From the NCBI GenBank assembly GCA_021155965.1, contig JAJNBJ010000020.1, forward strand, positions 1-64,000: DNA of 64,000 nt. The letters are read 5' to 3'. Source of the DNA: Flavipsychrobacter sp. (lineage in GTDB: Bacteria > Bacteroidota > Bacteroidia > Chitinophagales > Chitinophagaceae). This document shows positions 1 to 64,000 of this stretch, piece by piece (position 1 is the first letter of the stretch; each line of letters opens with the position of its first letter). The position numbers and the translations under genes are program-made. The notes under the pieces are model-generated. The model saw nothing but the letters and a program-made list of their open reading frames with translations, was not told where the DNA came from and did not search any database.

Positions 1-67
1 CCAAATGCACCTGCGAAGGTTGCGAAGCGTTGAGACGTCCTGTTTTGCGCTGATTATCAATACTCAT
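1..67 (-). CDS. Possible 5' end of a leftward phage gene (partial)
   Basis: An open leftward frame starts with ATG at 67 and runs off the window edge, giving 22 residues beginning MSIDNQRKTG. It lies beyond the late-operon terminator at 250-273, so it would be a separate unit. A TATCTTTG box on the minus strand at 301-308 could drive it, but no matching -33 element is seen and the terminator hairpin lies between. Nothing identifies a product. The 68-334 stretch to its right holds only hairpins (the terminator, a small stem at 210-227 and an imperfect stem around 149-174) and a rightward promoter. Confidence 0.3.
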   Translation of the reverse strand, partial: MSIDNQRKTGRLNASQPSQVHL

Positions 68-249
68 TTTAGGCTGGTACATTTTAGTATATCGTTACCA
101 ATTGCTTTGGCTATCCCTACTACGGGTTTAAGGTAGTGGTTAATAGAGCGCAAGCGAGATAGCAGCGACTTGCGTTGTGTTTGGCTCTTCGCCATAAGGA
201 TTTATAGAGCGCCTGTTTTGTCAGGCGTTATAATGGCGCAAAAACACAA

Positions 250-273
250 AACCCCATCCGGCAAGATGGGGTT
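250..273 (-). terminator. Intrinsic terminator of the phage late operon
   Basis: A 9-bp perfect stem (AACCCCATC/GATGGGGTT) with a 6-nt loop is followed, on the minus strand, by a T-rich tract (TTTTGTGTTTTT). Read leftward it is a typical intrinsic terminator. Leftward late transcripts leaving the tail-tip gene at 1158 would cross the two rightward genes in antisense and stop here. Confidence 0.65.
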
Positions 274-289
274 AGGTTTAATATTTAAG

Positions 290-320
290 TTTCGAGATTA
301 CAAAGATAGTATTATATTTA
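290..320 (+). promoter_or_regulatory. Candidate promoter for the rightward gene pair
   Basis: TTTC (290-293), 19 bp, then TATATTTA (313-320). Each element has one mismatch to the Bacteroidota consensus TTTG-N19-TAnnTTTG. It places transcription start around 327, just ahead of the ATG at 335, and argues against the longer upstream reading frame. Confidence 0.45.
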
Positions 321-334
321 CAAAAATTATTTTT

Positions 335-733
335 ATGTGGGATAATGCAGCTTACCTTGTTTGGCCTAATGGGTCTGGTTATGTGAAAATTGACGGGTAT
401 ATTCATTCATCTAGTATAATGCCATTCCCGATTGCCGGGTTTCCTCAAATAAAGATAAAAACGCCATTTGTTTCTAGCGATTATATTTTCCCTCATGTTT
501 TTACATCAGATTTAGCGACACACTTTATAGAATGTACTAAAATACAACCAGTAAAGGGTGCAAGATTTTACGTTTTGTATGGCGGTCTTTGCTTCGTGTA
601 TGATTTATTCGTCTGCAAATGGCAAGCGAACGAAATAGATAAAACTTTCACCATAATACCACATATGGTGCTAGACCCATCCTTGCACCCAGAGGGTTTT
701 GTTCTCGGAATACCAAACCCATCTAAACCATGA
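335..733 (+). CDS. Hypothetical phage accessory protein, antisense to late operon
   Basis: This 132-aa protein of unknown function has no signal peptide or membrane helix. It is rich in aromatic residues and short beta-like stretches. The frame is open upstream to 170, but that extension would run through the terminator hairpin and both promoter elements, so the ATG at 335 is preferred. Its stop overlaps the next start in an ATGA (730-733), so the two genes are translationally coupled. Together they look like a small accessory (moron) cassette transcribed against the phage late genes. Confidence 0.6.
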   Translation: MWDNAAYLVWPNGSGYVKIDGYIHSSSIMPFPIAGFPQIKIKTPFVSSDYIFPHVFTSDLATHFIECTKIQPVKGARFYVLYGGLCFVYDLFVCKWQANEIDKTFTIIPHMVLDPSLHPEGFVLGIPNPSKP

Positions 734-1161
734 AAAAAATATTATTTTTTGCCATTATCGCTATTGCCGCCTGCAAGAAAAAAGAAAATTTATACTCTAG
801 CTACCCTCGCGGTTTTTCTCATGTTTTAGATAGTTTCGGCATCGTGAGGAATAGGGTATATGTGGAGAATACGGGCATTAAAGTTATTTTTACCTCGGAC
901 AGCATAACCGAAACAGACACAACAACAAATGTAACAACAAGTTTTAAGCCACATGTTGTGAGGTATTATTACCCTTCAGATAAGAAAACTTATTTAGTTA
1001 TACTTTTTGCAGATAACGGAAAGCATGAATACTCAGGAAGCCCTCCCATACAGAATACAATTCACAATTCACTTATATTTAGCAATACCTTAGGGTATGG
1101 ATTAAATATGAGTGTTGATGTAGGTAAAGTTTTTTTTGGCAACATATATATCAAACCTTAA
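730..1161 (+). CDS. Phage-encoded putative lipoprotein
   Basis: This 143-aa protein opens with a short basic and hydrophobic signal ending in a lipobox, IAAC, with Cys15 followed by three lysines. It is predicted to be lipidated and envelope-anchored. The mature part has no recognised family; it is Ser/Thr-rich, including a run of threonines around residues 62-67. It is coupled to the preceding gene by ATGA. Its TAA stop interlocks with the stop of the convergent tail gene (shared TTAA at 1158-1161). Prophage lipoproteins outside the structural genes often alter the lysogen surface or block superinfection; that role is inference from context only. Confidence 0.65.
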   Translation: MKKILFFAIIAIAACKKKENLYSSYPRGFSHVLDSFGIVRNRVYVENTGIKVIFTSDSITETDTTTNVTTSFKPHVVRYYYPSDKKTYLVILFADNGKHEYSGSPPIQNTIHNSLIFSNTLGYGLNMSVDVGKVFFGNIYIKP

Positions 1162-3833
1162 ATAGCCCTCAAATCAGCATCCGTAGTTTCGGGGTGTGCC
1201 AATAGTTTTAGCTGTACAGGTGAGTTTATCCCGCTTTGCTCTACATACATAATAAATCCTTTGTAGGTTCTGCTCCCGTAGGTAAATTTTATATACCCTC
1301 TTGGGTTATTGTTTATAAGAGCGTATGCATTTATAGGCACTTTGGTAGTTACATTAAATATCCACGGTCTGAATAGTTTTGCAGCTAAATCAGAAACCGC
1401 AATATCCCCCACCTCATCTAATAACCCACTATCTATATTTGAACTTATGCTAGGCTTTTCAACTGCTGTTCCGTTGAACAACATTTGGTATTGTTTGACG
1501 AAAGAGATAAACTTACTTTCCTGCCCATCAAATAACCCATGCAACCATGCCCCATTTCGCATAAGGTTACGACGTGGAGTAATACCGTTATTTATCATAG
1601 CATCGGGGTAATAATAGCCTTTGAAGTAGGGCGCACTTGCTGCCGTTGGGTCTGTGCATTGGGCTGTGGGGTATTGCTGCAAACCATACGCCTCTGTTGG
1701 ATATGCTATATTATCTGGCGTGGCGACAGATACTGTAATACCATTAATCACATCAGGCAGCTCATATGCGGGAGCCACGCCAACCTCGAATACCATTGCA
1801 GAGTTACCACCACTAGAACCTGTGCCGCCATTTGAATTTGCGGCGCTTACGGGTAGCGGGCTCGTTGCCTGCCGCTGCCTACTGTTTTCTTCATAATATG
1901 GGTTAGCGATAATCGTATTAACTAAACTCTCTTTCTTATTTGCATTTTTTAGCGGTGAATTATATGATTGCGGTGCATGTGGGCTATCCACGCCATAGAC
2001 ATTATTTAATGACTGACTACCATATCCACCCTCTATTGTGCTGCACATCAAATCAAATGCCAATTCTTTTGTAACGGGCGCTGAAACATTATCTTGCAAG
2101 TCAAATATTTCAGTAGACGCATCGTAAAAATGTGCCATTGGCTCTATCCTTATTACGGTGGGGTCGCCTGTCGTAGCATCATTTTCTATGCCCATGCCAC
2201 AACCCCACATAGACAGGGCTGACTGAAAGAAGTCATTTATTGACATAGACAAAAACGGCTGTCCGGGCAAATTCTGCAATGCACTTTCGCTTGTAAAAAA
2301 TGTAAGCCGTGGCACGTTGTCGTAGTTATCCCCCGGCAATATGAGTGTATCTTCCAGATAATCACTAACCCCCGCATATGGTGTTGTGGATGGTATTACC
2401 GGGAAGCCAAAATTATTCGTCCGTTCTGAATTTAGTGACTTAACCAATTTATCCAAAACTTGGGCAGGCGTAAAGCAAGGGAATGCATTTGGTGGGGCTT
2501 GCGGGGCAGATACAGGAGCTGCCGCGCCTCCATTATAGGCACTAAACAGCGTTACAGATAAGTTGCTAAAGGTGCAATCCAATGTGTTGCCTGACGGCAT
2601 GACACGGACACCAGATGCAGGCAAGAATGAGAAATCATATAACAATGCAAAGGTGTAGCTATGGTTGGGTTTTAAGGTAATAGGATTTGCATTCATAACA
2701 AATTCGTCATGTGGAACATCCCCCGTCCTTAGCGTCCAAGTATTTGTTGGCGGGACGTAAGTTGCGCTTCCCGAAGAATTAAACCCGCCTATCTCCCATT
2801 GCGCTAATATTATGGGGTCTAATCTAGCTAAAGACCTTTCTGTTATCACATCTATTCCATCAATTTGCGTACACTCAAATAGCGCAAAAAGTATGTTTGG
2901 CCTGAACCCTGAAAAGAATGGATAGTTATACGACCATGTTCCGGAAAATGCAACTTCAATTTTAAAATTCAATTCCACGGGAACCTTGAGGTTATTATGT
3001 ATAAGGTTGTTGCGCTGAGTAAATGGTTGGCTTTGCCCCGGGAGCTTATAATTCCCCTCGTTATTATACTGCCCCTGATTGCCTGTAATTAGATCATTTG
3101 TAAGTATCTGGTTTCCTATAAACGTTGTTGCTCCATTTGCCTGCGTTTCGCTCCTAAACGTCATAGCGGGGATTGTGTGCAATTGGCTGCCTATAATTCC
3201 CTGATTGAACCCATTAACCACTAAATGAAGAGGTGAGCCGTTTACGGTCGCTCCCTCATACTTTGATGAATATAGCAACTTAATGCCAGTGTGCGCTAAG
3301 AATTTAGCGACAGTAGAAAATGAGCTTGTTGCGCTATCATACTCCCAAAAGGGCATATTATATTGAACGCCGCCGCGCGTCTCTAACAGCATGTGCAAGT
3401 CCCCATCAAGCGTACCCGCTTTTAGTGTTCCTGAATATTCCGTTTGCAGCTTATCCGGATAACTCAAGCTGGAAATTGTAGAAAAGTCTATCAGGCAACT
3501 ATACCATTCAGCGTATGTAAAATCCGGCTGCCACATCCAAATTGTTAATTTAGCATATGCCTCAACCGTGCTTTCTGTTGCTATTTTATTTAGTATCGCC
3601 CTACCATCCTTGCAGTATTCAAGACTGCTGCTTAAGCTGCGAAAAACACCGCCGTATCTTGCATCCCTTTCCCAAGATAGCTTCATGTTCTCCCACCCTT
3701 TCGGTAAGTTTTTTAAGTATATCCTTCCAACTTGGGCGCTTACCACCCAAGAATTATCATCCGCTTGATCTGCGTAATAATACAAACCAGATGCGTCCTG
3801 TAATGTCATTTGTATAAGTGGGTCGTATGCCAT
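1158..3833 (-). CDS. Putative tail-tip / tail-associated structural protein
   Basis: This 891-aa protein lies directly downstream of the tape measure gene, the usual place for distal tail and host-recognition proteins. Its start overlaps the tape-measure stop as TAATG. The N-terminal third looks globular and beta-rich, with many aromatic residues. A low-complexity Gly/Ser/Asn stretch lies in the last third, consistent with a linker between tail-tip modules. No enzymatic motif is evident. It is the last gene of the leftward late operon in the window, so it could carry the baseplate/Tal-like function, receptor binding, or both. The assignment rests mainly on gene order. Confidence 0.6.
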   Translation of the reverse strand: MAYDPLIQMTLQDASGLYYYADQADDNSWVVSAQVGRIYLKNLPKGWENMKLSWERDARYGGVFRSLSSSLEYCKDGRAILNKIATESTVEAYAKLTIWMWQPDFTYAEWYSCLIDFSTISSLSYPDKLQTEYSGTLKAGTLDGDLHMLLETRGGVQYNMPFWEYDSATSSFSTVAKFLAHTGIKLLYSSKYEGATVNGSPLHLVVNGFNQGIIGSQLHTIPAMTFRSETQANGATTFIGNQILTNDLITGNQGQYNNEGNYKLPGQSQPFTQRNNLIHNNLKVPVELNFKIEVAFSGTWSYNYPFFSGFRPNILFALFECTQIDGIDVITERSLARLDPIILAQWEIGGFNSSGSATYVPPTNTWTLRTGDVPHDEFVMNANPITLKPNHSYTFALLYDFSFLPASGVRVMPSGNTLDCTFSNLSVTLFSAYNGGAAAPVSAPQAPPNAFPCFTPAQVLDKLVKSLNSERTNNFGFPVIPSTTPYAGVSDYLEDTLILPGDNYDNVPRLTFFTSESALQNLPGQPFLSMSINDFFQSALSMWGCGMGIENDATTGDPTVIRIEPMAHFYDASTEIFDLQDNVSAPVTKELAFDLMCSTIEGGYGSQSLNNVYGVDSPHAPQSYNSPLKNANKKESLVNTIIANPYYEENSRQRQATSPLPVSAANSNGGTGSSGGNSAMVFEVGVAPAYELPDVINGITVSVATPDNIAYPTEAYGLQQYPTAQCTDPTAASAPYFKGYYYPDAMINNGITPRRNLMRNGAWLHGLFDGQESKFISFVKQYQMLFNGTAVEKPSISSNIDSGLLDEVGDIAVSDLAAKLFRPWIFNVTTKVPINAYALINNNPRGYIKFTYGSRTYKGFIMYVEQSGINSPVQLKLLAHPETTDADLRAI

Positions 3834-6800
3834 TAGCTTCTATTATAAATCCTCCTATTGGTATCTGATTTTATATTCACATTTACATTTGTGCCGCTCC
3901 TGACTGCCGACTGTATGAATGTGTCGTGTATATCATCTAATCTTTCTATTATTCTTTGGTCAGTCGTTTGGTTTATTTGCGCTGATTTAAGAGCTTCTAT
4001 ATTTGGAGTAGGCAATAGATTTCCTGTAAGAATAAATTTCGCTATTTGACTTAAAGGTGTTACTGTAGAGTGTTTGGGGAGATCTATTAATGTTGAAGTG
4101 GGTTTGCTCCAAAAAGCTTCGCCAGTAGGTGTGCTTACATATTCTGGCTCGCCACCATCACCTATTATAGCCAATCCCCCCTTATGGTCTTCTGTCCCTT
4201 CTGCGTATTGCGGAACTGGTGCGCTCTGCGCTCTGGAAATCTGAGATGCTACAATACCAGCCTGTAGCGCGGTTAATGCCGCGGCAATTAGTGGTTGTGC
4301 GCCATATTCTGCCCATATCTTAGTTACGCCGACTGCCCCGTTTAATATTGCTGTAGCGATTGCGTTTTCTCTGGTAAATTTTGCTTGAGCTATATTTATA
4401 GACCTCCTTTCTGCCTCAAATGCCGCCTCCTGCGACCTGGCTTGAGCCGTAACCTTAGCTATCTCATTTTCCTTTTCTATCTGGTATCCCGCTCGCCCTT
4501 GGATTGCCATTATCTCAAGTTGAGAATTAATCAGCGCCTTCCTTTGCAGTTCGTCAATTCGTGCCAGTTGCCTTTTATATTCATCATCTTGCTTTGCAGA
4601 TATTTCATTTATCGCGTCTGTTGCCGCTTTTACACTCTCTTGCGCTAACTTCTTCTTCCCTTCAATAATTTTCTGATTATACATGTCCTCACGCTCCAAT
4701 TCTAGCTGCGAAAGGGTTTTCTGCTCATTGGCGGCTTTAACCTTTAGTTCTCCAAGTTTTATACCGTAATTCTTTGGGTCGTCTGACTCTTTTAGGCTAA
4801 CAATTGCACTATTTGCTTTGTTTACTTTATTCTGCTGCGCTGCTATATCCAGATTTTTCTGCCTAACAGCCTGTTTAAATGATGTATTGAACCCAAAGCC
4901 TTCTAATAGTGGGTTAATACTCTCGGCGTATTCCTTGCGTGATGCCGCTTTTGCCTGTAACGCATCTATTTCGTCATTGATTTTTTGAAGTTCCGCCCTT
5001 TGCTTTTGCAGGCTTTCAATATACTTTTGACTTTCTTCATTAGCTTTAATATGTCCTTGAATTATTGCCTCTCGGATTTTGTCACCTGCTTTCTTAGCCT
5101 CGTTCAGTTCCTTAATCAGTTCGGCGTTTATTTCTTTCAACCGAGCCTGATACTTTTCTTCACTTTCACCTGATTTTTTATGCCAGTCAGTGGTTATAAG
5201 CGTCATATTTTCGGCGTGAGTACGGGCTTCATTTGCATTCCCCTCATTTAGTTGTTGTTGCTCATAGAAGGTTTGGCGGCTATTCAAAAAAGCCTGTTCA
5301 TTTAATTCTAATTGCAGTTTGTGCCGTGCTTTTTCGTCCTCTATTGCCTCGGAAAGACCTTTGTCTTTTTTATCTTTCTTCTCTTTCCCCATGTACCTAT
5401 CCATTTCTTCCTGAAACTTCTTTAGGTCGGCAAGTGCCTGAGTGTGGGCTTTTGTTCCTTCTACTGTAGTTTTAACTAATCGGGTTTGTTCTTCTATGTC
5501 GTTCTGAATATCTTCATAAATACGCCCTTCATGCTTTGTACTGGTTAGTTGCGCCAATGATTGCTCAAAACTGTTTTTTGCAACTGTGTACGCCGTCATT
5601 AAAGAAGTTAGCCTATCTATTTCTTTCTGTGTTTTAGGGGATTGTGTTGTGTATTTGCTTGCTGAATAGTCTGTTGGGTCGTATGTTTCGCCAAATACGT
5701 TAAGCCCATCCTCATCTAGGTTTGCGTTGGTTTTAAGGTCAGTTATCTGCTTCTTAAATTCCTCTATGCCCTTCTTACGAGCCTCAATAGCCGACTTGTA
5801 GGATATAATTTCCTGTATCTTTTGCTTTTCCGCAACATTCCCGGTCAGGAACGCTTCACGCTCGATATGCCCTAATAATTCCGGGTACAAGGAAATAAGT
5901 TTTTCTATTGCGCTTATCCTATCGCCATAGGCGGAATTTAGATTTTCGGCGGTGGAAAACAGTTTATCCGTGCTTTCCATTTCTGCCAATGCCGAATTTC
6001 TCGCTTCTTCGTTTATACCTTGCAAAGTTGATTGTAGTTTCTTTCCTTGCTCACTTGCTTTATCTGCCTTTTGTCCGAAGTCAAAAACGCCCATAGAATA
6101 CATCATAAAGGCGGTCATACCGATAGATAAAAGGTTTGTAAATCCAAAGAAAGATGCTCCCATTATTTTCAATGCCTTTCCTGTGCTGCCAACCTCTGCC
6201 CGAAGTATTTTGAATTGGTCTATTAGAATAGGTATGTTATTGGAAATACCCATCAACCCGGTATTTACACTATTTGCAAACGCAGGGGCTTCACGTATCA
6301 ATTGGCTTAATGCCATTGTTGCATTTTGATACTGCCCAACCTTTCGCTGATGCTGCCCAACCGCTTCCTCTGCTTTTAAAAGAGATTGGTACATCTTATC
6401 AGTATCGGCTTTTAGCAACTTTACTTTTTCATCGGCAAGCCCATATTGCACAATCATGCCTTTAAGGGCGGTGGATTGTTCGTTGTATGCTTTACGCAGC
6501 TGCAAGTAAGCGTTACTTTCTTTCTCCGCCGCTATACGTGCTTTTTCGGCTTTAGCTTCCTGATTTTCTTTTTCTTTATTGAGTGCCGCTACATACTTCT
6601 GCTCGTCAAGCATAGCCTTGGCGTTTTCCTTTCGCGCCCTAGCTTCTTCGGTTAAGGTCTTAGCGACCCCTTGCGACACTTGTACAAATTCCTTGCTATG
6701 CCCGTTGTGGTTTTTAATCATTTCGGCGGCTTCGCCCAATATCCTCTTATACCCGTCTGCCGATGTTCTTAAAGACCCTAACACCTCATCCTGACGCTTG

Positions 6801-6973
6801 TACATTGCCGTCAACTCCGACAACGTACCCACCCCCTGAAAATCTATCTTCAATGAAATAGCCTTACCGTTAATTACATCAAGCTCCTTTTCAACCGATG
6901 TAAGTTGCTTGAGTAGTTTTTCTAGCTCACTTTCTGCATTACTGCCTACTATCTCGCTAATTAACGCTGCCAT
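3833..6973 (-). CDS. Tail tape measure protein
   Basis: This 1046-aa protein has the layout of a siphovirus tape measure. Long charged coiled-coil stretches (roughly residues 15-215 and 490-860) flank a hydrophobic segment around 225-305, and a second alanine-rich hydrophobic segment lies near 870-910. The C-terminal part contains a Gly-rich GGLAIIGDGGEPEY motif of the kind seen at the C-terminus of Bacteroidota phage tape measures. By the rule of thumb of about 0.15 nm per residue the tail would be near 155 nm (inference). The start overlaps the upstream gene by 17 bp and the stop overlaps the tail-tip start. Confidence 0.85.
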   Translation of the reverse strand: MAALISEIVGSNAESELEKLLKQLTSVEKELDVINGKAISLKIDFQGVGTLSELTAMYKRQDEVLGSLRTSADGYKRILGEAAEMIKNHNGHSKEFVQVSQGVAKTLTEEARARKENAKAMLDEQKYVAALNKEKENQEAKAEKARIAAEKESNAYLQLRKAYNEQSTALKGMIVQYGLADEKVKLLKADTDKMYQSLLKAEEAVGQHQRKVGQYQNATMALSQLIREAPAFANSVNTGLMGISNNIPILIDQFKILRAEVGSTGKALKIMGASFFGFTNLLSIGMTAFMMYSMGVFDFGQKADKASEQGKKLQSTLQGINEEARNSALAEMESTDKLFSTAENLNSAYGDRISAIEKLISLYPELLGHIEREAFLTGNVAEKQKIQEIISYKSAIEARKKGIEEFKKQITDLKTNANLDEDGLNVFGETYDPTDYSASKYTTQSPKTQKEIDRLTSLMTAYTVAKNSFEQSLAQLTSTKHEGRIYEDIQNDIEEQTRLVKTTVEGTKAHTQALADLKKFQEEMDRYMGKEKKDKKDKGLSEAIEDEKARHKLQLELNEQAFLNSRQTFYEQQQLNEGNANEARTHAENMTLITTDWHKKSGESEEKYQARLKEINAELIKELNEAKKAGDKIREAIIQGHIKANEESQKYIESLQKQRAELQKINDEIDALQAKAASRKEYAESINPLLEGFGFNTSFKQAVRQKNLDIAAQQNKVNKANSAIVSLKESDDPKNYGIKLGELKVKAANEQKTLSQLELEREDMYNQKIIEGKKKLAQESVKAATDAINEISAKQDDEYKRQLARIDELQRKALINSQLEIMAIQGRAGYQIEKENEIAKVTAQARSQEAAFEAERRSINIAQAKFTRENAIATAILNGAVGVTKIWAEYGAQPLIAAALTALQAGIVASQISRAQSAPVPQYAEGTEDHKGGLAIIGDGGEPEYVSTPTGEAFWSKPTSTLIDLPKHSTVTPLSQIAKFILTGNLLPTPNIEALKSAQINQTTDQRIIERLDDIHDTFIQSAVRSGTNVNVNIKSDTNRRIYNRS

Positions 6974-7640
6974 TCTTTTTAATTTGGTCGTTCAAGTCCT
7001 CGATGTATTTAGATAACCTGTTTTCGGCTATAGCCAGCTCAAGCACGGACATAGTATTTATATCGTACTTCACACCCTCATATTTGTTTATCTCAAATAA
7101 CCTGTTGATAAAGTTTTCATGTTTCTGCTGGGTGTTCAGGTGTTCATCTTTCTTTAAGCCCTTCTCTAGCTTTTCAAGCTCCGTATTAAGTCTTTCGTAC
7201 TTTATCTGGTTGGCTATCTCACCTTTGCCAACCATGCCCAAATCATGCTCAAATGTTTCTTGGGTGAATGGGTAAAGCGGGTATAATTCACGCAGGTATT
7301 TGGCTGCACTTTCACAAAACCGCTCTTTGAGTATTTCGGCAATCAGGTTGACCGTCTGCCATTGAAACTCTATTGTCTTGATGCTGGCGGATAAGCGTAC
7401 ATATTGCTTCATGTGTTCGCTCTTGCATGCATCGTGGTATTGGCTTATCAGGTTACCAAAAGCGGCTTGTATTTCTTCTGGCGAACCTGTACCTATACTG
7501 CTGAAATCGTTGTAAAAACAGCAATCTATCATGCCTTTTACCATCCAGTTGCTAATCTTATCTATTAACTTTGAGGGTGGAGGTTCGGGAATGGGTTGTG
7601 CTGCTTTTTTGCGGTGGAATATTTTATTAAGAAAGGACAT
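6957..7640 (-). CDS. Hypothetical protein in tail-assembly chaperone position
   Basis: This 227-aa mostly helical, charged protein has a basic N-terminus (MSFLNKIFHRKKAA) and a coiled-coil C-terminal half. It lies immediately upstream of the tape measure, overlapping it by 17 bp, where siphophages usually encode tail assembly chaperones (G/GT of lambda). I see no convincing slippery heptamer linking it to the gene before it, so a chaperone role is inferred from position alone. Confidence 0.5.
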   Translation of the reverse strand: MSFLNKIFHRKKAAQPIPEPPPSKLIDKISNWMVKGMIDCCFYNDFSSIGTGSPEEIQAAFGNLISQYHDACKSEHMKQYVRLSASIKTIEFQWQTVNLIAEILKERFCESAAKYLRELYPLYPFTQETFEHDLGMVGKGEIANQIKYERLNTELEKLEKGLKKDEHLNTQQKHENFINRLFEINKYEGVKYDINTMSVLELAIAENRLSKYIEDLNDQIKKNGSVN

Positions 7641-7644
7641 TCTA

Positions 7645-8106
7645 TTATTGTATCGCCATTACTTCCTTACCCTTTTCTATCACAGTCGGAAATATAATTT
7701 TCCATACTAACGGCTTCTTATCTTCGGTAAGTTTCATTACATCTGCTCCTTGCCACCTGTTCAACCATTGGCTTTTTAATTCGCCCCGGTTCGTTCTTGC
7801 AGGGCTGTTGAATGAGTATGTGCCGTCCGCTTCATCTACGCTTAAATCGGTTGTGGACTGAAATGCGCCCGTATTATGCAGGTCGGTAAATCCCCTGTAA
7901 GTGCCGTAACTTGACTTTATAAGAACTGTTGCAGGCGTGTATTTACGTAGTGGTTTGCCGTCCCCGTCCACGCCTTCTTCATACTGCTGGTCTGTAAGGA
8001 GTGCCGTAATTTCTTCTTTATGCTCCATCATAGCCTCACCCGCGATACGTATAAGGTTATCGCGTAACCGCTGTACGGCTTCTATGGCTTGCACTACATT
8101 GGACAT
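7645..8106 (-). CDS. Hypothetical head-tail/tail-completion-like phage protein
   Basis: This 153-aa protein has an N-terminal amphipathic helix followed by a segment with QQYEEGVDGDGKPL and a Tyr/Thr-Pro pattern. The pattern resembles small Bacteroidota phage proteins I remember from the neck or tail-completion region, but I cannot confirm the family. It starts 3 bp after the 58-aa gene and ends 4 bp before the 227-aa gene, within one tightly packed transcription unit between the putative tail tube and the tape measure. Confidence 0.5.
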   Translation of the reverse strand: MSNVVQAIEAVQRLRDNLIRIAGEAMMEHKEEITALLTDQQYEEGVDGDGKPLRKYTPATVLIKSSYGTYRGFTDLHNTGAFQSTTDLSVDEADGTYSFNSPARTNRGELKSQWLNRWQGADVMKLTEDKKPLVWKIIFPTVIEKGKEVMAIQ

Positions 8107-8109
8107 TCA

Positions 8110-8286
8110 TTATTCTTTTACCTTAACAGGCTTTTCAGCTTTCGGCGTAGGGTTTAACCGTGTCCAGTAGCCGATAATATCAGTTTCGCTTAAAGCGGCA
8201 TCGTAGCCATGCTCTTTGCAGTAGGCTAAAAAATCGTCTTTGCTTACAGACTTTACCCAATTATCATCAAATGAAATATTCTGCAT
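8110..8286 (-). CDS. Small hypothetical phage protein, 58 aa
   Basis: A 58-codon ORF starts with ATG at 8286 (MQNISFDDNW...) and stops TAA at 8110-8112, filling the gap between the putative tail tube gene and the 153-aa gene. It is acidic and aromatic in the middle, with a Lys/Pro-rich tail (TPKAEKPVKVKE). The tight fit with its neighbours and the absence of other gaps in this operon support it as a real gene. No function is recognised. Confidence 0.65.
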   Translation of the reverse strand: MQNISFDDNWVKSVSKDDFLAYCKEHGYDAALSETDIIGYWTRLNPTPKAEKPVKVKE

Positions 8287-8333
8287 CTTGATAGGTTTAA
8301 AAAGGTAGGGGCTTTTACACCCCTACCGTGTTA

Positions 8334-9359
8334 TTAGAATGTATGGATACAGCAATTTTGGCCGTTCACGTTGTTGCCGATAATGCTCTCCATGTTGAAG
8401 TTTGGAATTATCGCATTTACCACCGATGGGGCAGCAAGGGCAATCCTTACAACATTACCCGCTGTAGGCGCTGCCGAAAGAACCGCTTTCACCCAATAGT
8501 AGGTCTGCCCGCTCACTACGTTTGTGCCGGTCGTGATGCTCGAAGGGGTAGCGGAAATTGCAGTACCGCCCGCCGTAAGGTTTGTAGCCACAAAGCAAGC
8601 TGCCGTTAATGTGCTGAGATATGCTTTTACCACATCGAAGCTATCCTGGCCGCTTTTGATCGTGAAGGTTATTGTTGTTGTTGGCGCTGCCGGGGCGATA
8701 ATATCCGAAATGTCCTGTAACACCGCATTTTGCAACCCCACAAGCGCGTCCGGCTGCGTGCCTGCTACGAATACTTTAAAGTTGCCGTTGGTTTGCACGG
8801 TGTCCGCGAGGCTCGTTTCAAGCATGTACATATTGCCCGTTGAGGTTGTGCGCATCCTGCGGTTAGGCACAAAGAATTGAGCCACGGTGTAGCAGGCAAG
8901 CCCTAATGTGCCGCCTGTAATATCCACAGTCCCGTGCCAGTTGCCGAAATCATCAATGTAGAAATCGTCAAACTGCCCTTGGGAGTTGTTGAATTTGGTA
9001 TCTTCTATGTAGTTACCCGCACCTACCATGTGGCGGCACTCGAATGAGGTAGGGAAAGAATAAACCGAAAGGTTCAACCGCCCTGTTTTCTCCTTCGCGG
9101 CGTTCTCGGTATTCTCTTTAAAGCCGTCAAGCTGGTTAAAGAAATACCACTTTAGCGGGTCGGTATTTGGTAACAGGAACTTAGCATTTACATACGTGGC
9201 AAATGCCGATTGGCTAACCATAGCGGTAGCGGGTATTACCGTCCCTTTAGGAACTTTCACAATAGCCCTCAATATCCCCAAGTCAGGGAAATTCGGGATT
9301 ATGCCTGAGTTGCCCGAAAAAAGAGCGGGGTTGAGATTTACGTTGCTTTGTGCTGACAT
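8334..9359 (-). CDS. Putative major tail (tube) protein
   Basis: This 341-aa protein is Thr/Ala/Gly-rich and predicted mainly beta. An N-terminal domain (about 1-215) is followed by a second beta-rich domain (about 225-325) that looks like an immunoglobulin-like appendage, a common addition to siphophage tube proteins. Gene order (after the head genes, two genes before the chaperone position) supports tail tube. Direct family recognition was not possible, so another structural role remains open. Confidence 0.55.
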   Translation of the reverse strand: MSAQSNVNLNPALFSGNSGIIPNFPDLGILRAIVKVPKGTVIPATAMVSQSAFATYVNAKFLLPNTDPLKWYFFNQLDGFKENTENAAKEKTGRLNLSVYSFPTSFECRHMVGAGNYIEDTKFNNSQGQFDDFYIDDFGNWHGTVDITGGTLGLACYTVAQFFVPNRRMRTTSTGNMYMLETSLADTVQTNGNFKVFVAGTQPDALVGLQNAVLQDISDIIAPAAPTTTITFTIKSGQDSFDVVKAYLSTLTAACFVATNLTAGGTAISATPSSITTGTNVVSGQTYYWVKAVLSAAPTAGNVVRIALAAPSVVNAIIPNFNMESIIGNNVNGQNCCIHTF

Positions 9360-9392
9360 GATAGTGAAGGTTTATTTGTTATTAAAAAAGGT

Positions 9393-10328
9393 TTATACTT
9401 GGTCTGTGAATGTTAATGTTACTATGTCGCCGTCCTGAAATCCTGTTGGTACTCCTAACCCTGTCCTGTCCCAAACGCCTGTACTTAAATTGAAATCAGG
9501 TAAGGATATATTTTGCTCATTATATACAAAAGGCAGTTCCATATTCTTGCCTGCCAAATATCCTGTTGAGGATGTTGTAACAAGCGGCTTTAATGTGTTA
9601 CCTGCTGCGTATTCCTGATACATATACAGCCCGTCCCCTACTGGTATTAAAAGGCTTGTATCGGGGCTTGTTTTTATATAAAGAACAACACTCTTTTGCA
9701 TTGGTTGTAACTGTTTTTGCTGCTGCGTGGTAAATATCTGCGGGTTGTATCTCAATTCAGCGCAAATCTTAAAACACATCTTTGGCTGCATGTTCTCGTG
9801 TAAAGCGTTTTTCTTCATTGCGCCGCTAAACCGCTCCAGCACTTTATCAACCTCCCTTACCGTTTCATGCACCGTAAAGCCACACCCGTTATTCTGCAAA
9901 AAGTTCTTTACATCGTTTATGGCTATCTCATCTAACCTGAACCCCGCTTGGTCGCTTATGCCGCCCGGTGTAATCTTTGACAAGTCGATGAAAAACATCC
10001 ATTCTACTTTCAGCACATCGTCCCTTACATCATTTTTGCGTATCGGGTCAACTTGATAAACGTATGATAGAACCGCCAATTTATCCTCAAAGAACAATCC
10101 GCCATTACTACCCCTGCTGCTGCTCGAAATGTAATCCCTGCTACTGTCGTTAAACGCTTGAGGGATATAGCCATCCTCTGTATGCACCCTGTAAACTCTA
10201 CCAAAACTCCGATAAAGCGAGGGGGTTAAACTTAGACCCCACCTGTTAAGCAGGTAATCATACAGTCTTGTTTGCGCATCCTGTATATATTTATCTGCTC
10301 CATAAGGGTAATCTAATAGATAGTTCAT
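9393..10328 (-). CDS. Hypothetical phage structural / head-tail junction protein
   Basis: This 311-aa protein lies between the capsid-side genes and the probable tube protein, the region that normally encodes head-completion and tail-terminator functions. It contains a central segment with a helix-rich HETVREVDKVLERFSG motif and no cysteine clusters. No family is recognised. It is separated from its neighbours by 33 and 11 bp and shares their orientation and composition. Confidence 0.5.
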   Translation of the reverse strand: MNYLLDYPYGADKYIQDAQTRLYDYLLNRWGLSLTPSLYRSFGRVYRVHTEDGYIPQAFNDSSRDYISSSSRGSNGGLFFEDKLAVLSYVYQVDPIRKNDVRDDVLKVEWMFFIDLSKITPGGISDQAGFRLDEIAINDVKNFLQNNGCGFTVHETVREVDKVLERFSGAMKKNALHENMQPKMCFKICAELRYNPQIFTTQQQKQLQPMQKSVVLYIKTSPDTSLLIPVGDGLYMYQEYAAGNTLKPLVTTSSTGYLAGKNMELPFVYNEQNISLPDFNLSTGVWDRTGLGVPTGFQDGDIVTLTFTDQV

Positions 10329-10339
10329 TTCATTTATTA

Positions 10340-11521
10340 CTATGGGTATCTGCCGTATGCTTCCTGTCGGCTCGGCATATCCCTTATATCAAATCCTTCG
10401 TACTGCCAGTTAATATCTCCACGGCTTGCACCTACAGGAACACTCATAGGCACGGGCTTAGGGCTGAAAACTGCATTTATACGCTTCAATTCACGTGCTA
10501 ACTGCTGCTTTAAACCTGATATATACGGGTTGCTGTTAAACTCACCGCTCTGCATATCAAGTGATGGGCTTAACCTGTTGGCTATATCCTGCATCACTCT
10601 TTGGTTGCCGTTTGCCCTGCTGGTGAATAATATCTGCTCAAGCACATTGATAGCCATTGTAAGCCCCCTAGCTTCATCAAACAGGCTCGCATTCTGAATA
10701 ATGGTTTGGGTATAGTCCCTGTATGTGCTTACCTCGAAATTGAACCCGTACGTTCTGAAGTTAGCCGATACGTTAGTCCTGTTGAAGTCAAGTGAACCAA
10801 CTTTTGCAGATTGAAAAGGGATAGCCCCAAGCATATCTGTGTTACTCCACATATTCAACTGCTCATCTATGGCGTGAACGCTGCCCAAATCAGACTGAAA
10901 ATACATTAAGTACCATATGCCGCCTATATTACCGTCAGCCGTGGCGCTATTAATGTAGTTCATCACCCAATCAAGCGATACGCGTACCTGCGTATTGGCT
11001 ACCGTTGTTACTGATTTGCTTTGAACGGGCGCTAGTATCAGGTCATTGAACAGGTACATATTGAACGTTACTGCCCCATCGAAAAGTAGCCCTATGCTAT
11101 CTATATTCACGGCGAAATCCCCGGGTGCGATATTAATACGATACCCAACCGCCAAATTATCATTAGGTATGATTATGCTTTGCCTGTATGCCAACCGTGT
11201 ATAGCATGTTTTATGCTCTATTAACTGTGGCTTATTCAGCACGGCATTAATCAACCTCGTAATAACCGCTTGGTCTTCATCCTGCAAAAGCTGGTTGAAC
11301 TGATTATCAGTTATCTCAGGGTTTTCCTGCGTTTCATAGTAGTTTTGTACCGTTACCGCCTTATGAAAACCCCTGTCATAGTACCGCCCGCAGGTTGCAG
11401 ATAGATTTGCCGCTGATAGCACAGGCATACCCGTTATGGTAGGCTGATGCCACCCCAAACGACCCTGAAACACGGGGAATATCCGTGCAAGGTCAAAGCC
11501 GTTTGAGATGGTTGCTGCCAT
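10340..11521 (-). CDS. Hypothetical phage virion protein
   Basis: This 393-aa protein of unknown function sits in the structural module after the major capsid and the exported protein. Its composition, rich in Asn, Gln, Ala and aromatic residues with few charged repeats, fits an assembled virion component such as a minor capsid or neck protein. No catalytic motif or membrane segment is present. It lies 10 bp downstream of the 177-aa exported protein gene. Confidence 0.5.
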   Translation of the reverse strand: MAATISNGFDLARIFPVFQGRLGWHQPTITGMPVLSAANLSATCGRYYDRGFHKAVTVQNYYETQENPEITDNQFNQLLQDEDQAVITRLINAVLNKPQLIEHKTCYTRLAYRQSIIIPNDNLAVGYRINIAPGDFAVNIDSIGLLFDGAVTFNMYLFNDLILAPVQSKSVTTVANTQVRVSLDWVMNYINSATADGNIGGIWYLMYFQSDLGSVHAIDEQLNMWSNTDMLGAIPFQSAKVGSLDFNRTNVSANFRTYGFNFEVSTYRDYTQTIIQNASLFDEARGLTMAINVLEQILFTSRANGNQRVMQDIANRLSPSLDMQSGEFNSNPYISGLKQQLARELKRINAVFSPKPVPMSVPVGASRGDINWQYEGFDIRDMPSRQEAYGRYP

Positions 11522-11531
11522 AGTAGTAGTA

Positions 11532-12065
11532 TTATCGTTGTGTGCTTACTGTTGCTGAGTGAGTTGCGGTTACTGTTCCGGTCTGTATTGTTTCGAGATA
11601 GTAATTATCAAACAAACAACCCGAACTACGCGGTATCTGCCATTTGGTTTTTACTGTCCCTGTCGGCACAACTGTATAAGTAGTTGCTACGCACCCGGCA
11701 CAATAAGTGGTATTACCCGTAATAGCTGTGCCTGTAACGGTTGCCGCCTGTGCTGCTGTAAGTTTGCGCCCGCCGTTGTTGTAGCCGTACAATTTTTGGC
11801 TTTCTGTCGCTACCGTGCCTGATATTACCCGGCGCGTAAGCTCAAAGGACATATCAAATCCCTCACCCACCCAAATGTAATCCCTGCCCGTGTCAGCGTT
11901 AGAGAGTGTATCGATGGCTTTTGCTGTGCCCTGTGGCGTTACAATATGCATCGCAGTAGTAAAGTACGGGCTTGCCCCGTTACCCTGCACCGTAGGCTGC
12001 CCGCTTTGCCCGTAAGCGAATACAGAGCAAAGGGATATTAAAAAGAGAACTATCAGATTTTTCAT
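11532..12065 (-). CDS. Exported protein encoded inside the phage structural module
   Basis: This 177-aa protein begins with a clear Sec signal peptide: MKNLIVLFLISLCSVFAYG, a Lys charge, a hydrophobic core and an AYG cleavage region. The mature part is Thr/Gly-rich and predicted beta, with three cysteines (CAGC near residue 121 and a Cys in SSGCLF). It lies between the major capsid gene (43 bp upstream) and the 393-aa virion gene, where secreted proteins are not expected. It could be a capsid decoration homologue with a hydrophobic N-terminus, or a true periplasmic protein made late in infection. The function is unknown. Confidence 0.65.
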   Translation of the reverse strand: MKNLIVLFLISLCSVFAYGQSGQPTVQGNGASPYFTTAMHIVTPQGTAKAIDTLSNADTGRDYIWVGEGFDMSFELTRRVISGTVATESQKLYGYNNGGRKLTAAQAATVTGTAITGNTTYCAGCVATTYTVVPTGTVKTKWQIPRSSGCLFDNYYLETIQTGTVTATHSATVSTQR

Positions 12066-12108
12066 TTTATTTTGGTTTAATAGTTTTAATAATTAGGGTT
12101 TGCAGCTA

Positions 12109-13179
12109 CTATGATACGCCTGCTATCTGTGATATTTCCATTACGGTGCTATCGCCTGCGGTGGACAATGGGGGTATTACATAGCCCATTGTGAGGGTAA
12201 GCTCCCATTGGTCAACAATGTCCTCGGGTGAGCCGCCTGTTGTGTCGGCGCTGGTGTCTGCCCTTTGTGAGTACATGGAAATGTCCGCTATAGCCTGCCC
12301 GCCAAACGGATCGTTGGCAGTTGTCAGGATACCGATTGAGCCGCCCTCGTCGCCGAAGTCGCCTTTTACGTTAAGCCCCTCATTCCAGCACAGACCCGCG
12401 AAAGCACCGGCTGGCATTGCTAGAACCGTACCTGCTGTGTAGTTGCTGTCAATATTCATCTGCGTGCGTGCGAAATTGCAGCCCGCAAACTGCCATGAAG
12501 TATTGGAATAGTTGCCTGTTCCTTGGTTCATGTAGTTCTCAATTTGCAGCGACTTTTGAACGTCCGCGATAATGTCGTATTCAGTATTGTAGTAAGAAGC
12601 GTACAAAGCCGCCTTTACATTGGCAATGAACAGAGATTGGTCGCCGCTCGAAAGCTCAAGGGCGTAGTTTGTATCATTCCAATTTGTTGCGCCTGCGCCA
12701 AAAGCAGATGCAAGTCGTGCCGCCATTGTAGCCTGCGAAAGCTGCACGCGGTTTGCGTACAGGTAAGCAAGCGCCAGAACATCCTGCCTTGTTTTCAGGT
12801 TCTTCCAAGCCATTTCGTATTGGTTGGCGAACATCTGAGTATATTTCTCAATGTTGTTGTATGCGATTTTGCGGGGCAGGCTGAACGTTTCTACAGTCTG
12901 TTGGTAGGTAACGTTTATTTTGCCGCTATCCCCGATGGTTCCTGTGTGGTTGTATGCTTTGGCTGTTGCGCTTCCTGCTGCGATGTTCTTGTTATAGATA
13001 ACATCTACGGTGCGCAAGGGGGAAACCCTTAGAGCCTGTGCGTCAGGAATAGAGATTGTTTGGTTCTTCAACGCCAAATCCATTACGGTAGGCATCTGCC
13101 TGCGTTGCTCCGGGGCGTTATACTTTTTGGTGACTATGGTTTGCCCATTAACGAGCGCACCTAAGGCGTAGTTTGCCAT
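12109..13179 (-). CDS. Major capsid protein
   Basis: This 356-aa protein is assigned as major capsid because it follows a scaffold-like gene, has the right size and has its own promoter. It contains an early segment with SIPDAQALRVSPLRTVDVIYN, a helix-rich middle (about 105-215) that could match the spine helix and A-domain of an HK97 fold, and a C-terminal beta region. The first residues (MANYALGALVNGQTIV) show no signal sequence. A roughly 115-nt leader with two hairpins precedes it. High, separately controlled expression would suit a major capsid protein. Confidence 0.7.
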   Translation of the reverse strand: MANYALGALVNGQTIVTKKYNAPEQRRQMPTVMDLALKNQTISIPDAQALRVSPLRTVDVIYNKNIAAGSATAKAYNHTGTIGDSGKINVTYQQTVETFSLPRKIAYNNIEKYTQMFANQYEMAWKNLKTRQDVLALAYLYANRVQLSQATMAARLASAFGAGATNWNDTNYALELSSGDQSLFIANVKAALYASYYNTEYDIIADVQKSLQIENYMNQGTGNYSNTSWQFAGCNFARTQMNIDSNYTAGTVLAMPAGAFAGLCWNEGLNVKGDFGDEGGSIGILTTANDPFGGQAIADISMYSQRADTSADTTGGSPEDIVDQWELTLTMGYVIPPLSTAGDSTVMEISQIAGVS

Positions 13180-13223
13180 TGTTGATAGGATTAAAAGGTT
13201 ATAGAAAATTGTTTTGGTAAACT

Positions 13224-13256
13224 ATACTACGCCGTAGTATTTTGGTGCGCCGCACC
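13224..13256 (-). promoter_or_regulatory. Two adjacent hairpins in the capsid mRNA leader
   Basis: ATACTAC/GTAGTAT with a 3-nt loop (13224-13240) is followed within 3 nt by GGTGCG/CGCACC with a 1-nt loop (13244-13256). Both lie in the transcribed leader of the capsid gene, 45-77 nt before the ATG. Such leader hairpins can stabilise mRNA or bind a regulator; which applies here is unknown. Confidence 0.45.
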
Positions 13257-13301
13257 GGAAGAAAGGTGTAAGTTGTAAACGCCGTTTATTTCTTACAGAT
13301 A

Positions 13302-13333
13302 CAAAATTGAATATAAATATTCATTCCACCAAA
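13302..13333 (-). promoter_or_regulatory. Candidate promoter of the major capsid gene
   Basis: On the minus strand, TTTG (13330-13333), 20 bp, then CAATTTTG (13302-13309). This is one mismatch from the Bacteroidota consensus TTTG-N19/20-TAnnTTTG. It lies just downstream of an intrinsic terminator, so capsid transcription would restart here. Confidence 0.55.
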
Positions 13334-13387
13334 AATATTTTTGGGATTGCCTAAGAAATGTTTGGAGGGGAGGCTAATTAAACGAGA

Positions 13388-13419
13388 AAAAAGCCCAGCC
13401 CCGCCATGTTGAGCTTTTT
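13388..13419 (-). terminator. Intrinsic terminator between small ORFs and capsid
   Basis: On the minus strand a 10-bp stem (AAAAAGCTCA paired with TGGGCTTTTT) with a 12-nt loop ends in a run of six T. It follows the 41-aa ORF by about 18 nt and precedes the capsid promoter. Confidence 0.7.
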
Positions 13420-13436
13420 AACAGGAGCCGCTTTCT

Positions 13437-13562
13437 TTATGCCAATTGTTTGGATAAATACTTTTTCTTCTTTTTGCTAAGACCAGCAAACACATCAATG
13501 GTTGTTATTTGAGAATAGCTGTATTTATTCCTCCTAAAATACCTTCTGCTGCGTGTGGTCAT
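13437..13562 (-). CDS. Micro-ORF c, 41-aa basic protein
   Basis: This 41-codon ORF (MTTRSRRYFRRNKYS...) is strongly basic, with an Arg-rich N-terminus and a run of five lysines. Its ATG overlaps the stop of the preceding micro-ORF in an ATGA (13559-13562), indicating coupled translation. It is the last of three overlapping tiny ORFs between two terminators. A nucleic-acid-binding role would suit its charge but is speculation. Confidence 0.55.
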   Translation of the reverse strand: MTTRSRRYFRRNKYSYSQITTIDVFAGLSKKKKKYLSKQLA

Positions 13563-13714
13563 AAATCAATAAGTTCCAAAATTTGGGGAGAAATACATTG
13601 AAGATAGCATTCTTTCGGGTGCTTTAATTGGGCATAGTACTCTGCGGGTTTTACCGTTAAAATGACATCCCGTAAATTAATTCCAGCGTCATATTGGTAG
13701 TGTATCTCATTCAT
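13559..13714 (-). CDS. Micro-ORF b, 51-aa protein
   Basis: This 51-codon ORF (MNEIHYQYDAGINLRDVILT...) overlaps micro-ORF a by 8 nt and micro-ORF c by 4 nt. It has a hydrophobic/aromatic pattern and two cysteines (CYLQC near 36-40). Its amino-acid pattern (PAEYYAQLKHPKECYLQCISPQ) looks coding. No family is recognised. Confidence 0.55.
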   Translation of the reverse strand: MNEIHYQYDAGINLRDVILTVKPAEYYAQLKHPKECYLQCISPQILELIDL

Positions 13715-13853
13715 CGTCCAAACGTTCTAAGGTTACGGGGTGGCGGTCTAAAGAAAAATAATGAAGCGCAATTATTACATTATCAATGGTTGCGCCATAT
13801 CTACGACAGTGCGCTTCAAACATTAACTTTAGATTGTACTCTACGATACTCAT
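13707..13853 (-). CDS. Micro-ORF a, 48-aa protein
   Basis: This 48-codon ORF (MSIVEYNLKLMFEAHCRRYG...) starts 22 nt after a terminator stem and overlaps the next ORF by 8 nt. It has an amphipathic helical N-terminus and an acidic C-terminus (LERLDDE). The chain of three coupled micro-ORFs is best explained as one expression unit reached only by read-through of the upstream terminator. The function is unknown. Confidence 0.55.
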   Translation of the reverse strand: MSIVEYNLKLMFEAHCRRYGATIDNVIIALHYFSLDRHPVTLERLDDE

Positions 13854-13875
13854 ACCTGCAAGTTACTGAAAAAAA

Positions 13876-13897
13876 GCTCACCTGAGAACAGGCAAGC
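13876..13897 (-). terminator. Terminator/attenuator before the micro-ORF trio
   Basis: On the minus strand GCTTGCCTG pairs with CAGGTGAGC (9 bp, two wobble pairs) around a TTCT loop, followed by seven T. It ends the transcript carrying the 65-aa gene. The micro-ORFs start only 22 nt later, with no room for a new promoter, so read-through probably sets their level. Confidence 0.65.
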
Positions 13898-13921
13898 CGA
13901 CAAGTGTTAAAGAAGAAAAAA

Positions 13922-14119
13922 TTAATCCATTACGTGTATTTCGTCATAGTTCCCGCCGCCCTTAGTTGAATGAGGCAATGCGCTTTCTATAGTCAATAAC
14001 TCCAAGCGAATAGCATGCATTTGCTTTGATAAAAACATAAATTCGTCAACGTCTTTAGTATACTCAATTCTATCTAATAAATACCTGTATTCCTGTTTTA
14101 ATTGCAAATATCCGTCCAT
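13922..14119 (-). CDS. Small coiled-coil phage protein, 65 aa
   Basis: This 65-aa protein is mostly predicted helix (residues 1-50) with heptad-like Leu/Ile/Tyr spacing and an acidic, Gly-containing tail. It lies 65 bp downstream of the scaffold gene in the same orientation and immediately before a terminator. Its size and position would suit a small head-assembly factor, but no family is recognised. Confidence 0.6.
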   Translation of the reverse strand: MDGYLQLKQEYRYLLDRIEYTKDVDEFMFLSKQMHAIRLELLTIESALPHSTKGGGNYDEIHVMD

Positions 14120-14184
14120 TGTGTATCTTTTAAAATAGCCAGCCCTAGAAAGAACCAGCCCTTATGAAAATGTACCCTGCATAC

Positions 14185-15012
14185 TTAGTTAAACATATCA
14201 AAACCCGGCTGTTTCGCATACTCAGCATAGAACGACATACCCTCAGGGGTTGCAATTCCTTTGCCGGGGTTATTCGCCTCCCATTCAGCCTCAACCGCCG
14301 ATTTGCTCATTAAGCCTGCTGCGGAGTTACCGCCAGATGGCTTTTGCGCTCCACCCCTGCCGCCTGATGGTGGCGTTACCGTTGGTGTCCATTTCTCTGC
14401 CGTCCATATAGCCGCTATCGCTTTATCTTCGGTCAATGGGGCATGTGTAGTCGGGTCTTTCATCACCTCACCGTTCTTTTTCCATACCACCCCTGTTTCT
14501 GTTTGCTCCGCCTGATAGCCGCGAATTTTGGCAAGCTCAAACGTTTCTTTAGGGGATAAGCCAAGGGAGTTAGCGGGCAGTTTGCCAAGGATATTCACTT
14601 CAAACATGCCTTGTTTCAGGGCTGTTTCCGCCTGCGCCTTCGCGGTTTCCAAGGCTGTTTTATCTGCAAGCAATGCGGCGTTCTGTTCCTGCAATGCTGT
14701 TAATTTAGTGTCCCCGGTAGCGTTGATAGCCGCTTTTATTTCCTTGCCTACATCGCCCCAACGGTCTGCGGAAATATCAAGCCCTGCATGTTTTTTCAGT
14801 TCTGTTTTTGCTATCTCAATAGCTTTCTTTTCGCCCGCCTTCTCTCCTTCTTTTACTTTTACATCATCACGGGCGGTAAGTTGCTCATCGGTCAGTATTG
14901 TACCGTCTGGAACGGTTATGTCTTTCTCGGCTGTGTCATTGTGTGCTGCTATAATTGCATCCACATCTATCCCGAGCTTCTTTAGTTTCTCTTTATGTTC
15001 AGCTTTTATCAT
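14185..15012 (-). CDS. Capsid scaffolding-type protein
   Basis: This 275-aa protein is Ala/Lys/Glu-rich. It has a long coiled coil in the middle (about residues 95-135, QEQNAALLADKTALETAKAQ) and a flexible Gly/Pro-rich segment near 215-235. This is the composition of phage scaffolding proteins, which fill the procapsid and are removed before packaging. It sits upstream of the major capsid gene as expected. There is no Ser-protease motif, so it appears to be scaffold only, not a scaffold-protease fusion. Confidence 0.7.
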   Translation of the reverse strand: MIKAEHKEKLKKLGIDVDAIIAAHNDTAEKDITVPDGTILTDEQLTARDDVKVKEGEKAGEKKAIEIAKTELKKHAGLDISADRWGDVGKEIKAAINATGDTKLTALQEQNAALLADKTALETAKAQAETALKQGMFEVNILGKLPANSLGLSPKETFELAKIRGYQAEQTETGVVWKKNGEVMKDPTTHAPLTEDKAIAAIWTAEKWTPTVTPPSGGRGGAQKPSGGNSAAGLMSKSAVEAEWEANNPGKGIATPEGMSFYAEYAKQPGFDMFN

Positions 15013-15052
15013 AAAATAGTTTTAAGTTGTGTTGGAATTAATGGGTTAGCAG

Positions 15053-15493
15053 TTATTTTTCGCTCTTGGGAATTTGCAGGACGTAGTAGAATATAGGATT
15101 GTTGTTGTCGCCTGCAATCTTCGCATAAAGAGCCCGGTTGAGCAATAGAACGTCTTTGAGGTAGGTTGTTGTTACCGTCCGCGGCTTGTTTTCGCGTAGT
15201 TCAAAGCCGTTTGGAACCATTGTATTATCTACCCGTGATTTAGGGAATAGCCTTTTCTCAATTGGCTTTACGTTCCACATCTCAAAAACGTACTGCTTAT
15301 TCGCATTAAGCCCGCCCGCCCTTCGCTGGTGTGGGTCGTCAGGGTCAATCACCTTGCCTTCTACAAGGTCAAGATACTTATTGTACATTTCGCCTTTCAT
15401 TTCGGCATAATTAAACTGCTCTAACCCGAGACCCTCGTTTAGATGCTTTTTGTCTGCAACAGCCCCGCTATTGCGTTGGTTTTGGTTTGCCAT
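15053..15493 (-). CDS. Hypothetical phage head protein
   Basis: This 146-aa protein lies between the portal-side genes and the scaffold. It begins with an Asn/Gln-rich flexible segment and contains a DPDDPHQRRAGG loop and a beta-rich C-terminal half. No signal peptide, membrane helix or catalytic motif is seen. Position suggests a head component; the function is unknown. Confidence 0.5.
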   Translation of the reverse strand: MANQNQRNSGAVADKKHLNEGLGLEQFNYAEMKGEMYNKYLDLVEGKVIDPDDPHQRRAGGLNANKQYVFEMWNVKPIEKRLFPKSRVDNTMVPNGFELRENKPRTVTTTYLKDVLLLNRALYAKIAGDNNNPIFYYVLQIPKSEK

Positions 15494-15502
15494 TTTTTAT
15501 AA

Positions 15503-15655
15503 TTATTGGTTTATTTTTTCATTCAACCTTTCAAGCTCCATCCCCAAAGCCTCTTTCTTTGCACCTTTCGCCTTACACCACTTTGCAAAGGTCTTGTTAT
15601 ACTCAGCTACCCATTTATCCGTGAGTTCTTTAGATATGATTATCTTACTTGCCAA
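15503..15655 (-). CDS. Small helical phage protein, 50 aa, TTG start
   Basis: This frame runs from a TTG at 15655, overlapping the end of the upstream gene by 11 nt, to TAA at 15503-15505. It encodes about 50 residues including KELTDKWVAEYNKTFAKWCK and a helical Lys/Glu-rich C-terminus. There is no ATG at a suitable place, so the start is uncertain. The gap it fills and its coding-like composition support it. Confidence 0.5.
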   Translation of the reverse strand: MASKIIISKELTDKWVAEYNKTFAKWCKAKGAKKEALGMELERLNEKINQ

Positions 15656-16127
15656 GGCGCTGCCCGTTTAGTTGTACAAGTTTGCTTTTTGTCTGTAGTT
15701 CCCGCTGGTCTCTTTTGGCTTTGTCCTCAGCGAATTTGCGGGCTTCTGCCATGTAGGGGGCTGCGATGGTGTTCCATTGATTTAAAAGGTAATCCCAATC
15801 CTCCCTTCTTTCAATATACATCTCAATATCAAGACATTCACCTGTCCCTAACAAACTATCTTTTGGAGGCAATGACTTAACCGCCTGTAACGCTACAAAC
15901 ATTTCCGGCATAAACCATTTACGCTCTAATGATGCATTTCTATACACCTGCTTATACTCCGAAAGGGAACAATCGAGCGTAGTTTCGGTATGGTATTTTA
16001 GGGCGTTAACAACGAAGGTGTTGAATGTTGGGACGTGTATTTTGTGCCGCTCTGTGTCAAAAATAAACTGCACATCCTTCAACAACTCCCCTAGCTTTTC
16101 ATTGTAAATTATATCGTATGGGTTCAT
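15645..16127 (-). CDS. Hypothetical phage head-module protein
   Basis: This 160-aa, mainly helical protein with a basic C-terminal helix (EDKAKRDQRELQTKSKL) starts 3 bp after the portal gene and shares its orientation. No family is recognised. Genes immediately after portal often encode small adaptor or minor head proteins; that remains inference. Confidence 0.5.
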   Translation of the reverse strand: MNPYDIIYNEKLGELLKDVQFIFDTERHKIHVPTFNTFVVNALKYHTETTLDCSLSEYKQVYRNASLERKWFMPEMFVALQAVKSLPPKDSLLGTGECLDIEMYIERREDWDYLLNQWNTIAAPYMAEARKFAEDKAKRDQRELQTKSKLVQLNGQRLGK

Positions 16128-16130
16128 AAG

Positions 16131-18020
16131 TTATGCCGCAATTGGTTTGGTAGTTGCTGCTGTTAATGCCGCCTGCCGTTCTGTGTCCTTCGCTACATCT
16201 GCATCTAAAGCGGTCTGCTTCTCTTTAGCAAAGTTTTTTAAAGACTGCTTCAATATCTTTACATCTTTGAACGTCCATTCCGCATCTGTAATACTGTCGT
16301 CCCACTCACCGAAGTACCGTTTGCACAATTTATCTTCTTCAAGCACAAACTCGCTTTTCTCTACTTCCTCTGCCGATAAGTGCGGGAATGGTTCGGTATC
16401 GAATTTCTTACGGTAAATATTGGCTTGTATCGGGTTTGATTGCCACAGGCAGTTAATATACTTCTCGTACTGATTATCCAGCATACTATCAGGCACACCG
16501 TTGGCTTTCATGTTGTAATAGGTGTCCAGTACGGTATCGGGCGTTTCGAGTATGTAGTTGCGCCCGTAAGAGATGTTCGCGCCTTTATAATTCTCATTGA
16601 ACCAGAACTCACCGATAAGGTTCGCAATCATTCTTTCGGTCTGCTCTGCCCAATCCGCTGTAGTGTTCAACCGGGCGTACTTGCCCTGCAAATCGGTCAA
16701 TACCTGTGTAGCCGTTTCTTTAGTATCCTGCTTGCCATTAAAGCCTTGTATCTGGTTATTGTTCTTTGTCCAGTAAGTGATAAACATTAATTCTTCCAGG
16801 CTACGCAGCCCGTCAATTTGCATGTTTATACCCTCAATATCAGGGGTTACATAGCCAAAGATGTTCTTATAGTTGAAGTTCGGCGCGGCATCCTTGTTTA
16901 GTATCTCAATCGGGAATTTAGCTACGTCAGATACTTTTGTTTGAAGCTGGTAGCCTGTGCCTTTATCATGTCCCGGTATCGTGCAGTTATTACATGCATG
17001 TCCATCTTTATATCCTTCACCGCCACACATAGTACATTGCAATAGCGGCTCTACAGCTTTCGGGAACCCGTGATACTTTTTAGTAAGCAGGTTTATACTT
17101 CGGTCATATAAAAATGCGTCTGCAAGCTCAATAACGCTCCTTAAAGGTGTGTCGAATGTGGCCGGGTCGGTAAAACGTATAAGGTCAGAAACAATAAAAG
17201 CAGGTACTTTATTCCAAAGTCCTTTGATCGGGTTATCTACACCATCCAGTTTCAATACTGTAACCTGTGGTGTGCTGCCGTCAGAGCTTATAGTTGCCGA
17301 AACCTCCAATTTCAATATCACATCCTGACTATCATCCACCCAACGGAAATACTGTTTATTTACCGGGGGCTTTGCATCACTAGGATTTGGATATACGGTT
17401 GTAGATTGCTCCGTAATACCGTACATTATCAGTTCGTCATTTGTCAGCGCAAAGCAGATATAATCCAACCTTCGCCCGTTGCATTGGTATTCCCAAACGT
17501 CCTGAGAACATTTGTAAGTAGGATAGCATTTAGGCGTTTCAATATCGTACTCTAAAGGCTTTCCCGCCTCTTTATTGTCCTTACCTTCAATAGCTGTAAC
17601 TTTCTCAACCTCCATGAAGATAACCCCCATCGGGTCTGCCCGGTATGCATTTAACCCGAAATTGCGCACCCATTGGCGTAGCGATTGCCCAAAAACCACA
17701 TCAGATAGCAATTCGTGCATCTGCTTTTCTTCGCCTTCCGGCAAGTTAAAGTAGGAACTGCCACCCCGGGTGGTGAATACTTGTTCTTCTTCTTTGAGTA
17801 ACCGCTCGAAAAGGTCAATATTACTCAGCGCATAATCTATCCGGGCTGAATAAACCTGCTCATTCTCGAAGTACGGCAGGCGCTTAAGGGCTTGCTTCAT
17901 ACCAACCCCATGCAGGTGCAGCATGAGCTTTTTGTTGAGCTTTTGCCCAAACTGCACCCGCTTTTTGTTGGGTCGCTTCGTGATAATGTTACTTATCTGC
18001 GCTAATGAGTACGTTCCCAT
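16131..18020 (-). CDS. Portal protein with a zinc-finger-like insert
   Basis: This 629-aa protein, encoded right after the terminase, has the length and helix-rich C-terminal half of a portal subunit, the ring at the capsid vertex through which DNA enters. A Cys cluster lies at residues 329-346 (C329xxC332 ... C343xxC346), with Gly-rich spacing like the zinc modules of DnaJ (CTMCGGEG ... CNNC). Such a module is not part of a canonical portal. The C-terminus is Ala/Thr-rich. It is followed after 3 bp by the 160-aa gene. Assignment is from order and length. Confidence 0.7.
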   Translation of the reverse strand: MGTYSLAQISNIITKRPNKKRVQFGQKLNKKLMLHLHGVGMKQALKRLPYFENEQVYSARIDYALSNIDLFERLLKEEEQVFTTRGGSSYFNLPEGEEKQMHELLSDVVFGQSLRQWVRNFGLNAYRADPMGVIFMEVEKVTAIEGKDNKEAGKPLEYDIETPKCYPTYKCSQDVWEYQCNGRRLDYICFALTNDELIMYGITEQSTTVYPNPSDAKPPVNKQYFRWVDDSQDVILKLEVSATISSDGSTPQVTVLKLDGVDNPIKGLWNKVPAFIVSDLIRFTDPATFDTPLRSVIELADAFLYDRSINLLTKKYHGFPKAVEPLLQCTMCGGEGYKDGHACNNCTIPGHDKGTGYQLQTKVSDVAKFPIEILNKDAAPNFNYKNIFGYVTPDIEGINMQIDGLRSLEELMFITYWTKNNNQIQGFNGKQDTKETATQVLTDLQGKYARLNTTADWAEQTERMIANLIGEFWFNENYKGANISYGRNYILETPDTVLDTYYNMKANGVPDSMLDNQYEKYINCLWQSNPIQANIYRKKFDTEPFPHLSAEEVEKSEFVLEEDKLCKRYFGEWDDSITDAEWTFKDVKILKQSLKNFAKEKQTALDADVAKDTERQAALTAATTKPIAA

Positions 18021-18064
18021 GTGATAGAGTGATAAGGTTTATAGGGGCTGGCAACAAACGAAAT

Positions 18065-18098
18065 AAAGCCCACTACATCTTTCGACATAGCAGGCTTT
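18065..18098 (-). terminator. GAAA-capped terminator hairpin in the terminase-portal gap
   Basis: On the minus strand a 15-bp stem with four G-U wobbles (starting AAAGCC, ending GGCTTT) is closed by a GAAA tetraloop and followed by TTTATTTCGTTTG. An outer 7-bp pairing AGGGGCT/AGCCCCT (18124-18130 with 18043-18049) could enclose it. It lies between terL and portal, so it may terminate, attenuate or process the transcript. Confidence 0.55.
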
Positions 18099-18205
18099 GT
18101 AATGCTTTTATTGGCACGTGGGTAGCCCCTCATTGTGTGCGTTTGTATGCAATATTAAATAACTAAATTTGATTTACCTAATTTATTTTTTTAGGATAGG
18201 CTAAT

Positions 18206-19681
18206 TTATGCGTTGATGCCCCAAACGGGCTTGCCCCTCGATTTGTACTTATTGAACTCTGATTTGAGCAGGGAACATATGAAGTAGCGCTTTGCATCCG
18301 AGAAATGCCCAACAGGTTCATATGTAACGCCTGTAACCTTATCTTTCACCTTTTCTTTGAGCATTTTGCCGTCTTTATCTTCTTTCGCGCTGATATAGTC
18401 GTAAATGCTTGTGGTGCAATTATCGCCTATTGTGATGCTATACCCGGCATGTTCGTACTCGTAAATGTCATTGATGAATGCCGCAGACAATGCCACTTCC
18501 GGGGCTGACTTTTCAACCCTGTTTACTATTCTAAAACCTGCTGTTTTCAACCCTTCAATAAACTTATCATAAAAAGAGCGACTGTTTTCGTCTACCGTAC
18601 TGCGCTTATCTGCCGATGGGTCGCCATAGATATAAACAACGTCTTTATACGCTATCTGGTTAAGCCATTTAATCAGTTTTTGCGCGGCTTTGGGCGCGTT
18701 GTTATCAGGGTTTTTGCATGGAATTTCATACACCTGCCTTATCTCCTTTTCAATGATTTGCCACGCAGATATAGTAACGTATGGGTTCACGTTCTCATCT
18801 AGCGAGATGTGTATGGTTGTTTCATTATCATACTTCAACGGCTTAACATGCTTATCCTCGTTAAACTGTTTCCAGAACTCAGCCCCGGTACGCATAATAC
18901 CCCTTTCGCCATTGGCATAGATGCGGTATAGGTGCGGTTTTTGTGTCCGTAATTTCTCGAAATTATCTAACGTCTGCTGATCTATGAAGCCGCCGCCATT
19001 GGGTCTGCCTACAACCCAATAGTTATCCCGGTAAGTAACTTTTATCCAAACAGTATCCCCGGCTTTATTGATGCGTTTAAATGAGTATTCCGGGTTTAAC
19101 TGGCTATACTCATTCCCTTCAATGAATAGTGGCAATTCGTCCCATTCCTGTAGGTCTATATCGTTCTTATACTGCCATAGTTCGGAGCTTACCGGGTTCC
19201 AGTCGCAGATAAACTTCTGATTTGGCCTGCCGCGTAACCTTAATTTGGCTTGGTCGAATAGATGTTCCTCGAATTGGTTGAACTCATTAAAGTATACAAC
19301 ATTAAATTTCTCAATACCCTTAATGTTTTCCTCATCTTCCAGACCGCGAAAGCGCACATCTGATTTGCCGTCCTTGCCTTTGAATAAGTGCTGCTGCTGT
19401 TCATAATAATCCAGTTGCAGCCCGGACATTGCCATTTTGAATGAGGCGTATATACTATCCACAACGTCCACTAATTGCCGCCTGAATACCATTGAGCTAT
19501 ATTCATTCTGGAAACCGTCAATTAACAACGCCTGGCATATGGTGTATGTCTTAGCTGCCGAACTGCCGCCCTCAACTTTGATGTATCTTATCTTGGGGTC
19601 GCGCAGTAGTGGCAGAATATGCCAGAATAAAGGGTTAAAGCCGCGCTTTGAAAAGTTATATTGAGGTGTGTAATTCGCCAC
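18206..19681 (-). CDS. Terminase large subunit
   Basis: This 491-aa ATP-driven packaging motor and headful/cohesive-end nuclease belongs to the PBSX-like group by appearance. A Walker A-like GGSSAAKT is at 38-45 and a Walker B-like hydrophobic strand ending FNEF at 131-134. The nuclease domain shows the expected acidic residues D295 (ISLDENV), D354 (YGDPSAD) and D462 (HFSDAKR). The start codon is GTG at 19681, overlapping the TAG stop of the small subunit gene (TAGTG). Transcription comes from the promoter at 20168-20198 through the small subunit. Confidence 0.9.
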   Translation of the reverse strand: MANYTPQYNFSKRGFNPLFWHILPLLRDPKIRYIKVEGGSSAAKTYTICQALLIDGFQNEYSSMVFRRQLVDVVDSIYASFKMAMSGLQLDYYEQQQHLFKGKDGKSDVRFRGLEDEENIKGIEKFNVVYFNEFNQFEEHLFDQAKLRLRGRPNQKFICDWNPVSSELWQYKNDIDLQEWDELPLFIEGNEYSQLNPEYSFKRINKAGDTVWIKVTYRDNYWVVGRPNGGGFIDQQTLDNFEKLRTQKPHLYRIYANGERGIMRTGAEFWKQFNEDKHVKPLKYDNETTIHISLDENVNPYVTISAWQIIEKEIRQVYEIPCKNPDNNAPKAAQKLIKWLNQIAYKDVVYIYGDPSADKRSTVDENSRSFYDKFIEGLKTAGFRIVNRVEKSAPEVALSAAFINDIYEYEHAGYSITIGDNCTTSIYDYISAKEDKDGKMLKEKVKDKVTGVTYEPVGHFSDAKRYFICSLLKSEFNKYKSRGKPVWGINA

Positions 19682-20124
19682 TATTCAAAAGAGACGTTTT
19701 TAGCCCTTACATTGGCATCTATTTCTTGCTTCTCAGCTAACCCCAACTCGCGGGCTACGATGCTTGGGTTGAACGCCCCAACGCTTGCCCCTTCTATCTT
19801 TTGAGTGTAGATTATTTGCTCTATGCGCGTGATGATATGCAGGAAATCCTTATTGGTATCTTCTTTCAACGCTTCAATTGTTCTCCAATCACAATCAAGA
19901 TACAGAGCTAGCCCACTTTTGGTATAAGGTGTTTCGTTCTTTCTTTCCACCTTTATAGCATCTTTGCCGACCCAATCGTCTTTAACCCATTTTCTGCTAT
20001 CTGTAGCCTCGAAATACTCGCATGCTTGCTCCCAAAGTAACTGCGGGTCTTTGAATAGTTTATCTACCCCGTGTTTAGTGCGTAATTTCCAAAATTGATT
20101 ACCAACCTCGAATGGCTTGGGCAT
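19681..20124 (-). CDS. Terminase small subunit
   Basis: This 147-aa protein is encoded directly upstream of and overlapping the large subunit. It has an N-terminal helical DNA-recognition region, and its C-terminal half includes GAFNPSIVARELGLAEK, a pattern characteristic of phage small terminases (loading onto packaging sites and contact with TerL). It starts about 37 nt downstream of the predicted transcription start of a strong consensus promoter. Confidence 0.8.
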   Translation of the reverse strand: MPKPFEVGNQFWKLRTKHGVDKLFKDPQLLWEQACEYFEATDSRKWVKDDWVGKDAIKVERKNETPYTKSGLALYLDCDWRTIEALKEDTNKDFLHIITRIEQIIYTQKIEGASVGAFNPSIVARELGLAEKQEIDANVRAKNVSFE

Positions 20125-20167
20125 TGTAGAAAGGAATTGATAGGTTTATATTAAGGTTTATAATAAT

Positions 20168-20198
20168 CAAAGGTAAATAGAATGCGGGACGTGGCAAA
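20168..20198 (-). promoter_or_regulatory. Late promoter upstream of terminase
   Basis: TTTG (20195-20198), 19 bp, TACCTTTG (20168-20175) on the minus strand is a perfect match to the Bacteroidota primary-sigma consensus. It is the same arrangement as the tRNA-Arg promoter at 24806-24836, so terminase transcription probably needs only the host polymerase. Confidence 0.75.
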
Positions 20199-20319
20199 AT
20201 TTATTTTTCTCCACCCCAGACTATCCCCAGACCCCTTAACAAACTGAACCCATTTTGGTATGGTAAGACCTTTCATGCAATCCGTAAGAATACGGGGCAA
20301 ATCAGAGTTTTAGAATTAG

Positions 20320-20448
20320 TTATTTTGGCAACCGCGAAGCGCATTGCGGTGCGACCGCGTATGCCTGACTATCTACTTGGCGTTCTGGTTTGGATAGGGA
20401 GTATAGGAACACAAAGTTACGTGCATCTGTTTCACATTTCCAAAACAT
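20320..20448 (-). CDS. Possible 42-aa phage ORF
   Basis: An ATG-initiated frame (MFWKCETDARNFVFLYSLSK...) of 42 codons fills the gap between the 67-aa gene and the terminase promoter. Its C-terminal part is encoded by an unusually GC-rich palindromic stretch (about 20332-20362), so it may be fortuitous. A small CCGTA/TACGG stem (20282-20295) follows it. No function is recognised. Confidence 0.3.
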   Translation of the reverse strand: MFWKCETDARNFVFLYSLSKPERQVDSQAYAVAPQCASRLPK

Positions 20449-20482
20449 AGGACAATTATACAAGCAACTCCCGTGCCAAAGG

Positions 20483-20686
20483 TTAGCGATCTGCCCGCGT
20501 AAGGCTATAATCGTAGCTCACCGCCTCTGTTGTGTGACCGCCACACACTTTAAAACCAAAACTTTCAATAAAATCAATTTCCTCAGGCGGCAGAATATAA
20601 GAGGTAACAAAATCAAGCCTACTATTGCCAGATTGATTAAACCTATCAATAAGCATTTCAGCAATGTCTACAATTTTACTTTCCAT
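20483..20686 (-). CDS. Small hypothetical phage protein, 67 aa
   Basis: This ORF begins at the ATG at 20686 (MESKIVDIAEMLIDRFN...); an in-frame TTG three codons earlier is less likely. It encodes a helical N-terminus and a PPEEIDFIESFGFKVCGG segment with one Cys. It is the last of four leftward small genes served by the promoter at 21690-21721. The function is unknown. Confidence 0.55.
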   Translation of the reverse strand: MESKIVDIAEMLIDRFNQSGNSRLDFVTSYILPPEEIDFIESFGFKVCGGHTTEAVSYDYSLTRADR

Positions 20687-20730
20687 ACCCTGCAATTTAC
20701 CCCATTCCGTTGGGAATAGGCTGTTAGTGA

Positions 20731-20931
20731 TTATTTACCTTTCAATTGTTTAATCGTGGCTTTATGTTCCTTTTCCAAGACCTCAATAGTCTTTTTTATG
20801 GTAGCCCCATCTACTAAGTCAGAGTAGCCCTTAAATAGCAAATTCAGTTTCTGGTAGGCGTTTGGCGTTCCTACCTTTTCAGCTAATATCTTCAAGTTGT
20901 AAATGTCGGTGCGTTTGTTTCTGTCTGTCAT
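20731..20931 (-). CDS. Small basic phage protein, 66 aa
   Basis: This 66-aa protein is mostly helical and Lys-rich (LEKEHKATIKQLKGK at the C-terminus), 9 bp downstream of the previous leftward gene. It lacks a membrane segment or Cys cluster. It could bind DNA given its charge, but no family is recognised. Confidence 0.6.
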   Translation of the reverse strand: MTDRNKRTDIYNLKILAEKVGTPNAYQKLNLLFKGYSDLVDGATIKKTIEVLEKEHKATIKQLKGK

Positions 20932-20940
20932 ACTGTAATT

Positions 20941-21156
20941 TTATAATTCATCTATATTCCGCCAAAGATATTTATGCCCGAGCGGGTATTCTTTTGGAGT
21001 TTTTAGCTTTACGAGAAAATCGTTATCAACTATTCTGTATTTAACAACCCTGCACGTCATAAAATGCATAGTCCCGGCAACTACGCCAATTAATACATTG
21101 CACTTCTTTACCTTGCCATCAATAAAGCACTGCCGGGTTATGCTATTATCTATCAT
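20941..21156 (-). CDS. Small hypothetical phage protein, 71 aa
   Basis: This 71-aa, beta-rich protein has an N-terminal strand pattern (CFIDGKVKKCNVLIGVVAGT). It starts at ATG 21156 and overlaps the stop of the upstream gene as ATGA, so it is translationally coupled to the Cys-cluster protein. The function is unknown. Confidence 0.6.
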   Translation of the reverse strand: MIDNSITRQCFIDGKVKKCNVLIGVVAGTMHFMTCRVVKYRIVDNDFLVKLKTPKEYPLGHKYLWRNIDEL

Positions 21157-21671
21157 ATCTTATATGAATTTTCAAATGGGATAGAATATTTAACCATTAT
21201 TCCCTTTTTAACAAGGTCGCAAATCCTGCCAAGCCTAAAGGTTTCTTCAACTATTTTAGAATGCTCTGCATAATCATTGTATGCCGCCTCTAGTAATGGT
21301 TCTCGGTCTATCATGTGTTTATCGTATGCTATTTTTTCGGGCGCAGCTTTAAATTCATTTTTTGCTTTCTGAATGTTGCAATCAAGGGTCATTTTTGCAG
21401 CCAACTTTTCAGCGGTATTATACTTTTTCATTTCTTCCTTAATCATCTTTTTCACCTCATTAAGGGTATCAAGAGTATCGTATTTATTTGCAGCAGCAGC
21501 GCACCCGGTTCCGTAATGTAAAACAACATCATAGCGCGTATCTAATATCGATACTGTGCCCTTTAAGCTTTCTCTGCCGCAACAATCACACTGGTTAAAG
21601 TCTGTAGTATACCCTAAGACTTTCAGGCTCTTTAGGCTTAATACTTCTGAAAAATCTATTGTCGCATTCAT
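21153..21671 (-). CDS. Phage protein with CxxC zinc-binding-like domain, 172 aa
   Basis: The N-terminal domain contains C28xxC31GR, LKGTV and later HYGTGC57, a pattern I associate with small zinc-ribbon-like phage proteins of unknown role. Residues 75-150 are Lys/Glu-rich helix. The frame is open to 21692, but the -7 promoter box lies at 21690-21697, so the ATG at 21671 must be the start. It heads the four-gene leftward cluster. Confidence 0.65.
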   Translation of the reverse strand: MNATIDFSEVLSLKSLKVLGYTTDFNQCDCCGRESLKGTVSILDTRYDVVLHYGTGCAAAANKYDTLDTLNEVKKMIKEEMKKYNTAEKLAAKMTLDCNIQKAKNEFKAAPEKIAYDKHMIDREPLLEAAYNDYAEHSKIVEETFRLGRICDLVKKGIMVKYSIPFENSYKI

Positions 21672-21689
21672 ATCTTTGCTTTTGTCCCA

Positions 21690-21721
21690 CAAAGATAAAC
21701 AACATAATCCAAACCACCAAA
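21690..21721 (-). promoter_or_regulatory. Leftward promoter of the small-gene cluster
   Basis: TTTG (21718-21721), 20 bp, TATCTTTG (21690-21697) on the minus strand matches the Bacteroidota consensus exactly. It decides the start of the downstream gene. It lies back to back with the rightward promoter at 21765-21795. Confidence 0.7.
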
Positions 21722-21764
21722 TAAAATGAGTAAAAAGATTTTCTTAAAATAATTTGATAAAATA

Positions 21765-21795
21765 GTTGGAAATACAAAATAAACCATTACCTTTA
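21765..21795 (+). promoter_or_regulatory. Rightward promoter of the small-gene cluster
   Basis: GTTG (21765-21768), 19 bp, TACCTTTA (21788-21795); each element has one mismatch to the consensus. It would give a leader of about 30 nt before the ATG at 21832. Confidence 0.5.
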
Positions 21796-21831
21796 CACCG
21801 TTAGCACTCCCGCTGACACAAACGATAAGAG

Positions 21832-22260
21832 ATGAAACAAAACGAAAACACATTAATGGTCGCACCAATCAGCGAAGAAAAATTAATTGCTTTAATCACA
21901 GAAGCAGTACCACCCAAAGAAGGTGTTACATACCGCACAAGTGCTGACGGTTTAGTCGCTAACGTCATAGTTGACAGCGAATGTTGTTACGGCATAATGA
22001 GCAAGGTATTTATTGACGGCAAAGTTCAATACGCCACACAGTTTGGAGTATGTGAGCGGAAAGACAATTCAATGAGCCTAGCTCCGTCTTTCTATTTCCC
22101 TATTTCTCTTGAGGCTTTACAAGCAATCAGCCTGCCTGAAATTTCACTAAAGGAATTTATGGGTAGCCGATACGATTACAACAGTCGCGTGAGGGGAAAC
22201 ATGAAAGAATTTTTGGAGGATGTTGGCTCACAAATACCGCTCGAAACAGAAATTGCATAA
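21832..22260 (+). CDS. Hypothetical phage early/accessory protein, 142 aa
   Basis: This 142-aa protein is the first of five rightward small genes that end at the integrase. It is predicted alpha/beta, with a CC pair (SECCYGIM) and an acidic C-terminus. It has no signal peptide or recognisable domain. Its position next to the integrase and away from structural genes suggests an early or lysogeny-related role, by location only. Confidence 0.6.
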   Translation: MKQNENTLMVAPISEEKLIALITEAVPPKEGVTYRTSADGLVANVIVDSECCYGIMSKVFIDGKVQYATQFGVCERKDNSMSLAPSFYFPISLEALQAISLPEISLKEFMGSRYDYNSRVRGNMKEFLEDVGSQIPLETEIA

Positions 22261-22282
22261 CACTCACCTCAAAATTGAAAAG

Positions 22283-22513
22283 ATGAAAAACACAGTAATA
22301 ATAAAAAACACTCCACTACTTAAAAAGTTCTTAGCAGAAGAAAACCGCAATAGCGAAGTAGTGCAAGACGGATGGGCTTTATCAGTGCCCATAACAAGCA
22401 ATGAAGATGCTTTTAATCTTGGCGCAAGGTTCATGCAGTTCTGCAACAGGCTTGAAAACAGGCTTATAACAATTGGTGAACTTGAGGAATTAGGCTTAAT
22501 CACATCACTTTAA
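22283..22513 (+). CDS. Hypothetical phage protein, 76 aa
   Basis: The ATG at 22283, 22 nt after the previous stop, gives a 76-aa protein (MKNTVIIKNTPLLKKFLAEE...) with a helical C-terminal half ending ELGLITSL. A longer open frame from 22220 overlaps the preceding gene and is not preferred. No domain is recognised. Confidence 0.55.
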   Translation: MKNTVIIKNTPLLKKFLAEENRNSEVVQDGWALSVPITSNEDAFNLGARFMQFCNRLENRLITIGELEELGLITSL

Positions 22514-22532
22514 CACCCCCTAAAAACGAGAT

Positions 22533-22733
22533 ATGAAATACTGGAATGTAAAATGGTTCATGCGTAACAGCAACCGTACAAACTTTAAAAACTACCGTGG
22601 GCAAATGTTCGTGAAGCGTGAAACTAAAGAGGATGCCGAAAAGTTCGCCAAAGAAATGAAACCAAAAATGGATTGCGAAGTTTCAGAAATAGCCTATTGT
22701 TGCCCCTCATTTGTTGAAGTGCTAATTTTTTAA
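22533..22733 (+). CDS. Hypothetical phage protein, 66 aa
   Basis: This 66-aa protein is very rich in aromatic and basic residues (MKYWNVKWFMRNSNRTNFKN...), with ETKEDAEKFAKEMKPK forming a likely helix and two adjacent cysteines near residue 57. It is part of the rightward cluster, 19 bp after its neighbour. The function is unknown. Confidence 0.55.
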   Translation: MKYWNVKWFMRNSNRTNFKNYRGQMFVKRETKEDAEKFAKEMKPKMDCEVSEIAYCCPSFVEVLIF

Positions 22734-22749
22734 CCCCCAACCCATAGCG

Positions 22750-23034
22750 ATGAAAAACGGAGAAACTATGCGACCAGCAGGATATTATTTTGTAAGACTA
22801 CACGAGAAAGAATATATCTCCTATTTTGAGGACAATCATTTCGAGATACACGGATTGGTTTCAACATATGAAGATGCAGATTTTACCTACATTTCCCCTA
22901 CCCCCATCACTCCCGAAAAGATGATGGCTATTGAGGAGATAGTGAAAGCCTGTGCGGAGTGGGAAGGGTACGAAAGTGTACCATCGGAAGCAGTATTAGA
23001 TATTCTGAACAAATACAAACTATTGAACTCTTAA
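22750..23034 (+). CDS. Hypothetical phage protein, 94 aa
   Basis: This 94-aa acidic protein has an aromatic N-terminal half and a helical C-terminal half (EKMMAIEEIVKACAEWEGYE). Either the ATG at 22750 or that at 22768 could be used; the first lies 16 bp after the previous gene. No family is recognised. Confidence 0.55.
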   Translation: MKNGETMRPAGYYFVRLHEKEYISYFEDNHFEIHGLVSTYEDADFTYISPTPITPEKMMAIEEIVKACAEWEGYESVPSEAVLDILNKYKLLNS

Positions 23035-23041
23035 ACGCACG

Positions 23042-23404
23042 ATGATGGGACGTAAATTAAAGCCACTTCAAGAAATTACCCAAGAAGATGCTAATTACAT
23101 AACGCATGTTGTATTCAGAGAAAGAATGAAGCCGTGGAATATGGATTTAGGCGACGTGAGTTTGAGCATTGATAAAAATGCAATCCGCTTAATGTCAAAA
23201 AACATTGACAGGACAGGCATTGATGTGTTTTTCAATAAATTCAATGTATGGGAAATTAGCGGGCAATCTACAAATCCGATTAGCGGGGTTGAGTTAATAG
23301 AGATAGCGGATTATCTACGTCTGCAAGGCTATGAAATAAAACTTTCCGAAAAGGGAAATGAAGTTTATAGAAAAATAACAGGGCTTTTTCATTCCCGGCG
23401 TTAG
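23042..23404 (+). CDS. Hypothetical phage protein, 120 aa
   Basis: This 120-aa protein, last of the rightward cluster, is 7 bp after its neighbour and ends 7 bp before the convergent integrase stop. It has two possible starts (23042 and 23045). It shows alternating helix and strand patterns with no recognised motif. Confidence 0.55.
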   Translation: MMGRKLKPLQEITQEDANYITHVVFRERMKPWNMDLGDVSLSIDKNAIRLMSKNIDRTGIDVFFNKFNVWEISGQSTNPISGVELIEIADYLRLQGYEIKLSEKGNEVYRKITGLFHSRR

Positions 23405-23411
23405 AAGGTGG

Positions 23412-24551
23412 TTAAAAGCCGCCTATCCTGTCAATTTCATTTTCTATTATAGAACTACTGGCGTGCGCATAAGTATCAACCTGCCTTTCCGTTATTCCTA
23501 GCATCTTGGCTATTGCTGTCTTGCTCATTCCCTTATTAAGAGCCATAGAAGCGCATGTATGCCTAGCCGTGTGCGTGGTTATTTTACGCCCTATTTTCGC
23601 AGCACCGGCAATTACATTCCGAAGCATGTCGTTTGCCTCTTTATCGGTCTTATATGGGTAGTGCAGGTTATTGTCCCGGATATACTCAACCACCTTTTTT
23701 AAAGACGGCATTTTTTCAAACGGTATTCTTATCGGGGTATCTGTTTTCTTGGTGGTGAATACTATCTCTTTTTTACCTACCATAGTCTCTACATTGAACT
23801 TATGCCAGTCAGAAACACGCAGGCCGCAGAATGCCTCCAACAGAAAGAAAGCCGCTACCAATTTCACCTCCTGCCCATAATCCTTATTCAGTATTTCGTA
23901 TATCCTATCACATTCTTCCATTGTCAGGTAATCGCGCTTGGGCTGTTTATATTGCGGGTACTCCCATTCATTGAACGGGTACAGGGTTGTTAACTTTTCT
24001 TTCCTTGCAATATTAAAAACATGGCGTATCACTTTAAACGCATTTATAGCCGTATTATGGCTGTTCTCTTTCAGCAGATACTTGTAGTAGGCTGATAGCC
24101 AGTCCGGTGTAATTTGCCCGAATTTAAGCCCGCTACCCTTATATTTCTCTATCTTGGATAGCTCCACATTGTACCTGCGCTGTGTAGATGCATTTTTGCC
24201 CTTCATTAGCTCTTTGGCGAAGGGGAGGAATAAGCCGCCTTTTACCTCCCTGTCCGGGTTCATTAAGTACTTTGCCAATTCAAGCGTAATAACTTCGCCC
24301 TGTGATTGCCGGATAAGTAATTCGCGCTCGGTATCTTTTATGAGGGTTGCTACCCTGCTATTTTTAATATCATAGTTCGCGACACCTTTTTTTATTTTCC
24401 GCTCTGCTTTATCCCATAGATCAGCAGGGCATTTTATTTTAGTGTTGAAATATGTTTGCTTACCGCCCCCGGCTATAGATATAGCCACGGGACAATTCCC
24501 GTCTTTATCCGCATCCTTTGCCCATAATACAGGGCGCATAGTTATTTTCAT
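23412..24551 (-). CDS. Tyrosine integrase (phage integration/excision)
   Basis: This 379-aa site-specific recombinase of the tyrosine family has an N-terminal arm-binding region (1-95) and a SAM-like core-binding domain (about 103-185). The catalytic domain has R245 (CGLRVSDW), a Lys in the beta hairpin (about 268), H327xxR330 (THTARH) and nucleophile Y361 (VDTYAH). The position usually held by His or Trp after the LG turn is Ile353 here, which is unusual. Being next to the 3' end of tRNA-Arg identifies the likely insertion site. It is convergent with the small-gene cluster and starts beside three direct repeats. Confidence 0.9.
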   Translation of the reverse strand: MKITMRPVLWAKDADKDGNCPVAISIAGGGKQTYFNTKIKCPADLWDKAERKIKKGVANYDIKNSRVATLIKDTERELLIRQSQGEVITLELAKYLMNPDREVKGGLFLPFAKELMKGKNASTQRRYNVELSKIEKYKGSGLKFGQITPDWLSAYYKYLLKENSHNTAINAFKVIRHVFNIARKEKLTTLYPFNEWEYPQYKQPKRDYLTMEECDRIYEILNKDYGQEVKLVAAFFLLEAFCGLRVSDWHKFNVETMVGKKEIVFTTKKTDTPIRIPFEKMPSLKKVVEYIRDNNLHYPYKTDKEANDMLRNVIAGAAKIGRKITTHTARHTCASMALNKGMSKTAIAKMLGITERQVDTYAHASSSIIENEIDRIGGF

Positions 24552-24554
24552 TTT

Positions 24555-24589
24555 CGTAAAGAATAGCCGTAAAGAATTTCGTAAAGAAT
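24555..24589. repeat. Three 10-bp direct repeats beside the integrase start
   Basis: CGTAAAGAAT occurs at 24555-24564, 24568-24577 and 24580-24589 (spacings 13 and 12 bp), between the integrase start and the tRNA. Short direct repeats here are typical arm-type binding sites for an integrase or excisionase, or operators for the integrase promoter; which applies is inferred. Confidence 0.6.
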
Positions 24590-24658
24590 TATTTACATTT
24601 TGGTTGACGGCTGTATTTTTCGGTACACGGCAAGTTATTTCATTAATCCCACAAAAGC

Positions 24659-24688
24659 AATAGCAGCACGGGAAACCGCACTGCTATT
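24659..24688 (-). terminator. Hairpin terminator downstream of tRNA-Arg
   Basis: AATAGCAG/CTGCTATT (8 bp) encloses an inner CGG-GAAA-CCG hairpin. Read leftward it is followed by GCTTTTG, and rightward by ATGTTTTTC. It can end the tRNA transcript, possibly replacing the original one after integration. Confidence 0.5.
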
Positions 24689-24712
24689 ATGTTTTTCTAC
24701 TATCGTAGGTCG

Positions 24713-24745
24713 TGACCTTGTCAGGATTCAAACCTGAAACCTTTT
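24713..24745. other. Inferred prophage attachment site in the tRNA-Arg 3' half
   Basis: Phage integrases commonly use the T arm and 3' end of a tRNA as attB. The integrase lies 162 bp from this 3' end and phage genes continue leftward, so the crossover probably lies within the 3' half of the tRNA. The partner copy would be left of the window; no second copy is visible here, so the exact core cannot be set. Confidence 0.4.
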
Positions 24746-24786
24746 GATCCGTAGTCAAATGCTCTATTCAGTTGAGCTACAAGGCC
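24713..24786 (-). tRNA. tRNA-Arg (anticodon ACG)
   Basis: This 74-nt cloverleaf has acceptor stem GGCCTTG/CAAGGTC, anticodon stem TTTGA/TCAAA and a seven-base loop CTACGGA with anticodon ACG. The T arm is GTTTGAATC-like, and CCA is not encoded. The 3' end faces the prophage and integrase. A perfect consensus promoter lies upstream. Confidence 0.93.
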
Positions 24787-24805
24787 ATTCCTTTATTAAG
24801 GTTTG

Positions 24806-24836
24806 CAAAGGTATATAGAATTTCCGGGATTGCAAA
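24806..24836 (-). promoter_or_regulatory. Promoter of tRNA-Arg
   Basis: TTTG (24833-24836), 19 bp, TACCTTTG (24806-24813), an exact match to the Bacteroidota consensus, ending about 20 bp before the tRNA 5' end. Confidence 0.75.
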
Positions 24837-24852
24837 AATAAACACACCTTTG
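24821..24852 (+). promoter_or_regulatory. Candidate rlmH promoter overlapping the tRNA promoter
   Basis: TTTC (24821-24824), 20 bp, CACCTTTG (24845-24852), one mismatch in each element, about 31 bp before the rlmH ATG. It overlaps the divergent tRNA promoter. Confidence 0.35.
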
Positions 24853-24883
24853 CATTGATGTCAATCATAAATATTTCTGAAAA

Positions 24884-25357
24884 ATGAATATCGAAATATG
24901 GTCGGTTGGTAAGGAAAATGAGCCGTTTATAGAGGATGGAGTTCGGTATTTTTTCCAAAAAACGAAGTCGTATAATAATATAGACCTGGTTATACTGCAA
25001 CCACCCAAGAGAACTGCATCAACAGATGTAGAACGCATCAAGCAACTGGAAGAAGATGTAATAATGAAGAAGCTTCAATCACAACACTACCTGGTGCTGC
25101 TGGATGAAAAGGGGAAATTATTGAACTCCGTACAGTGGTCGCAGCAGTTGCAACAGTGTATGAACCAGGGGGTGAAGACGCTGATATTCCTGATAGGCGG
25201 GGCATATGGGGTATCGGATGCCGTAAAAAAGAGGGCGAACCAAACTTGGTCTTTGTCGAACCTTGTTTTTCCACACCAGTTAGTGCGGCTGGTTGTGGCA
25301 GAACAGGTGTACAGGGCTTTCAGTATTTTGAATAATTCGCCTTATCATCATAGCTAA
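24884..25357 (+). CDS. rlmH: 23S rRNA pseudouridine-1915 N3-methyltransferase RlmH
   Basis: This 157-aa SPOUT-class methyltransferase matches the family in full length. It has LLDEKGK at 72-78, the SAM-binding knot FLIGGAYGVSDAV at 102-114, and the C-terminal block LVFPHQLVRL with the YHHS ending. It methylates pseudouridine 1915 in helix 69 of 23S rRNA on assembled ribosomes. As the first gene on the host side of the tRNA it marks the chromosomal flank of the prophage. Confidence 0.95.
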   Translation: MNIEIWSVGKENEPFIEDGVRYFFQKTKSYNNIDLVILQPPKRTASTDVERIKQLEEDVIMKKLQSQHYLVLLDEKGKLLNSVQWSQQLQQCMNQGVKTLIFLIGGAYGVSDAVKKRANQTWSLSNLVFPHQLVRLVVAEQVYRAFSILNNSPYHHS

Positions 25358-25446
25358 GGTTAAAGAAAGTGTGAATTTATTGTTTAAATATGGCGAGCGT
25401 GCGCATGAAACTACAAATGGTATTACATTCGTTCTAAATTTACACT

Positions 25447-26070
25447 ATGCCCCAGTTAAGTTATACGCTTATTATTGTTGTAGTAACAGTACTGATCTCG
25501 CTTGCGGGGTTCAAAAGCGAGGCGTTGATAAACAGACTGATACTGTGGCCTAAGAAGATGCATAATCCGGCAGAGTATTACAGGCTGCTCACATCGGGCT
25601 TTATACATGCAGACTGGATGCACCTGCTTTTCAATATGTATACATTGTACATATTCGGCAATACAGTGCAGGAACTATTTGGCCAGCTTAATGTAAGCCA
25701 GGATTTTTACCTTATCTTGTACTTATCGGGAATTGTTATTTCTTCTCTGCCTTCTTTCCTTAAGAATATCCACAACAGCTATTACCGGTCTTTAGGAGCG
25801 TCGGGCGGTGTTGCTGCCATTATCTTCTTCGTTATCTATTACAACCCCTGGTGGAAAATACTCATCTTCCCTATACCCATGGGCATACCTGCCATTATCT
25901 TCGGTGTGCTATACCTTGCCTACGAATTTTATATGGCAAGAAGAGGAGCAGGCAATGTGAACCATGGCGCACACTTCTGGGGGTCGGTATATGGATTAGT
26001 GTTTGCTTTGCTGATGGACCCATCGCATGGTAGTGGGTTCATTAATGCGATCTCGCATCCGCAATTTTAG
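25447..26070 (+). CDS. Rhomboid-family intramembrane serine protease
   Basis: This 207-aa protein has five or six membrane segments. Rhomboid signatures are HLLFN (H59, N63), GASG with nucleophile S119, and catalytic H176 in NHGAHFWG. It is predicted to cleave membrane proteins within the bilayer; the substrate is unknown. The 3' end overlaps the convergent tilS by 29 bp. It lies 89 bp after rlmH. Confidence 0.88.
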   Translation: MPQLSYTLIIVVVTVLISLAGFKSEALINRLILWPKKMHNPAEYYRLLTSGFIHADWMHLLFNMYTLYIFGNTVQELFGQLNVSQDFYLILYLSGIVISSLPSFLKNIHNSYYRSLGASGGVAAIIFFVIYYNPWWKILIFPIPMGIPAIIFGVLYLAYEFYMARRGAGNVNHGAHFWGSVYGLVFALLMDPSHGSGFINAISHPQF

Positions 26071-27397
26071 CTTTGCGTTTTACTACCAGTACTTTTTCGG
26101 TATTGTCTTTTATTTTAAAGCGCTCATCTATACGCATGCCCCCTATCCAGGCAATTCGCTTATTACATTCAACAATCCGGATATCTTCTTTCTCATGTAA
26201 TGGCACTTTGGCATCAATAAGCAGGCGGCTTACCTTTTTTTTCTTCATACCCATACCAAAGGGATAGAGATAATCGCCCATACGCCATTTGCGCAGGATG
26301 AGCGGGAAAGTGATCTCTTTCATCTCGAGCCATGCTTCATCAGGACTAGCTGGTATGGACTTAGGCTTGTCATGTATGGAAAATGAGAAGATATATTTAC
26401 CTGTCTCTATGGTGCATGGGGCTGCTTCTACCGTAATAAAGTCTGCCTGTTCAGATGGCATGGCCGTTACTATTAAAAAATCCCGGTTCTTAATGATACG
26501 GTGCGTACCAGATGCGATATAATGGCCGCTTTCTGCATTTAACAACACCACAATTTGCTGCACCTGTGCTGAGCCAAAACCAAAAGGCTGGAATAACTCA
26601 TAACAAAGCGTTTCTAAAGCCGGACGTTTTTGCAGCTTTAAAACCGGAATATAGTGATCCTGACCGCGCTGTTCTATAAGTTTCTTACGCTCCTGCTCAA
26701 TGGTATGTTTGTATAAAACCTCAGCCTGGGCAAAGCGTTTGATGCTTTCATTTACATGGATAACAGCATTAGGGAATAATTGTTCAACAACCGGAACAAC
26801 ATTGTGCCGTACAGCATTCCTTAAATAATCATCACTGGCATTGGACGCATCTTCGCGAAAAGTAATGTTGTTTGCACCAGTATATGCGGCTATCATCTCC
26901 TTTGTTGCAAACAACAACGGCCTGATGATCTTGCCGTTCTCGGGCAATATGCCGTGCAGCCCACTAATGCCTGTGCCTTTAAACAGGTTAATAAGCAGGG
27001 TCTCTACATTGTCATTAGCATGATGGGCCGTGGCTATCCGTACATAACTGTGCTGCTTACGGATGATCTCGAACCATTCGTAGCGTAGTATACGCGCGGT
27101 TTCCTGTATGCCTTTCTTCCACTCTTCAGATTTCTGTTTTGTGTCGAATTTCACACTGTGAAACCCAATATTATTTGCCGCACACCAGTCTTTTACATGT
27201 TGCTCATCGCCATCTGCAGCCTCACCTCTCAAACCAAAATTGCAATGAGCCACGCCAAAGGCGATGCCACTTTTCAGAAACAGATGGGCCATTACCATAG
27301 AATCCTCTCCCCCGCTCACGGCAAGCAATACGCGCTCACCATGTGCCAGGTAATTCTTCGCTTTCCAATGCTCCTTAAATTGTTCGAGTAAAATCAT
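26042..27397 (-). CDS. tilS: tRNA(Ile) lysidine synthase TilS
   Basis: This 451-aa N-type ATP pyrophosphatase has the PP-loop SGGEDS at 28-33, followed by the family pattern AHCNFGLRG and TAHHANDNVET. A C-terminal substrate-binding domain carries KWRMGDYLYPFGM and the Lys-rich KKKKVSRLL. It converts C34 of tRNA-Ile2 to lysidine so that it reads AUA. It lies in an operon downstream of a TPR gene. Confidence 0.95.
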   Translation of the reverse strand: MILLEQFKEHWKAKNYLAHGERVLLAVSGGEDSMVMAHLFLKSGIAFGVAHCNFGLRGEAADGDEQHVKDWCAANNIGFHSVKFDTKQKSEEWKKGIQETARILRYEWFEIIRKQHSYVRIATAHHANDNVETLLINLFKGTGISGLHGILPENGKIIRPLLFATKEMIAAYTGANNITFREDASNASDDYLRNAVRHNVVPVVEQLFPNAVIHVNESIKRFAQAEVLYKHTIEQERKKLIEQRGQDHYIPVLKLQKRPALETLCYELFQPFGFGSAQVQQIVVLLNAESGHYIASGTHRIIKNRDFLIVTAMPSEQADFITVEAAPCTIETGKYIFSFSIHDKPKSIPASPDEAWLEMKEITFPLILRKWRMGDYLYPFGMGMKKKKVSRLLIDAKVPLHEKEDIRIVECNKRIAWIGGMRIDERFKIKDNTEKVLVVKRKAKIADARSH

Positions 27398-27406
27398 TTT
27401 CCTTTA

Positions 27407-27721
27407 TTAGTAAACAAGGTCTTCGTATGCGCTCTGCAGTTCGCTATAGGTATGCATATCTTTTGCTGCTTTTGCCTGTTCCATGCCCTGCTCGTAAGTT
27501 CTTATCGCTTGTTCTTTTTCACCCACCCGCTCAAGTAGTTTGGCAAGGTGGTAGTAAGATGCTACATAACCCGGGTCATTCGTAAGGTTCATTTCAAAAT
27601 GTTTACGGGCATTTGTTTCATCCCCTGCTTTAACATATTCTAATGCAAGGGCATGGTTAAGAAAGCAATCTGCGGGGGACTGCTTTAGGAACGCAAGTAA
27701 TTTTTCTATCCTGTCGGTCAT
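27407..27721 (-). CDS. Small TPR protein
   Basis: This 104-aa protein is built of about two and a half tetratricopeptide repeats (ALALEYVKAGDETNARKHFE, SYYHLAKLLERVGEKEQAIR). It is likely a cytoplasmic protein-protein interaction adaptor. It sits 9 bp upstream of tilS in the same transcript. The -7 box TACATTTG ends only 10 nt before its ATG, so the leader is very short. Confidence 0.8.
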   Translation of the reverse strand: MTDRIEKLLAFLKQSPADCFLNHALALEYVKAGDETNARKHFEMNLTNDPGYVASYYHLAKLLERVGEKEQAIRTYEQGMEQAKAAKDMHTYSELQSAYEDLVY

Positions 27722-27731
27722 ATTCTTTCAC

Positions 27732-27739
27732 CAAATGTA
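27732..27739 (-). promoter_or_regulatory. -7 box of the TPR-tilS operon
   Basis: TACATTTG on the minus strand matches TAnnTTTG exactly. A TTTC lies 18 bp upstream as a possible -33 element. Only 10 nt separate it from the start codon. Confidence 0.5.
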
Positions 27740-27764
27740 AACAAAAGCACCTAACCTGAAATGG

Positions 27765-27788
27765 GACAGGCTGCCGCAGCAGCCTGTC
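27765..27788. terminator. GC-rich hairpin downstream of the PNGase F-like gene
   Basis: A perfect 10-bp stem GACAGGCTGC/GCAGCCTGTC has a CGCA loop, 23 nt after the stop of the leftward gene. The T-rich tract is on the plus-strand side, so it may act mainly as an mRNA 3'-end stabiliser for the leftward gene. Confidence 0.5.
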
Positions 27789-27810
27789 GTTATAGTTTTT
27801 CTTATTGCCG

Positions 27811-29769
27811 TTATTTTGCTATTAGTAACCGGGTAGTAAGTTTAGCATCTGCTTCATCGATAAACAATATGGTGTACAAACCATTAGCTAACTGTTGTGT
27901 TTCCACCAATTGCCTTGCTGTGGTGCAATTCGTAACAGATACTACCCTGCCCAATGCGTCGATGATGTGTATCTGTCCATTTATGTTATCCAGGCCTGAT
28001 AACTCGACATATACATTATTCTGGGCCGGGTTTGGATAGGCCTCTATACCTGCACTCACTTCAGCAACATTGGTGATACCGAGTGTAGCTGTATCTAAAA
28101 CATAGAAGTATTGGGTAAAGCCGCAGCCAAAGTCGTTATTATATGTGCCTGAACCTGCATAATAGTAACCCTTCATAGGAATAGTGACGTTAGTGGAATA
28201 ATTCCTAACAGTGAAATAACCTGCACCGCCACCTGCGTTTGCCCACCACTGTAACCCTGTGCAACTGCTATCATATAGCTGCAACCTGTAAAATCCCGTT
28301 CTTAAAGAGGCTGTGTCGTTGTAGATAGTATTCAGGGATGCATTATCACGCTTTTTAACAACATTGCCAGCCGCGTCATATATATACCAGCTTGATTCCG
28401 ATATACCTGAGCCCGTAGCGATAGGGTCGTTGTTTGTACGGAAAGCGATCCTGAATTTGCTGGGCCATTTTGGTGCAGAAAGAAAGCGGGACGTGGCGAG
28501 GTTATTGGTTGAATCTGCATCGTAAGTACCGTTCACAGCAATGATCTTAGCAATAAAAGTGCGTGTGACTGTATCGCCTGCTATGCGGTCTAGGTCCTTC
28601 AGAATAGGCAATGTGATGTCACTTTCTTCAAAAGTCTTGAGCTTACCTTTCCAGGTATAAGTAACCATTGCAGAATCCTTTATACCATATCGGATGGTAA
28701 CAGAATCGATCGTATTGGCACCACGGTTTTTAATATGAACAACAGGCGAACCACAAATAGGATTCTGGCGGAAGTGGTTTTGATCGTTGGTAGGTGCAAT
28801 AATATCGTCTATGGAAGCATCCAGTATTTTCTTCAGGCTGCCATAATAGAACAGGATCGCTTCAGTAGTATAACTACCGCCACCTGAATACGGCTCGAAC
28901 TGTAGCTGAAGATTGAAGTTGGTATTGGCCTTGATCCCCGGTAAATTGTGAGTATACCAGTTAACAGAAGCGCCCGGGCACCAGTTAGCCCTGTCATAGA
29001 TCCACGTGCCGGATTGGGGATACAGTTCATTCATACCGCAATCATCCCGCCAGATGGTTTGCCTGGCGACCTGAGAGCCATTGAGTGAGACCATATAATC
29101 ATGAGGCATGAACTCACAGCAATAATTAGCATCAGAACCATGGCCTGTAACCAGGAATTTCAGGTCAGCAGACTTTGTGTTTTGAGGAGCTGTTTCATTA
29201 ACCATGGGGAAATGGGCGTTGATACCCGGTGTGCCACCATAACCAAAACTGCCACTCCACAGCCTGCGGATACCCGTTACCTCCCTGTCGGGAGCGCCTT
29301 CGATAAATGCAAAGCGGATATTGCCCGTAAAACCACCTGAATAACCGGAGTAGAAAATGCGGATCTTAGCTGTATCATGCAGCAATGGCGCATAATCAGT
29401 TACGTCATATACATAACGCTGCTGCCATCCCCACGGGGTGCGTGGAGCACCCGCGTTAGCATATGGAGTGATCAGCCTGCCGAGTTCGTATGACTGCCCA
29501 CCAGGAGTGATCAGGTAATTAAGCACTGTATAATCCCAATCACCACAATAGGTGGGTGTTCCCGGACAAACATACTTACCTAATGTAAATATCATATATA
29601 TAGCCCTATAAGACTTACCCTGAGCAGGGAAAACCACGGTACTGTCATAGCTGCCAAACCATGGCATTTGGGTATTATTTGCACCAACCCAGGTTGTATC
29701 GCCAACAGCGGCCTGCGAACCGGCATTAATACATAATAGAACGAGCAATAAGTAAATACATCTCTTCAT
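27811..29769 (-). CDS. Secreted PNGase F-like protein with T9SS sorting domain
   Basis: This 652-aa protein is read from ATG 29769, which gives a clean signal peptide (1-20) and lies after the -7 box at 29791. Residues 25-345 follow the two-domain jelly roll of peptide-N-glycosidase F: CGDWDY (D79, equivalent to catalytic D60), YELGRLITPY, TGHG, CCEF (E219) and DRANWCPG. The glutamate usually found after the first domain's strand (E118) is not evident. A linker region follows, then a T9SS type-A domain (YPNPAQNNVYVEL ... NGLYTILF). It probably removes or binds N-glycans at the cell surface; activity is uncertain. Confidence 0.8.
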   Translation of the reverse strand: MKRCIYLLLVLLCINAGSQAAVGDTTWVGANNTQMPWFGSYDSTVVFPAQGKSYRAIYMIFTLGKYVCPGTPTYCGDWDYTVLNYLITPGGQSYELGRLITPYANAGAPRTPWGWQQRYVYDVTDYAPLLHDTAKIRIFYSGYSGGFTGNIRFAFIEGAPDREVTGIRRLWSGSFGYGGTPGINAHFPMVNETAPQNTKSADLKFLVTGHGSDANYCCEFMPHDYMVSLNGSQVARQTIWRDDCGMNELYPQSGTWIYDRANWCPGASVNWYTHNLPGIKANTNFNLQLQFEPYSGGGSYTTEAILFYYGSLKKILDASIDDIIAPTNDQNHFRQNPICGSPVVHIKNRGANTIDSVTIRYGIKDSAMVTYTWKGKLKTFEESDITLPILKDLDRIAGDTVTRTFIAKIIAVNGTYDADSTNNLATSRFLSAPKWPSKFRIAFRTNNDPIATGSGISESSWYIYDAAGNVVKKRDNASLNTIYNDTASLRTGFYRLQLYDSSCTGLQWWANAGGGAGYFTVRNYSTNVTIPMKGYYYAGSGTYNNDFGCGFTQYFYVLDTATLGITNVAEVSAGIEAYPNPAQNNVYVELSGLDNINGQIHIIDALGRVVSVTNCTTARQLVETQQLANGLYTILFIDEADAKLTTRLLIAK

Positions 29770-29790
29770 TGTTATATTTTTATTAAGCCA

Positions 29791-29798
29791 CAAAGGTA
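29791..29798 (-). promoter_or_regulatory. -7 box of the PNGase F-like gene
   Basis: TACCTTTG on the minus strand, exact consensus, 21 nt before the chosen ATG. No good -33 TTTG is seen. It lies upstream-to-upstream with the der promoter. Confidence 0.5.
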
Positions 29799-29858
29799 TA
29801 TTTAATCGTTTTAACAATATTATTTACAATAAATAGTAATTTGATGGGTGTAAAGCCG

Positions 29859-29866
29859 TACCTTTG
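29859..29866 (+). promoter_or_regulatory. -7 box of der
   Basis: TACCTTTG, exact consensus; a TTTG lies 15 bp upstream, shorter than usual. It excludes the earlier in-frame ATGs at 29841/29844 as the start of der. Confidence 0.5.
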
Positions 29867-29888
29867 CACACTTAATTTTTCAATATCA

Positions 29889-31211
29889 ATGCCGGGTTTT
29901 ACAGTTGCCATAGTGGGAAGGCCGAATGTGGGTAAGTCTACCCTCTTTAACCGTTTGTTAGAGCAACGTAAGGCTATTGTTGATGACCAAAGCGGCGTAA
30001 CCCGCGACCGCCAGTATGGCATTGCCGATTGGAATGGCAAAAACTTCAATATAATAGATACAGGCGGGTTTGTTGCCGATTCTGAGGATGTCTTTGAAAA
30101 AGAGATCAGGAAGCAGGTGAGAATAGCTATCGATGAGGCTGATCTTATCCTGTTTGTGTGCGACACGACAACAGGCATTACCTTGCAGGACGAGGATATG
30201 GCTGCTGTTTTGCGTAAATCGACCAAACCGGTATTGCTGGTAGTGAATAAAGTGGATAATTCGGAACGGGCTTTATATGCTACTGAATTTTACTCGCTGG
30301 GATTAGACAAGGTGTTTTTCATGTCATCCATATCGGGCAGTGGCAGTGGCGAGTTGTTGGATGAAGTAGTATCATATATAAAGGAAGACGAAGCAACGGT
30401 AGCTACCGACAAAGAAGGCAACCCATTACCCAAGTTTGCAATTATAGGCCAGCCGAATGCAGGAAAATCTACCCTGCTGAATGCGTTGATCAACCAGGAG
30501 CGCACAATAGTATCGGATATTGCGGGAACGACACGCGATACAATACATACTCACTATAAATTATTCGGCAAAGAGTTTGTTCTTATAGACACTGCCGGCA
30601 TACGCAAGAAAAAGAATGTGCATGAGGACCTGGAGTTTTATTCGGTGATACGCGCCATTAGAGCAATGGATGAAGCCGATGTTTGCATGCTACTGATAGA
30701 TGCCAAAAATGGCATAACAGCACAAGATGTAAGCATCTTTAGCCTCGCGGCACGTAAGGGCAAAGGCATAGTGTTGCTCGTGAATAAATGGGACCTTGTA
30801 GAAAAAGAGACAAATACTGCACGAGACTTTGAAAAGCAGCTAAAAGATAAACTGGAGCCTTTTACTGATGTACCTGTGATATTTGTATCTGCAAAAGATA
30901 AGACAAGGATATTCCAGGGTATGGAGAAGGCGCTGGAGGTATATGAGAACCGGAACCGTAGGGTAACAACCTCTGTGCTTAACGAAATAATGCTGCGCGA
31001 GATAGAGCGATACCCCGCTCCAATGACGCGTGGCTATTCTGTGAAAATAAAATTTGTGCAGCAGGTACCTACTGCGGTGCCATCGTTTGCTTTTTTTGCC
31101 AACCACCCCGATGGAGTTAAAGAGCCGTACAAGAATTTCCTTGAGAATAAATTGAGGAGCCATTTCAATTTCAGCGGTGTGCCGATGAGGATTTTTATAA
31201 GAAAAAAGTAG
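29889..31211 (+). CDS. der: Ribosome assembly GTPase Der (EngA)
   Basis: This 440-aa protein has two tandem GTPase domains and a C-terminal KH-like domain. The first domain has GRPNVGKST (10-18), DTGG and NKVD; the second has GQPNAGKST (187-195), DTAG and NKWD. It acts in 50S subunit maturation. The start at 29889 (MPGFTVAIVG) fits the family and the promoter. rimO follows after 3 bp, so the two translation-related genes are co-transcribed. Confidence 0.96.
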   Translation: MPGFTVAIVGRPNVGKSTLFNRLLEQRKAIVDDQSGVTRDRQYGIADWNGKNFNIIDTGGFVADSEDVFEKEIRKQVRIAIDEADLILFVCDTTTGITLQDEDMAAVLRKSTKPVLLVVNKVDNSERALYATEFYSLGLDKVFFMSSISGSGSGELLDEVVSYIKEDEATVATDKEGNPLPKFAIIGQPNAGKSTLLNALINQERTIVSDIAGTTRDTIHTHYKLFGKEFVLIDTAGIRKKKNVHEDLEFYSVIRAIRAMDEADVCMLLIDAKNGITAQDVSIFSLAARKGKGIVLLVNKWDLVEKETNTARDFEKQLKDKLEPFTDVPVIFVSAKDKTRIFQGMEKALEVYENRNRRVTTSVLNEIMLREIERYPAPMTRGYSVKIKFVQQVPTAVPSFAFFANHPDGVKEPYKNFLENKLRSHFNFSGVPMRIFIRKK

Positions 31212-31214
31212 CGC

Positions 31215-32522
31215 TTGAAAACGAGAACATTAAAGAACGACAAGGTCAATATTATTACACTGGGCTGCTCCAAGAATATGGTGGACAGCGAGGTGCTGAG
31301 CGGGCAGCTTAATGCGAACGGTATTGATGTGATACATGAGAACCGCAAGCTTGACCATAACATTGTTGTTGTTAATACCTGTGGCTTTATTGATAAAGCA
31401 AAAGAAGAAAGCGTCAATACGATATTAGAGCAGGTTGCCCTGAAACGTAAGGGCAAGTTGGACAAAGTATATGTTACCGGCTGCCTGAGTGAGCGCTACC
31501 GTGGCGACCTGCAAACAGAAATACCAGAGGTTGATGCATGGTTCGGCACCATGGAATTGCCACTAATACTGAAGCAATTTGATGCAGATTATAAGTCAGA
31601 ACTGCTTGGCGAACGTTTACTAAGTACGCCTAAGCATTATGCTTACCTAAAAATATCTGAAGGCTGTAACCGTACGTGCTCATTTTGTGCCATACCGCTG
31701 ATGCGCGGCGGGCATGTATCTAAGACAACTGAAGAAATTGTAGCTGAGGCAAAAAAGTTAGTAAGAATGGGCGTGAAAGAGATCATGCTCATTGCGCAGG
31801 AACTTACTTACTACGGGCTGGACATTTATAAAAAACGTGCACTTGCCGACTTGCTGAAACATCTGTCTGATGTGGAGGGATTGCATTGGATACGGCTGCA
31901 CTATGCCTACCCTTCCAAATTCCCGCTGGAGATACTGGATGTGATGCGAGAGCGGGAAAATATCTGCAATTACCTGGATATGCCTTTACAGCATATATCA
32001 GACAATATGCTGCAAGCCATGAAACGCCAGATAACAAGGCAGGAAATAACAGACCTTATTGCTAATGTTCGTGATCGCGTGCCGGGCATTTGTATACGCA
32101 CTACTTTGATAACCGGTTTCCCTGGAGAGACAAGGGATGATGTGGAAGACCTGAAGCAGTTTTTAACAGATACAAGACTTGACCGGGTCGGTATCTTTAC
32201 CTACTCCCACGAAGAAAATACATCGGCTTATCAACTTACTGATAATATTCCCGCCGCAGAAAAAGAAGCGCGCGCGCAGGAGATAATGGAAGTGCAGCAA
32301 GAGATATCTTACGAAAAGAACCAGGAAAAAATAGGTAACACTTATAAAGTTATTGTTGACAAGAAAGAGGCCGGCCGTTATTTAGCACGCACAGAATTTG
32401 ACAGCGTGGAGGTGGATAACGAGGTTGTCATCCACAGCGACAAGCCGCTGCCAATAGGCGATTTTGTGAATGTCCGCATCATAAAAGCATTTGATTACGA
32501 CCTTGAAGGCGAAATAATCTAA
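31215..32522 (+). CDS. rimO: Ribosomal protein S12 methylthiotransferase RimO
   Basis: This 435-aa radical SAM enzyme adds a methylthio group to the conserved Asp of ribosomal protein S12. The N-terminal UPF0004 domain has C18, C56 and C90 for the auxiliary cluster. The radical SAM motif is C151xxxC155xxC158 (CNRTCSFC), and a TRAM domain is C-terminal. The start is TTG at 31215; the resulting N-terminus (MKTRTLKNDKVNIITLGCSKN) matches the usual Bacteroidota pattern, and no ATG is available before the conserved region. Confidence 0.95.
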   Translation: MKTRTLKNDKVNIITLGCSKNMVDSEVLSGQLNANGIDVIHENRKLDHNIVVVNTCGFIDKAKEESVNTILEQVALKRKGKLDKVYVTGCLSERYRGDLQTEIPEVDAWFGTMELPLILKQFDADYKSELLGERLLSTPKHYAYLKISEGCNRTCSFCAIPLMRGGHVSKTTEEIVAEAKKLVRMGVKEIMLIAQELTYYGLDIYKKRALADLLKHLSDVEGLHWIRLHYAYPSKFPLEILDVMRERENICNYLDMPLQHISDNMLQAMKRQITRQEITDLIANVRDRVPGICIRTTLITGFPGETRDDVEDLKQFLTDTRLDRVGIFTYSHEENTSAYQLTDNIPAAEKEARAQEIMEVQQEISYEKNQEKIGNTYKVIVDKKEAGRYLARTEFDSVEVDNEVVIHSDKPLPIGDFVNVRIIKAFDYDLEGEII

Positions 32523-32759
32523 TTCCCAATTCATGCAGCGATTGATTATCAATTAGTAGCGCCATTTTACGCATATACATTATCTATCTATAATAAAACT
32601 GAGCCCGCTCATAAAAAATTCAGGCAGTTTTTCATTAAATTTATAGTAGCAAAATGCAGCGTGGATTAACTGACTCTTACGCCCGTTATTTTCAGCTATA
32701 CCATATCAATCAGACAGTTCGTCTACGCGCATAATAAGTTCACTTCAAAACTTTTTTTT

Positions 32760-34895
32760 ATGCCGGAATTTGATAGTAATCATGTCAAAAACATTGTGCT
32801 GCTCGGACACTCGGGCAGCGGAAAAACAACACTTGCAGAAGCCATGCTTTTCCAGGCAGGCCTTATTAACCGCAGGGGATCTATAGCGGAAAAGAATACC
32901 GTTGCAGATTACACTGACCTGGAGAAAGAACGCGGCAACACAATCTTCTCCAAACTACTGCATGCACCGTGGAAAGGGTATAAAATAAATATCCTGGACA
33001 CACCCGGCTACGACGATTTCTCGGGCGAAGTAATTAGTGCACTAAGGGTGGCTGATACTGGTGTGATGCTGCTGAACGCAAGCGAAGGTGTGGAGGTAGG
33101 CACAGATATCATCTGGGAGTATACCGAGAAGTTCAAAACACCAACGATCTTCCTGGTAAATAAATTGGATCATGAAAAAGCTGATTTTGACAAAACCATT
33201 GCCGAAGCAAAAGCCCATTTTGGCAATAATGTTGTAGTAGTACAGTACCCACTGAACCAGGGTGAGAACTTTAATGCCATGATAGATGTGCTGAATATGG
33301 TGATGTATCAATATGGCAAAGATCCTAAACCACAGAAACTATCTATACCCGAAAGTGAAAAAGCCCGTGCCGAGGCTTTACATAAAGAACTTATTGAAGC
33401 CATAGCCTCAAATGATGAGGGGCTAATGGAAAAATATTTCGACAAAGGAGAACTGACAGAAGATGAAATGCGGCAAGGGCTGCATGTATCAATGACCAAA
33501 CACGACCTGTTCCCCGTATTCTGCGCTTCTGCTGAACAGAACCGGGGCGTAGCAAGGCTGATGGGCTACATAGATAATGTATGTCCACCGTCATGCGAGA
33601 TGCCACCGCAGTTAATGAGCACAGGTGAAAATCTGCCTTGCAACAGCAATGCCAGTGCATGTATATTTATATACAAAACTGTTAATGAACCTCATGTTGG
33701 CGAACTCAGCTTTTTTAAAGTTTATTCAGGAACGGTTAAAACAGGGATGGAGTTGGTGAATGAAAATACCGGCGTTACAGAACGCCTGAACCAGCTTTAC
33801 GTAATGGAGGGTAATAAACGCATAAATGTGACTGAACTTATTGCCGGAGATATTGGCGCAACATTAAAACTGCGCAATACGCACGTAAACAATACGCTAC
33901 ACGAGAAAGGAAAAAACATTGAATTATCTCCAATCGTTTTTCCGGAAACTAAATTGAGTATTGCATTGGCAAATAACAAAAAAGGTGAAGAAGAAAAGCT
34001 GGCCGCAGCACTACACCAGCTAAAAGAGGAGGATCCCACAATGCATGTAGAAGTATCAGCAGAACTGGGACAAACATTACTGCACTGCCAGGGAGATATG
34101 CATCTTGCCGTTATTAAATGGAAGCTTCAACATATATATCACCTTGATGTAGTTTATAGCAGGCCAAAAGTCGCTTACCGGGAAACTATAAGGTCCAGGG
34201 CGGATGCCACATACCGCCACAAAAAACAATCGGGTGGCTCCGGGCAGTTTGGCGAAGTAACAATGCGTATTGAACCGTGGTATGAGGGGATGCCCGACCC
34301 TAACGATATTACCATACGCGGCAAAGAAGTACACAACCTGCCATGGGGTGGTAAACTCGTTTACTATAACTGTATTGTTGGCGGTGTTATAGATGCACGC
34401 TTCCTCCCATCAATTCTTAAAGGCGTTATGGAGAAGATGCACAGCGGCCCGCTAACCGGATCGTATGTAAGGGACATTCGTGTATGTGTGTATGATGGTA
34501 AAATGCATGCAGTAGATAGCAATGACCTGTCATTTAAGATCGCTGGCATGATGGCATTTAAAGATGCGTTTCAGCATGCCAACCCCTTACTCATGGAGCC
34601 TATATATGCTATGGAGGTCTTAGCACCCGATGAACTTACAGGCGCCATACTGGGCGATATCCAGATGCGAAGGGGTATGATAGAAGGGTTTAACAATGAA
34701 GGACATTTTACGGTAATTAATGCGAAAGTGCCTCATGCTGAAACCTACCAATATGCATCTGCACTGCGCAGCCTCTCGCAGGGGAAAGCAAGGTTCAGGA
34801 TGAGGTTTGACCACTATGCACCTGTTTCGCCTGAACTGCAAAAGAAGCTTACTGAAGCTCATAATAAGGAGGTCCCGGAACTGGCTGAAGCTTAG
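32760..34895 (+). CDS. EF-G paralogue (EF-G2 type translation GTPase)
   Basis: This 711-aa protein has all EF-G domains: G1 GHSGSGKT (16-23), G2 ERGNTI (57-62), G3 DTPGYDDF (80-87), NKLD (134-137), domain IV with SGGSGQFGEVTMRIEP, and a domain V ending. In canonical EF-G the G3 motif is DTPGHVDF, whose His is catalytic; here it is Tyr84. Bacteroides EF-G2 is, to my knowledge, reported to support translation without normal GTP hydrolysis, and this protein looks like that class. It is monocistronic, with 237 bp of featureless sequence upstream and a strong terminator downstream. Confidence 0.88.
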   Translation: MPEFDSNHVKNIVLLGHSGSGKTTLAEAMLFQAGLINRRGSIAEKNTVADYTDLEKERGNTIFSKLLHAPWKGYKINILDTPGYDDFSGEVISALRVADTGVMLLNASEGVEVGTDIIWEYTEKFKTPTIFLVNKLDHEKADFDKTIAEAKAHFGNNVVVVQYPLNQGENFNAMIDVLNMVMYQYGKDPKPQKLSIPESEKARAEALHKELIEAIASNDEGLMEKYFDKGELTEDEMRQGLHVSMTKHDLFPVFCASAEQNRGVARLMGYIDNVCPPSCEMPPQLMSTGENLPCNSNASACIFIYKTVNEPHVGELSFFKVYSGTVKTGMELVNENTGVTERLNQLYVMEGNKRINVTELIAGDIGATLKLRNTHVNNTLHEKGKNIELSPIVFPETKLSIALANNKKGEEEKLAAALHQLKEEDPTMHVEVSAELGQTLLHCQGDMHLAVIKWKLQHIYHLDVVYSRPKVAYRETIRSRADATYRHKKQSGGSGQFGEVTMRIEPWYEGMPDPNDITIRGKEVHNLPWGGKLVYYNCIVGGVIDARFLPSILKGVMEKMHSGPLTGSYVRDIRVCVYDGKMHAVDSNDLSFKIAGMMAFKDAFQHANPLLMEPIYAMEVLAPDELTGAILGDIQMRRGMIEGFNNEGHFTVINAKVPHAETYQYASALRSLSQGKARFRMRFDHYAPVSPELQKKLTEAHNKEVPELAEA

Positions 34896-34914
34896 CATTC
34901 TGTTGCGCATTTTC

Positions 34915-34948
34915 ATTAATCCCCAAAGTAAATCCTTTGGGGATTAAT
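34915..34948 (+). terminator. Strong terminator after the EF-G paralogue
   Basis: A 14-bp perfect inverted repeat (ATTAATCCCCAAAG/CTTTGGGGATTAAT) with a 6-nt loop is followed by a T-rich run. It separates the EF-G paralogue from the thiamine operon. Confidence 0.85.
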
Positions 34949-34969
34949 TTATATTTCCATAATAAACGG

Positions 34970-34997
34970 TTTGTTAGTTCTTATTCACTTAACTTTA
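34970..34997 (+). promoter_or_regulatory. Candidate promoter of the thiamine operon
   Basis: TTTG (34970-34973), 16 bp, TAACTTTA (34990-34997). The spacing is short, but the predicted transcription start (about 35003) coincides with the first base-paired nucleotides of the riboswitch. Confidence 0.4.
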
Positions 34998-35001
34998 CTT
35001 C

Positions 35002-35077
35002 ACTTTAGGGGTGCCTACCGGCTGAGATCATACCCTTTGAACCTGAACAGGGTAATGCCTGCGGATGGGAAAAAGTA
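35002..35077 (+). promoter_or_regulatory. TPP riboswitch (THI element)
   Basis: The conserved core is complete: GGGGTGCC, CTGAGAT, ACCCTTTGAACCTGA, CAGGGTAATGCCTGCG and GATGGGA in the right order. P1 pairs ACTTT (35002-35006) with AAAGT (35073-35077). It precedes thiS by 66 nt and should repress the thi operon when thiamine pyrophosphate is bound. No terminator follows directly, so control is probably at translation of thiS or through a weaker structure. Confidence 0.95.
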
Positions 35078-35143
35078 ATCTTCAAAGCTATCCGTATTTG
35101 CTCCCTCAGAGTTTATTGTTTTTTGCATAACAACAATTGTTGC

Positions 35144-35347
35144 ATGAATATTTATATCAATAGCAAACCGCAGGAATTGAGCAGTGATTCGAAAATAACC
35201 GACGCATTGGCCTTGCTCAATATTACGGCTCAAAAGGGCATTGCTATAGCTATCAATAATAATGTCATTCCAAAATCAGAATGGGATACTTATATATTAC
35301 AGGAAGAAGATAAGGTGATGTTGATACGTGCCGCACAAGGCGGATAG
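35144..35347 (+). CDS. thiS: Sulfur carrier protein ThiS
   Basis: This 67-aa ubiquitin-fold protein ends in Gly-Gly (RAAQGG), which is thiocarboxylated to donate sulfur for the thiazole ring. The ATG at 35144 gives the family N-terminus MNIYINSKPQEL; the upstream ATG at 35123 adds a non-homologous leader. It is the first gene of the riboswitch-controlled operon. Confidence 0.92.
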   Translation: MNIYINSKPQELSSDSKITDALALLNITAQKGIAIAINNNVIPKSEWDTYILQEEDKVMLIRAAQGG

Positions 35348-35374
35348 TAAGTTAATTGATTAAACGGTTCTTAA

Positions 35375-37234
<1,860 letters not shown>

Positions 37235-37240
37235 CCTGTG

Positions 37241-38014
37241 ATGAGCAACACAACAAAGCCATATGTACTATCTATTGCCGGTTTTGACCCATCGGCTGGC
37301 GCGGGTGTGCTTGCTGATATTAAGACCTTTGAAAATAATGGCGTGTATGGTATGGGAGTTGTCTCCGCGCTTACCTATCAGAACGATGTAGAATTTGAAA
37401 GAGTTGAGTGGATAGATCATGCAAAAATTGTTGGGCAAGTAGAAGTGTTGTTAAAACGTTTCAGTATAAAGCATATCAAAATTGGATTGATCGAAAGCAT
37501 GGACACATTAACTCACATAGTATGCTTTTTGAAGGCTGAAATCGATGACCCGGTTATTATTTATGATCCTATCTTGAAAGCCAGTGCAGGATTTCCATTT
37601 CATAGCATTACGGAACAACAATTCGTAAATGCAATTGAAGGAATTTACTGCATCACACCAAATATTCCTGAAGCAATACAAATATTTGGCGCTGAGCATC
37701 TAAACGACAAAATGGAATTGCTTAGTGACAACATCAATATTTATCTAAAAGGCGGTCACAGCGAAGAAAATGTAGTGACGGACCTTTTTTATGTTAAAGA
37801 TCACACCTATGCCTTTCCTAATGACCGGATACAAAATGGGGCAAAGCATGGCAGTGGCTGTGTGCTGTCTTCAGCACTTACGGCACAACTGGCTTTAGGA
37901 AATGACCTGCCAACTGCTGCCGAAAACGCCAATAGCTACACACACAGTTTTTTGGCAAGCAACGAAACGTTATTAGGCTATCATCAAATGTTCATCCATG
38001 AGACCCATAAGTAA
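37241..38014 (+). CDS. thiD: Hydroxymethylpyrimidine (phosphate) kinase ThiD
   Basis: This 257-aa ribokinase-fold enzyme makes HMP-PP from HMP(-P). Motifs are IAGFDPSAGAG near the N-terminus and the anion-hole KHGSGCVLSSA near residues 205-215, with Ser for the more usual Thr. An in-frame GTG one codon earlier (37238) is possible. It overlaps thiE by 17 bp. Confidence 0.93.
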   Translation: MSNTTKPYVLSIAGFDPSAGAGVLADIKTFENNGVYGMGVVSALTYQNDVEFERVEWIDHAKIVGQVEVLLKRFSIKHIKIGLIESMDTLTHIVCFLKAEIDDPVIIYDPILKASAGFPFHSITEQQFVNAIEGIYCITPNIPEAIQIFGAEHLNDKMELLSDNINIYLKGGHSEENVVTDLFYVKDHTYAFPNDRIQNGAKHGSGCVLSSALTAQLALGNDLPTAAENANSYTHSFLASNETLLGYHQMFIHETHK

Positions 38015-38630
38015 ACTCCAATTCATAACCACAAATCCAAGACTGGCTGAGCAGGCTTGTTTGGGAGGTATTAACTGGATACAGCTTCGGTTAAAAAATA
38101 CACCTGACGATGAGTTCATATCAATAGCCAGGGAAGTGCAGGCTGTTTGCAGGCAATTCAATGCCACTTTTATTATAAATGACAATGTTACGATGGCGTT
38201 TAATTTACAGGCTGATGGTGTACATCTTGGCAAGGAGGATATGAGCCCTGATGTTGCGAGACAATTACTAGGACGCAACTTTATTGTCGGGTGTACAGCA
38301 AATACTATTGAAGATGTAACCTATTTGTCTTCAAAACCTATCAACTATATTGGCCTTGGCCCATATCGTTTTACGTCAACAAAACAAAAGCTAAGCCCTA
38401 TATTGGGCATTGAAGGCTACCGGAACATTTTCGCGCAACTACAACAGCGTCAGATAAACACACCTCCTGTTATAGGCATTGGCGGCATTACTCATAATGA
38501 TATACCAGAACTGTTGGCTACAGGACTGCATGGCGTAGCTGTTTCGGGTGCAATTTCAGGTGCAGCCAATATCACATTAGCGGCACAACAACTTAAAAAC
38601 TCTTTATTTACCATTTACAATAATGCATAG
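37998..38630 (+). CDS. thiE: Thiamine-phosphate synthase ThiE
   Basis: This 210-aa TIM-barrel enzyme joins HMP-PP and thiazole phosphate. Family motifs include DGVHLGKEDM, PYRFTSTK and the phosphate-binding IGIGGI. It overlaps thiD and is followed by thiG after 3 bp. It is the bona fide ThiE of the operon; a divergent homologue lies on the other strand at 41580-42200. Confidence 0.93.
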   Translation: MRPISKLQFITTNPRLAEQACLGGINWIQLRLKNTPDDEFISIAREVQAVCRQFNATFIINDNVTMAFNLQADGVHLGKEDMSPDVARQLLGRNFIVGCTANTIEDVTYLSSKPINYIGLGPYRFTSTKQKLSPILGIEGYRNIFAQLQQRQINTPPVIGIGGITHNDIPELLATGLHGVAVSGAISGAANITLAAQQLKNSLFTIYNNA

Positions 38631-38633
38631 TGT

Positions 38634-39404
38634 ATGAATGACCAGTTAGTAATTGCAGATAAAGTATTTTCCTCGCGGCTGTTTACGGGTACTGGAAAGT
38701 TTGGAGATCACAGGATCATGGAGGAAGCATTACTCGCTTCTGGTTCAGAATTAGTGACAGTCGCTCTGAAACGCGTAAATCTTGAAGGTGAAAATGACGA
38801 TATATTGCAGCACCTGCATCATCCGCATATCAACTTGTTGCCCAATACATCAGGGGTGCGTAACGCAGAAGAAGCCATTTTTGCTGCCCGCCTCGCACGT
38901 GAGGCATTACAAACCAATTGGCTAAAGCTGGAAATACACCCTGACCCTAAATACCTGATGCCCGACCCTATTGAAACACTAAAAGCAGCGGAAAAACTGG
39001 TAAAGGAAGGGTTCATAGTGCTGCCTTATATTCATGCAGACCCTGTGTTATGCAAACGACTAGAAGAAGTTGGCGTAGCTGCAGTAATGCCGCTTGGCTC
39101 ACCTATAGGCAGCAATATGGGCTTAAAAACACTGGAATTCTTACAAATAATAATAGAACAGAGCAATGTACCCGTAGTAGTAGATGCTGGAATAGGCGCT
39201 CCAAGTCATGCAGCAGCCGCTATGGAAATTGGCGCATCTGCTGTGTTGGTGAATACCGCCATAGCTGTAGCAGGAAATCCGGTACAGATAGCCACTGCTT
39301 TTAAAATGGCTGTAGAAGCAGGGCGTATGGCATACAATGCTAAATTGGGAACTGTTAAAACATATGCAGAAGCTAGTAGCCCGCTCACAGAATTTTTAAA
39401 TTGA
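38634..39404 (+). CDS. thiG: Thiazole synthase ThiG
   Basis: This 256-aa TIM-barrel enzyme assembles the thiazole phosphate from deoxyxylulose phosphate, dehydroglycine and ThiS-thiocarboxylate. It contains GTGKF near the start, the family segments PLGSPIGSN and [16 protein letters not shown], and the [14 protein letters not shown] block. It is followed by thiH, its usual partner in operons that use tyrosine rather than glycine oxidation. Confidence 0.96.
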
Positions 39405-39408
39405 AGCG

Positions 39409-40527
39409 ATGTTTAAAGAAGTTTTTGATAATTATAATTGGGATGATGCGCTGGTAAGTATCTATGCTAAGACAGCAGTGGATGTGGAACGTGCATTAAC
39501 CAATAGTAAAAAGACCCTGGAGGACTTCAAAGCGCTTATTTCCCCAGCAGCAGCTCCGTACCTTGAGCAGATGGCACAGATGAGCCATCGTATAACTCAA
39601 AAGAGGTTTGGCAAAACTGTACAACTATATGCTCCACTCTATCTTTCTAATGAATGCCAGAATATATGTACTTATTGTGGTTTTAGCCTCGATAATAAAA
39701 TACGTCGCAAGACACTCTCTGCAATAGAAATAATACAGGAAGCTGAATACCTGAAACAACAAGGCTTTGAGCATGTATTATTAGTAACAGGAGAGGCAAC
39801 CAAAACTGTAGGTATTGAATACCTGAAAAATGCTATTCGCTTATTGCGGCCACATTTCGCGAACATCTCCATAGAAGTACAACCTTTGGATGAAGATGAA
39901 TACAGCACACTAGCTGCTGAAGGGCTTTATGCTGTATTGGTTTATCAGGAAACCTACCATCAAGACAACTACAAACACTATCATCCTAAGGGCAAGAAAT
40001 CCAATTTTGACTATAGGTTGGATACACCCGATAGGTTGGGCAATGCAGGCATACACAAAATAGGTCTCGGCGTATTGATTGGCCTTGAAGACTGGCGGGC
40101 AGATAACTTTTATACTGCATTGCATGTCAATTACCTCGAAAAACAATTCTGGCAAACTCGTTATAGCATATCCTTTCCCCGCCTGAGGCCTGCAACAGGA
40201 TTAATAGAACCTAAAGTAGCTATTACTGACAAAGAATTGGTGCAATTGATATGCGCATGGCGCATATTTAACGAGGAGATCGAATTATCCGTCTCAACCA
40301 GGGAAAATGAAATTTTTCGCGATCACATCATAAAATTGGGTGCTACTACCATAAGTGCGGGTTCAAAAACCAATCCGGGAGGCTATGTGGTAGAGCCGGG
40401 ATCACTAGAACAGTTTGAAATAGACGACAGTCGTTCAGTTTCAGAAATTAAGACAATGATAGAGCGTAACGGCTATAAACCGGTGTGGAAAGACTGGGAA
40501 AAGTTCACAATAGTAGAAAAAGTGTAG
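39409..40527 (+). CDS. thiH: Tyrosine lyase ThiH (2-iminoacetate synthase)
   Basis: This 372-aa radical SAM enzyme cleaves tyrosine to dehydroglycine for thiazole synthesis. The cluster motif is C83xxxC87xxC90 (CQNICTYC). The family segments EVQPLDEDEY, YQETYH and SFPRLRPATG are present. Its use instead of the oxygen-dependent ThiO suggests thiamine synthesis that does not need oxygen for this step. Confidence 0.96.
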   Translation: MFKEVFDNYNWDDALVSIYAKTAVDVERALTNSKKTLEDFKALISPAAAPYLEQMAQMSHRITQKRFGKTVQLYAPLYLSNECQNICTYCGFSLDNKIRRKTLSAIEIIQEAEYLKQQGFEHVLLVTGEATKTVGIEYLKNAIRLLRPHFANISIEVQPLDEDEYSTLAAEGLYAVLVYQETYHQDNYKHYHPKGKKSNFDYRLDTPDRLGNAGIHKIGLGVLIGLEDWRADNFYTALHVNYLEKQFWQTRYSISFPRLRPATGLIEPKVAITDKELVQLICAWRIFNEEIELSVSTRENEIFRDHIIKLGATTISAGSKTNPGGYVVEPGSLEQFEIDDSRSVSEIKTMIERNGYKPVWKDWEKFTIVEKV

Positions 40528-40528
40528 T

Positions 40529-41593
40529 ATGCTGTCAGCAGAAGAGAACGCACGGTACAGCAAACAGATCATTCTGCCGGAAATTGGCATTGATGGACAA
40601 GAAAAGCTGCGCAATGCTAAAGTACTGGTAATTGGCGCAGGGGGATTAGGTTGCCCTATTCTGCAATATTTAACTGCCGCCGGTGTTGGAGCAATAGGTG
40701 TAGCCGATGGTGACGCTATACACATCTCTAACCTGCAACGGCAAGTACTGTATACAGAAAGTGATATCGGGCAAAACAAGGCGGAAATAGCAATAAGTAA
40801 ATTGAAGCTACTTAATCCCCTGGTGGCATTTCACCTGCACAAATTTTTCATTACTGGCGATAATGCATTGGAAATACTAAAAGATTATGAGGTCGTTGTA
40901 GATGGCTCAGATAATTTTGCTACCCGCTATCTGGTAAATGATGCTTGTGTAATATTGAATATACCCCTTGTATTTGGCGCTATTTATAAATTCGAAGGGC
41001 ATGTATCAGTCTTCAATTATATGAACGGCCCTACATACCGTTGCATTTTCCCCGAACAGCCTGGCTTTGACGAAGCGCCGAACTGTGCTGATATAGGCGT
41101 TATCGCCACCCTACCCGGCATCATAGGCACAATGCAGGCAAATGAAGCAGTAAAAGTGATAACAGGTATTGGCAATACGTTATCCGGCAAATTACTCGTG
41201 ATAGACACGCTCACTATGCATATGCATACATTCAGTTTCAAACTGAATGAAGCAAACAAGAACATTACTGAACTACAGCAAACCAGCATTTACTGTGAAG
41301 CCTCAGTAAAAAATATAGATTATAGCCAGTTGCAGGTAATGCAGCAAAATACTAATACCCAACTGGTAGACGTGCGAGAAACTGAAGAGCATCAAATAGA
41401 AAATATCGGGGGAATAAACATCCCATTGTCTGTTTTTGATGCCAGTTACCACCTTCTGAACCCTGATAACAATATTGTTCTCTATTGTAGTTCAGGCACA
41501 CGCAGCAATCACGCTGCAAAGCAGTTAATACAAAATGGATTTGCGCACATCTTTCATCTGCAGGGCGGCATCAATGCCATCATAAAGCATTGA
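40529..41593 (+). CDS. thiF: ThiF/MoeB-type adenylyltransferase fused to rhodanese
   Basis: This 354-aa protein has an E1-like domain (1-245) with ATP-binding GAGGLG (36-41), DNLQRQ-like ISNLQRQ and a putative catalytic Cys186 (NCADIG). A C-terminal rhodanese domain (about 262-354) has active-site Cys320 in CSSGTRS. It adenylates ThiS, and the rhodanese part can supply persulfide sulfur. The zinc site of most MoeB/ThiF proteins is degraded: only Cys172 of the first CxxC remains, and the second CxxC is absent. It may also serve molybdopterin sulfur transfer, but its operon indicates ThiS. Confidence 0.9.
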   Translation: MLSAEENARYSKQIILPEIGIDGQEKLRNAKVLVIGAGGLGCPILQYLTAAGVGAIGVADGDAIHISNLQRQVLYTESDIGQNKAEIAISKLKLLNPLVAFHLHKFFITGDNALEILKDYEVVVDGSDNFATRYLVNDACVILNIPLVFGAIYKFEGHVSVFNYMNGPTYRCIFPEQPGFDEAPNCADIGVIATLPGIIGTMQANEAVKVITGIGNTLSGKLLVIDTLTMHMHTFSFKLNEANKNITELQQTSIYCEASVKNIDYSQLQVMQQNTNTQLVDVRETEEHQIENIGGINIPLSVFDASYHLLNPDNNIVLYCSSGTRSNHAAKQLIQNGFAHIFHLQGGINAIIKH

Positions 41594-42200
41594 TCACTTT
41601 CATTACATCTCCAAATGCCTGTAGCGGATCTTCAGCCTGCCATATGCCACCCAGCATTGCAGCACCATGAAAACCATATTGGTTTAATGTTGTTATTTGC
41701 CCGGCGCCTACCCCGCCCAGCCCAATGATCGCAGGGCAACGCTCACCCATCATATTAAGCTTCTTTTTTGTTGCTGATGCCCCCGCCAGGTCAATTGCAG
41801 CCTTATACCCCTGCTTTGAAATACTGTCAAACACAGGGCTTATCAATACATAACTATAAAACACTTCATTCTCCAATAACTCCTGCCATGAATGGAATGA
41901 AGTGGACAAAGTATTCACAGTAATCTTCCTGATTTGCTGCCATACAGCACTATCATTGCGCATTTCACTATTCAAATGAATGCCACATAGCTCATGATCA
42001 TCCAGTAATTCAAAATGTCCACAAAGCACGATCCTGTTATGGTACTGCTCATCTATTTCACTAATATATTTCCCGTATTCCTCTTTTGTATATGCGGGCT
42101 TTCTTAAGTGCAACTTTTGCAACCCAAATTTAAACAGCTCATTTACAATAGCCGTTTCTCCGAGCATATCATTTTCAGGCGTGATAACTATAAGCCGCAT
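41580..42200 (-). CDS. TenI/ThiE-like protein (putative thiazole tautomerase)
   Basis: This 206-aa TIM-barrel homologue of thiamine-phosphate synthase is read from ATG 42200. The sequence keeps the C-terminal IIGLGGVGAGQI phosphate-binding block but has a divergent substrate region, as in TenI, the thiazole tautomerase. It lies tail-to-tail with thiF, overlapping by 14 bp. It is outside the riboswitch transcript and so may be expressed independently of thiamine. A second ThiE activity is the alternative. Confidence 0.78.
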   Translation of the reverse strand: MRLIVITPENDMLGETAIVNELFKFGLQKLHLRKPAYTKEEYGKYISEIDEQYHNRIVLCGHFELLDDHELCGIHLNSEMRNDSAVWQQIRKITVNTLSTSFHSWQELLENEVFYSYVLISPVFDSISKQGYKAAIDLAGASATKKKLNMMGERCPAIIGLGGVGAGQITTLNQYGFHGAAMLGGIWQAEDPLQAFGDVMKVINAL

Positions 42201-42243
42201 ACACTGCAATTATACAACATCTCCCGGTTTCAACGGCAATTCA

Positions 42244-42251
42244 TAGATTTG
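42244..42251 (+). promoter_or_regulatory. -7 box of the CWC gene
   Basis: TAGATTTG, exact consensus, only 7 nt before the ATG at 42259; no -33 TTTG at proper distance. It is divergent to the TenI-like gene. Confidence 0.4.
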
Positions 42252-42258
42252 CAGGGTG

Positions 42259-42453
42259 ATGGATAATACAACTACATCAGCAATAAAGACTTGCCCTCAA
42301 TGTGGCGCATCATTTGCATGTACCCCAACCGATTGTTGGTGTAGCCAATTACCGCCGGTTATGCCTGTTGATGTAAATGCTGAATGTTATTGCCCATTAT
42401 GTCTTGCCGATCTGATAACCAAAAAAAATGAACAAAACCACAAAACCAGCTAA
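42259..42453 (+). CDS. Cysteine-rich CWC family protein
   Basis: This 64-aa protein has eight cysteines in CPQCGASFAC, DCWCSQLP and CYCPLCL, the signature of the small CWC family (probable metal binding, function unknown). ATG 42259 is preferred over the GTG at 42256. Its 3' end abuts the DUF486 gene (TAATATG). Confidence 0.85.
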   Translation: MDNTTTSAIKTCPQCGASFACTPTDCWCSQLPPVMPVDVNAECYCPLCLADLITKKNEQNHKTS

Positions 42454-42454
42454 T

Positions 42455-42823
42455 ATGCAAGCTATTACTACGGTCATATTCCTGATAATCTCCAATGCTT
42501 TTATGACAATGGCTTGGTATGGGCACTTGAAATTTAAAGAATTGCCATGGGGCCAAAACCTGGGCCTGTTTGCTATTATTCTTATAAGTTGGGGAATGGC
42601 ATTCTTTGAATACGTATTCCAGGTACCGGCAAACCGCATCGGCTTTAAAGAAAACGGAGGCCCCTTTAACCTGGTAGAACTGAAAACAATTCAGGAAGCC
42701 ATTACACTTATTGTTTTTATGGCATTTTCAGCAATTGTCTTTAAACAGCGTTTTGAATGGAACCACATACTAGGCTTTTGCCTGCTGATTGCTGCTGTAT
42801 TTGTGATCTTTAAGAAATGGTGA
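42455..42823 (+). CDS. DUF486 small membrane protein (DMT-type)
   Basis: This 122-aa protein has four membrane helices and the family features SNAFMTMAWYGHLK, a central GMAFFEYVFQVPANRIG and a terminal FKKW. The start at 42455 gives the usual length; an in-frame ATG at 42428 overlaps the CWC gene. DUF486 proteins resemble half-size drug/metabolite transporters; the substrate is unknown. It is co-transcribed with the CWC gene. Confidence 0.85.
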   Translation: MQAITTVIFLIISNAFMTMAWYGHLKFKELPWGQNLGLFAIILISWGMAFFEYVFQVPANRIGFKENGGPFNLVELKTIQEAITLIVFMAFSAIVFKQRFEWNHILGFCLLIAAVFVIFKKW

Positions 42824-43135
42824 TCATTCTTTACGCATGTAAACCAACCAGCCCTGCATTTGTAGGTTATCAATTGGCTTTGTTGAAACGATCACATTGA
42901 CCGGATTCACATTTTCAAACGGAATATCGGCTACAATTTCAGTGGTCACTATTTCCATGTCTGCTATCTCATCTGCAGATGGAGGCGAAGCATAGCACAC
43001 ATTAAGTGTAATATTTTTCACGCTATCCCACTCTACGGCAATAGCCCTTATCCCCGGTGATATTGCACCCAGCAAAGCTCTTTGGCAGGAGATCAAAACA
43101 GTATGCACTAACTCGTCTCCCATAGCATTTTCCAT
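42824..43135 (-). CDS. Conserved small protein, possible immunity-type partner
   Basis: This 103-aa acidic protein has the pattern ISCQRALLGAISPGIRAI near the N-terminus and WLVYMRKE at the end. I recognise the pattern from a widespread small family often found beside Rhs/YD-repeat or other toxin-like genes, but its function is not established. It starts right after the YD-repeat gene and ends back to back with the DUF486 gene with no gap. Confidence 0.55.
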   Translation of the reverse strand: MENAMGDELVHTVLISCQRALLGAISPGIRAIAVEWDSVKNITLNVCYASPPSADEIADMEIVTTEIVADIPFENVNPVNVIVSTKPIDNLQMQGWLVYMRKE

Positions 43136-43954
43136 TTAGTAATACTCAATAAGGCGGTCTGTGATACTTACCTTTCGCTTATTTTCAACCCTTACTTGCC
43201 GTAACCAGTTACCTGTTGCATCATAATGCTCGTAAAAATAACTTACCTCAAAAGGCACCCTGAAATTCGACATATTATCCATCTGCCCTACCAGTTTACC
43301 ACTGTCGTCATAAGTAAATGTTCTCACATAGTCCATCATTCGCTCCGCATTCGCGGCACTAAATGGCGGCTTATCCTTGTCCTTCGCTTCTATTTTGCTA
43401 CGCGACACTACCATGTGCTGCTCCATTGCAAGTCGGCCTTTTGCATCGTAACTATATGTATAATGCTCCCTTAACTCACCATGCGCATCATGCTTCGAGC
43501 ATTCTGTTCTGTTCCCTTTCTCATCATAGCTGAATACTGATCTGTGCCACAGTTCTCCTTTAGGATCATAGTTGCAGCGTTCAATGCGATTACCTTGCTC
43601 ATCATATTTATAAACTACACGCTGATGCAGCTTACCATCCGGCTTATACTCTTCAACCTCTGTCTGCCTGCCCGTTTCATCATACTTATAGAGGCGCTTG
43701 TGCTCAAGCCTGCCATGGTTTCCATACAGGCTGCCGCCAACATAATCATCATCTTCATACTGGTTGCCATTCTCCAGGTACCTGAATACATACACCAATG
43801 CATTAAAGCTGTCAATTACGCCATTACGCGCCACAGGGTACTGGCACTGAGTTACTGACTTTACCCTGCCCTTAAGGTTTTGCCGGGTAATATCATTCTG
43901 TGCCCCCGCATTATAAGCTATCAGCCATAAACCGGTTAGCAGGATGAACTTCAT
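43136..43954 (-). CDS. Secreted YD-repeat (RHS-like) protein
   Basis: This 272-aa protein is read from ATG 43954, which gives a signal peptide (MKFILLTGLWLIAYNAGAQ). The body is a series of about seven YD-type repeats (KYDETGRQTEVEEY, YDEQGNRIERCNYD, YDAKGRLAMEQ), the beta-strand units of RHS shells, here too few to form a full cocoon. There is no toxin domain. It follows the glycosyltransferase after 5 bp and is followed directly by the ISCQRALLG protein. It may be a periplasmic or surface repeat protein. Confidence 0.75.
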   Translation of the reverse strand: MKFILLTGLWLIAYNAGAQNDITRQNLKGRVKSVTQCQYPVARNGVIDSFNALVYVFRYLENGNQYEDDDYVGGSLYGNHGRLEHKRLYKYDETGRQTEVEEYKPDGKLHQRVVYKYDEQGNRIERCNYDPKGELWHRSVFSYDEKGNRTECSKHDAHGELREHYTYSYDAKGRLAMEQHMVVSRSKIEAKDKDKPPFSAANAERMMDYVRTFTYDDSGKLVGQMDNMSNFRVPFEVSYFYEHYDATGNWLRQVRVENKRKVSITDRLIEYY

Positions 43955-43959
43955 AATAT

Positions 43960-44715
43960 TTATTTTCCGGACGGTTTGCCGTAGAGTTTGCTTTTCAGCA
44001 GGCCCCATTTATGAAAGCGGTGCATCAGCGAAACTCGCAGCACGCCCCTGCCATATTTCATGCTGCGGCTGAAATTGATACTTGAGGCCTCTTCAAAATA
44101 CTTGGTAGGACAGGTAACTTCTGCGATCTCATAACCATTCATGAATATCTGCGAGATCATTTCATTGTCGAACACGAAATCATCACTGTTATGGGTGAAA
44201 TCGATAGAGCGGATAACCTCTGCTGTAAAAGCCCTGTACCCTGTATGGTACTCACTTAGTTTCTGCCCCAGCATAATGTTTTCAAACAGCGTCAGGCAAC
44301 GGTTGAAGATGTATTTATACATGGGCATCCCTCCTTTCAGGGCGCCCTTGCCCAGTATGCGCGATGCCAGTACTACGGGGTACAGATCCATCGCAATGAT
44401 AGAGGAAATGGCATGTATAAGTTTAGGAGTATACTGATAATCGGGATGCAGCATGATCACTATATCTGCACCTATATCAAGGGCTTTTTTATAGCAGCTT
44501 TTCTGGTTGCCGCCATAGCCCTTATTTACTTCATGTTTGATAATATGTTTTATGCCCAGCCTTTGCCCTACTGCCACTGTATCATCCCGGCTGTTATCGT
44601 CTACCAGCACAACATCATCTACTATATCGAAAGGAATTTCCTTGTAAGTAGGTTCAAGGGTGCGGGCAGCATTATAAGCGGGCAGTACTACTACTATTTT
44701 CTTACCGTTAAGCAT
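43960..44715 (-). CDS. Family 2 glycosyltransferase
   Basis: This 251-aa GT-A enzyme resembles polyprenyl-phosphate sugar transferases. It has nucleotide-binding VLVDDNSRDDT (DDNS at 39-42), the KGYGGNQKSC loop, metal-binding HPDYQY and acceptor-side YHTGYRAF. There is no obvious membrane anchor, so it probably acts at the cytoplasmic face on a lipid or small acceptor. It is the first gene of the unit that includes the YD-repeat protein. Confidence 0.85.
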   Translation of the reverse strand: MLNGKKIVVVLPAYNAARTLEPTYKEIPFDIVDDVVLVDDNSRDDTVAVGQRLGIKHIIKHEVNKGYGGNQKSCYKKALDIGADIVIMLHPDYQYTPKLIHAISSIIAMDLYPVVLASRILGKGALKGGMPMYKYIFNRCLTLFENIMLGQKLSEYHTGYRAFTAEVIRSIDFTHNSDDFVFDNEMISQIFMNGYEIAEVTCPTKYFEEASSINFSRSMKYGRGVLRVSLMHRFHKWGLLKSKLYGKPSGK

Positions 44716-44722
44716 ATTTGGG

Positions 44723-44730
44723 CAAAAATA
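44723..44730 (-). promoter_or_regulatory. -7 box of the glycosyltransferase unit
   Basis: TATTTTTG on the minus strand, exact TAnnTTTG, with only 7 nt to the start codon. A clear -33 element at 19-20 bp is not seen. Confidence 0.4.
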
Positions 44731-44760
44731 GTATTTAAACCCAAAACAGGAATAAACACC

Positions 44761-45228
44761 TTATGCTTTATCATTATACTCCATATGAGTAACAATGAGG
44801 TTACTGTTGGCACGTGCCAGTATCCGGCCATCCATATCATATACATGGCATTCCACATTAATGACCTTTTTGCCCATTCGCAGCACCTGAGCCTCTGCCC
44901 GCAGGGTTTCCCCGGCTTTTATTGCGTAAAGAAAGTCAAGGTTGAGGGTAAGTGATGTATAATGCTGTTCCGCGTCAAGGCTCACGACTGCCCAACCTAT
45001 GGCCTCATCTATTACCAGGCTCATCATGCCACCATGTATGTTGCCATAAGGATTGGTCATTTCAGGGCGCACAGGCATAGCAATTACCGCATGGCCTTTA
45101 TTCACCTGTTCCAGGGTAAAGCCAAGCCAGTTCCCTGCTGGCGATCGGGAATCCTTTACTTCCTTGCCTTCATATGTTTCTTTTATAAACTTCAGTATGC
45201 CACCCGGAGGTATCCCTTTATATCCCAT
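44761..45228 (-). CDS. PaaI-type hotdog-fold thioesterase
   Basis: This 155-aa protein has the hotdog signature NPYGNIHGGMMSLVIDEAIG and the strand pattern SLTLNLDFLYAIKAGETL. It probably hydrolyses small acyl- or aryl-CoA thioesters; the substrate is unknown. The start ATG follows a near-consensus GAGCTTTG box by 4 nt. Confidence 0.85.
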   Translation of the reverse strand: MGYKGIPPGGILKFIKETYEGKEVKDSRSPAGNWLGFTLEQVNKGHAVIAMPVRPEMTNPYGNIHGGMMSLVIDEAIGWAVVSLDAEQHYTSLTLNLDFLYAIKAGETLRAEAQVLRMGKKVINVECHVYDMDGRILARANSNLIVTHMEYNDKA

Positions 45229-45346
45229 AGTGCAAAGCTCAAAATACCATGATCAAAAACCAAAAAAATCATTTACAGGCTGATCCTCAAATTGTTATTT
45301 TGAGGGCATATCAACCCATGGTATAATTTATGTATATCCGATAATA

Positions 45347-46306
45347 ATGAGTACTGGCATTATTAGCAATTGCCGTTGTTTTTGTTTATTTACAATGCTT
45401 TTATTAGTAATAAGCTGCGGCAAAAAAGTGAAACTCGGGAAAATAACCACATTAAATCATTATGCTGCAGGTTCAGCAATAACTTTCAGCAATAACAGGC
45501 TTTACCTGGTTGGCGACAACATGAGCTACCTGCTGGTGCTTGACACTGCGTTCAATGTCCTTGATAGCATTAATATTTTTTATTCCTCACAAAATCCTTT
45601 GCCCAAACCAACCAAACCAGATATAGAAGCCGCCACATTTGTGCAGCACAATGAAAAAAGCATGCTGTTGCTTATCGGATCTGGTTCCTTAGATACCTAC
45701 CGTAACGGTGGCTGGCTTCTCGACATTGCTTCCCGCGAAAAAACAACAATTGACCTCGCCCTGTTTTACAACCGGTTAAAAACGAACAATATACCTGACC
45801 TGAATATCGAAGGTATAACCCAGGTAAAAAATACAATTATCTTATGCAGCAGGGGCAATAAAACCAATCCTATGAATTATCTCGTCTATACCTCCACAAT
45901 GCTATGGACTAATCCTGAGATTGCCCCAATAAACGTAAAAACAATAGCAACCGATACAAATTCCGGCTCTTTCAGTGGTGTTTCTGATATGGATTACTCC
46001 GGTGTTTCAGATCGTCTTATCCTTACCGCTTCAACAGAAGACACCCGTAATTCCTATGCTGACGGCGCAATCGGCAAGAGCTATTTATGGCTGATAAATA
46101 ATGCTTCTGGCAAAAAAGGCATTACGCAGATCATACCCGACCGCATTATAGACCTCGAATTGGCTGATGACAGGTTTAAAGGACAGAAAATTGAAGCGGT
46201 ATGCATTTTGTCTGAAACAATAAAACAACTGACTTTGGTTCTAGCAGCAGATAATGACAACGGTAGCACAACACTTTTTAAAGTACAACTGGACCTGGAG
46301 GATTAA
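45347..46306 (+). CDS. Putative lipoprotein with propeller-like repeats
   Basis: This 319-aa protein has a type II signal ending VISC24, predicting a lipidated Cys24 at the outer or inner membrane. The mature region has repeated strand blocks with FSNNRLYLVGDN, DLNIEGIT and SGVSDMDY, consistent with a beta-propeller like those of phytase/esterase-like lipoproteins. No catalytic residues can be assigned. An imperfect CCTCAAA/TTTGAGG hairpin lies upstream (about 45283-45304). Confidence 0.7.
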   Translation: MSTGIISNCRCFCLFTMLLLVISCGKKVKLGKITTLNHYAAGSAITFSNNRLYLVGDNMSYLLVLDTAFNVLDSINIFYSSQNPLPKPTKPDIEAATFVQHNEKSMLLLIGSGSLDTYRNGGWLLDIASREKTTIDLALFYNRLKTNNIPDLNIEGITQVKNTIILCSRGNKTNPMNYLVYTSTMLWTNPEIAPINVKTIATDTNSGSFSGVSDMDYSGVSDRLILTASTEDTRNSYADGAIGKSYLWLINNASGKKGITQIIPDRIIDLELADDRFKGQKIEAVCILSETIKQLTLVLAADNDNGSTTLFKVQLDLED

Positions 46307-46307
46307 C

Positions 46308-46850
46308 TTACACCCCTAGTTTATACCATGTGGTTGGCGCATTTACCTCGCGCCAATTGAGCGCGCCGTTGTAAGGGAATATTTCAACAAGATGAAAACC
46401 CAGTTTTTCCAGTACACGCCTTGATGCACCATTGTCAATATCGGTCATGGCGTAGATATCTTTGTAACCTAGCACATTCAGGCCATAGTCCAGCGCTGCC
46501 CTGCCCGCTTCTGAGGCATAGCCCTTGTTCCAGTGTTTTTGCATCAGCCGGTAACCGAAATCTATAAAATTTACGTGCTCATTTATGGTTTCCTGAATTA
46601 ATTTAAATCCCACCCAACCCACAAAGTTGCCAGTAGTTTTCTCCTCTACAGCCCATCTGCCAATGCCATTTTCCCTGTACTGCTGGTGTATAAAAGCTAT
46701 ATTATCACGGCTCTGCTCTATCCGCGTATAGAAATGATTACCTAAGTACCTGTGTACCCCAGGATCACTGTCCATCTCAAACATGCTCGTCTCATCAGTC
46801 ATTTCCAGTGGGCGAATGACCAGGCGATCGGTCTCTATACGTATATTCAT
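46308..46850 (-). CDS. GNAT acetyltransferase (RimJ/RimL-like)
   Basis: This 180-aa acetyl-CoA-dependent N-acetyltransferase begins with the family pattern IETDRLVIRPLEMTD. It contains GYASEAGRAALDYG (acetyl-CoA binding) and NGASRRVLEKLGF. The substrate may be a protein N-terminus or a small amine. It is transcribed with hutI (16 bp after it) and convergent with the lipoprotein gene (1 bp apart). Confidence 0.85.
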   Translation of the reverse strand: MNIRIETDRLVIRPLEMTDETSMFEMDSDPGVHRYLGNHFYTRIEQSRDNIAFIHQQYRENGIGRWAVEEKTTGNFVGWVGFKLIQETINEHVNFIDFGYRLMQKHWNKGYASEAGRAALDYGLNVLGYKDIYAMTDIDNGASRRVLEKLGFHLVEIFPYNGALNWREVNAPTTWYKLGV

Positions 46851-46865
46851 ACAATATCTAATAAC

Positions 46866-48098
46866 TTAGCAAATGAGCCGCTCTATGTTATTGTTGCCAT
46901 AGTCATATGGCAGGTATGCAAGAGATGGCGATGCTAACGGCTTGGTAAGAATGAGATTTGCCCTTTTACCTACTTTTATTGTACCGAGTTCCTTTTCCAG
47001 TTCCAGGGCTGCTGCACCGTTTATGGTAACTGCATTTATGGCTTCTTCCGGGCTCATTTTCAACTGGGTACAGGCTAAAGTAAGCAATAATGGTACATTG
47101 CCACTGGGACAAGAACCGGGATTATAATCGGTGGCAAGGCATACCGGCAAACCGGCATCAATTATCTTCCGGGCGGGCTGGTAATGCATACCGAGGAAAA
47201 AGGCAGCTCCGGGTAGTAAGGTTGGCATTGTGCTGCTACCGGTAAGGGCAGCAACCTCAGCATCTCCCACACACTCAAGATGGTCCACACTTACTGCATT
47301 TTGGCGCACCCCAACCTGCACCCCACCAGAATGGTAGAGCTGGTTGGCATGTATTTTAGGTCTTAATCCATACTTTGCCCCGGCTTCCAGTAATCGCTCT
47401 GTTTCTGGCACGCCAAAAAATCCTTCTTCACAGAAAACATCCATATAATCTGCAAGGCCTTCGCCAGCTACCTGGGGTAGCATTTTGTCTATAATTAAGT
47501 TCAGATAACCTTCTTTATTTTCTTTGTATTCAACAGGATATGCATGTGCAGCCAAAAATGAGGATTTTATTGGAATAGCTGCATTTTCTTTCAACCTGCG
47601 TATCACTCTCAGCATTTTCAATTCCCCCTCCAGGCAAAGGCCATAGCCACTTTTTATCTCTATAGCGCCTGTACCTGTTGCCATCACGGCGTCCAAACGG
47701 GCTAGGGACTGGTCGTAAAGTTCACTTTCATCCATCGCATTAAGGCGGCGGGCAGAGTTGAGGATACCCCCACCCCTGCGGGCTATCTCTTCATAGCTAA
47801 GGCCTTTAATACGGTCAACAAACTCCCCGTCCCTCGGCGCAGCAAATACCAGGTGCGTATGGCTATCTACCCATGCAGGTAGCACCAGGCGGCCCGTGCC
47901 GTCAATAACCACATCTGCATGCACTTCCGGCAGGCCGGCCATTGACCCGAAACTGTGGATAATGCCATTTTCTGCCAGCAGCCATGCATCTGGCATACAG
48001 GGCATTACTGACATTTCAGCGCCAGACCGGCGTGAGATAAGAGAAGCAGGCCCTTCAGCATTACACAGCAATGCAATATTTGTTATAAGCAAGCGCAT
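46866..48098 (-). CDS. hutI: Imidazolonepropionase HutI
   Basis: This 410-aa amidohydrolase performs the third step of histidine degradation. Metal ligands sit at H80xH82 (DSHTHLVF), with downstream family motifs EIKSGYGL, KIHANQL, VDHLE and LATDYNPGSCPSG. The other hut genes are not nearby. The start follows a TATCTTTG promoter box by only 4 nt. Its upstream region contains the two LytTR-type cassettes. Confidence 0.95.
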   Translation of the reverse strand: MRLLITNIALLCNAEGPASLISRRSGAEMSVMPCMPDAWLLAENGIIHSFGSMAGLPEVHADVVIDGTGRLVLPAWVDSHTHLVFAAPRDGEFVDRIKGLSYEEIARRGGGILNSARRLNAMDESELYDQSLARLDAVMATGTGAIEIKSGYGLCLEGELKMLRVIRRLKENAAIPIKSSFLAAHAYPVEYKENKEGYLNLIIDKMLPQVAGEGLADYMDVFCEEGFFGVPETERLLEAGAKYGLRPKIHANQLYHSGGVQVGVRQNAVSVDHLECVGDAEVAALTGSSTMPTLLPGAAFFLGMHYQPARKIIDAGLPVCLATDYNPGSCPSGNVPLLLTLACTQLKMSPEEAINAVTINGAAALELEKELGTIKVGKRANLILTKPLASPSLAYLPYDYGNNNIERLIC

Positions 48099-48102
48099 AA
48101 AA

Positions 48103-48110
48103 CAAAGATA
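48103..48110 (-). promoter_or_regulatory. -7 box of hutI
   Basis: TATCTTTG on the minus strand, exact consensus, four nucleotides from the ATG, implying a leaderless or nearly leaderless mRNA. Confidence 0.5.
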
Positions 48111-48179
48111 TTGGAACTTAGGGTGAAAGGAAATGATCGGTTTGGAATTTTTAAGTATTGCTGTTGCTTAAAAACAAAA

Positions 48180-48203
48180 AAGCCCTGACCTGCGTCTGAG
48201 CTT
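48180..48203 (-). terminator. Leftward terminator A upstream of hutI
   Basis: On the minus strand AAGCTC/GGGCTT with an inner GAC/GTC pairing is followed by six T, then GTTTTT. It would end transcripts started at LytTR cassette A. Confidence 0.6.
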
Positions 48204-48321
48204 ATTGCTGGGTGTTACTTTTCTAATTGAGTGTAAGCAGGTCTAAAAGGGGCCAGCTAAAGGGGCGGTTTGTATTGTATGCTTACGAAATTGAGTGCAA
48301 GCTACCACCACATCCTGTCAC

Positions 48322-48366
48322 ATACCAAAACAAGTTTCTGAACGGTTAAAAAACTTTTTTATCGGT
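48322..48366 (-). promoter_or_regulatory. LytTR-box cassette A
   Basis: On the minus strand ACCGTTCAG (complement of 48338-48346) fits the LytTR consensus [TA][AC][CA]GTTN[AG][TG]. A degenerate partner lies 20 bp upstream (48360-48366). Next comes AAACTTGTTTTGGTAT with TTTG (48326-48329), and 21 bp later TAGCTTGC as a weak -7. The geometry suits an activator site just upstream of a promoter. Confidence 0.5.
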
Positions 48367-48432
48367 CAATAATGCAGATTTTAGTCACATATAATAACTT
48401 AGATATCACTAATGGTTAGTATTTCAAAAATA

Positions 48433-48454
48433 AGGCGCCTGGAACCAGGCGCCT
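48433..48454 (-). terminator. Leftward terminator B
   Basis: A perfect 10-bp stem AGGCGCCTGG/CCAGGCGCCT is followed on the minus strand by TATTTTTG. No gene precedes it for over 220 bp, so it probably ends a short non-coding transcript from cassette B or trailing transcription from the sensor kinase. Confidence 0.65.
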
Positions 48455-48583
48455 CATAGTGATAGTAAATGTTATTGAAAAATGATTGTTACTATCTGAA
48501 TAAAGGGTACTAACTTAAGGTTTTAGGAGCCGATACGATAACACGTACTTTATAACACCAAAGTACATTTCTTATTGTAAATG

Positions 48584-48627
48584 ATACCAAACGAGTTTGT
48601 GAACGGTCGAAAAAGTTTCCGAACGGT
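48584..48627 (-). promoter_or_regulatory. LytTR-box cassette B
   Basis: On the minus strand ACCGTTCGG (ending at 48627) and ACCGTTCAC lie exactly 20 bp apart. They are followed by AAACTCGTTTGGTAT with TTTG (48588-48591), then 21 bp to GTACTTTG as -7. It matches cassette A over about 24 bp with one gap. Confidence 0.55.
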
Positions 48628-48680
48628 AAAAAATGATAGTTTATAGAAAAGCAGGGAACTATATATACTATAAAATAATA

Positions 48681-51596
48681 CTATGAAATAGGCATGCAAA
48701 CGGTGGCTAGAGTCCATAGGTGACCGCCATTTTCATCGTTTACCTCATGTATAGCGAAAGTAAACTGTTTGCCTTGTATAATACTGAGCTGTTCAATGCG
48801 TTTCTTTATATTTTCCATACCAAATGACTCATGCATTATACCCGACGCTCTTGGGGTGCGGTTCATTCCTACGCCATCATCTTTTACCTCTATATATAGC
48901 ATATTGTCTCTCTCAGTAACATTTATAGCAACAGTGCCTCCCCGCTCTTTCATAGGCAATATGCCATGCTTGATTGCATTTTCCACCAATGGTTGTATCA
49001 GCAATGGCGGCACCATAAATTCCGAGGTATCAATACCCTCATCAACATTTATTACATAATTGAGCTTATCCTCAAACCTGAGTTTTTCAAGCATAAGGTA
49101 ATTCATTATAAGGGTCAATTCTCGTTGCAGGGGGATTACGTCCTTGGATACGTTGTGCATATTCTGGCGTATCAGGTCTGCAAAAATGCGCAAGTATTCA
49201 TTTGCTGCAAGCTTGTCATTAGCATTAAACAGGCTTTGTACATTATTGAGTGTATTAAAAATAAAGTGCGGGTTCATTAATGCATTCAGCGCTTTGTATT
49301 CCGACTTTACAAATTTCATCTCCCGCTCATGTTCCTTTTTATTTTTTCGCACTATAAATAAGATACGTAATCTCAAACAGAAAAGAATAACAGCCATTGC
49401 TGCCACCACACATAACCCAATGAACCACCATGTTGCCCAATATGGTTTGGAGATATGAATTTTGAACATAACCGGAGTGCTGTAATCACTGCCAAGGGTT
49501 TTTGCGCTGATCTTAACTACATAGTCTCCATAGCCCGGGTTTAATAAATTAATTTCCTTTGCTTCTACAGAATGCCATATATCGTTACCAGTTTTTGAAA
49601 CCGAATACTGATAAGATACCTTTTTACTCATAAATGAATGTGCCGTAAATGAAACAGTAAGGTTTTTCGCCTCATTATATGAGATATCAAGCCTATCGTT
49701 TATATAATAATGTTTTTTATTAGTTTTCAGAATAGTAAAAAACAACTTAGGGGGATCATTTTTTTTCAATAAACTTTTCATGCTTAATATAGTAACAGCA
49801 CCATTTTTAAAAAAATAACAGGAACTGCTGTCGGAATACAAGGCATCAATATTCAACGGTACAAGAGGGTCTTCAATTACAGAAAGAGAATATTTTACCT
49901 TACTCCCTGAATGAAGTGTAAGCAACCTGTCAAAATCACTTGTGCTGATAAGCATCACCGAATCATTGAGTTTATGTAATTTGTTCCATACGCAATGTAC
50001 CGAACTGATTGAATCAATATTGATCGCTCCATATATATTGCTGATCAGCAGCAATTCATTATTGAATGTATAGCCAACCATATAATCTCCTAAGAAATCA
50101 AAAGCTTTTAATGAGACATTCTTAAATTGCTTTTGCAAAACCGGCATACTATTCTGAATCGTAAAGACATTGTTTGCAGTAATGTACCATACAACATTCC
50201 TGTTTTTATCTTTGGAAATACTATAGATCCGCTCTCTTGCGAATGAGTCAAGCAAAAAGGTATAATCTATATAACCTTTCCTTTGTGGCTTTTCATAGTT
50301 GATCTTTGTAATAATATTCCTGCTTATAACATACAGACCGTTGCTGTCTGTAATGATGCTCTTCATGCCCCATAAAAAAATATCATGTTTATATTTGTTG
50401 ATCTTCGGATGGGCACTCAGAATATTATCGATGACAATATTGCTACTGTCATGGAAATTATAGAAACGATAATTGTTGTCTAAATAACTGGCTGCTTTAT
50501 TCTCCCTGATAAAATCGCGTCCTAAGTACTTTTCATAATTAAAGATGTTCTTTAGTTCTCCATTGTAAAAACTACATAAATTGTTTTCTGAGTTAACATA
50601 GTAAATATGCCCACCTTGAATTTTACAATAGGCAATATTTCCGGTGTAGATGGCATTGTAAACCCGGGTTTGAAAAAAATCCTTACTTAAGTAATATATT
50701 CCATTACTTAATGTACTCACCCAATAATTGCCAAAATTATCTTGTGTAATAGAAGATACATCCATGCCATTCAGCACACATACAGAATCGTTCATGTAAA
50801 GGCCTTTATTTGTACAAAAAAAATAATCACCTTCATAGTAATTAACATTATATATATAATATTTATTGAAAATAGCATTGGAGATAGGCCTGATTACTTC
50901 AAAATCCATGTTGTAAATAAACTTATCATTAACAATGCATAGCTGGTTCTGTGAAAGGAAAGTCATTCTAAGTTTAATATCAAATACTCTTTTATTTTCT
51001 GAAATAATATTGCAAAAAGTATCAACTATGTAATCAGATGACCTGCCATATACCCAGTACCTGTTTTTTGACAGCTTTCTTTTGTAAAAGCCACCAAAGA
51101 GATGTGGGACTTTTATATTATTTAAATCAATCGTTTTTATCCTGTTTCTATCAATATTTACTAAAAACGTCATATCATTATAATGAACCGTTAAACTGCT
51201 ATCCGGTTCCAAGGTCATGGCAACTATTTGTTTTTTTTCAAAATTCACTTTTAAAAACGGGGTATTTTCCGCAGTATGAAAAACTTCATTCTGATAAAAG
51301 CATAATTTACCGTTAGAGGTTGCTAACCACAGCCTGTGTTCATAGTCTTCCATAAAAAAATATATTTCATTATCGGGAAGGCCGTCAAATATTGTGAAGA
51401 CTTCAAACTTTATCCCATTATACCTTGCAATACCCTTATCAGTACCAATCCAGAGAAACCCTTTGCTATCACGGTAAACCTGATAGATAGTATTACTGGG
51501 CAAGCCATCTTCAAAAGTGAAGTGCAGCATCGGGTATTCCTGGCTAAAACCGGGGAGTGACCACAGGAGGAACACTAAATATGCAATCAGCTTCAT
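48681..51596 (-). CDS. Y_Y_Y/propeller sensor histidine kinase, LytS type
   Basis: This 971-aa membrane sensor has a signal peptide (MKLIAYLVFLLWSLPGFSQ). A periplasmic region of two-component propeller repeats begins FTFEDGLPSNTIYQVYRDS, and a Y_Y_Y-like beta domain lies near 640-715. One membrane helix (about 722-745) is followed by a coiled coil and a His_kinase domain with LMNPHFIFNTLNN (phospho-His near 775) and LVENAIKHG (ATP binding). It should phosphorylate the LytTR regulator encoded 64 bp upstream. The ligand is unknown. The ATG at 51596 is preferred to an in-frame codon three residues earlier. Confidence 0.9.
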   Translation of the reverse strand: MKLIAYLVFLLWSLPGFSQEYPMLHFTFEDGLPSNTIYQVYRDSKGFLWIGTDKGIARYNGIKFEVFTIFDGLPDNEIYFFMEDYEHRLWLATSNGKLCFYQNEVFHTAENTPFLKVNFEKKQIVAMTLEPDSSLTVHYNDMTFLVNIDRNRIKTIDLNNIKVPHLFGGFYKRKLSKNRYWVYGRSSDYIVDTFCNIISENKRVFDIKLRMTFLSQNQLCIVNDKFIYNMDFEVIRPISNAIFNKYYIYNVNYYEGDYFFCTNKGLYMNDSVCVLNGMDVSSITQDNFGNYWVSTLSNGIYYLSKDFFQTRVYNAIYTGNIAYCKIQGGHIYYVNSENNLCSFYNGELKNIFNYEKYLGRDFIRENKAASYLDNNYRFYNFHDSSNIVIDNILSAHPKINKYKHDIFLWGMKSIITDSNGLYVISRNIITKINYEKPQRKGYIDYTFLLDSFARERIYSISKDKNRNVVWYITANNVFTIQNSMPVLQKQFKNVSLKAFDFLGDYMVGYTFNNELLLISNIYGAINIDSISSVHCVWNKLHKLNDSVMLISTSDFDRLLTLHSGSKVKYSLSVIEDPLVPLNIDALYSDSSSCYFFKNGAVTILSMKSLLKKNDPPKLFFTILKTNKKHYYINDRLDISYNEAKNLTVSFTAHSFMSKKVSYQYSVSKTGNDIWHSVEAKEINLLNPGYGDYVVKISAKTLGSDYSTPVMFKIHISKPYWATWWFIGLCVVAAMAVILFCLRLRILFIVRKNKKEHEREMKFVKSEYKALNALMNPHFIFNTLNNVQSLFNANDKLAANEYLRIFADLIRQNMHNVSKDVIPLQRELTLIMNYLMLEKLRFEDKLNYVINVDEGIDTSEFMVPPLLIQPLVENAIKHGILPMKERGGTVAINVTERDNMLYIEVKDDGVGMNRTPRASGIMHESFGMENIKKRIEQLSIIQGKQFTFAIHEVNDENGGHLWTLATVCMPIS

Positions 51597-51660
51597 TCTA
51601 ATCATTGCACGTTATTCATACCTTAATTTTATGAACAATGGGGCAAACCTGGATAATTCT

Positions 51661-52458
51661 TTACAGATAGTCATGTGTTTCTAAAAATTCGATGAGCGAT
51701 GCGTAACGCCGCCTGCTTACCGGAATACTAAGATTATCTTTCATGATCACATTATTATTGCCATCGCTGATTATTTGCTTGATATGTGCACAATTAATAA
51801 GGTAGGAACGGTGTATTCTGTAAAACTGGTCATCGGGAAGCAGTTCCTCATACTCTGATAAAGGGTTACTCAATATCATTTCTTTCACAACATGGTTCTT
51901 CAGAAAAACGATCCGGGAATAACTTCCCTGTGCTTCAACAAAATAGATGTCTTTAAAGTCTACTATCGATGTGTTGTTAATATCTTTAAGCGTTATTTTA
52001 TACTGCTTGGTTTTATTCGTGATCTGGTCTGATATTTCAGTAAATGAGGCGTTTTTATCTTCTAATATTTTTTTATACCGTATCCTGTCTTTAAGTTTCT
52101 GTACAGCACCGCGCAACTCAGTAATACTGATCGGCTTTAATATGTAATCAATGGCATTAAGCCTGAACGCTCTTATGGCATATTCTTCATATGCAGTAAC
52201 AAAGATCACCTCGAATGCAAATGGCGAAATTCTTTCCAGAAAGTGAAAAGCATTTTCATTAGGCATTTCTATGTCCAGGAAAATAGCATCCGGTTCCAGT
52301 TTACTGATTAGGCTTTCGGCTTCAACCGTACTATTAGCACTGCCAACTATATTCAGGCTTGGATCAACGAACTCGAACAGAATATTCTTAAGATTGGTAC
52401 ATGCTTTTTTCTCATCGTCAACAATGAGTATCTTAATTGTTTTACCGTTGGCGGGCAT
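51661..52458 (-). CDS. LytTR-family response regulator
   Basis: This 265-aa protein has an N-terminal receiver domain with VDDE (13-16), phospho-acceptor D62 (FLDIEMP) and the conserved Thr and Lys (VTAYEEYA, ILKPI). A C-terminal LytTR DNA-binding domain (about 165-262) has FVEAQGSYSRI and IHRSYLIN. It binds direct repeats of the LytTR consensus; matching boxes occur at 48322-48366 and 48584-48627. An ORF extension to 52566 would add a hydrophobic segment and is judged unlikely. It is co-oriented with its kinase. Confidence 0.92.
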   Translation of the reverse strand: MPANGKTIKILIVDDEKKACTNLKNILFEFVDPSLNIVGSANSTVEAESLISKLEPDAIFLDIEMPNENAFHFLERISPFAFEVIFVTAYEEYAIRAFRLNAIDYILKPISITELRGAVQKLKDRIRYKKILEDKNASFTEISDQITNKTKQYKITLKDINNTSIVDFKDIYFVEAQGSYSRIVFLKNHVVKEMILSNPLSEYEELLPDDQFYRIHRSYLINCAHIKQIISDGNNNVIMKDNLSIPVSRRRYASLIEFLETHDYL

Positions 52459-52646
52459 AAGGCATTTGTTTTGATGGTGATCTAAATATACTACAATCTT
52501 CTTTTTGGTATGCTGAATTATAACAAACAGCAGGCCCGAACAAACTACCCAAAGGCCTGTTTTCATGGTAATTTTATCAAAAAAATCACTAATAATGATG
52601 TACCAATTTTATTATTTCCTTTAAAAATCTGTCCTTGCAATTAGCC

Positions 52647-52654
52647 TATCTTTG
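52647..52654 (+). promoter_or_regulatory. -7 box of the 173-aa conserved gene
   Basis: TATCTTTG, exact consensus, ending 4 nt before the ATG at 52659, again implying an almost leaderless mRNA. Confidence 0.5.
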
Positions 52655-52658
52655 CAAT

Positions 52659-53180
52659 ATGCTACCTAAAAATATAACGGAGTTAATTCCACCTGGTTTT
52701 GCAGAAAATGCACGGGTATGGGTATACCAGAGCAGCAGGGCGTTTATAGAAAAAGAAGCTAATGAAATAAATGAGCAGCTTTACCAGTTTTATTCACAAT
52801 GGCAATCACACGGGGATCCGGTAAAAGGATGGGCAGGGTTGCTATTCAGGCAATTTATAGTTGTTATAGCCGATGAAACGGAGGTGATGGTGGGAGGTTG
52901 CAGTACTGACAGTTCCGTTCGTGTTATAAAAAGTCTTGAACGCCAATATGATGTGAACTTTTTTGACAGGATGATGCTAACATTTCTTGTGGAAGAAAAA
53001 GCTGAAATGCTACCGTTCAACCAGGTACAATATGCCATTGATAAAGGCTTTATCAATAAAGACACCCCGGTGTTCAATAACATTGTTACTAATAAGCAGG
53101 AATTACTTACTAAATGGCTTGTGCCATTAAACGAGAGCTGGCTGGCAACAAGGGTAAACTGGGCAGAAAAGTTAGCCTGA
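52659..53180 (+). CDS. Conserved Bacteroidota protein of unknown function
   Basis: This 173-aa cytoplasmic protein matches a pattern common in Bacteroidota genomes (VWVYQSSRAF, QWQSHGDPVKGW, GGCSTDSSVRVIKSLE), sometimes labelled ABC transporter ATPase although it has no Walker motifs. The conserved GCSTDSS segment could be functional. The upstream in-frame start at 52635 overlaps the promoter and is rejected. It is convergent with the small secreted protein gene. Confidence 0.75.
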   Translation: MLPKNITELIPPGFAENARVWVYQSSRAFIEKEANEINEQLYQFYSQWQSHGDPVKGWAGLLFRQFIVVIADETEVMVGGCSTDSSVRVIKSLERQYDVNFFDRMMLTFLVEEKAEMLPFNQVQYAIDKGFINKDTPVFNNIVTNKQELLTKWLVPLNESWLATRVNWAEKLA

Positions 53181-53185
53181 CCTTA

Positions 53186-53662
53186 CTATTTCAGGCGCTT
53201 ACACTTCTTTGTTAACTGCTTTTTGTCTATCAGGCCATTCAGATATGTAACCGAGGTGTTTTTACCGCTTCGTAAACCACAATCGCACACCTCGGTTATT
53301 GGCGCTTTGTCAATGATCATTTTATACAGCTCTTCTGCGGTAGGCTGGGTAACTAATTTGCTATACTCCTTATACGTCAGTTTCAGGTAAGCAGTATTAC
53401 GGGAAATACCTACCCTGTCCAGCCAATACCCTTCGTGCAGGGCAACCGGGAGTGGAAACCCACTTCCGGTTGAAACAACATCAGTTGTTGCAGGATAAGA
53501 TACTATCGCCTTCTTATCTGGTGAAAGTTGTACCGGAACTAAATTCCTGTATTTAGCCTTGGTTTTATACACCAACACACGAGGCAGCGCAGAAGATTGC
53601 GCTAACGTCTTGGGTACTTCAGAGAGCAGGGCTACTATTAATACAAAAGCCAGCGCTCTCAT
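53186..53662 (-). CDS. Small secreted protein coupled to the C10 protease
   Basis: This 158-aa protein has a signal peptide (MRALAFVLIVALLSEVPKTLAQ). The mature part contains VYKTKAKYRNLVPVQLSPDK and a CDCGLR motif near 126-131. A similar protein pattern is common in Bacteroidota without known function. Its ATG overlaps the protease stop codon (ATGA, 53659-53662), so the two are made together. In streptococci the SpeB protease gene is followed by its inhibitor gene, so an inhibitor or maturation role is possible but unproven. Confidence 0.65.
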   Translation of the reverse strand: MRALAFVLIVALLSEVPKTLAQSSALPRVLVYKTKAKYRNLVPVQLSPDKKAIVSYPATTDVVSTGSGFPLPVALHEGYWLDRVGISRNTAYLKLTYKEYSKLVTQPTAEELYKMIIDKAPITEVCDCGLRSGKNTSVTYLNGLIDKKQLTKKCKRLK

Positions 53663-55908
53663 TCAGTTACCACAATTTTCTTGGTTACTACAGCATCTGC
53701 CGATCTCAGCTGCATAAAATACATTCCGGGTGCAAGATCGTTTACTGGAATGTTAACTACAGTTTGGTTATCTACGCCTGTAATTACCTTCACCTCACGC
53801 CCCCCTATGTCAGAAATATGTATCGCATTTACATTTGCCCCATGCAGGTCAACAAACACCTCGTTATTCGCCGGGTTAGGATAAATATCTACTTTATCGG
53901 CCTCCAGAACAGGAAGATCTGTAGAACCAATAACTGTCACAAAAACGGGGTTCTGGTACAGATCACCACCTGTGAAAGAGAAGGCGCCCGAACCTCCGTG
54001 CTGGTGCTGCACACCAAGAACATACGTACCACCTGGAGCTGAAACACTGGACGTACTAAACGTGAAAGTCTTGAATGCTGATGAACCTATATATTCACCG
54101 GTTTTCACCTGGATATCATAAGAAGCGCCGGTAAAAATATTGAAAAGTGTAGCCTTTACAGTACCACTGAATGCACCGGAAGTAGGTGTAATTTTCGTGG
54201 TAACAGAAAACGAAGACCCTTTGTTTATATAATGGCTGCCGCCTGCCAATGCCAGAGAATCATATAACTCCACCGCGTTTGAATTTATTACGCCCATTTG
54301 GTTATAGTTGAGGAAAGTACCGTTGTTTGATACCGGGGTCCATGTAGTGGAGCCCGTTGGGCGGTACATAATACGGATGCCATAGTATGCGGAGAAAAAC
54401 ACTTTAGATGCCAGCGTGTGTGGTGAAGTGCCAGGTATCATGCCATACATGCCTGTAGTGGAGAAGGTAAGTGTCCCGGAACTATCGCCTGCGGCAATAT
54501 TCTGGCCGGTTAGTGTTTGCATAGTACCAAGATAGGTGCCGTTTACATCAAAAACCTGCGCACAAAAATCACCCGTATAAGCCGCTGTATTCGTATTGTG
54601 GATCTTTGCAGTTACTGAGAAAGCACTCATGTATTGCATAGGTGAATTAGTAGTGCCGGTACTTAAGCGCGACAACATTTTCAGGTTTCCGCCCCAGGTA
54701 GACAAAGAGCTATCCGGCTGAATACCCATGATAATGGTCTGCATATTGTTGAAATTGCCGCCACCGCCGCCAATTCCCAAAGAAGGTGGGTTAATATTGT
54801 TGATTGAATAGTATCCATCAGAAGCGCCACCCCACCCAAAGTTGAAGTGCATATAATCGGATGAATTGAAGCCATCGCAAACCCATGCATGCCCACCCGC
54901 AGCAGTTGACCTTCCTGTATATATCACTGGTCTGCCCGCGTTAAGCTCAGCTTTGAGGTAGTTAAGCCATACAGTAGCTGAATAACCGGCTGAGAAAGGA
55001 GGGTACGCTGTTCTTGATATACCTTTCAGGGTAGATTTATAACGGAAATAAGTTTTCAGGGCGTATTCAGCACAGGGAACTATCGGGGAAAATTCCTGGA
55101 TCGTGTAAGCACCGCTTTCAGTTGGGCTGTAATCCATGTTTACTGCTACACCGCAATGGAAATTAAGGATACCTACGTTAGCATTAGTGGTAGAAATGGT
55201 ATTAGGCATACTCGTCCAGCCGTATGCAGTGGTCCCGAAGTTTGCGGAAACAGCTCCATAAGTGGGATGAGTGTAAGTATGATAGCCTGCGCCAACTGTC
55301 GGCCAGTTCCAGTACTTCATGATCTGTGCCATTGCAGTAGCAACACAACCTGTAACAGCCTTAGACGAACCACTGCCGGGGCAATGTGAATAATATGGAT
55401 ATCCCTGGTCCCATCTTGTGGTGATCAACGGTGTAACAGCGGTTGTTTTGGCACCTGTACCTTTAAACGGAACCCTGTAGCTGTTCCATTTTTCAGCAAC
55501 TCCTTCCTGTGCAGGAATGTTATTTTCAACCACATAAGTTATTTCATTCTGATAACCTTCTATCCATGCTTTGGCAGCTGGGGCCATTCCATTTATATCA
55601 AACGCCGATTCGGTAGAATAAGAAAGTACAGGCTCTACGACATCATCCCCTGATACCATAACATATCCGGTGCCGTTACTAAAGTTAAAGACGTAGTAGT
55701 CGGTTATGATTTCTCCTTTTACTTTGGCAGTTGCCTTGTAAACAGTTACCAGGTCGGATGGGTATTGTACCTGGCTTATACCATTAGCCATCAGAAAATT
55801 GCAACCGATCATTTTCGCAGTATTTTCATCAACTCCCTTACCAAACGATACAAACCCGCTGCAAACAGAGAGTAACAGGGCACAGACAACTATGGATAAA
55901 TTCCTCAT
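53659..55908 (-). CDS. C10 family (streptopain-like) cysteine protease with T9SS domain
   Basis: This 749-aa secreted protease is read from ATG 55908, which gives a signal peptide and fits the promoter. A Spi-like inhibitory propeptide spans about 25-150. The catalytic domain has nucleophile C188 (AVTGCVATAMAQIMKYW), H340 (GGHAWVCDG) and W359 in FNFGWGG. Beta domains follow (380-670), then a C-terminal type-A sorting domain (IYPNPANNEVFVDL ... GMYFMQLRS). It is exported by Sec then T9SS and likely activated by propeptide removal. Confidence 0.92.
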   Translation of the reverse strand: MRNLSIVVCALLLSVCSGFVSFGKGVDENTAKMIGCNFLMANGISQVQYPSDLVTVYKATAKVKGEIITDYYVFNFSNGTGYVMVSGDDVVEPVLSYSTESAFDINGMAPAAKAWIEGYQNEITYVVENNIPAQEGVAEKWNSYRVPFKGTGAKTTAVTPLITTRWDQGYPYYSHCPGSGSSKAVTGCVATAMAQIMKYWNWPTVGAGYHTYTHPTYGAVSANFGTTAYGWTSMPNTISTTNANVGILNFHCGVAVNMDYSPTESGAYTIQEFSPIVPCAEYALKTYFRYKSTLKGISRTAYPPFSAGYSATVWLNYLKAELNAGRPVIYTGRSTAAGGHAWVCDGFNSSDYMHFNFGWGGASDGYYSINNINPPSLGIGGGGGNFNNMQTIIMGIQPDSSLSTWGGNLKMLSRLSTGTTNSPMQYMSAFSVTAKIHNTNTAAYTGDFCAQVFDVNGTYLGTMQTLTGQNIAAGDSSGTLTFSTTGMYGMIPGTSPHTLASKVFFSAYYGIRIMYRPTGSTTWTPVSNNGTFLNYNQMGVINSNAVELYDSLALAGGSHYINKGSSFSVTTKITPTSGAFSGTVKATLFNIFTGASYDIQVKTGEYIGSSAFKTFTFSTSSVSAPGGTYVLGVQHQHGGSGAFSFTGGDLYQNPVFVTVIGSTDLPVLEADKVDIYPNPANNEVFVDLHGANVNAIHISDIGGREVKVITGVDNQTVVNIPVNDLAPGMYFMQLRSADAVVTKKIVVTE

Positions 55909-55954
55909 AATTAATATTTTAATATCAGTTTTGTTTTTTAGCAAATGAACTTTG

Positions 55955-55985
55955 CAAACATAACCAATAATACTGATGTAACAAA
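55955..55985 (-). promoter_or_regulatory. Promoter of the C10 protease operon
   Basis: TTTG (55982-55985), 19 bp, TATGTTTG (55955-55962) on the minus strand, exact consensus. It excludes the longer open frame to 56028 and supports the ATG at 55908. Confidence 0.7.
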
Positions 55986-56057
55986 AAATACACCGTTTAT
56001 TTGCCACAATATTAATTGTGTTCACCACACTTATTTTAACTGAAAATTTATCACGGA

Positions 56058-57461
56058 TTACCCCAGTCCCATTTCCTGGTGTAATGAGGGTATTTCTATA
56101 TCGCGGAAACCTTTTTTCAGCAGCCTTTCGCGAAATTCAAGCTGCACCTCATATTCCCCATGAACCAAAAATAATTTGTCTACCTGCCTGGGGTCCTGGC
56201 ACGACAGCCAGTGTATCATATCCTGGTAATCTCCGTGAGCACTGAGGCTATCGATGACCCCAACTTCGGCGAAAACATTGTAATGTTGGCCAAAAATGGT
56301 AACATCTTTCACCCCGGCCCTTAACCTCCCGCCAAGCGAACGGGGCTCGCAGTAACCTACAATGAGTATAGTGTTCTTTGAGCTCTCAATGTTATGTGCG
56401 ATATGATGCTTTACCCTGCCAGCCTCAGCCATACCCGAAGCCGAGATAATAACACATGGCCCTTTCATTTCATTTAGCTTCATGGACTGCTGCGCAGTTT
56501 CAAGGTAATGCAAACCCGGGAAAGCGAATACGTCCTCATCCCTTTTAAGTAAATCCTGCACCTCTTTATTGAAACAGTCGGGATGCTGTTTTACAAGCTC
56601 GGTTGCACGAATAGACAACGGGCTATCCACAAAGTAATTCAATGGCGGCAGCCTATGCTCTGTATCCAGCCTGTTCAGCAGGTATAAGACCTCCTGTGTA
56701 CGGCCTACACTGAACGCAGGAATGATCAGTTTTCCTTTTTTCTTCAGGCAGGTGTCCACAATAAAATTCAGCATCCTGTCTGTTGCCGGGGCGATCACAT
56801 CATGCAGCCTGTTGCCGTAGGTAGATTCGAGTATGATAACATCCGCCTGCGGGAATACATCAGGCGATCTTAATATCAGGTCGTTATACCTGCCAACGTC
56901 CCCGCTGAAAGTAAGCCTTGTTTCTTTGCCATGCTCTTTAACCGTCAAATTCACGGCTGCACTGCCAAGGATATGGCCGCAGTCTGTATACAGCAATTCA
57001 ACAGAATCATCGATCTTATAGTGCTCATTATATTTAACAGTCCTGAACAAAGGGAACACCTCGCCTGCATCTTCTTCTGTATACAAAGGCTGTTCCATAG
57101 GTCTACCCTGCTTTTTCCTTTGCTTGTTAATGTAAACAACATCTCCTTCCTGTATCCTGGCAGAATCCAGCAACAGTATTTTAGCCAGTTCTGCCGTTTG
57201 CGGCGTACAAAATATGGGGCCGTCATAACCTTCTTTTACCAGCTTTGGAAGTAACCCGATATGGTCTATATGGGCATGAGAAATAATAACATAATTAAGG
57301 CTCCTTGGATCGAACCCAAAATGTTTGTTTAACTCTAGCGTCTGTTTGCCCATTCCCTGGAACATGCCACAATCCAGCAGTATTTTCTTACCGGGGTTTA
57401 TATGCAGCAAATGTTTTGAACCTGTTACTGTTCTGGCAGCTCCATGAAAGGTTATCTTCAT
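56058..57461 (-). CDS. Beta-CASP metallo-beta-lactamase-fold hydrolase (RNA-processing type)
   Basis: This 467-aa protein has the MBL zinc motif SHAHIDHIG (HAHIDH at 62-67), further ligands in CGHILGSA and SGDVG, the beta-CASP insert (about 200-370) with SASGMAEAGRVKHH, and the C-terminal His-containing SAHGDYQD and LVHGE. This is the layout of CPSF73-like nucleases that cut or trim RNA. The ATG at 57461 lies 20 nt after a TAGCTTTG box. Confidence 0.9.
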   Translation of the reverse strand: MKITFHGAARTVTGSKHLLHINPGKKILLDCGMFQGMGKQTLELNKHFGFDPRSLNYVIISHAHIDHIGLLPKLVKEGYDGPIFCTPQTAELAKILLLDSARIQEGDVVYINKQRKKQGRPMEQPLYTEEDAGEVFPLFRTVKYNEHYKIDDSVELLYTDCGHILGSAAVNLTVKEHGKETRLTFSGDVGRYNDLILRSPDVFPQADVIILESTYGNRLHDVIAPATDRMLNFIVDTCLKKKGKLIIPAFSVGRTQEVLYLLNRLDTEHRLPPLNYFVDSPLSIRATELVKQHPDCFNKEVQDLLKRDEDVFAFPGLHYLETAQQSMKLNEMKGPCVIISASGMAEAGRVKHHIAHNIESSKNTILIVGYCEPRSLGGRLRAGVKDVTIFGQHYNVFAEVGVIDSLSAHGDYQDMIHWLSCQDPRQVDKLFLVHGEYEVQLEFRERLLKKGFRDIEIPSLHQEMGLG

Positions 57462-57481
57462 TGAATATAGCAATTAGTATG

Positions 57482-57489
57482 CAAAGCTA
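57482..57489 (-). promoter_or_regulatory. -7 box of the beta-CASP gene
   Basis: TAGCTTTG on the minus strand, exact TAnnTTTG, 20 nt before the ATG; no strong -33 element. Confidence 0.45.
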
Positions 57490-57530
57490 AAATAACAACA
57501 TTAATTCAGATTATATCTCCCAAAAACAAC

Positions 57531-57556
57531 AAGCCCCTGCAAAATGCAAGGGACTT
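57531..57556 (-). terminator. Terminator of the parvulin-thioredoxin operon
   Basis: AAGTCCCTTGCA pairs with TGCAGGGGCTT (one bulge) and is followed on the minus strand by GTTGTTTTTGGG, 20 nt after the end of the PPIase gene. Confidence 0.75.
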
Positions 57557-57576
57557 GAAGAATGGCTTCGGAATAA

Positions 57577-59529
57577 TTATTTTTTCACCATAGATTTAAA
57601 CACCGTTTCGTTAACCTTGAGCGGATAGTCATGGCGCATTTTTTCATTCCATTGTTTTTCGAGGAAATCCTGGTATTCGGCCACAACATAGCCGCGGGCC
57701 TCACTTAATGACTTCTGGCCTGGGGCCGTGAATATTTCTTTGGCATATACAACTGTATATTGTCCCGAAGGCTGTGCTATTACTTTCATTTTATCGTTCA
57801 TCAATTCTGCCTGTGTAGCATCTTTGAAACGGGCAAATTCATAACGGCCACGCTGAACAGAAACTGCATCGGGATGGGCTGATGTGTTCAGCTCCTTTAC
57901 AATATTCTCATCAGTAACATTAGCCCTGAGCATGGCCAGACCTGTATCAAGCATCTCTTTATTTTTAAACCTGTAAACAGCACCTTCAAAACCCGGCTCC
58001 CACATATACTTGCCTTTGTGCTGCTGGTAGAACGCTGCCAGGCCTGCTGAATCGCGGGCTGCCTTACTCCATACATTGCGGTCCATTAACTCGAACAGCA
58101 TAATACCATCCCTGTATTCCTGCATCAGGTTCCTGAAGTCAGGGTTCGCCTCAACAAGTTTATGCTCCTCAAAATCATTTACAACATTATTCACATACAG
58201 GTTGTACGCATCACGCACAACGGTTTCTTTCGGTCCATTTAGCTTGCCATGCGTCAGCTTCTCCAGGAACATAGCAAAATCCACCTGTAAATAATTCTTC
58301 CCCGCAAGTGCAAATACCGGCTTCACCATATTCTTATAGTCGCTGCCGTTTATTGTTTTTGCACTAGCGCCAGAGTCAGTTGCTGCTAAAGCAGCAGTTA
58401 TTTCCTTCACATTGTCCGGGTATTCTTTAAACCCATTTTTTTCTTTCACCTTGTTAAAAAAGATCTCTTTCGCCATTTGCGCACGCGAGTCATTGTCTAC
58501 CTTATGTTTTATCTGCGAGACAATTGAATCGTATGGTTTCAAAGGGTATTTTTCCAACAGCTTAATTATATGGAAGCCATATTCGGTTTTTATTGGTGCA
58601 GAAACGTCACCGGGTTTCTTTAATGCAAAGGAGGCATTTTCAAAATCAGGCACCATATCGCCTGCGCCAAACGGCTTCAGTATACCGCTGTCTTTTACAG
58701 AGTACTGATCGTCAGAATATTTCATTACAAGGTCTGCAAAACGCTGGCCGCCTTTGATCATTGACACAACACTATCAGCACGCATGCGTGCTGCCGCAAC
58801 ACCCTCTTCTCCTCTTGATTTAGGTGTGCGTATCAGTATCTGTGCTACTTTCACCTGGCCACGGCTTGGACGCCTGTCGAGCACTTTCATGATATGATAA
58901 CCAAATTGCGACTTGAATGGTTTTGAGATTTTACCTACAGGAGTGTTGTATGCCATCGACTCGATAGAGTACACGATCTTTAAAGCGGTAATAAAGCCAA
59001 TGTCCCCGCCATTATCTTTTGAACCTTTGTCGTCAGAGTAATCTTTTGCCATTGCTTCAAAAGTCGCTTTCTTTCCCTCTATGGCTTTGTAGATACTATC
59101 AATTTTCCTGTATGCAGCTGTGGTATCAGTTCCGGGAGGGCAGCTGACCATTATATGCGCAACACGAACATCTTCTTTCATGCGGTCGTATGCCTCGCGG
59201 TAGAGTTTTGTCGTTATCTGCTCATCAGTAAGGTAGTTTTTAGCAAGCTGCTTACGATAATTATTCAGCTCGTTGTCAATAGTAGCAACAGTATCCAGCC
59301 GCTGCTTATCTGCTTCAGCTACTTTCATACGGAACAGGGCATAGAGGTTCAGGTAGCTTCTCAGCGCAGTATCCGACATGTCGGGCTTCTTGTTGATACT
59401 ATTCTTTTTATAAACCCTCAAAAATTCTTCCTTTGAAACAGAGCGGGCACCATAAGTGAATAAAGCCTGCGCATCAGCAGTAAGGATGCAGATGCATGAA
59501 GTAAGGCATGTTAAAACCAGTTTTCGCAT
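57577..59529 (-). CDS. Periplasmic peptidyl-prolyl isomerase with two parvulin domains
   Basis: This 650-aa protein has a signal peptide (MRKLVLTCLTSCICILTADAQ), an N-terminal SurA-like helical region (30-115) and two tandem parvulin domains (about 118-222 and 226-335). The domains are marked by VRVAHIMVS, GGDIGF, KPFKSQFGYHIMKV and VKVAQILIR, KTEYGFHIIKL. The C-terminal half is helical. It is likely a SurA/PrsA-type folding chaperone for outer-membrane or secreted proteins, including T9SS cargo nearby. It is in an operon with the thioredoxin-like gene. Confidence 0.92.
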   Translation of the reverse strand: MRKLVLTCLTSCICILTADAQALFTYGARSVSKEEFLRVYKKNSINKKPDMSDTALRSYLNLYALFRMKVAEADKQRLDTVATIDNELNNYRKQLAKNYLTDEQITTKLYREAYDRMKEDVRVAHIMVSCPPGTDTTAAYRKIDSIYKAIEGKKATFEAMAKDYSDDKGSKDNGGDIGFITALKIVYSIESMAYNTPVGKISKPFKSQFGYHIMKVLDRRPSRGQVKVAQILIRTPKSRGEEGVAAARMRADSVVSMIKGGQRFADLVMKYSDDQYSVKDSGILKPFGAGDMVPDFENASFALKKPGDVSAPIKTEYGFHIIKLLEKYPLKPYDSIVSQIKHKVDNDSRAQMAKEIFFNKVKEKNGFKEYPDNVKEITAALAATDSGASAKTINGSDYKNMVKPVFALAGKNYLQVDFAMFLEKLTHGKLNGPKETVVRDAYNLYVNNVVNDFEEHKLVEANPDFRNLMQEYRDGIMLFELMDRNVWSKAARDSAGLAAFYQQHKGKYMWEPGFEGAVYRFKNKEMLDTGLAMLRANVTDENIVKELNTSAHPDAVSVQRGRYEFARFKDATQAELMNDKMKVIAQPSGQYTVVYAKEIFTAPGQKSLSEARGYVVAEYQDFLEKQWNEKMRHDYPLKVNETVFKSMVKK

Positions 59530-59544
59530 TGTGTGTTTATTTTT

Positions 59545-60996
59545 TTAAGATTTTGATTTGTTTTTCTGAGCTTTCTTCTCGAGCATATCCACCAGTTCAC
59601 CTACATTGGTATGGTCGAGCCTTTTGCCCCTGATGATCTTTTTTTCGTCCAGCAAATATATGGTAGGTGTGCTGTAAACATCGTATTTTCCTCTCCAATC
59701 GCCAATATGTTCATGGTCCCAGGCATTGGTCCACTCTTCCAGTTTATGTTTTGTAATAAATTCGGTGATGGCCTTCTCCTCCCCTTCGGTAGCAATAGCA
59801 AGCACTTTCACTCCTTTTTTCTTAAGCACGGCACGGTACAGGGAATCGAGGGACGGCACTTCGTGCTGGCAATGGCCGCATGTGGGTGAGTAGAAGATCA
59901 CCATTGTATATTTTGCCTTTATATCATAAAGGCTTTCTACTTTTTTAGTAAAGATGTTGGGTACCTTTATCTCGGGAGCTATGTTACCGATCACATTTGG
60001 TGCAATTTTCTGGGCGCGGTCTATGTATTTAGGCAGTTCGTCATTCGTAAGCCAAAATGCATCCCCCTTCATATAGTAATTCTCTACCAGGTAAACAAAC
60101 ACCTCATCCATACCCATTACCTTGCTGTTCTCAACATAGCGTGTAAGCCACCACAAGGTATATTTGAATATATCTTTTGTGCCCCTTGCTTTGTTAAGCA
60201 GCAGATCTGCTTCTTTCTCCATGCTATCGGGCCACGGCAATACCAGTTTACTGAAATATTCATCCAGTTTGGCATCATAAATTGGTGCATGGATCAGGCG
60301 GTCGTCCTGGAAATCGAAACCATCCCAGAAATGAGATTTATAGTAGTTGTAGGCAAAAGTTGAATCTTTGGTAACTCCGTCGGGCAAAAAATGATCGCCT
60401 TCAGGCACAACGGGCATAGCCAGGGCACCGAAAATAGCTGCCAGTAATGTATTGGGGTGCTTTTTGACATACTCTTTGCGGTAATTGGTCAGGTCTTTAG
60501 ATGTTAACGATGCTTTTTTACGAACAGCAGCGGTATCAGCCGCAGTTTTTGCCTCCCTCAGTTCTTTTTGCAGCGCGTGCTGATTTTTGCTATAACCACT
60601 CAAAAAATCAACATACTCCTGGAAGCGGTCATTCTCCGGTGAGTTTTTAAACTTTACGCCCTCCGGCAGTTTCGCCAGGTCCGCAGTCATTGAGATGTCA
60701 TCTCCATTATTTATAAGGAACTCAAAATATGTCTTCCGGTCGCCCAGCAGCATCATGTAGATACCTCCAACAAATGTAGAGTCATTGCTCTTAAATTCAG
60801 CCACGCCGTTTTTATCAAAACGGGCAGAATCTCTTTTATATATGGTTGGTAATGGCTTACCATAGTAATGGGCAAGGTAAACAGTAGAGTCTTTAACGCC
60901 TGGTATGCTCAATTTAATTTTATACCCCGGGCGGGCAATAGCCGGTATTACCATAGCTACTAATAATAGCATGGCAATAAATGAAATTCGCTTCAT
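59545..60996 (-). CDS. Periplasmic TlpA/thioredoxin-like protein
   Basis: This 483-aa protein has a signal peptide (to about residue 21) and a DUF4369-like N-terminal beta domain (25-120). A helical middle region (DUF5106-like, 120-340) is followed by a C-terminal thioredoxin domain with active site CGHC at 373-376 and the cis-Pro loop YSTPTIYLL. It probably reduces or isomerises disulfides in the periplasm, or senses envelope redox state. It lies 15 bp upstream of the double parvulin, suggesting joint service in envelope protein folding. Confidence 0.88.
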   Translation of the reverse strand: MKRISFIAMLLLVAMVIPAIARPGYKIKLSIPGVKDSTVYLAHYYGKPLPTIYKRDSARFDKNGVAEFKSNDSTFVGGIYMMLLGDRKTYFEFLINNGDDISMTADLAKLPEGVKFKNSPENDRFQEYVDFLSGYSKNQHALQKELREAKTAADTAAVRKKASLTSKDLTNYRKEYVKKHPNTLLAAIFGALAMPVVPEGDHFLPDGVTKDSTFAYNYYKSHFWDGFDFQDDRLIHAPIYDAKLDEYFSKLVLPWPDSMEKEADLLLNKARGTKDIFKYTLWWLTRYVENSKVMGMDEVFVYLVENYYMKGDAFWLTNDELPKYIDRAQKIAPNVIGNIAPEIKVPNIFTKKVESLYDIKAKYTMVIFYSPTCGHCQHEVPSLDSLYRAVLKKKGVKVLAIATEGEEKAITEFITKHKLEEWTNAWDHEHIGDWRGKYDVYSTPTIYLLDEKKIIRGKRLDHTNVGELVDMLEKKAQKNKSKS

Positions 60997-61060
60997 ATTT
61001 AGTTTTTGGTTTAATTCCCCTAAAAGACGGAATTAAAACACCATGAGTTGGTTTAAAAGT

Positions 61061-61068
61061 CAAAAATA
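61061..61068 (-). promoter_or_regulatory. -7 box of the thioredoxin-parvulin operon
   Basis: TATTTTTG on the minus strand, exact TAnnTTTG; ATTG lies 21 bp upstream as a weak -33. The leader would be about 55 nt. Confidence 0.45.
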
Positions 61069-61190
61069 AACCATAAAGTTGGTGTAACCCAATCAATATA
61101 TAGACCAGCTCTGTTTATAACAAAAAAATTATGGATATAGACTTTATAAATGAACATTATTTCAATATATCACTCGGCACTATGATCATA

Positions 61191-61234
61191 TACATAAAAA
61201 TAGAGGTGGCATGAACCACCTCTATTTTTATGTA
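61191..61234. terminator. Bidirectional terminator
   Basis: A 19-bp perfect inverted repeat (half-site TACATAAAAATAGAGGTGG) with a 6-nt loop has A-rich and T-rich arms on the two sides, so it works in both directions. It ends the large surface-protein gene at 61247. Confidence 0.85.
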
Positions 61235-61246
61235 TATTAAACGTTA

Positions 61247-64000
61247 TCACTGTTCAACCACAAGGTGGAATACCTTACTGCCACTTCCGGAACGCAAATT
61301 CAATAGATACATACCGTTGGCAAGTGTATTACTCAACTGTATGCGTTCATCAATTGTTCCATTGCTTATGGCAACATTATTGCTATAAATTACCTGGCCA
61401 AGCATATTTGTTATTTCCACGGTTACCGCATCTGTTGCAACTCCCCAGGTGCCTTTCAGGGTAAATGTACCCTTGTTCGGGTTTGGCAGCAACTTAATAT
61501 CGCTTGTCAGCGTGTTTACATCATTCACACCTACACCAATGATGCGTACCGTTACCGTTTTGCTGCCCATAATTCCGGCACATGTACCGCTGCTCGATAC
61601 CTCACAAGTAACCTGGTCACCATCTTCATACGTGTTATTAATATAGGTTTCGCCTACCGCTCCAGCCACAGCAATACCGTTCACTTTCCACTGGTAAGTA
61701 GGTGTTGAACCCGCATTAGAAGCCGTTGCGGTCAATGCAAGAGGATAACCTGCAGATATATTCAGTCCCGGCGTTGCATTTATCGTTACAACAGGTGTTG
61801 CAGGCGCACTAACCGACATTATGATCGGGCTGCCAACCGCAGAGTCGCGCAAACGGCAACGATAGTTACTAAATACAATACAGGTTATGTTATCACCATT
61901 AGCAGGTGTATAACTGTATGTGCTCGCAGTAACCCCGGTATTCACATTATTCTTCATCCACCTGTACGTAGGTGCGCTGCCACCAAATGCAGGCACAGCA
62001 GTAAACATGGTCGTAGTTCCCTGGCATACAGTTGTGCCGGGATTTACACCAACAGATACCGAAGGCGTTTGCGGTATATTAACATGAACCGTCATTGAAG
62101 CACTGGCTGTAGCCGGTGTTGCACATGCTGCAGAACTGGTGAGTTGCACCCCAACCACATCACCATTGAGCGGCAGGTAGCTGTAGCTATTGGCAATAGT
62201 TGGTACCGGAATGCCGTTTATAGTCCATACATAAGATGGTGCAGTACCACCATTCACAGTTATTGCGGCAAATGTGGTCAGCATACCTGTGCATACTGTA
62301 TCACCTACGCCGGTTGAAATAGTTACCGAAGGGATAACAGCAGGATTTACTGTAACAGTTGCACTCGCAGACATTGTTGCAGTACAACCCGTTGATGCAT
62401 GAGTTGCAACAACAGTATAAGTACCCGCTGTCGTAATTAGACCAAAGTCTAAAGCAGACCCACTGCCCGGCATCGTGGCCCCTGAAGAACCACTGAGCAT
62501 GAGGTCATAGTTCACACCCGGCTGAGAATTAGACAGGCCTATGTGAACACCTGTGGCACCGGCACAATAAGAACCGCCGCCGGTTACTGTATAAGATACA
62601 GGAACGGCATTCACCGCTACTGTAGTGCTGCCCATTGTGCTTACACAACCTGAAATGGTGTTTGTAGCAGTCACCGTGTAATTACCCGCTACCGTTTGCA
62701 AGCCGAAGTCCATAGCAGCACCTGTACCCGCCGTTGGGCCGGCAACTAACGTAGTGCCACGATGTAAGCGGTACACTACACCTGCAGCATCCGAACCTGC
62801 AATACCAATATTTACCCCGGCACCATGAGCACAATAGCTGCCGCCGCCAACTACTGCATAAACAGTTGGTGAAGTGTTCACACCCACAGTTGCGCTGCCA
62901 TTCATTGGTTTGCTGCAACCGGTTGTTGTGTTAGTAGCTGTTATTGTGTAGCTACCTGCTGATGTTTGCATACCAAAGTTGATTGCGCTGCCGGTACCGG
63001 CCATGCTGCTTACCAAAACAGAACCAACATAAAGCTGGTAGTTAACGCCCATTGTAGAGCCACTTAACCCAACAAACACCCCGGTGCCACCTGAACAGTA
63101 ATTACCACCGCCTGTTACATTATACGCAGTAGGTAAAGCATTGATTGTTACGCTTGCGCTACCCGTCATAGTAGTGGTGCATCCGGTGGCGTTGGTAGCC
63201 TTAACCGTATAATAGCCTCCCGTTGCCTGCAAACCAAAACTCAGGGCTGAACCGGTACCCAGCATGATAGGGCCCGGAGCGCCGCCAATAAACAACTGGT
63301 AGTTTGTGCCAATATCCGAACCACTCAAGCCAACGTTAACACCACTGCCACCACTGCAATAACTGCCGCCACCGGTAACGGTATACATAGTTGGGGACGG
63401 ATATACAATAACACCGGCGCCACCAGTCATATTGCTTACACAACCACTGGCTGTATTAGTACCTACCACCGTATAAGATCCTGCTACTGTTTGCGGGGCA
63501 AAGGTTACAGGGCCACCAGTCCCCGGCAGTGGAATTCCGATAGGGCTTGAACCGCGATAAAGCTGGTATGTTACCCCGTAATCAGAACCGGAAACTATTG
63601 GAGACACACCGGCACTGCCTGGGCAGTAACCGGCACTGCTGCCGCTTACATTATATACTACCGGCAACGGCATTGGTGTTACGGTTGCACTTCCGCTCAT
63701 GTTATTAATACACATAGTGGATGCATTAGTAGCTACAACAGTATAAGTACCTACCAATGTTTGTAATCCAAAATCAAGGATCGCACCCGTGCCTGCCAAC
63801 GGACTGCCAACCGAGAAGATACCATTCCTGTAAAGCTGGTACATAACACCGGCCTGGGAACCATTAAGTTTCACATTCACCCCGGTGCCACCAGCGCAAT
63901 AGCTACCGCCACCAGTCACTCCAAACGCGGTCGGCAACAGGTTAATGTTTACATTAACAGTGCCGGTCATCCATTTAAAACAACCGGTTGAACTGTTCAC
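61247..64000 (-). CDS. Large repetitive T9SS surface protein (5' end beyond window)
   Basis: 917 codons are visible, and the frame continues past 64000, so the N-terminus is missing. It contains six full repeats of 87-90 residues (visible residues 27-558), each with YC near the start, YQLY-like and FGLQT strands and a second Cys (TGC/SGC), suggesting one disulfide per repeat. Three PKD/Ig-like domains (about 559-825) follow, then a type-A T9SS sorting domain (LLPNPNKGTFTL ... NGMYLLNLRS). It is probably a cell-surface adhesin or gliding-related protein. Confidence 0.88.
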   Translation of the reverse strand: MNSSTGCFKWMTGTVNVNINLLPTAFGVTGGGSYCAGGTGVNVKLNGSQAGVMYQLYRNGIFSVGSPLAGTGAILDFGLQTLVGTYTVVATNASTMCINNMSGSATVTPMPLPVVYNVSGSSAGYCPGSAGVSPIVSGSDYGVTYQLYRGSSPIGIPLPGTGGPVTFAPQTVAGSYTVVGTNTASGCVSNMTGGAGVIVYPSPTMYTVTGGGSYCSGGSGVNVGLSGSDIGTNYQLFIGGAPGPIMLGTGSALSFGLQATGGYYTVKATNATGCTTTMTGSASVTINALPTAYNVTGGGNYCSGGTGVFVGLSGSTMGVNYQLYVGSVLVSSMAGTGSAINFGMQTSAGSYTITATNTTTGCSKPMNGSATVGVNTSPTVYAVVGGGSYCAHGAGVNIGIAGSDAAGVVYRLHRGTTLVAGPTAGTGAAMDFGLQTVAGNYTVTATNTISGCVSTMGSTTVAVNAVPVSYTVTGGGSYCAGATGVHIGLSNSQPGVNYDLMLSGSSGATMPGSGSALDFGLITTAGTYTVVATHASTGCTATMSASATVTVNPAVIPSVTISTGVGDTVCTGMLTTFAAITVNGGTAPSYVWTINGIPVPTIANSYSYLPLNGDVVGVQLTSSAACATPATASASMTVHVNIPQTPSVSVGVNPGTTVCQGTTTMFTAVPAFGGSAPTYRWMKNNVNTGVTASTYSYTPANGDNITCIVFSNYRCRLRDSAVGSPIIMSVSAPATPVVTINATPGLNISAGYPLALTATASNAGSTPTYQWKVNGIAVAGAVGETYINNTYEDGDQVTCEVSSSGTCAGIMGSKTVTVRIIGVGVNDVNTLTSDIKLLPNPNKGTFTLKGTWGVATDAVTVEITNMLGQVIYSNNVAISNGTIDERIQLSNTLANGMYLLNLRSGSGSKVFHLVVEQ
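62327..63922 (-). repeat. Six tandem ~265-bp coding repeats
   Basis: The repeat unit codes for the block beginning VTGGGSYCxGGTGV. Units are 87-90 codons, diverged at protein level but aligned over their whole length, and the array continues past the window edge (a partial unit precedes the first full one). It is a likely substrate for recombination and a cause of assembly collapse. Confidence 0.8.

Follow-up and report, generated by a model that had tools for sequence, protein, structure and literature searches.

An EFG II paralogue of elongation factor G with tyrosine at the G3 histidine position in a Flavipsychrobacter genome

The locus described here lies in a stretch of 64,000 nucleotides (hereafter the window) from a Flavipsychrobacter sp. 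assembly (GCA_021155965.1, contig JAJNBJ010000020.1). It encodes a paralogue of elongation factor G (EF-G) in which tyrosine occupies the position of the catalytic histidine in the G3 motif. Two questions follow. Is this replacement a property of the gene, or of the family to which it belongs, and does it tell us whether the protein hydrolyses GTP?

The gene and its placement in EFG II

The gene is a complete open reading frame whose product contains all of the EF-G domains I-V (Pfam), and the motifs on which our analysis turns are collected in Table 1. A preliminary description of this DNA had read the G3 motif as DTPGYDDF instead of DTPGHVDF and switch I as ERGNTI. Both readings were correct, the latter falling within the stretch EKERGNTIF, as was the claim that the motifs for GTP binding are kept (Lys22-Thr23 of G1, Asp80 and the NKLD of G4). 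Two more changes had been passed over, namely that of the P-loop Asp (AHIDAGKT to GHSGSGKT) and that of the first Ile of RGITI.

Table 1. Features of the EFG II gene (positions in the window)
Feature	Position	Strand	Remarks
EFG II EF-G paralogue (EF-G2/fusA2-like)	32760..34895	+	Complete ORF, ATG start, 711 aa plus stop
G1/P-loop GHSGSGKT, residues 16-23	32805..32828	+	Gly19 replaces Asp of AHIDAGKT; Lys22-Thr23 kept
G2/switch I RGNTI, residues 58-62	32931..32945	+	Asn60 replaces first Ile of RGITI; Mg-ligand Thr61 kept
G3/switch II DTPGYDDF, residues 80-87	32997..33020	+	Tyr84 (TAC, 33009-33011) replaces catalytic His
G4 NKLD, residues 134-137	33159..33170	+	Guanine recognition kept
His583, domain IV tip	34506..34508	+	Kept in 123/123 EFG II and 14/14 EFG I aligned

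The second fusA that the preliminary description had suggested looking for is present in this genome (completeness 99.78%) on a separate contig (G000:C6) and carries the canonical motifs AHIDAGKT, RGITI and DTPGHVDF, so the objection that the genome might hold no other EF-G gene falls away. The two proteins share about 32-33% identity. Furthermore, five other genomes of the genus encode an intact, full-length EF-G2 that is 81-83% identical to the window protein and has Tyr at G3 in each case, which rules out chance or an assembly error. The dN between the window gene and these congeners was 0.11-0.13; dS was saturated, and hence no ratio is given. The same identities and the complete reading frame led us to reject a broken or recent copy of fusA.

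Membership of the window protein in the EFG II subfamily is well supported, because the tree, the diagnostic residues and the profile searches agree. In a tree of 61 rows, made by a quick search with no bootstrap, 53 EFG II rows split from eight EFG I rows with a branch support of 100. A clade of 50 holds the window gene together with Bacteroides thetaiotaomicron EF-G2 (SH-aLRT 99) and excludes Thermus thermophilus EF-G-2 and the EFG II of Ilyobacter and Vescimonas, which are the only three EFG II rows outside it; the T. thermophilus row (1WDT) is limited to the G domain, 37% of the columns. At the diagnostic positions of EFG II (PMC3150367, Tables 1 and 2), the window protein matches at 11 of 13 and its own canonical FusA at 4 of 13. 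One miss is Thr where Ser is expected, at T. thermophilus EF-G position 64; the other, Leu for Glu at 543, may be an alignment shift, as Glu occurs there in none of the 50 clade rows. The RGITI consensus, whose absence from G2 marks EFG II, is likewise absent (RGNTI).

The top NCBIfam model was EFG2_Bacteroid (NF058620), at 970.6 bits and so below its curated cut-off of 1000. The wider model NF009381 (PRK12740.1-5) was passed (889.6 bits against a cut-off of 583), whereas the canonical model TIGR00484 gave 550.9 bits against 659.4. The best PDB match by sequence was B. thetaiotaomicron EF-G2 (7UVP/8DMF), with 737 bits compared with 490 for T. thermophilus EF-G. Similarly, when an AlphaFold2 model built from 30 sequences (mean pLDDT 88.6) was compared with the PDB by Foldseek, the first match was 8DMF, the ribosome-bound B. 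thetaiotaomicron EF-G2 (TM 0.91); 1WDT reached 0.82, but several canonical EF-G entries reached 0.90 and thus the fold alone cannot decide the subfamily. The shared clade and the best PDB match bear out the original view that the gene encodes an EF-G paralogue akin to Bacteroides EF-G2.

Two other identities were rejected. Models of tetracycline ribosomal protection proteins scored at most 299 bits against cut-offs of at least 775 (among the best 25 of 29 matching families), and the sole PADLOC match, which might have suggested a defence gene, scored 20.5 bits over 34 residues in the region of the P-loop. The molecule field of the 7UVP/8DMF chain in the PDB reads 'Tetracycline resistance protein TetQ', which is misleading for annotation transfer; we discounted this name, since the title of 8DMF, which contains this chain, names B. 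thetaiotaomicron EF-G2.

Residue 84 and its companions across EFG II

The position of the G3 histidine was read in 123 aligned EFG II sequences, the window's own included, all of them distinct and the sample biased to near relatives; two short rows (L021 and L057) and a duplicate of the window gene (L002) were left out. It was occupied by Tyr in 31, Phe in 29, Leu in 28, Ser in 18 and Ala in 7, and more rarely by Met (5), Thr (3), Asn (1) or Pro (1), and never by His. A further 40 more distant EFG II of the phylum, hand-picked from the lower half of the matches listed, none repeating one of the 123 and each read in the G domain only, had Tyr in 34, Leu in 4, Ser in 1 and Phe in 1. The catalytic His is thus found in 0 of 163 EFG II of the phylum (123 aligned and 40 read at G3), and its loss is a trait of the EFG II family, not of the window gene. 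In EFG I, His was present in all 14 aligned sequences (13 distinct), as were RGITI and AHIDAGKT. These counts led us to reject the idea of a Tyr confined to this gene or lineage, with the prevalence of Tyr in the distant set holding among the matches listed.

By parsimony, Tyr is the ancestral state of EFG II, a result that draws on three outside rows only, with at least 17 changes at this position among the 50 members of the clade. On this reconstruction the window gene carries the default residue of the family and the B. thetaiotaomicron Ser is a derived state. The alignment of G3 with Bacteroides EF-G2 and FusA, which the preliminary description had proposed, therefore gave a divided answer: His is lost in both paralogues, but the Bacteroides protein has Ser and not Tyr.

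Ranked by variability within EFG II, the G3 His position comes 106th of 700; among the 143 G-domain positions at which EFG I shows no variation, it comes 8th. The adjacent residues Asp80, Pro82 and Gly83 are constant in EFG II. The 123 sequences show no variation, where a residue is present, at Lys22, Thr23, Asp80, Gly83, Asn134 and His583. The two co-changed positions behave differently from these: none of the 122 EFG II with a residue at these sites retains the first Ile of RGITI and one of them retains the P-loop Asp, the remaining row having a gap at both. In translational GTPases we take these residues to be part of the hydrophobic gate and of a monovalent-cation site, respectively. The three changes (G3, switch I and P-loop) are not always coupled, since the Vescimonas protein outside the clade (L177) combines Asn in place of the His with an unchanged switch I Ile.

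Distribution, neighbourhood and upstream region

The preliminary description had suggested that this gene would extend the Bacteroides finding to another lineage, but such an extension is not new. EFG II, with its lost RGITI, its spread over phyla and YGYSV as the Bacteroidetes variant of G2, was described in 2011 (Margus et al., PMC3150367), and fusA2 has since been called highly conserved across Bacteroidetes (PMC6989115, published in 2020). The window gene is a further member of a subfamily that was already known. The loss of His itself may not be spelled out in the 2011 paper, because G3 is given there only as DxPG and the words 'histidine', 'tyrosine' and 'DTPGH' are absent, as whole words, from its main text.

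In our phylum sample, 217 of 296 genomes (own included, counted by eye among the matches listed) had a match at 1e-150 or better, a limit that would miss more divergent EFG II. Within the genus the distribution is patchy: EF-G2 was found in 6 of 35 genomes, the window's own included, and in 6 of the 25 with a completeness of 90% or more and contamination of 5% or less. Some of these absences may be assembly gaps; one genome (G001) had no full-length EF-G match, canonical or EF-G2.

The surroundings of the gene differ within the genus. In the window, rimO adjoins the EF-G2 gene, whereas in the five other EF-G2-bearing congeners the 1500 bases flanking rimO on each side contained no EF-G2. In one of them (L006), thiC lies downstream of EF-G2, as it does in the window. 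There, a TPP riboswitch (Rfam RF00059, 63.2 bits) occupies 34997-35088 (+), between EF-G2 and a thiC-like ORF at 35387-37234, and a 67-aa ORF at 35144-35347 (+) with a Gly-Gly end resembles thiS by eye; thiC and thiS are putative names here.

Two loci from the wider sample deserve mention. The EFG II of L119 (G315:C40, family f24) is 65% identical to the window protein and sits in a group of 11 rows, the rest of which come from the window's family (support 100); no EFG II was found at 1e-150, among the matches listed, in the other sampled members of its genus (g41). Its acquisition by gene transfer is likely, given this grouping and the lack of matches in its congeners. At L138 (G192:C1:2852586-2854700), the match was listed with two inner TAA stops, yet one open frame of about 700 aa is readable, and the stops probably lie near the edge of the match, and do not mark a decayed gene.

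A link to starvation had also been proposed. In B. thetaiotaomicron, BT4338 activates fusA2 under carbon limitation via a 22-bp region (PMC6989115), and we compared the 14-base palindromic core of this operator with the 300 bases upstream of 20 EFG II genes (L105 had no upstream sequence). In Bacteroides (L102) the core was exact, 130 bases upstream of fusA2, and none of 200 shuffles was as good; in the 300 bases upstream of the window gene, in contrast, the best match had five mismatches and 200 of 200 shuffles were as good. The starvation link is therefore not borne out by this operator. The core was found with one or two mismatches at L103, L098 and L108 and only with three or four at L113, L114, L106, L048 and L054. 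Of the five same-genus loci, L008 had two mismatches (16 of 200 shuffles as good) and the other four had three or four. A scan of the whole window for the palindrome with up to three mismatches gave 52 matches against 55.6 expected, none of them in 32523-32759. A regulator other than BT4338 is possible for the window gene.

Proposed function and comparison with studied relatives

The window protein is a five-domain EF-G with intact GTP-binding motifs and an intact domain IV translocation tip, in which three positions linked to hydrolysis in canonical translational GTPases are changed (G3 His to Tyr, the first Ile of RGITI to Asn and the P-loop Asp to Gly). The reading that we consider best, and probable although by no means assured, is that it is an auxiliary GTP-binding translocase with weak or no hydrolysis. 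We prefer it because of the clade shared with B. thetaiotaomicron EF-G2 and the fixed His583. In such a mechanism, bound GTP would order the switches and so permit ribosome binding, which together with the insertion of domain IV would lead to tRNA-mRNA translocation; ribosome-stimulated hydrolysis would be weak or absent and turnover consequently slow. The protein would then act as a low-cost or back-up EF-G beside canonical FusA. Several facts count against this reading: the Tyr, the Gly for Asp in the P-loop and the altered switch I are common to T. thermophilus EF-G-2, which reportedly hydrolyses GTP on ribosomes; switch I of the window protein retains Thr61 and the RG of RGITI; the score falls short of the EFG2_Bacteroid cut-off; and L177 shows that the three changes can be uncoupled.

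The main alternative, which seems to us rather unlikely, is an EFG II that hydrolyses GTP as T. thermophilus EF-G-2 does, with Tyr84, or another group together with the sarcin-ricin loop of the ribosome, still positioning the water; such a protein would be a slower, GTP-consuming factor. Its Tyr and P-loop type are those of the T. thermophilus protein, for which GTP hydrolysis is reported (PMC3832671, PMC3150367), and a residue that is both the parsimony ancestor and prevalent among the distant EFG II listed may be kept for a reason. However, the Tyr is also present in Mycobacterium smegmatis EF-G2, a protein reported to be without ribosome-dependent GTPase activity, T. thermophilus EF-G-2 is placed outside the clade, and relatives within the clade carry Phe, Leu, Ser, Ala, Met, Thr, Asn or Pro after the many changes noted above. 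A recycling, rescue or hibernation factor, binding the ribosome in the GTP form without translocation in the manner of the split-role paralogues of Borrelia, is very unlikely: EF-G paralogues elsewhere do have split functions (PMC3150367), but the domain IV tip, His583 included, is kept here and the nearest studied relative, that of B. thetaiotaomicron, is reported to support translation (PMC10294740).

Returning to the auxiliary translocase with weak or no hydrolysis, a broader proposal can be made tentatively. Hydrolysis may have been abandoned early by the entire Bacteroidota EFG II clade, leaving GTP as a binding ligand only, with the window protein nearer to the ancestral active site. What suggests this is that the His position drifts while the GTP-binding residues and the domain IV tip are fixed. 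It has long been asked whether EF-G must hydrolyse GTP to achieve movement or only in order to turn over, and the window gene alone adds little to this question. The family, however, offers natural variants at the catalytic position, with Tyr in the window protein and in both hydrolysing and non-hydrolysing relatives, Ser in Bacteroides, and Leu or Phe elsewhere, and this variation makes it testable which change ends hydrolysis.

How far, then, do the studied proteins resemble the one described here? Canonical EF-G (FusA, EFG I) shares the five domains and the GTP-binding motifs but keeps His, RGITI and AHIDAGKT. In canonical EF-G, H92A is reported to be highly deficient in hydrolysis, with multi-turnover translocation still seen, whereas with H92Q the rate of hydrolysis is not significantly affected and phosphate release is slow (PMC12775393). 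T. thermophilus EF-G-2 (1WDT, 2DY1) is, like the window protein, an EFG II with Tyr at G3 (DAPGYGDF) and a similar P-loop (GHAGSGKT), but it falls outside the clade on its G domain and has HRTTV in switch I. Reports credit it with ribosome-dependent GTPase activity and with some poly(Phe) synthesis (PMC3832671, PMC3150367), the two papers disagreeing on its intrinsic activity. M. smegmatis EF-G2 (9K0Z, 9K10), absent from the rows of our tree, also has Tyr at G3 (DTPGYADF); it is reported to bind nucleotides and to show no ribosome-dependent GTPase (PMC3150367, PMC3832671). Thus, going by these reports, Tyr at G3 by itself predicts neither hydrolysis nor its loss, and the earlier extension of hydrolysis-free translation to this gene gains no support from the Tyr itself; together with H92A and H92Q, the studied relatives indicate that the G3 residue alone does not predict the rate of hydrolysis.

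Finally, B. thetaiotaomicron EF-G2 (fusA2, BT2167; 7UVP, 8DMF) belongs to the same EFG II clade (48% identity in the fold alignment) and is reported to enable GTP-independent translation (PMC10294740). Both proteins have a non-canonical G3, switch I and P-loop and keep the residues for GTP binding and the His at the domain IV tip. They differ in G3 (DCPGSDDF, with Ser, against DTPGYDDF) and in switch I (YGYSV against RGNTI), and the Bacteroides gene has the BT4338 operator. Because it keeps Thr61 and the RG of RGITI, the window protein is nearer to canonical EF-G than B. thetaiotaomicron EF-G2 is.
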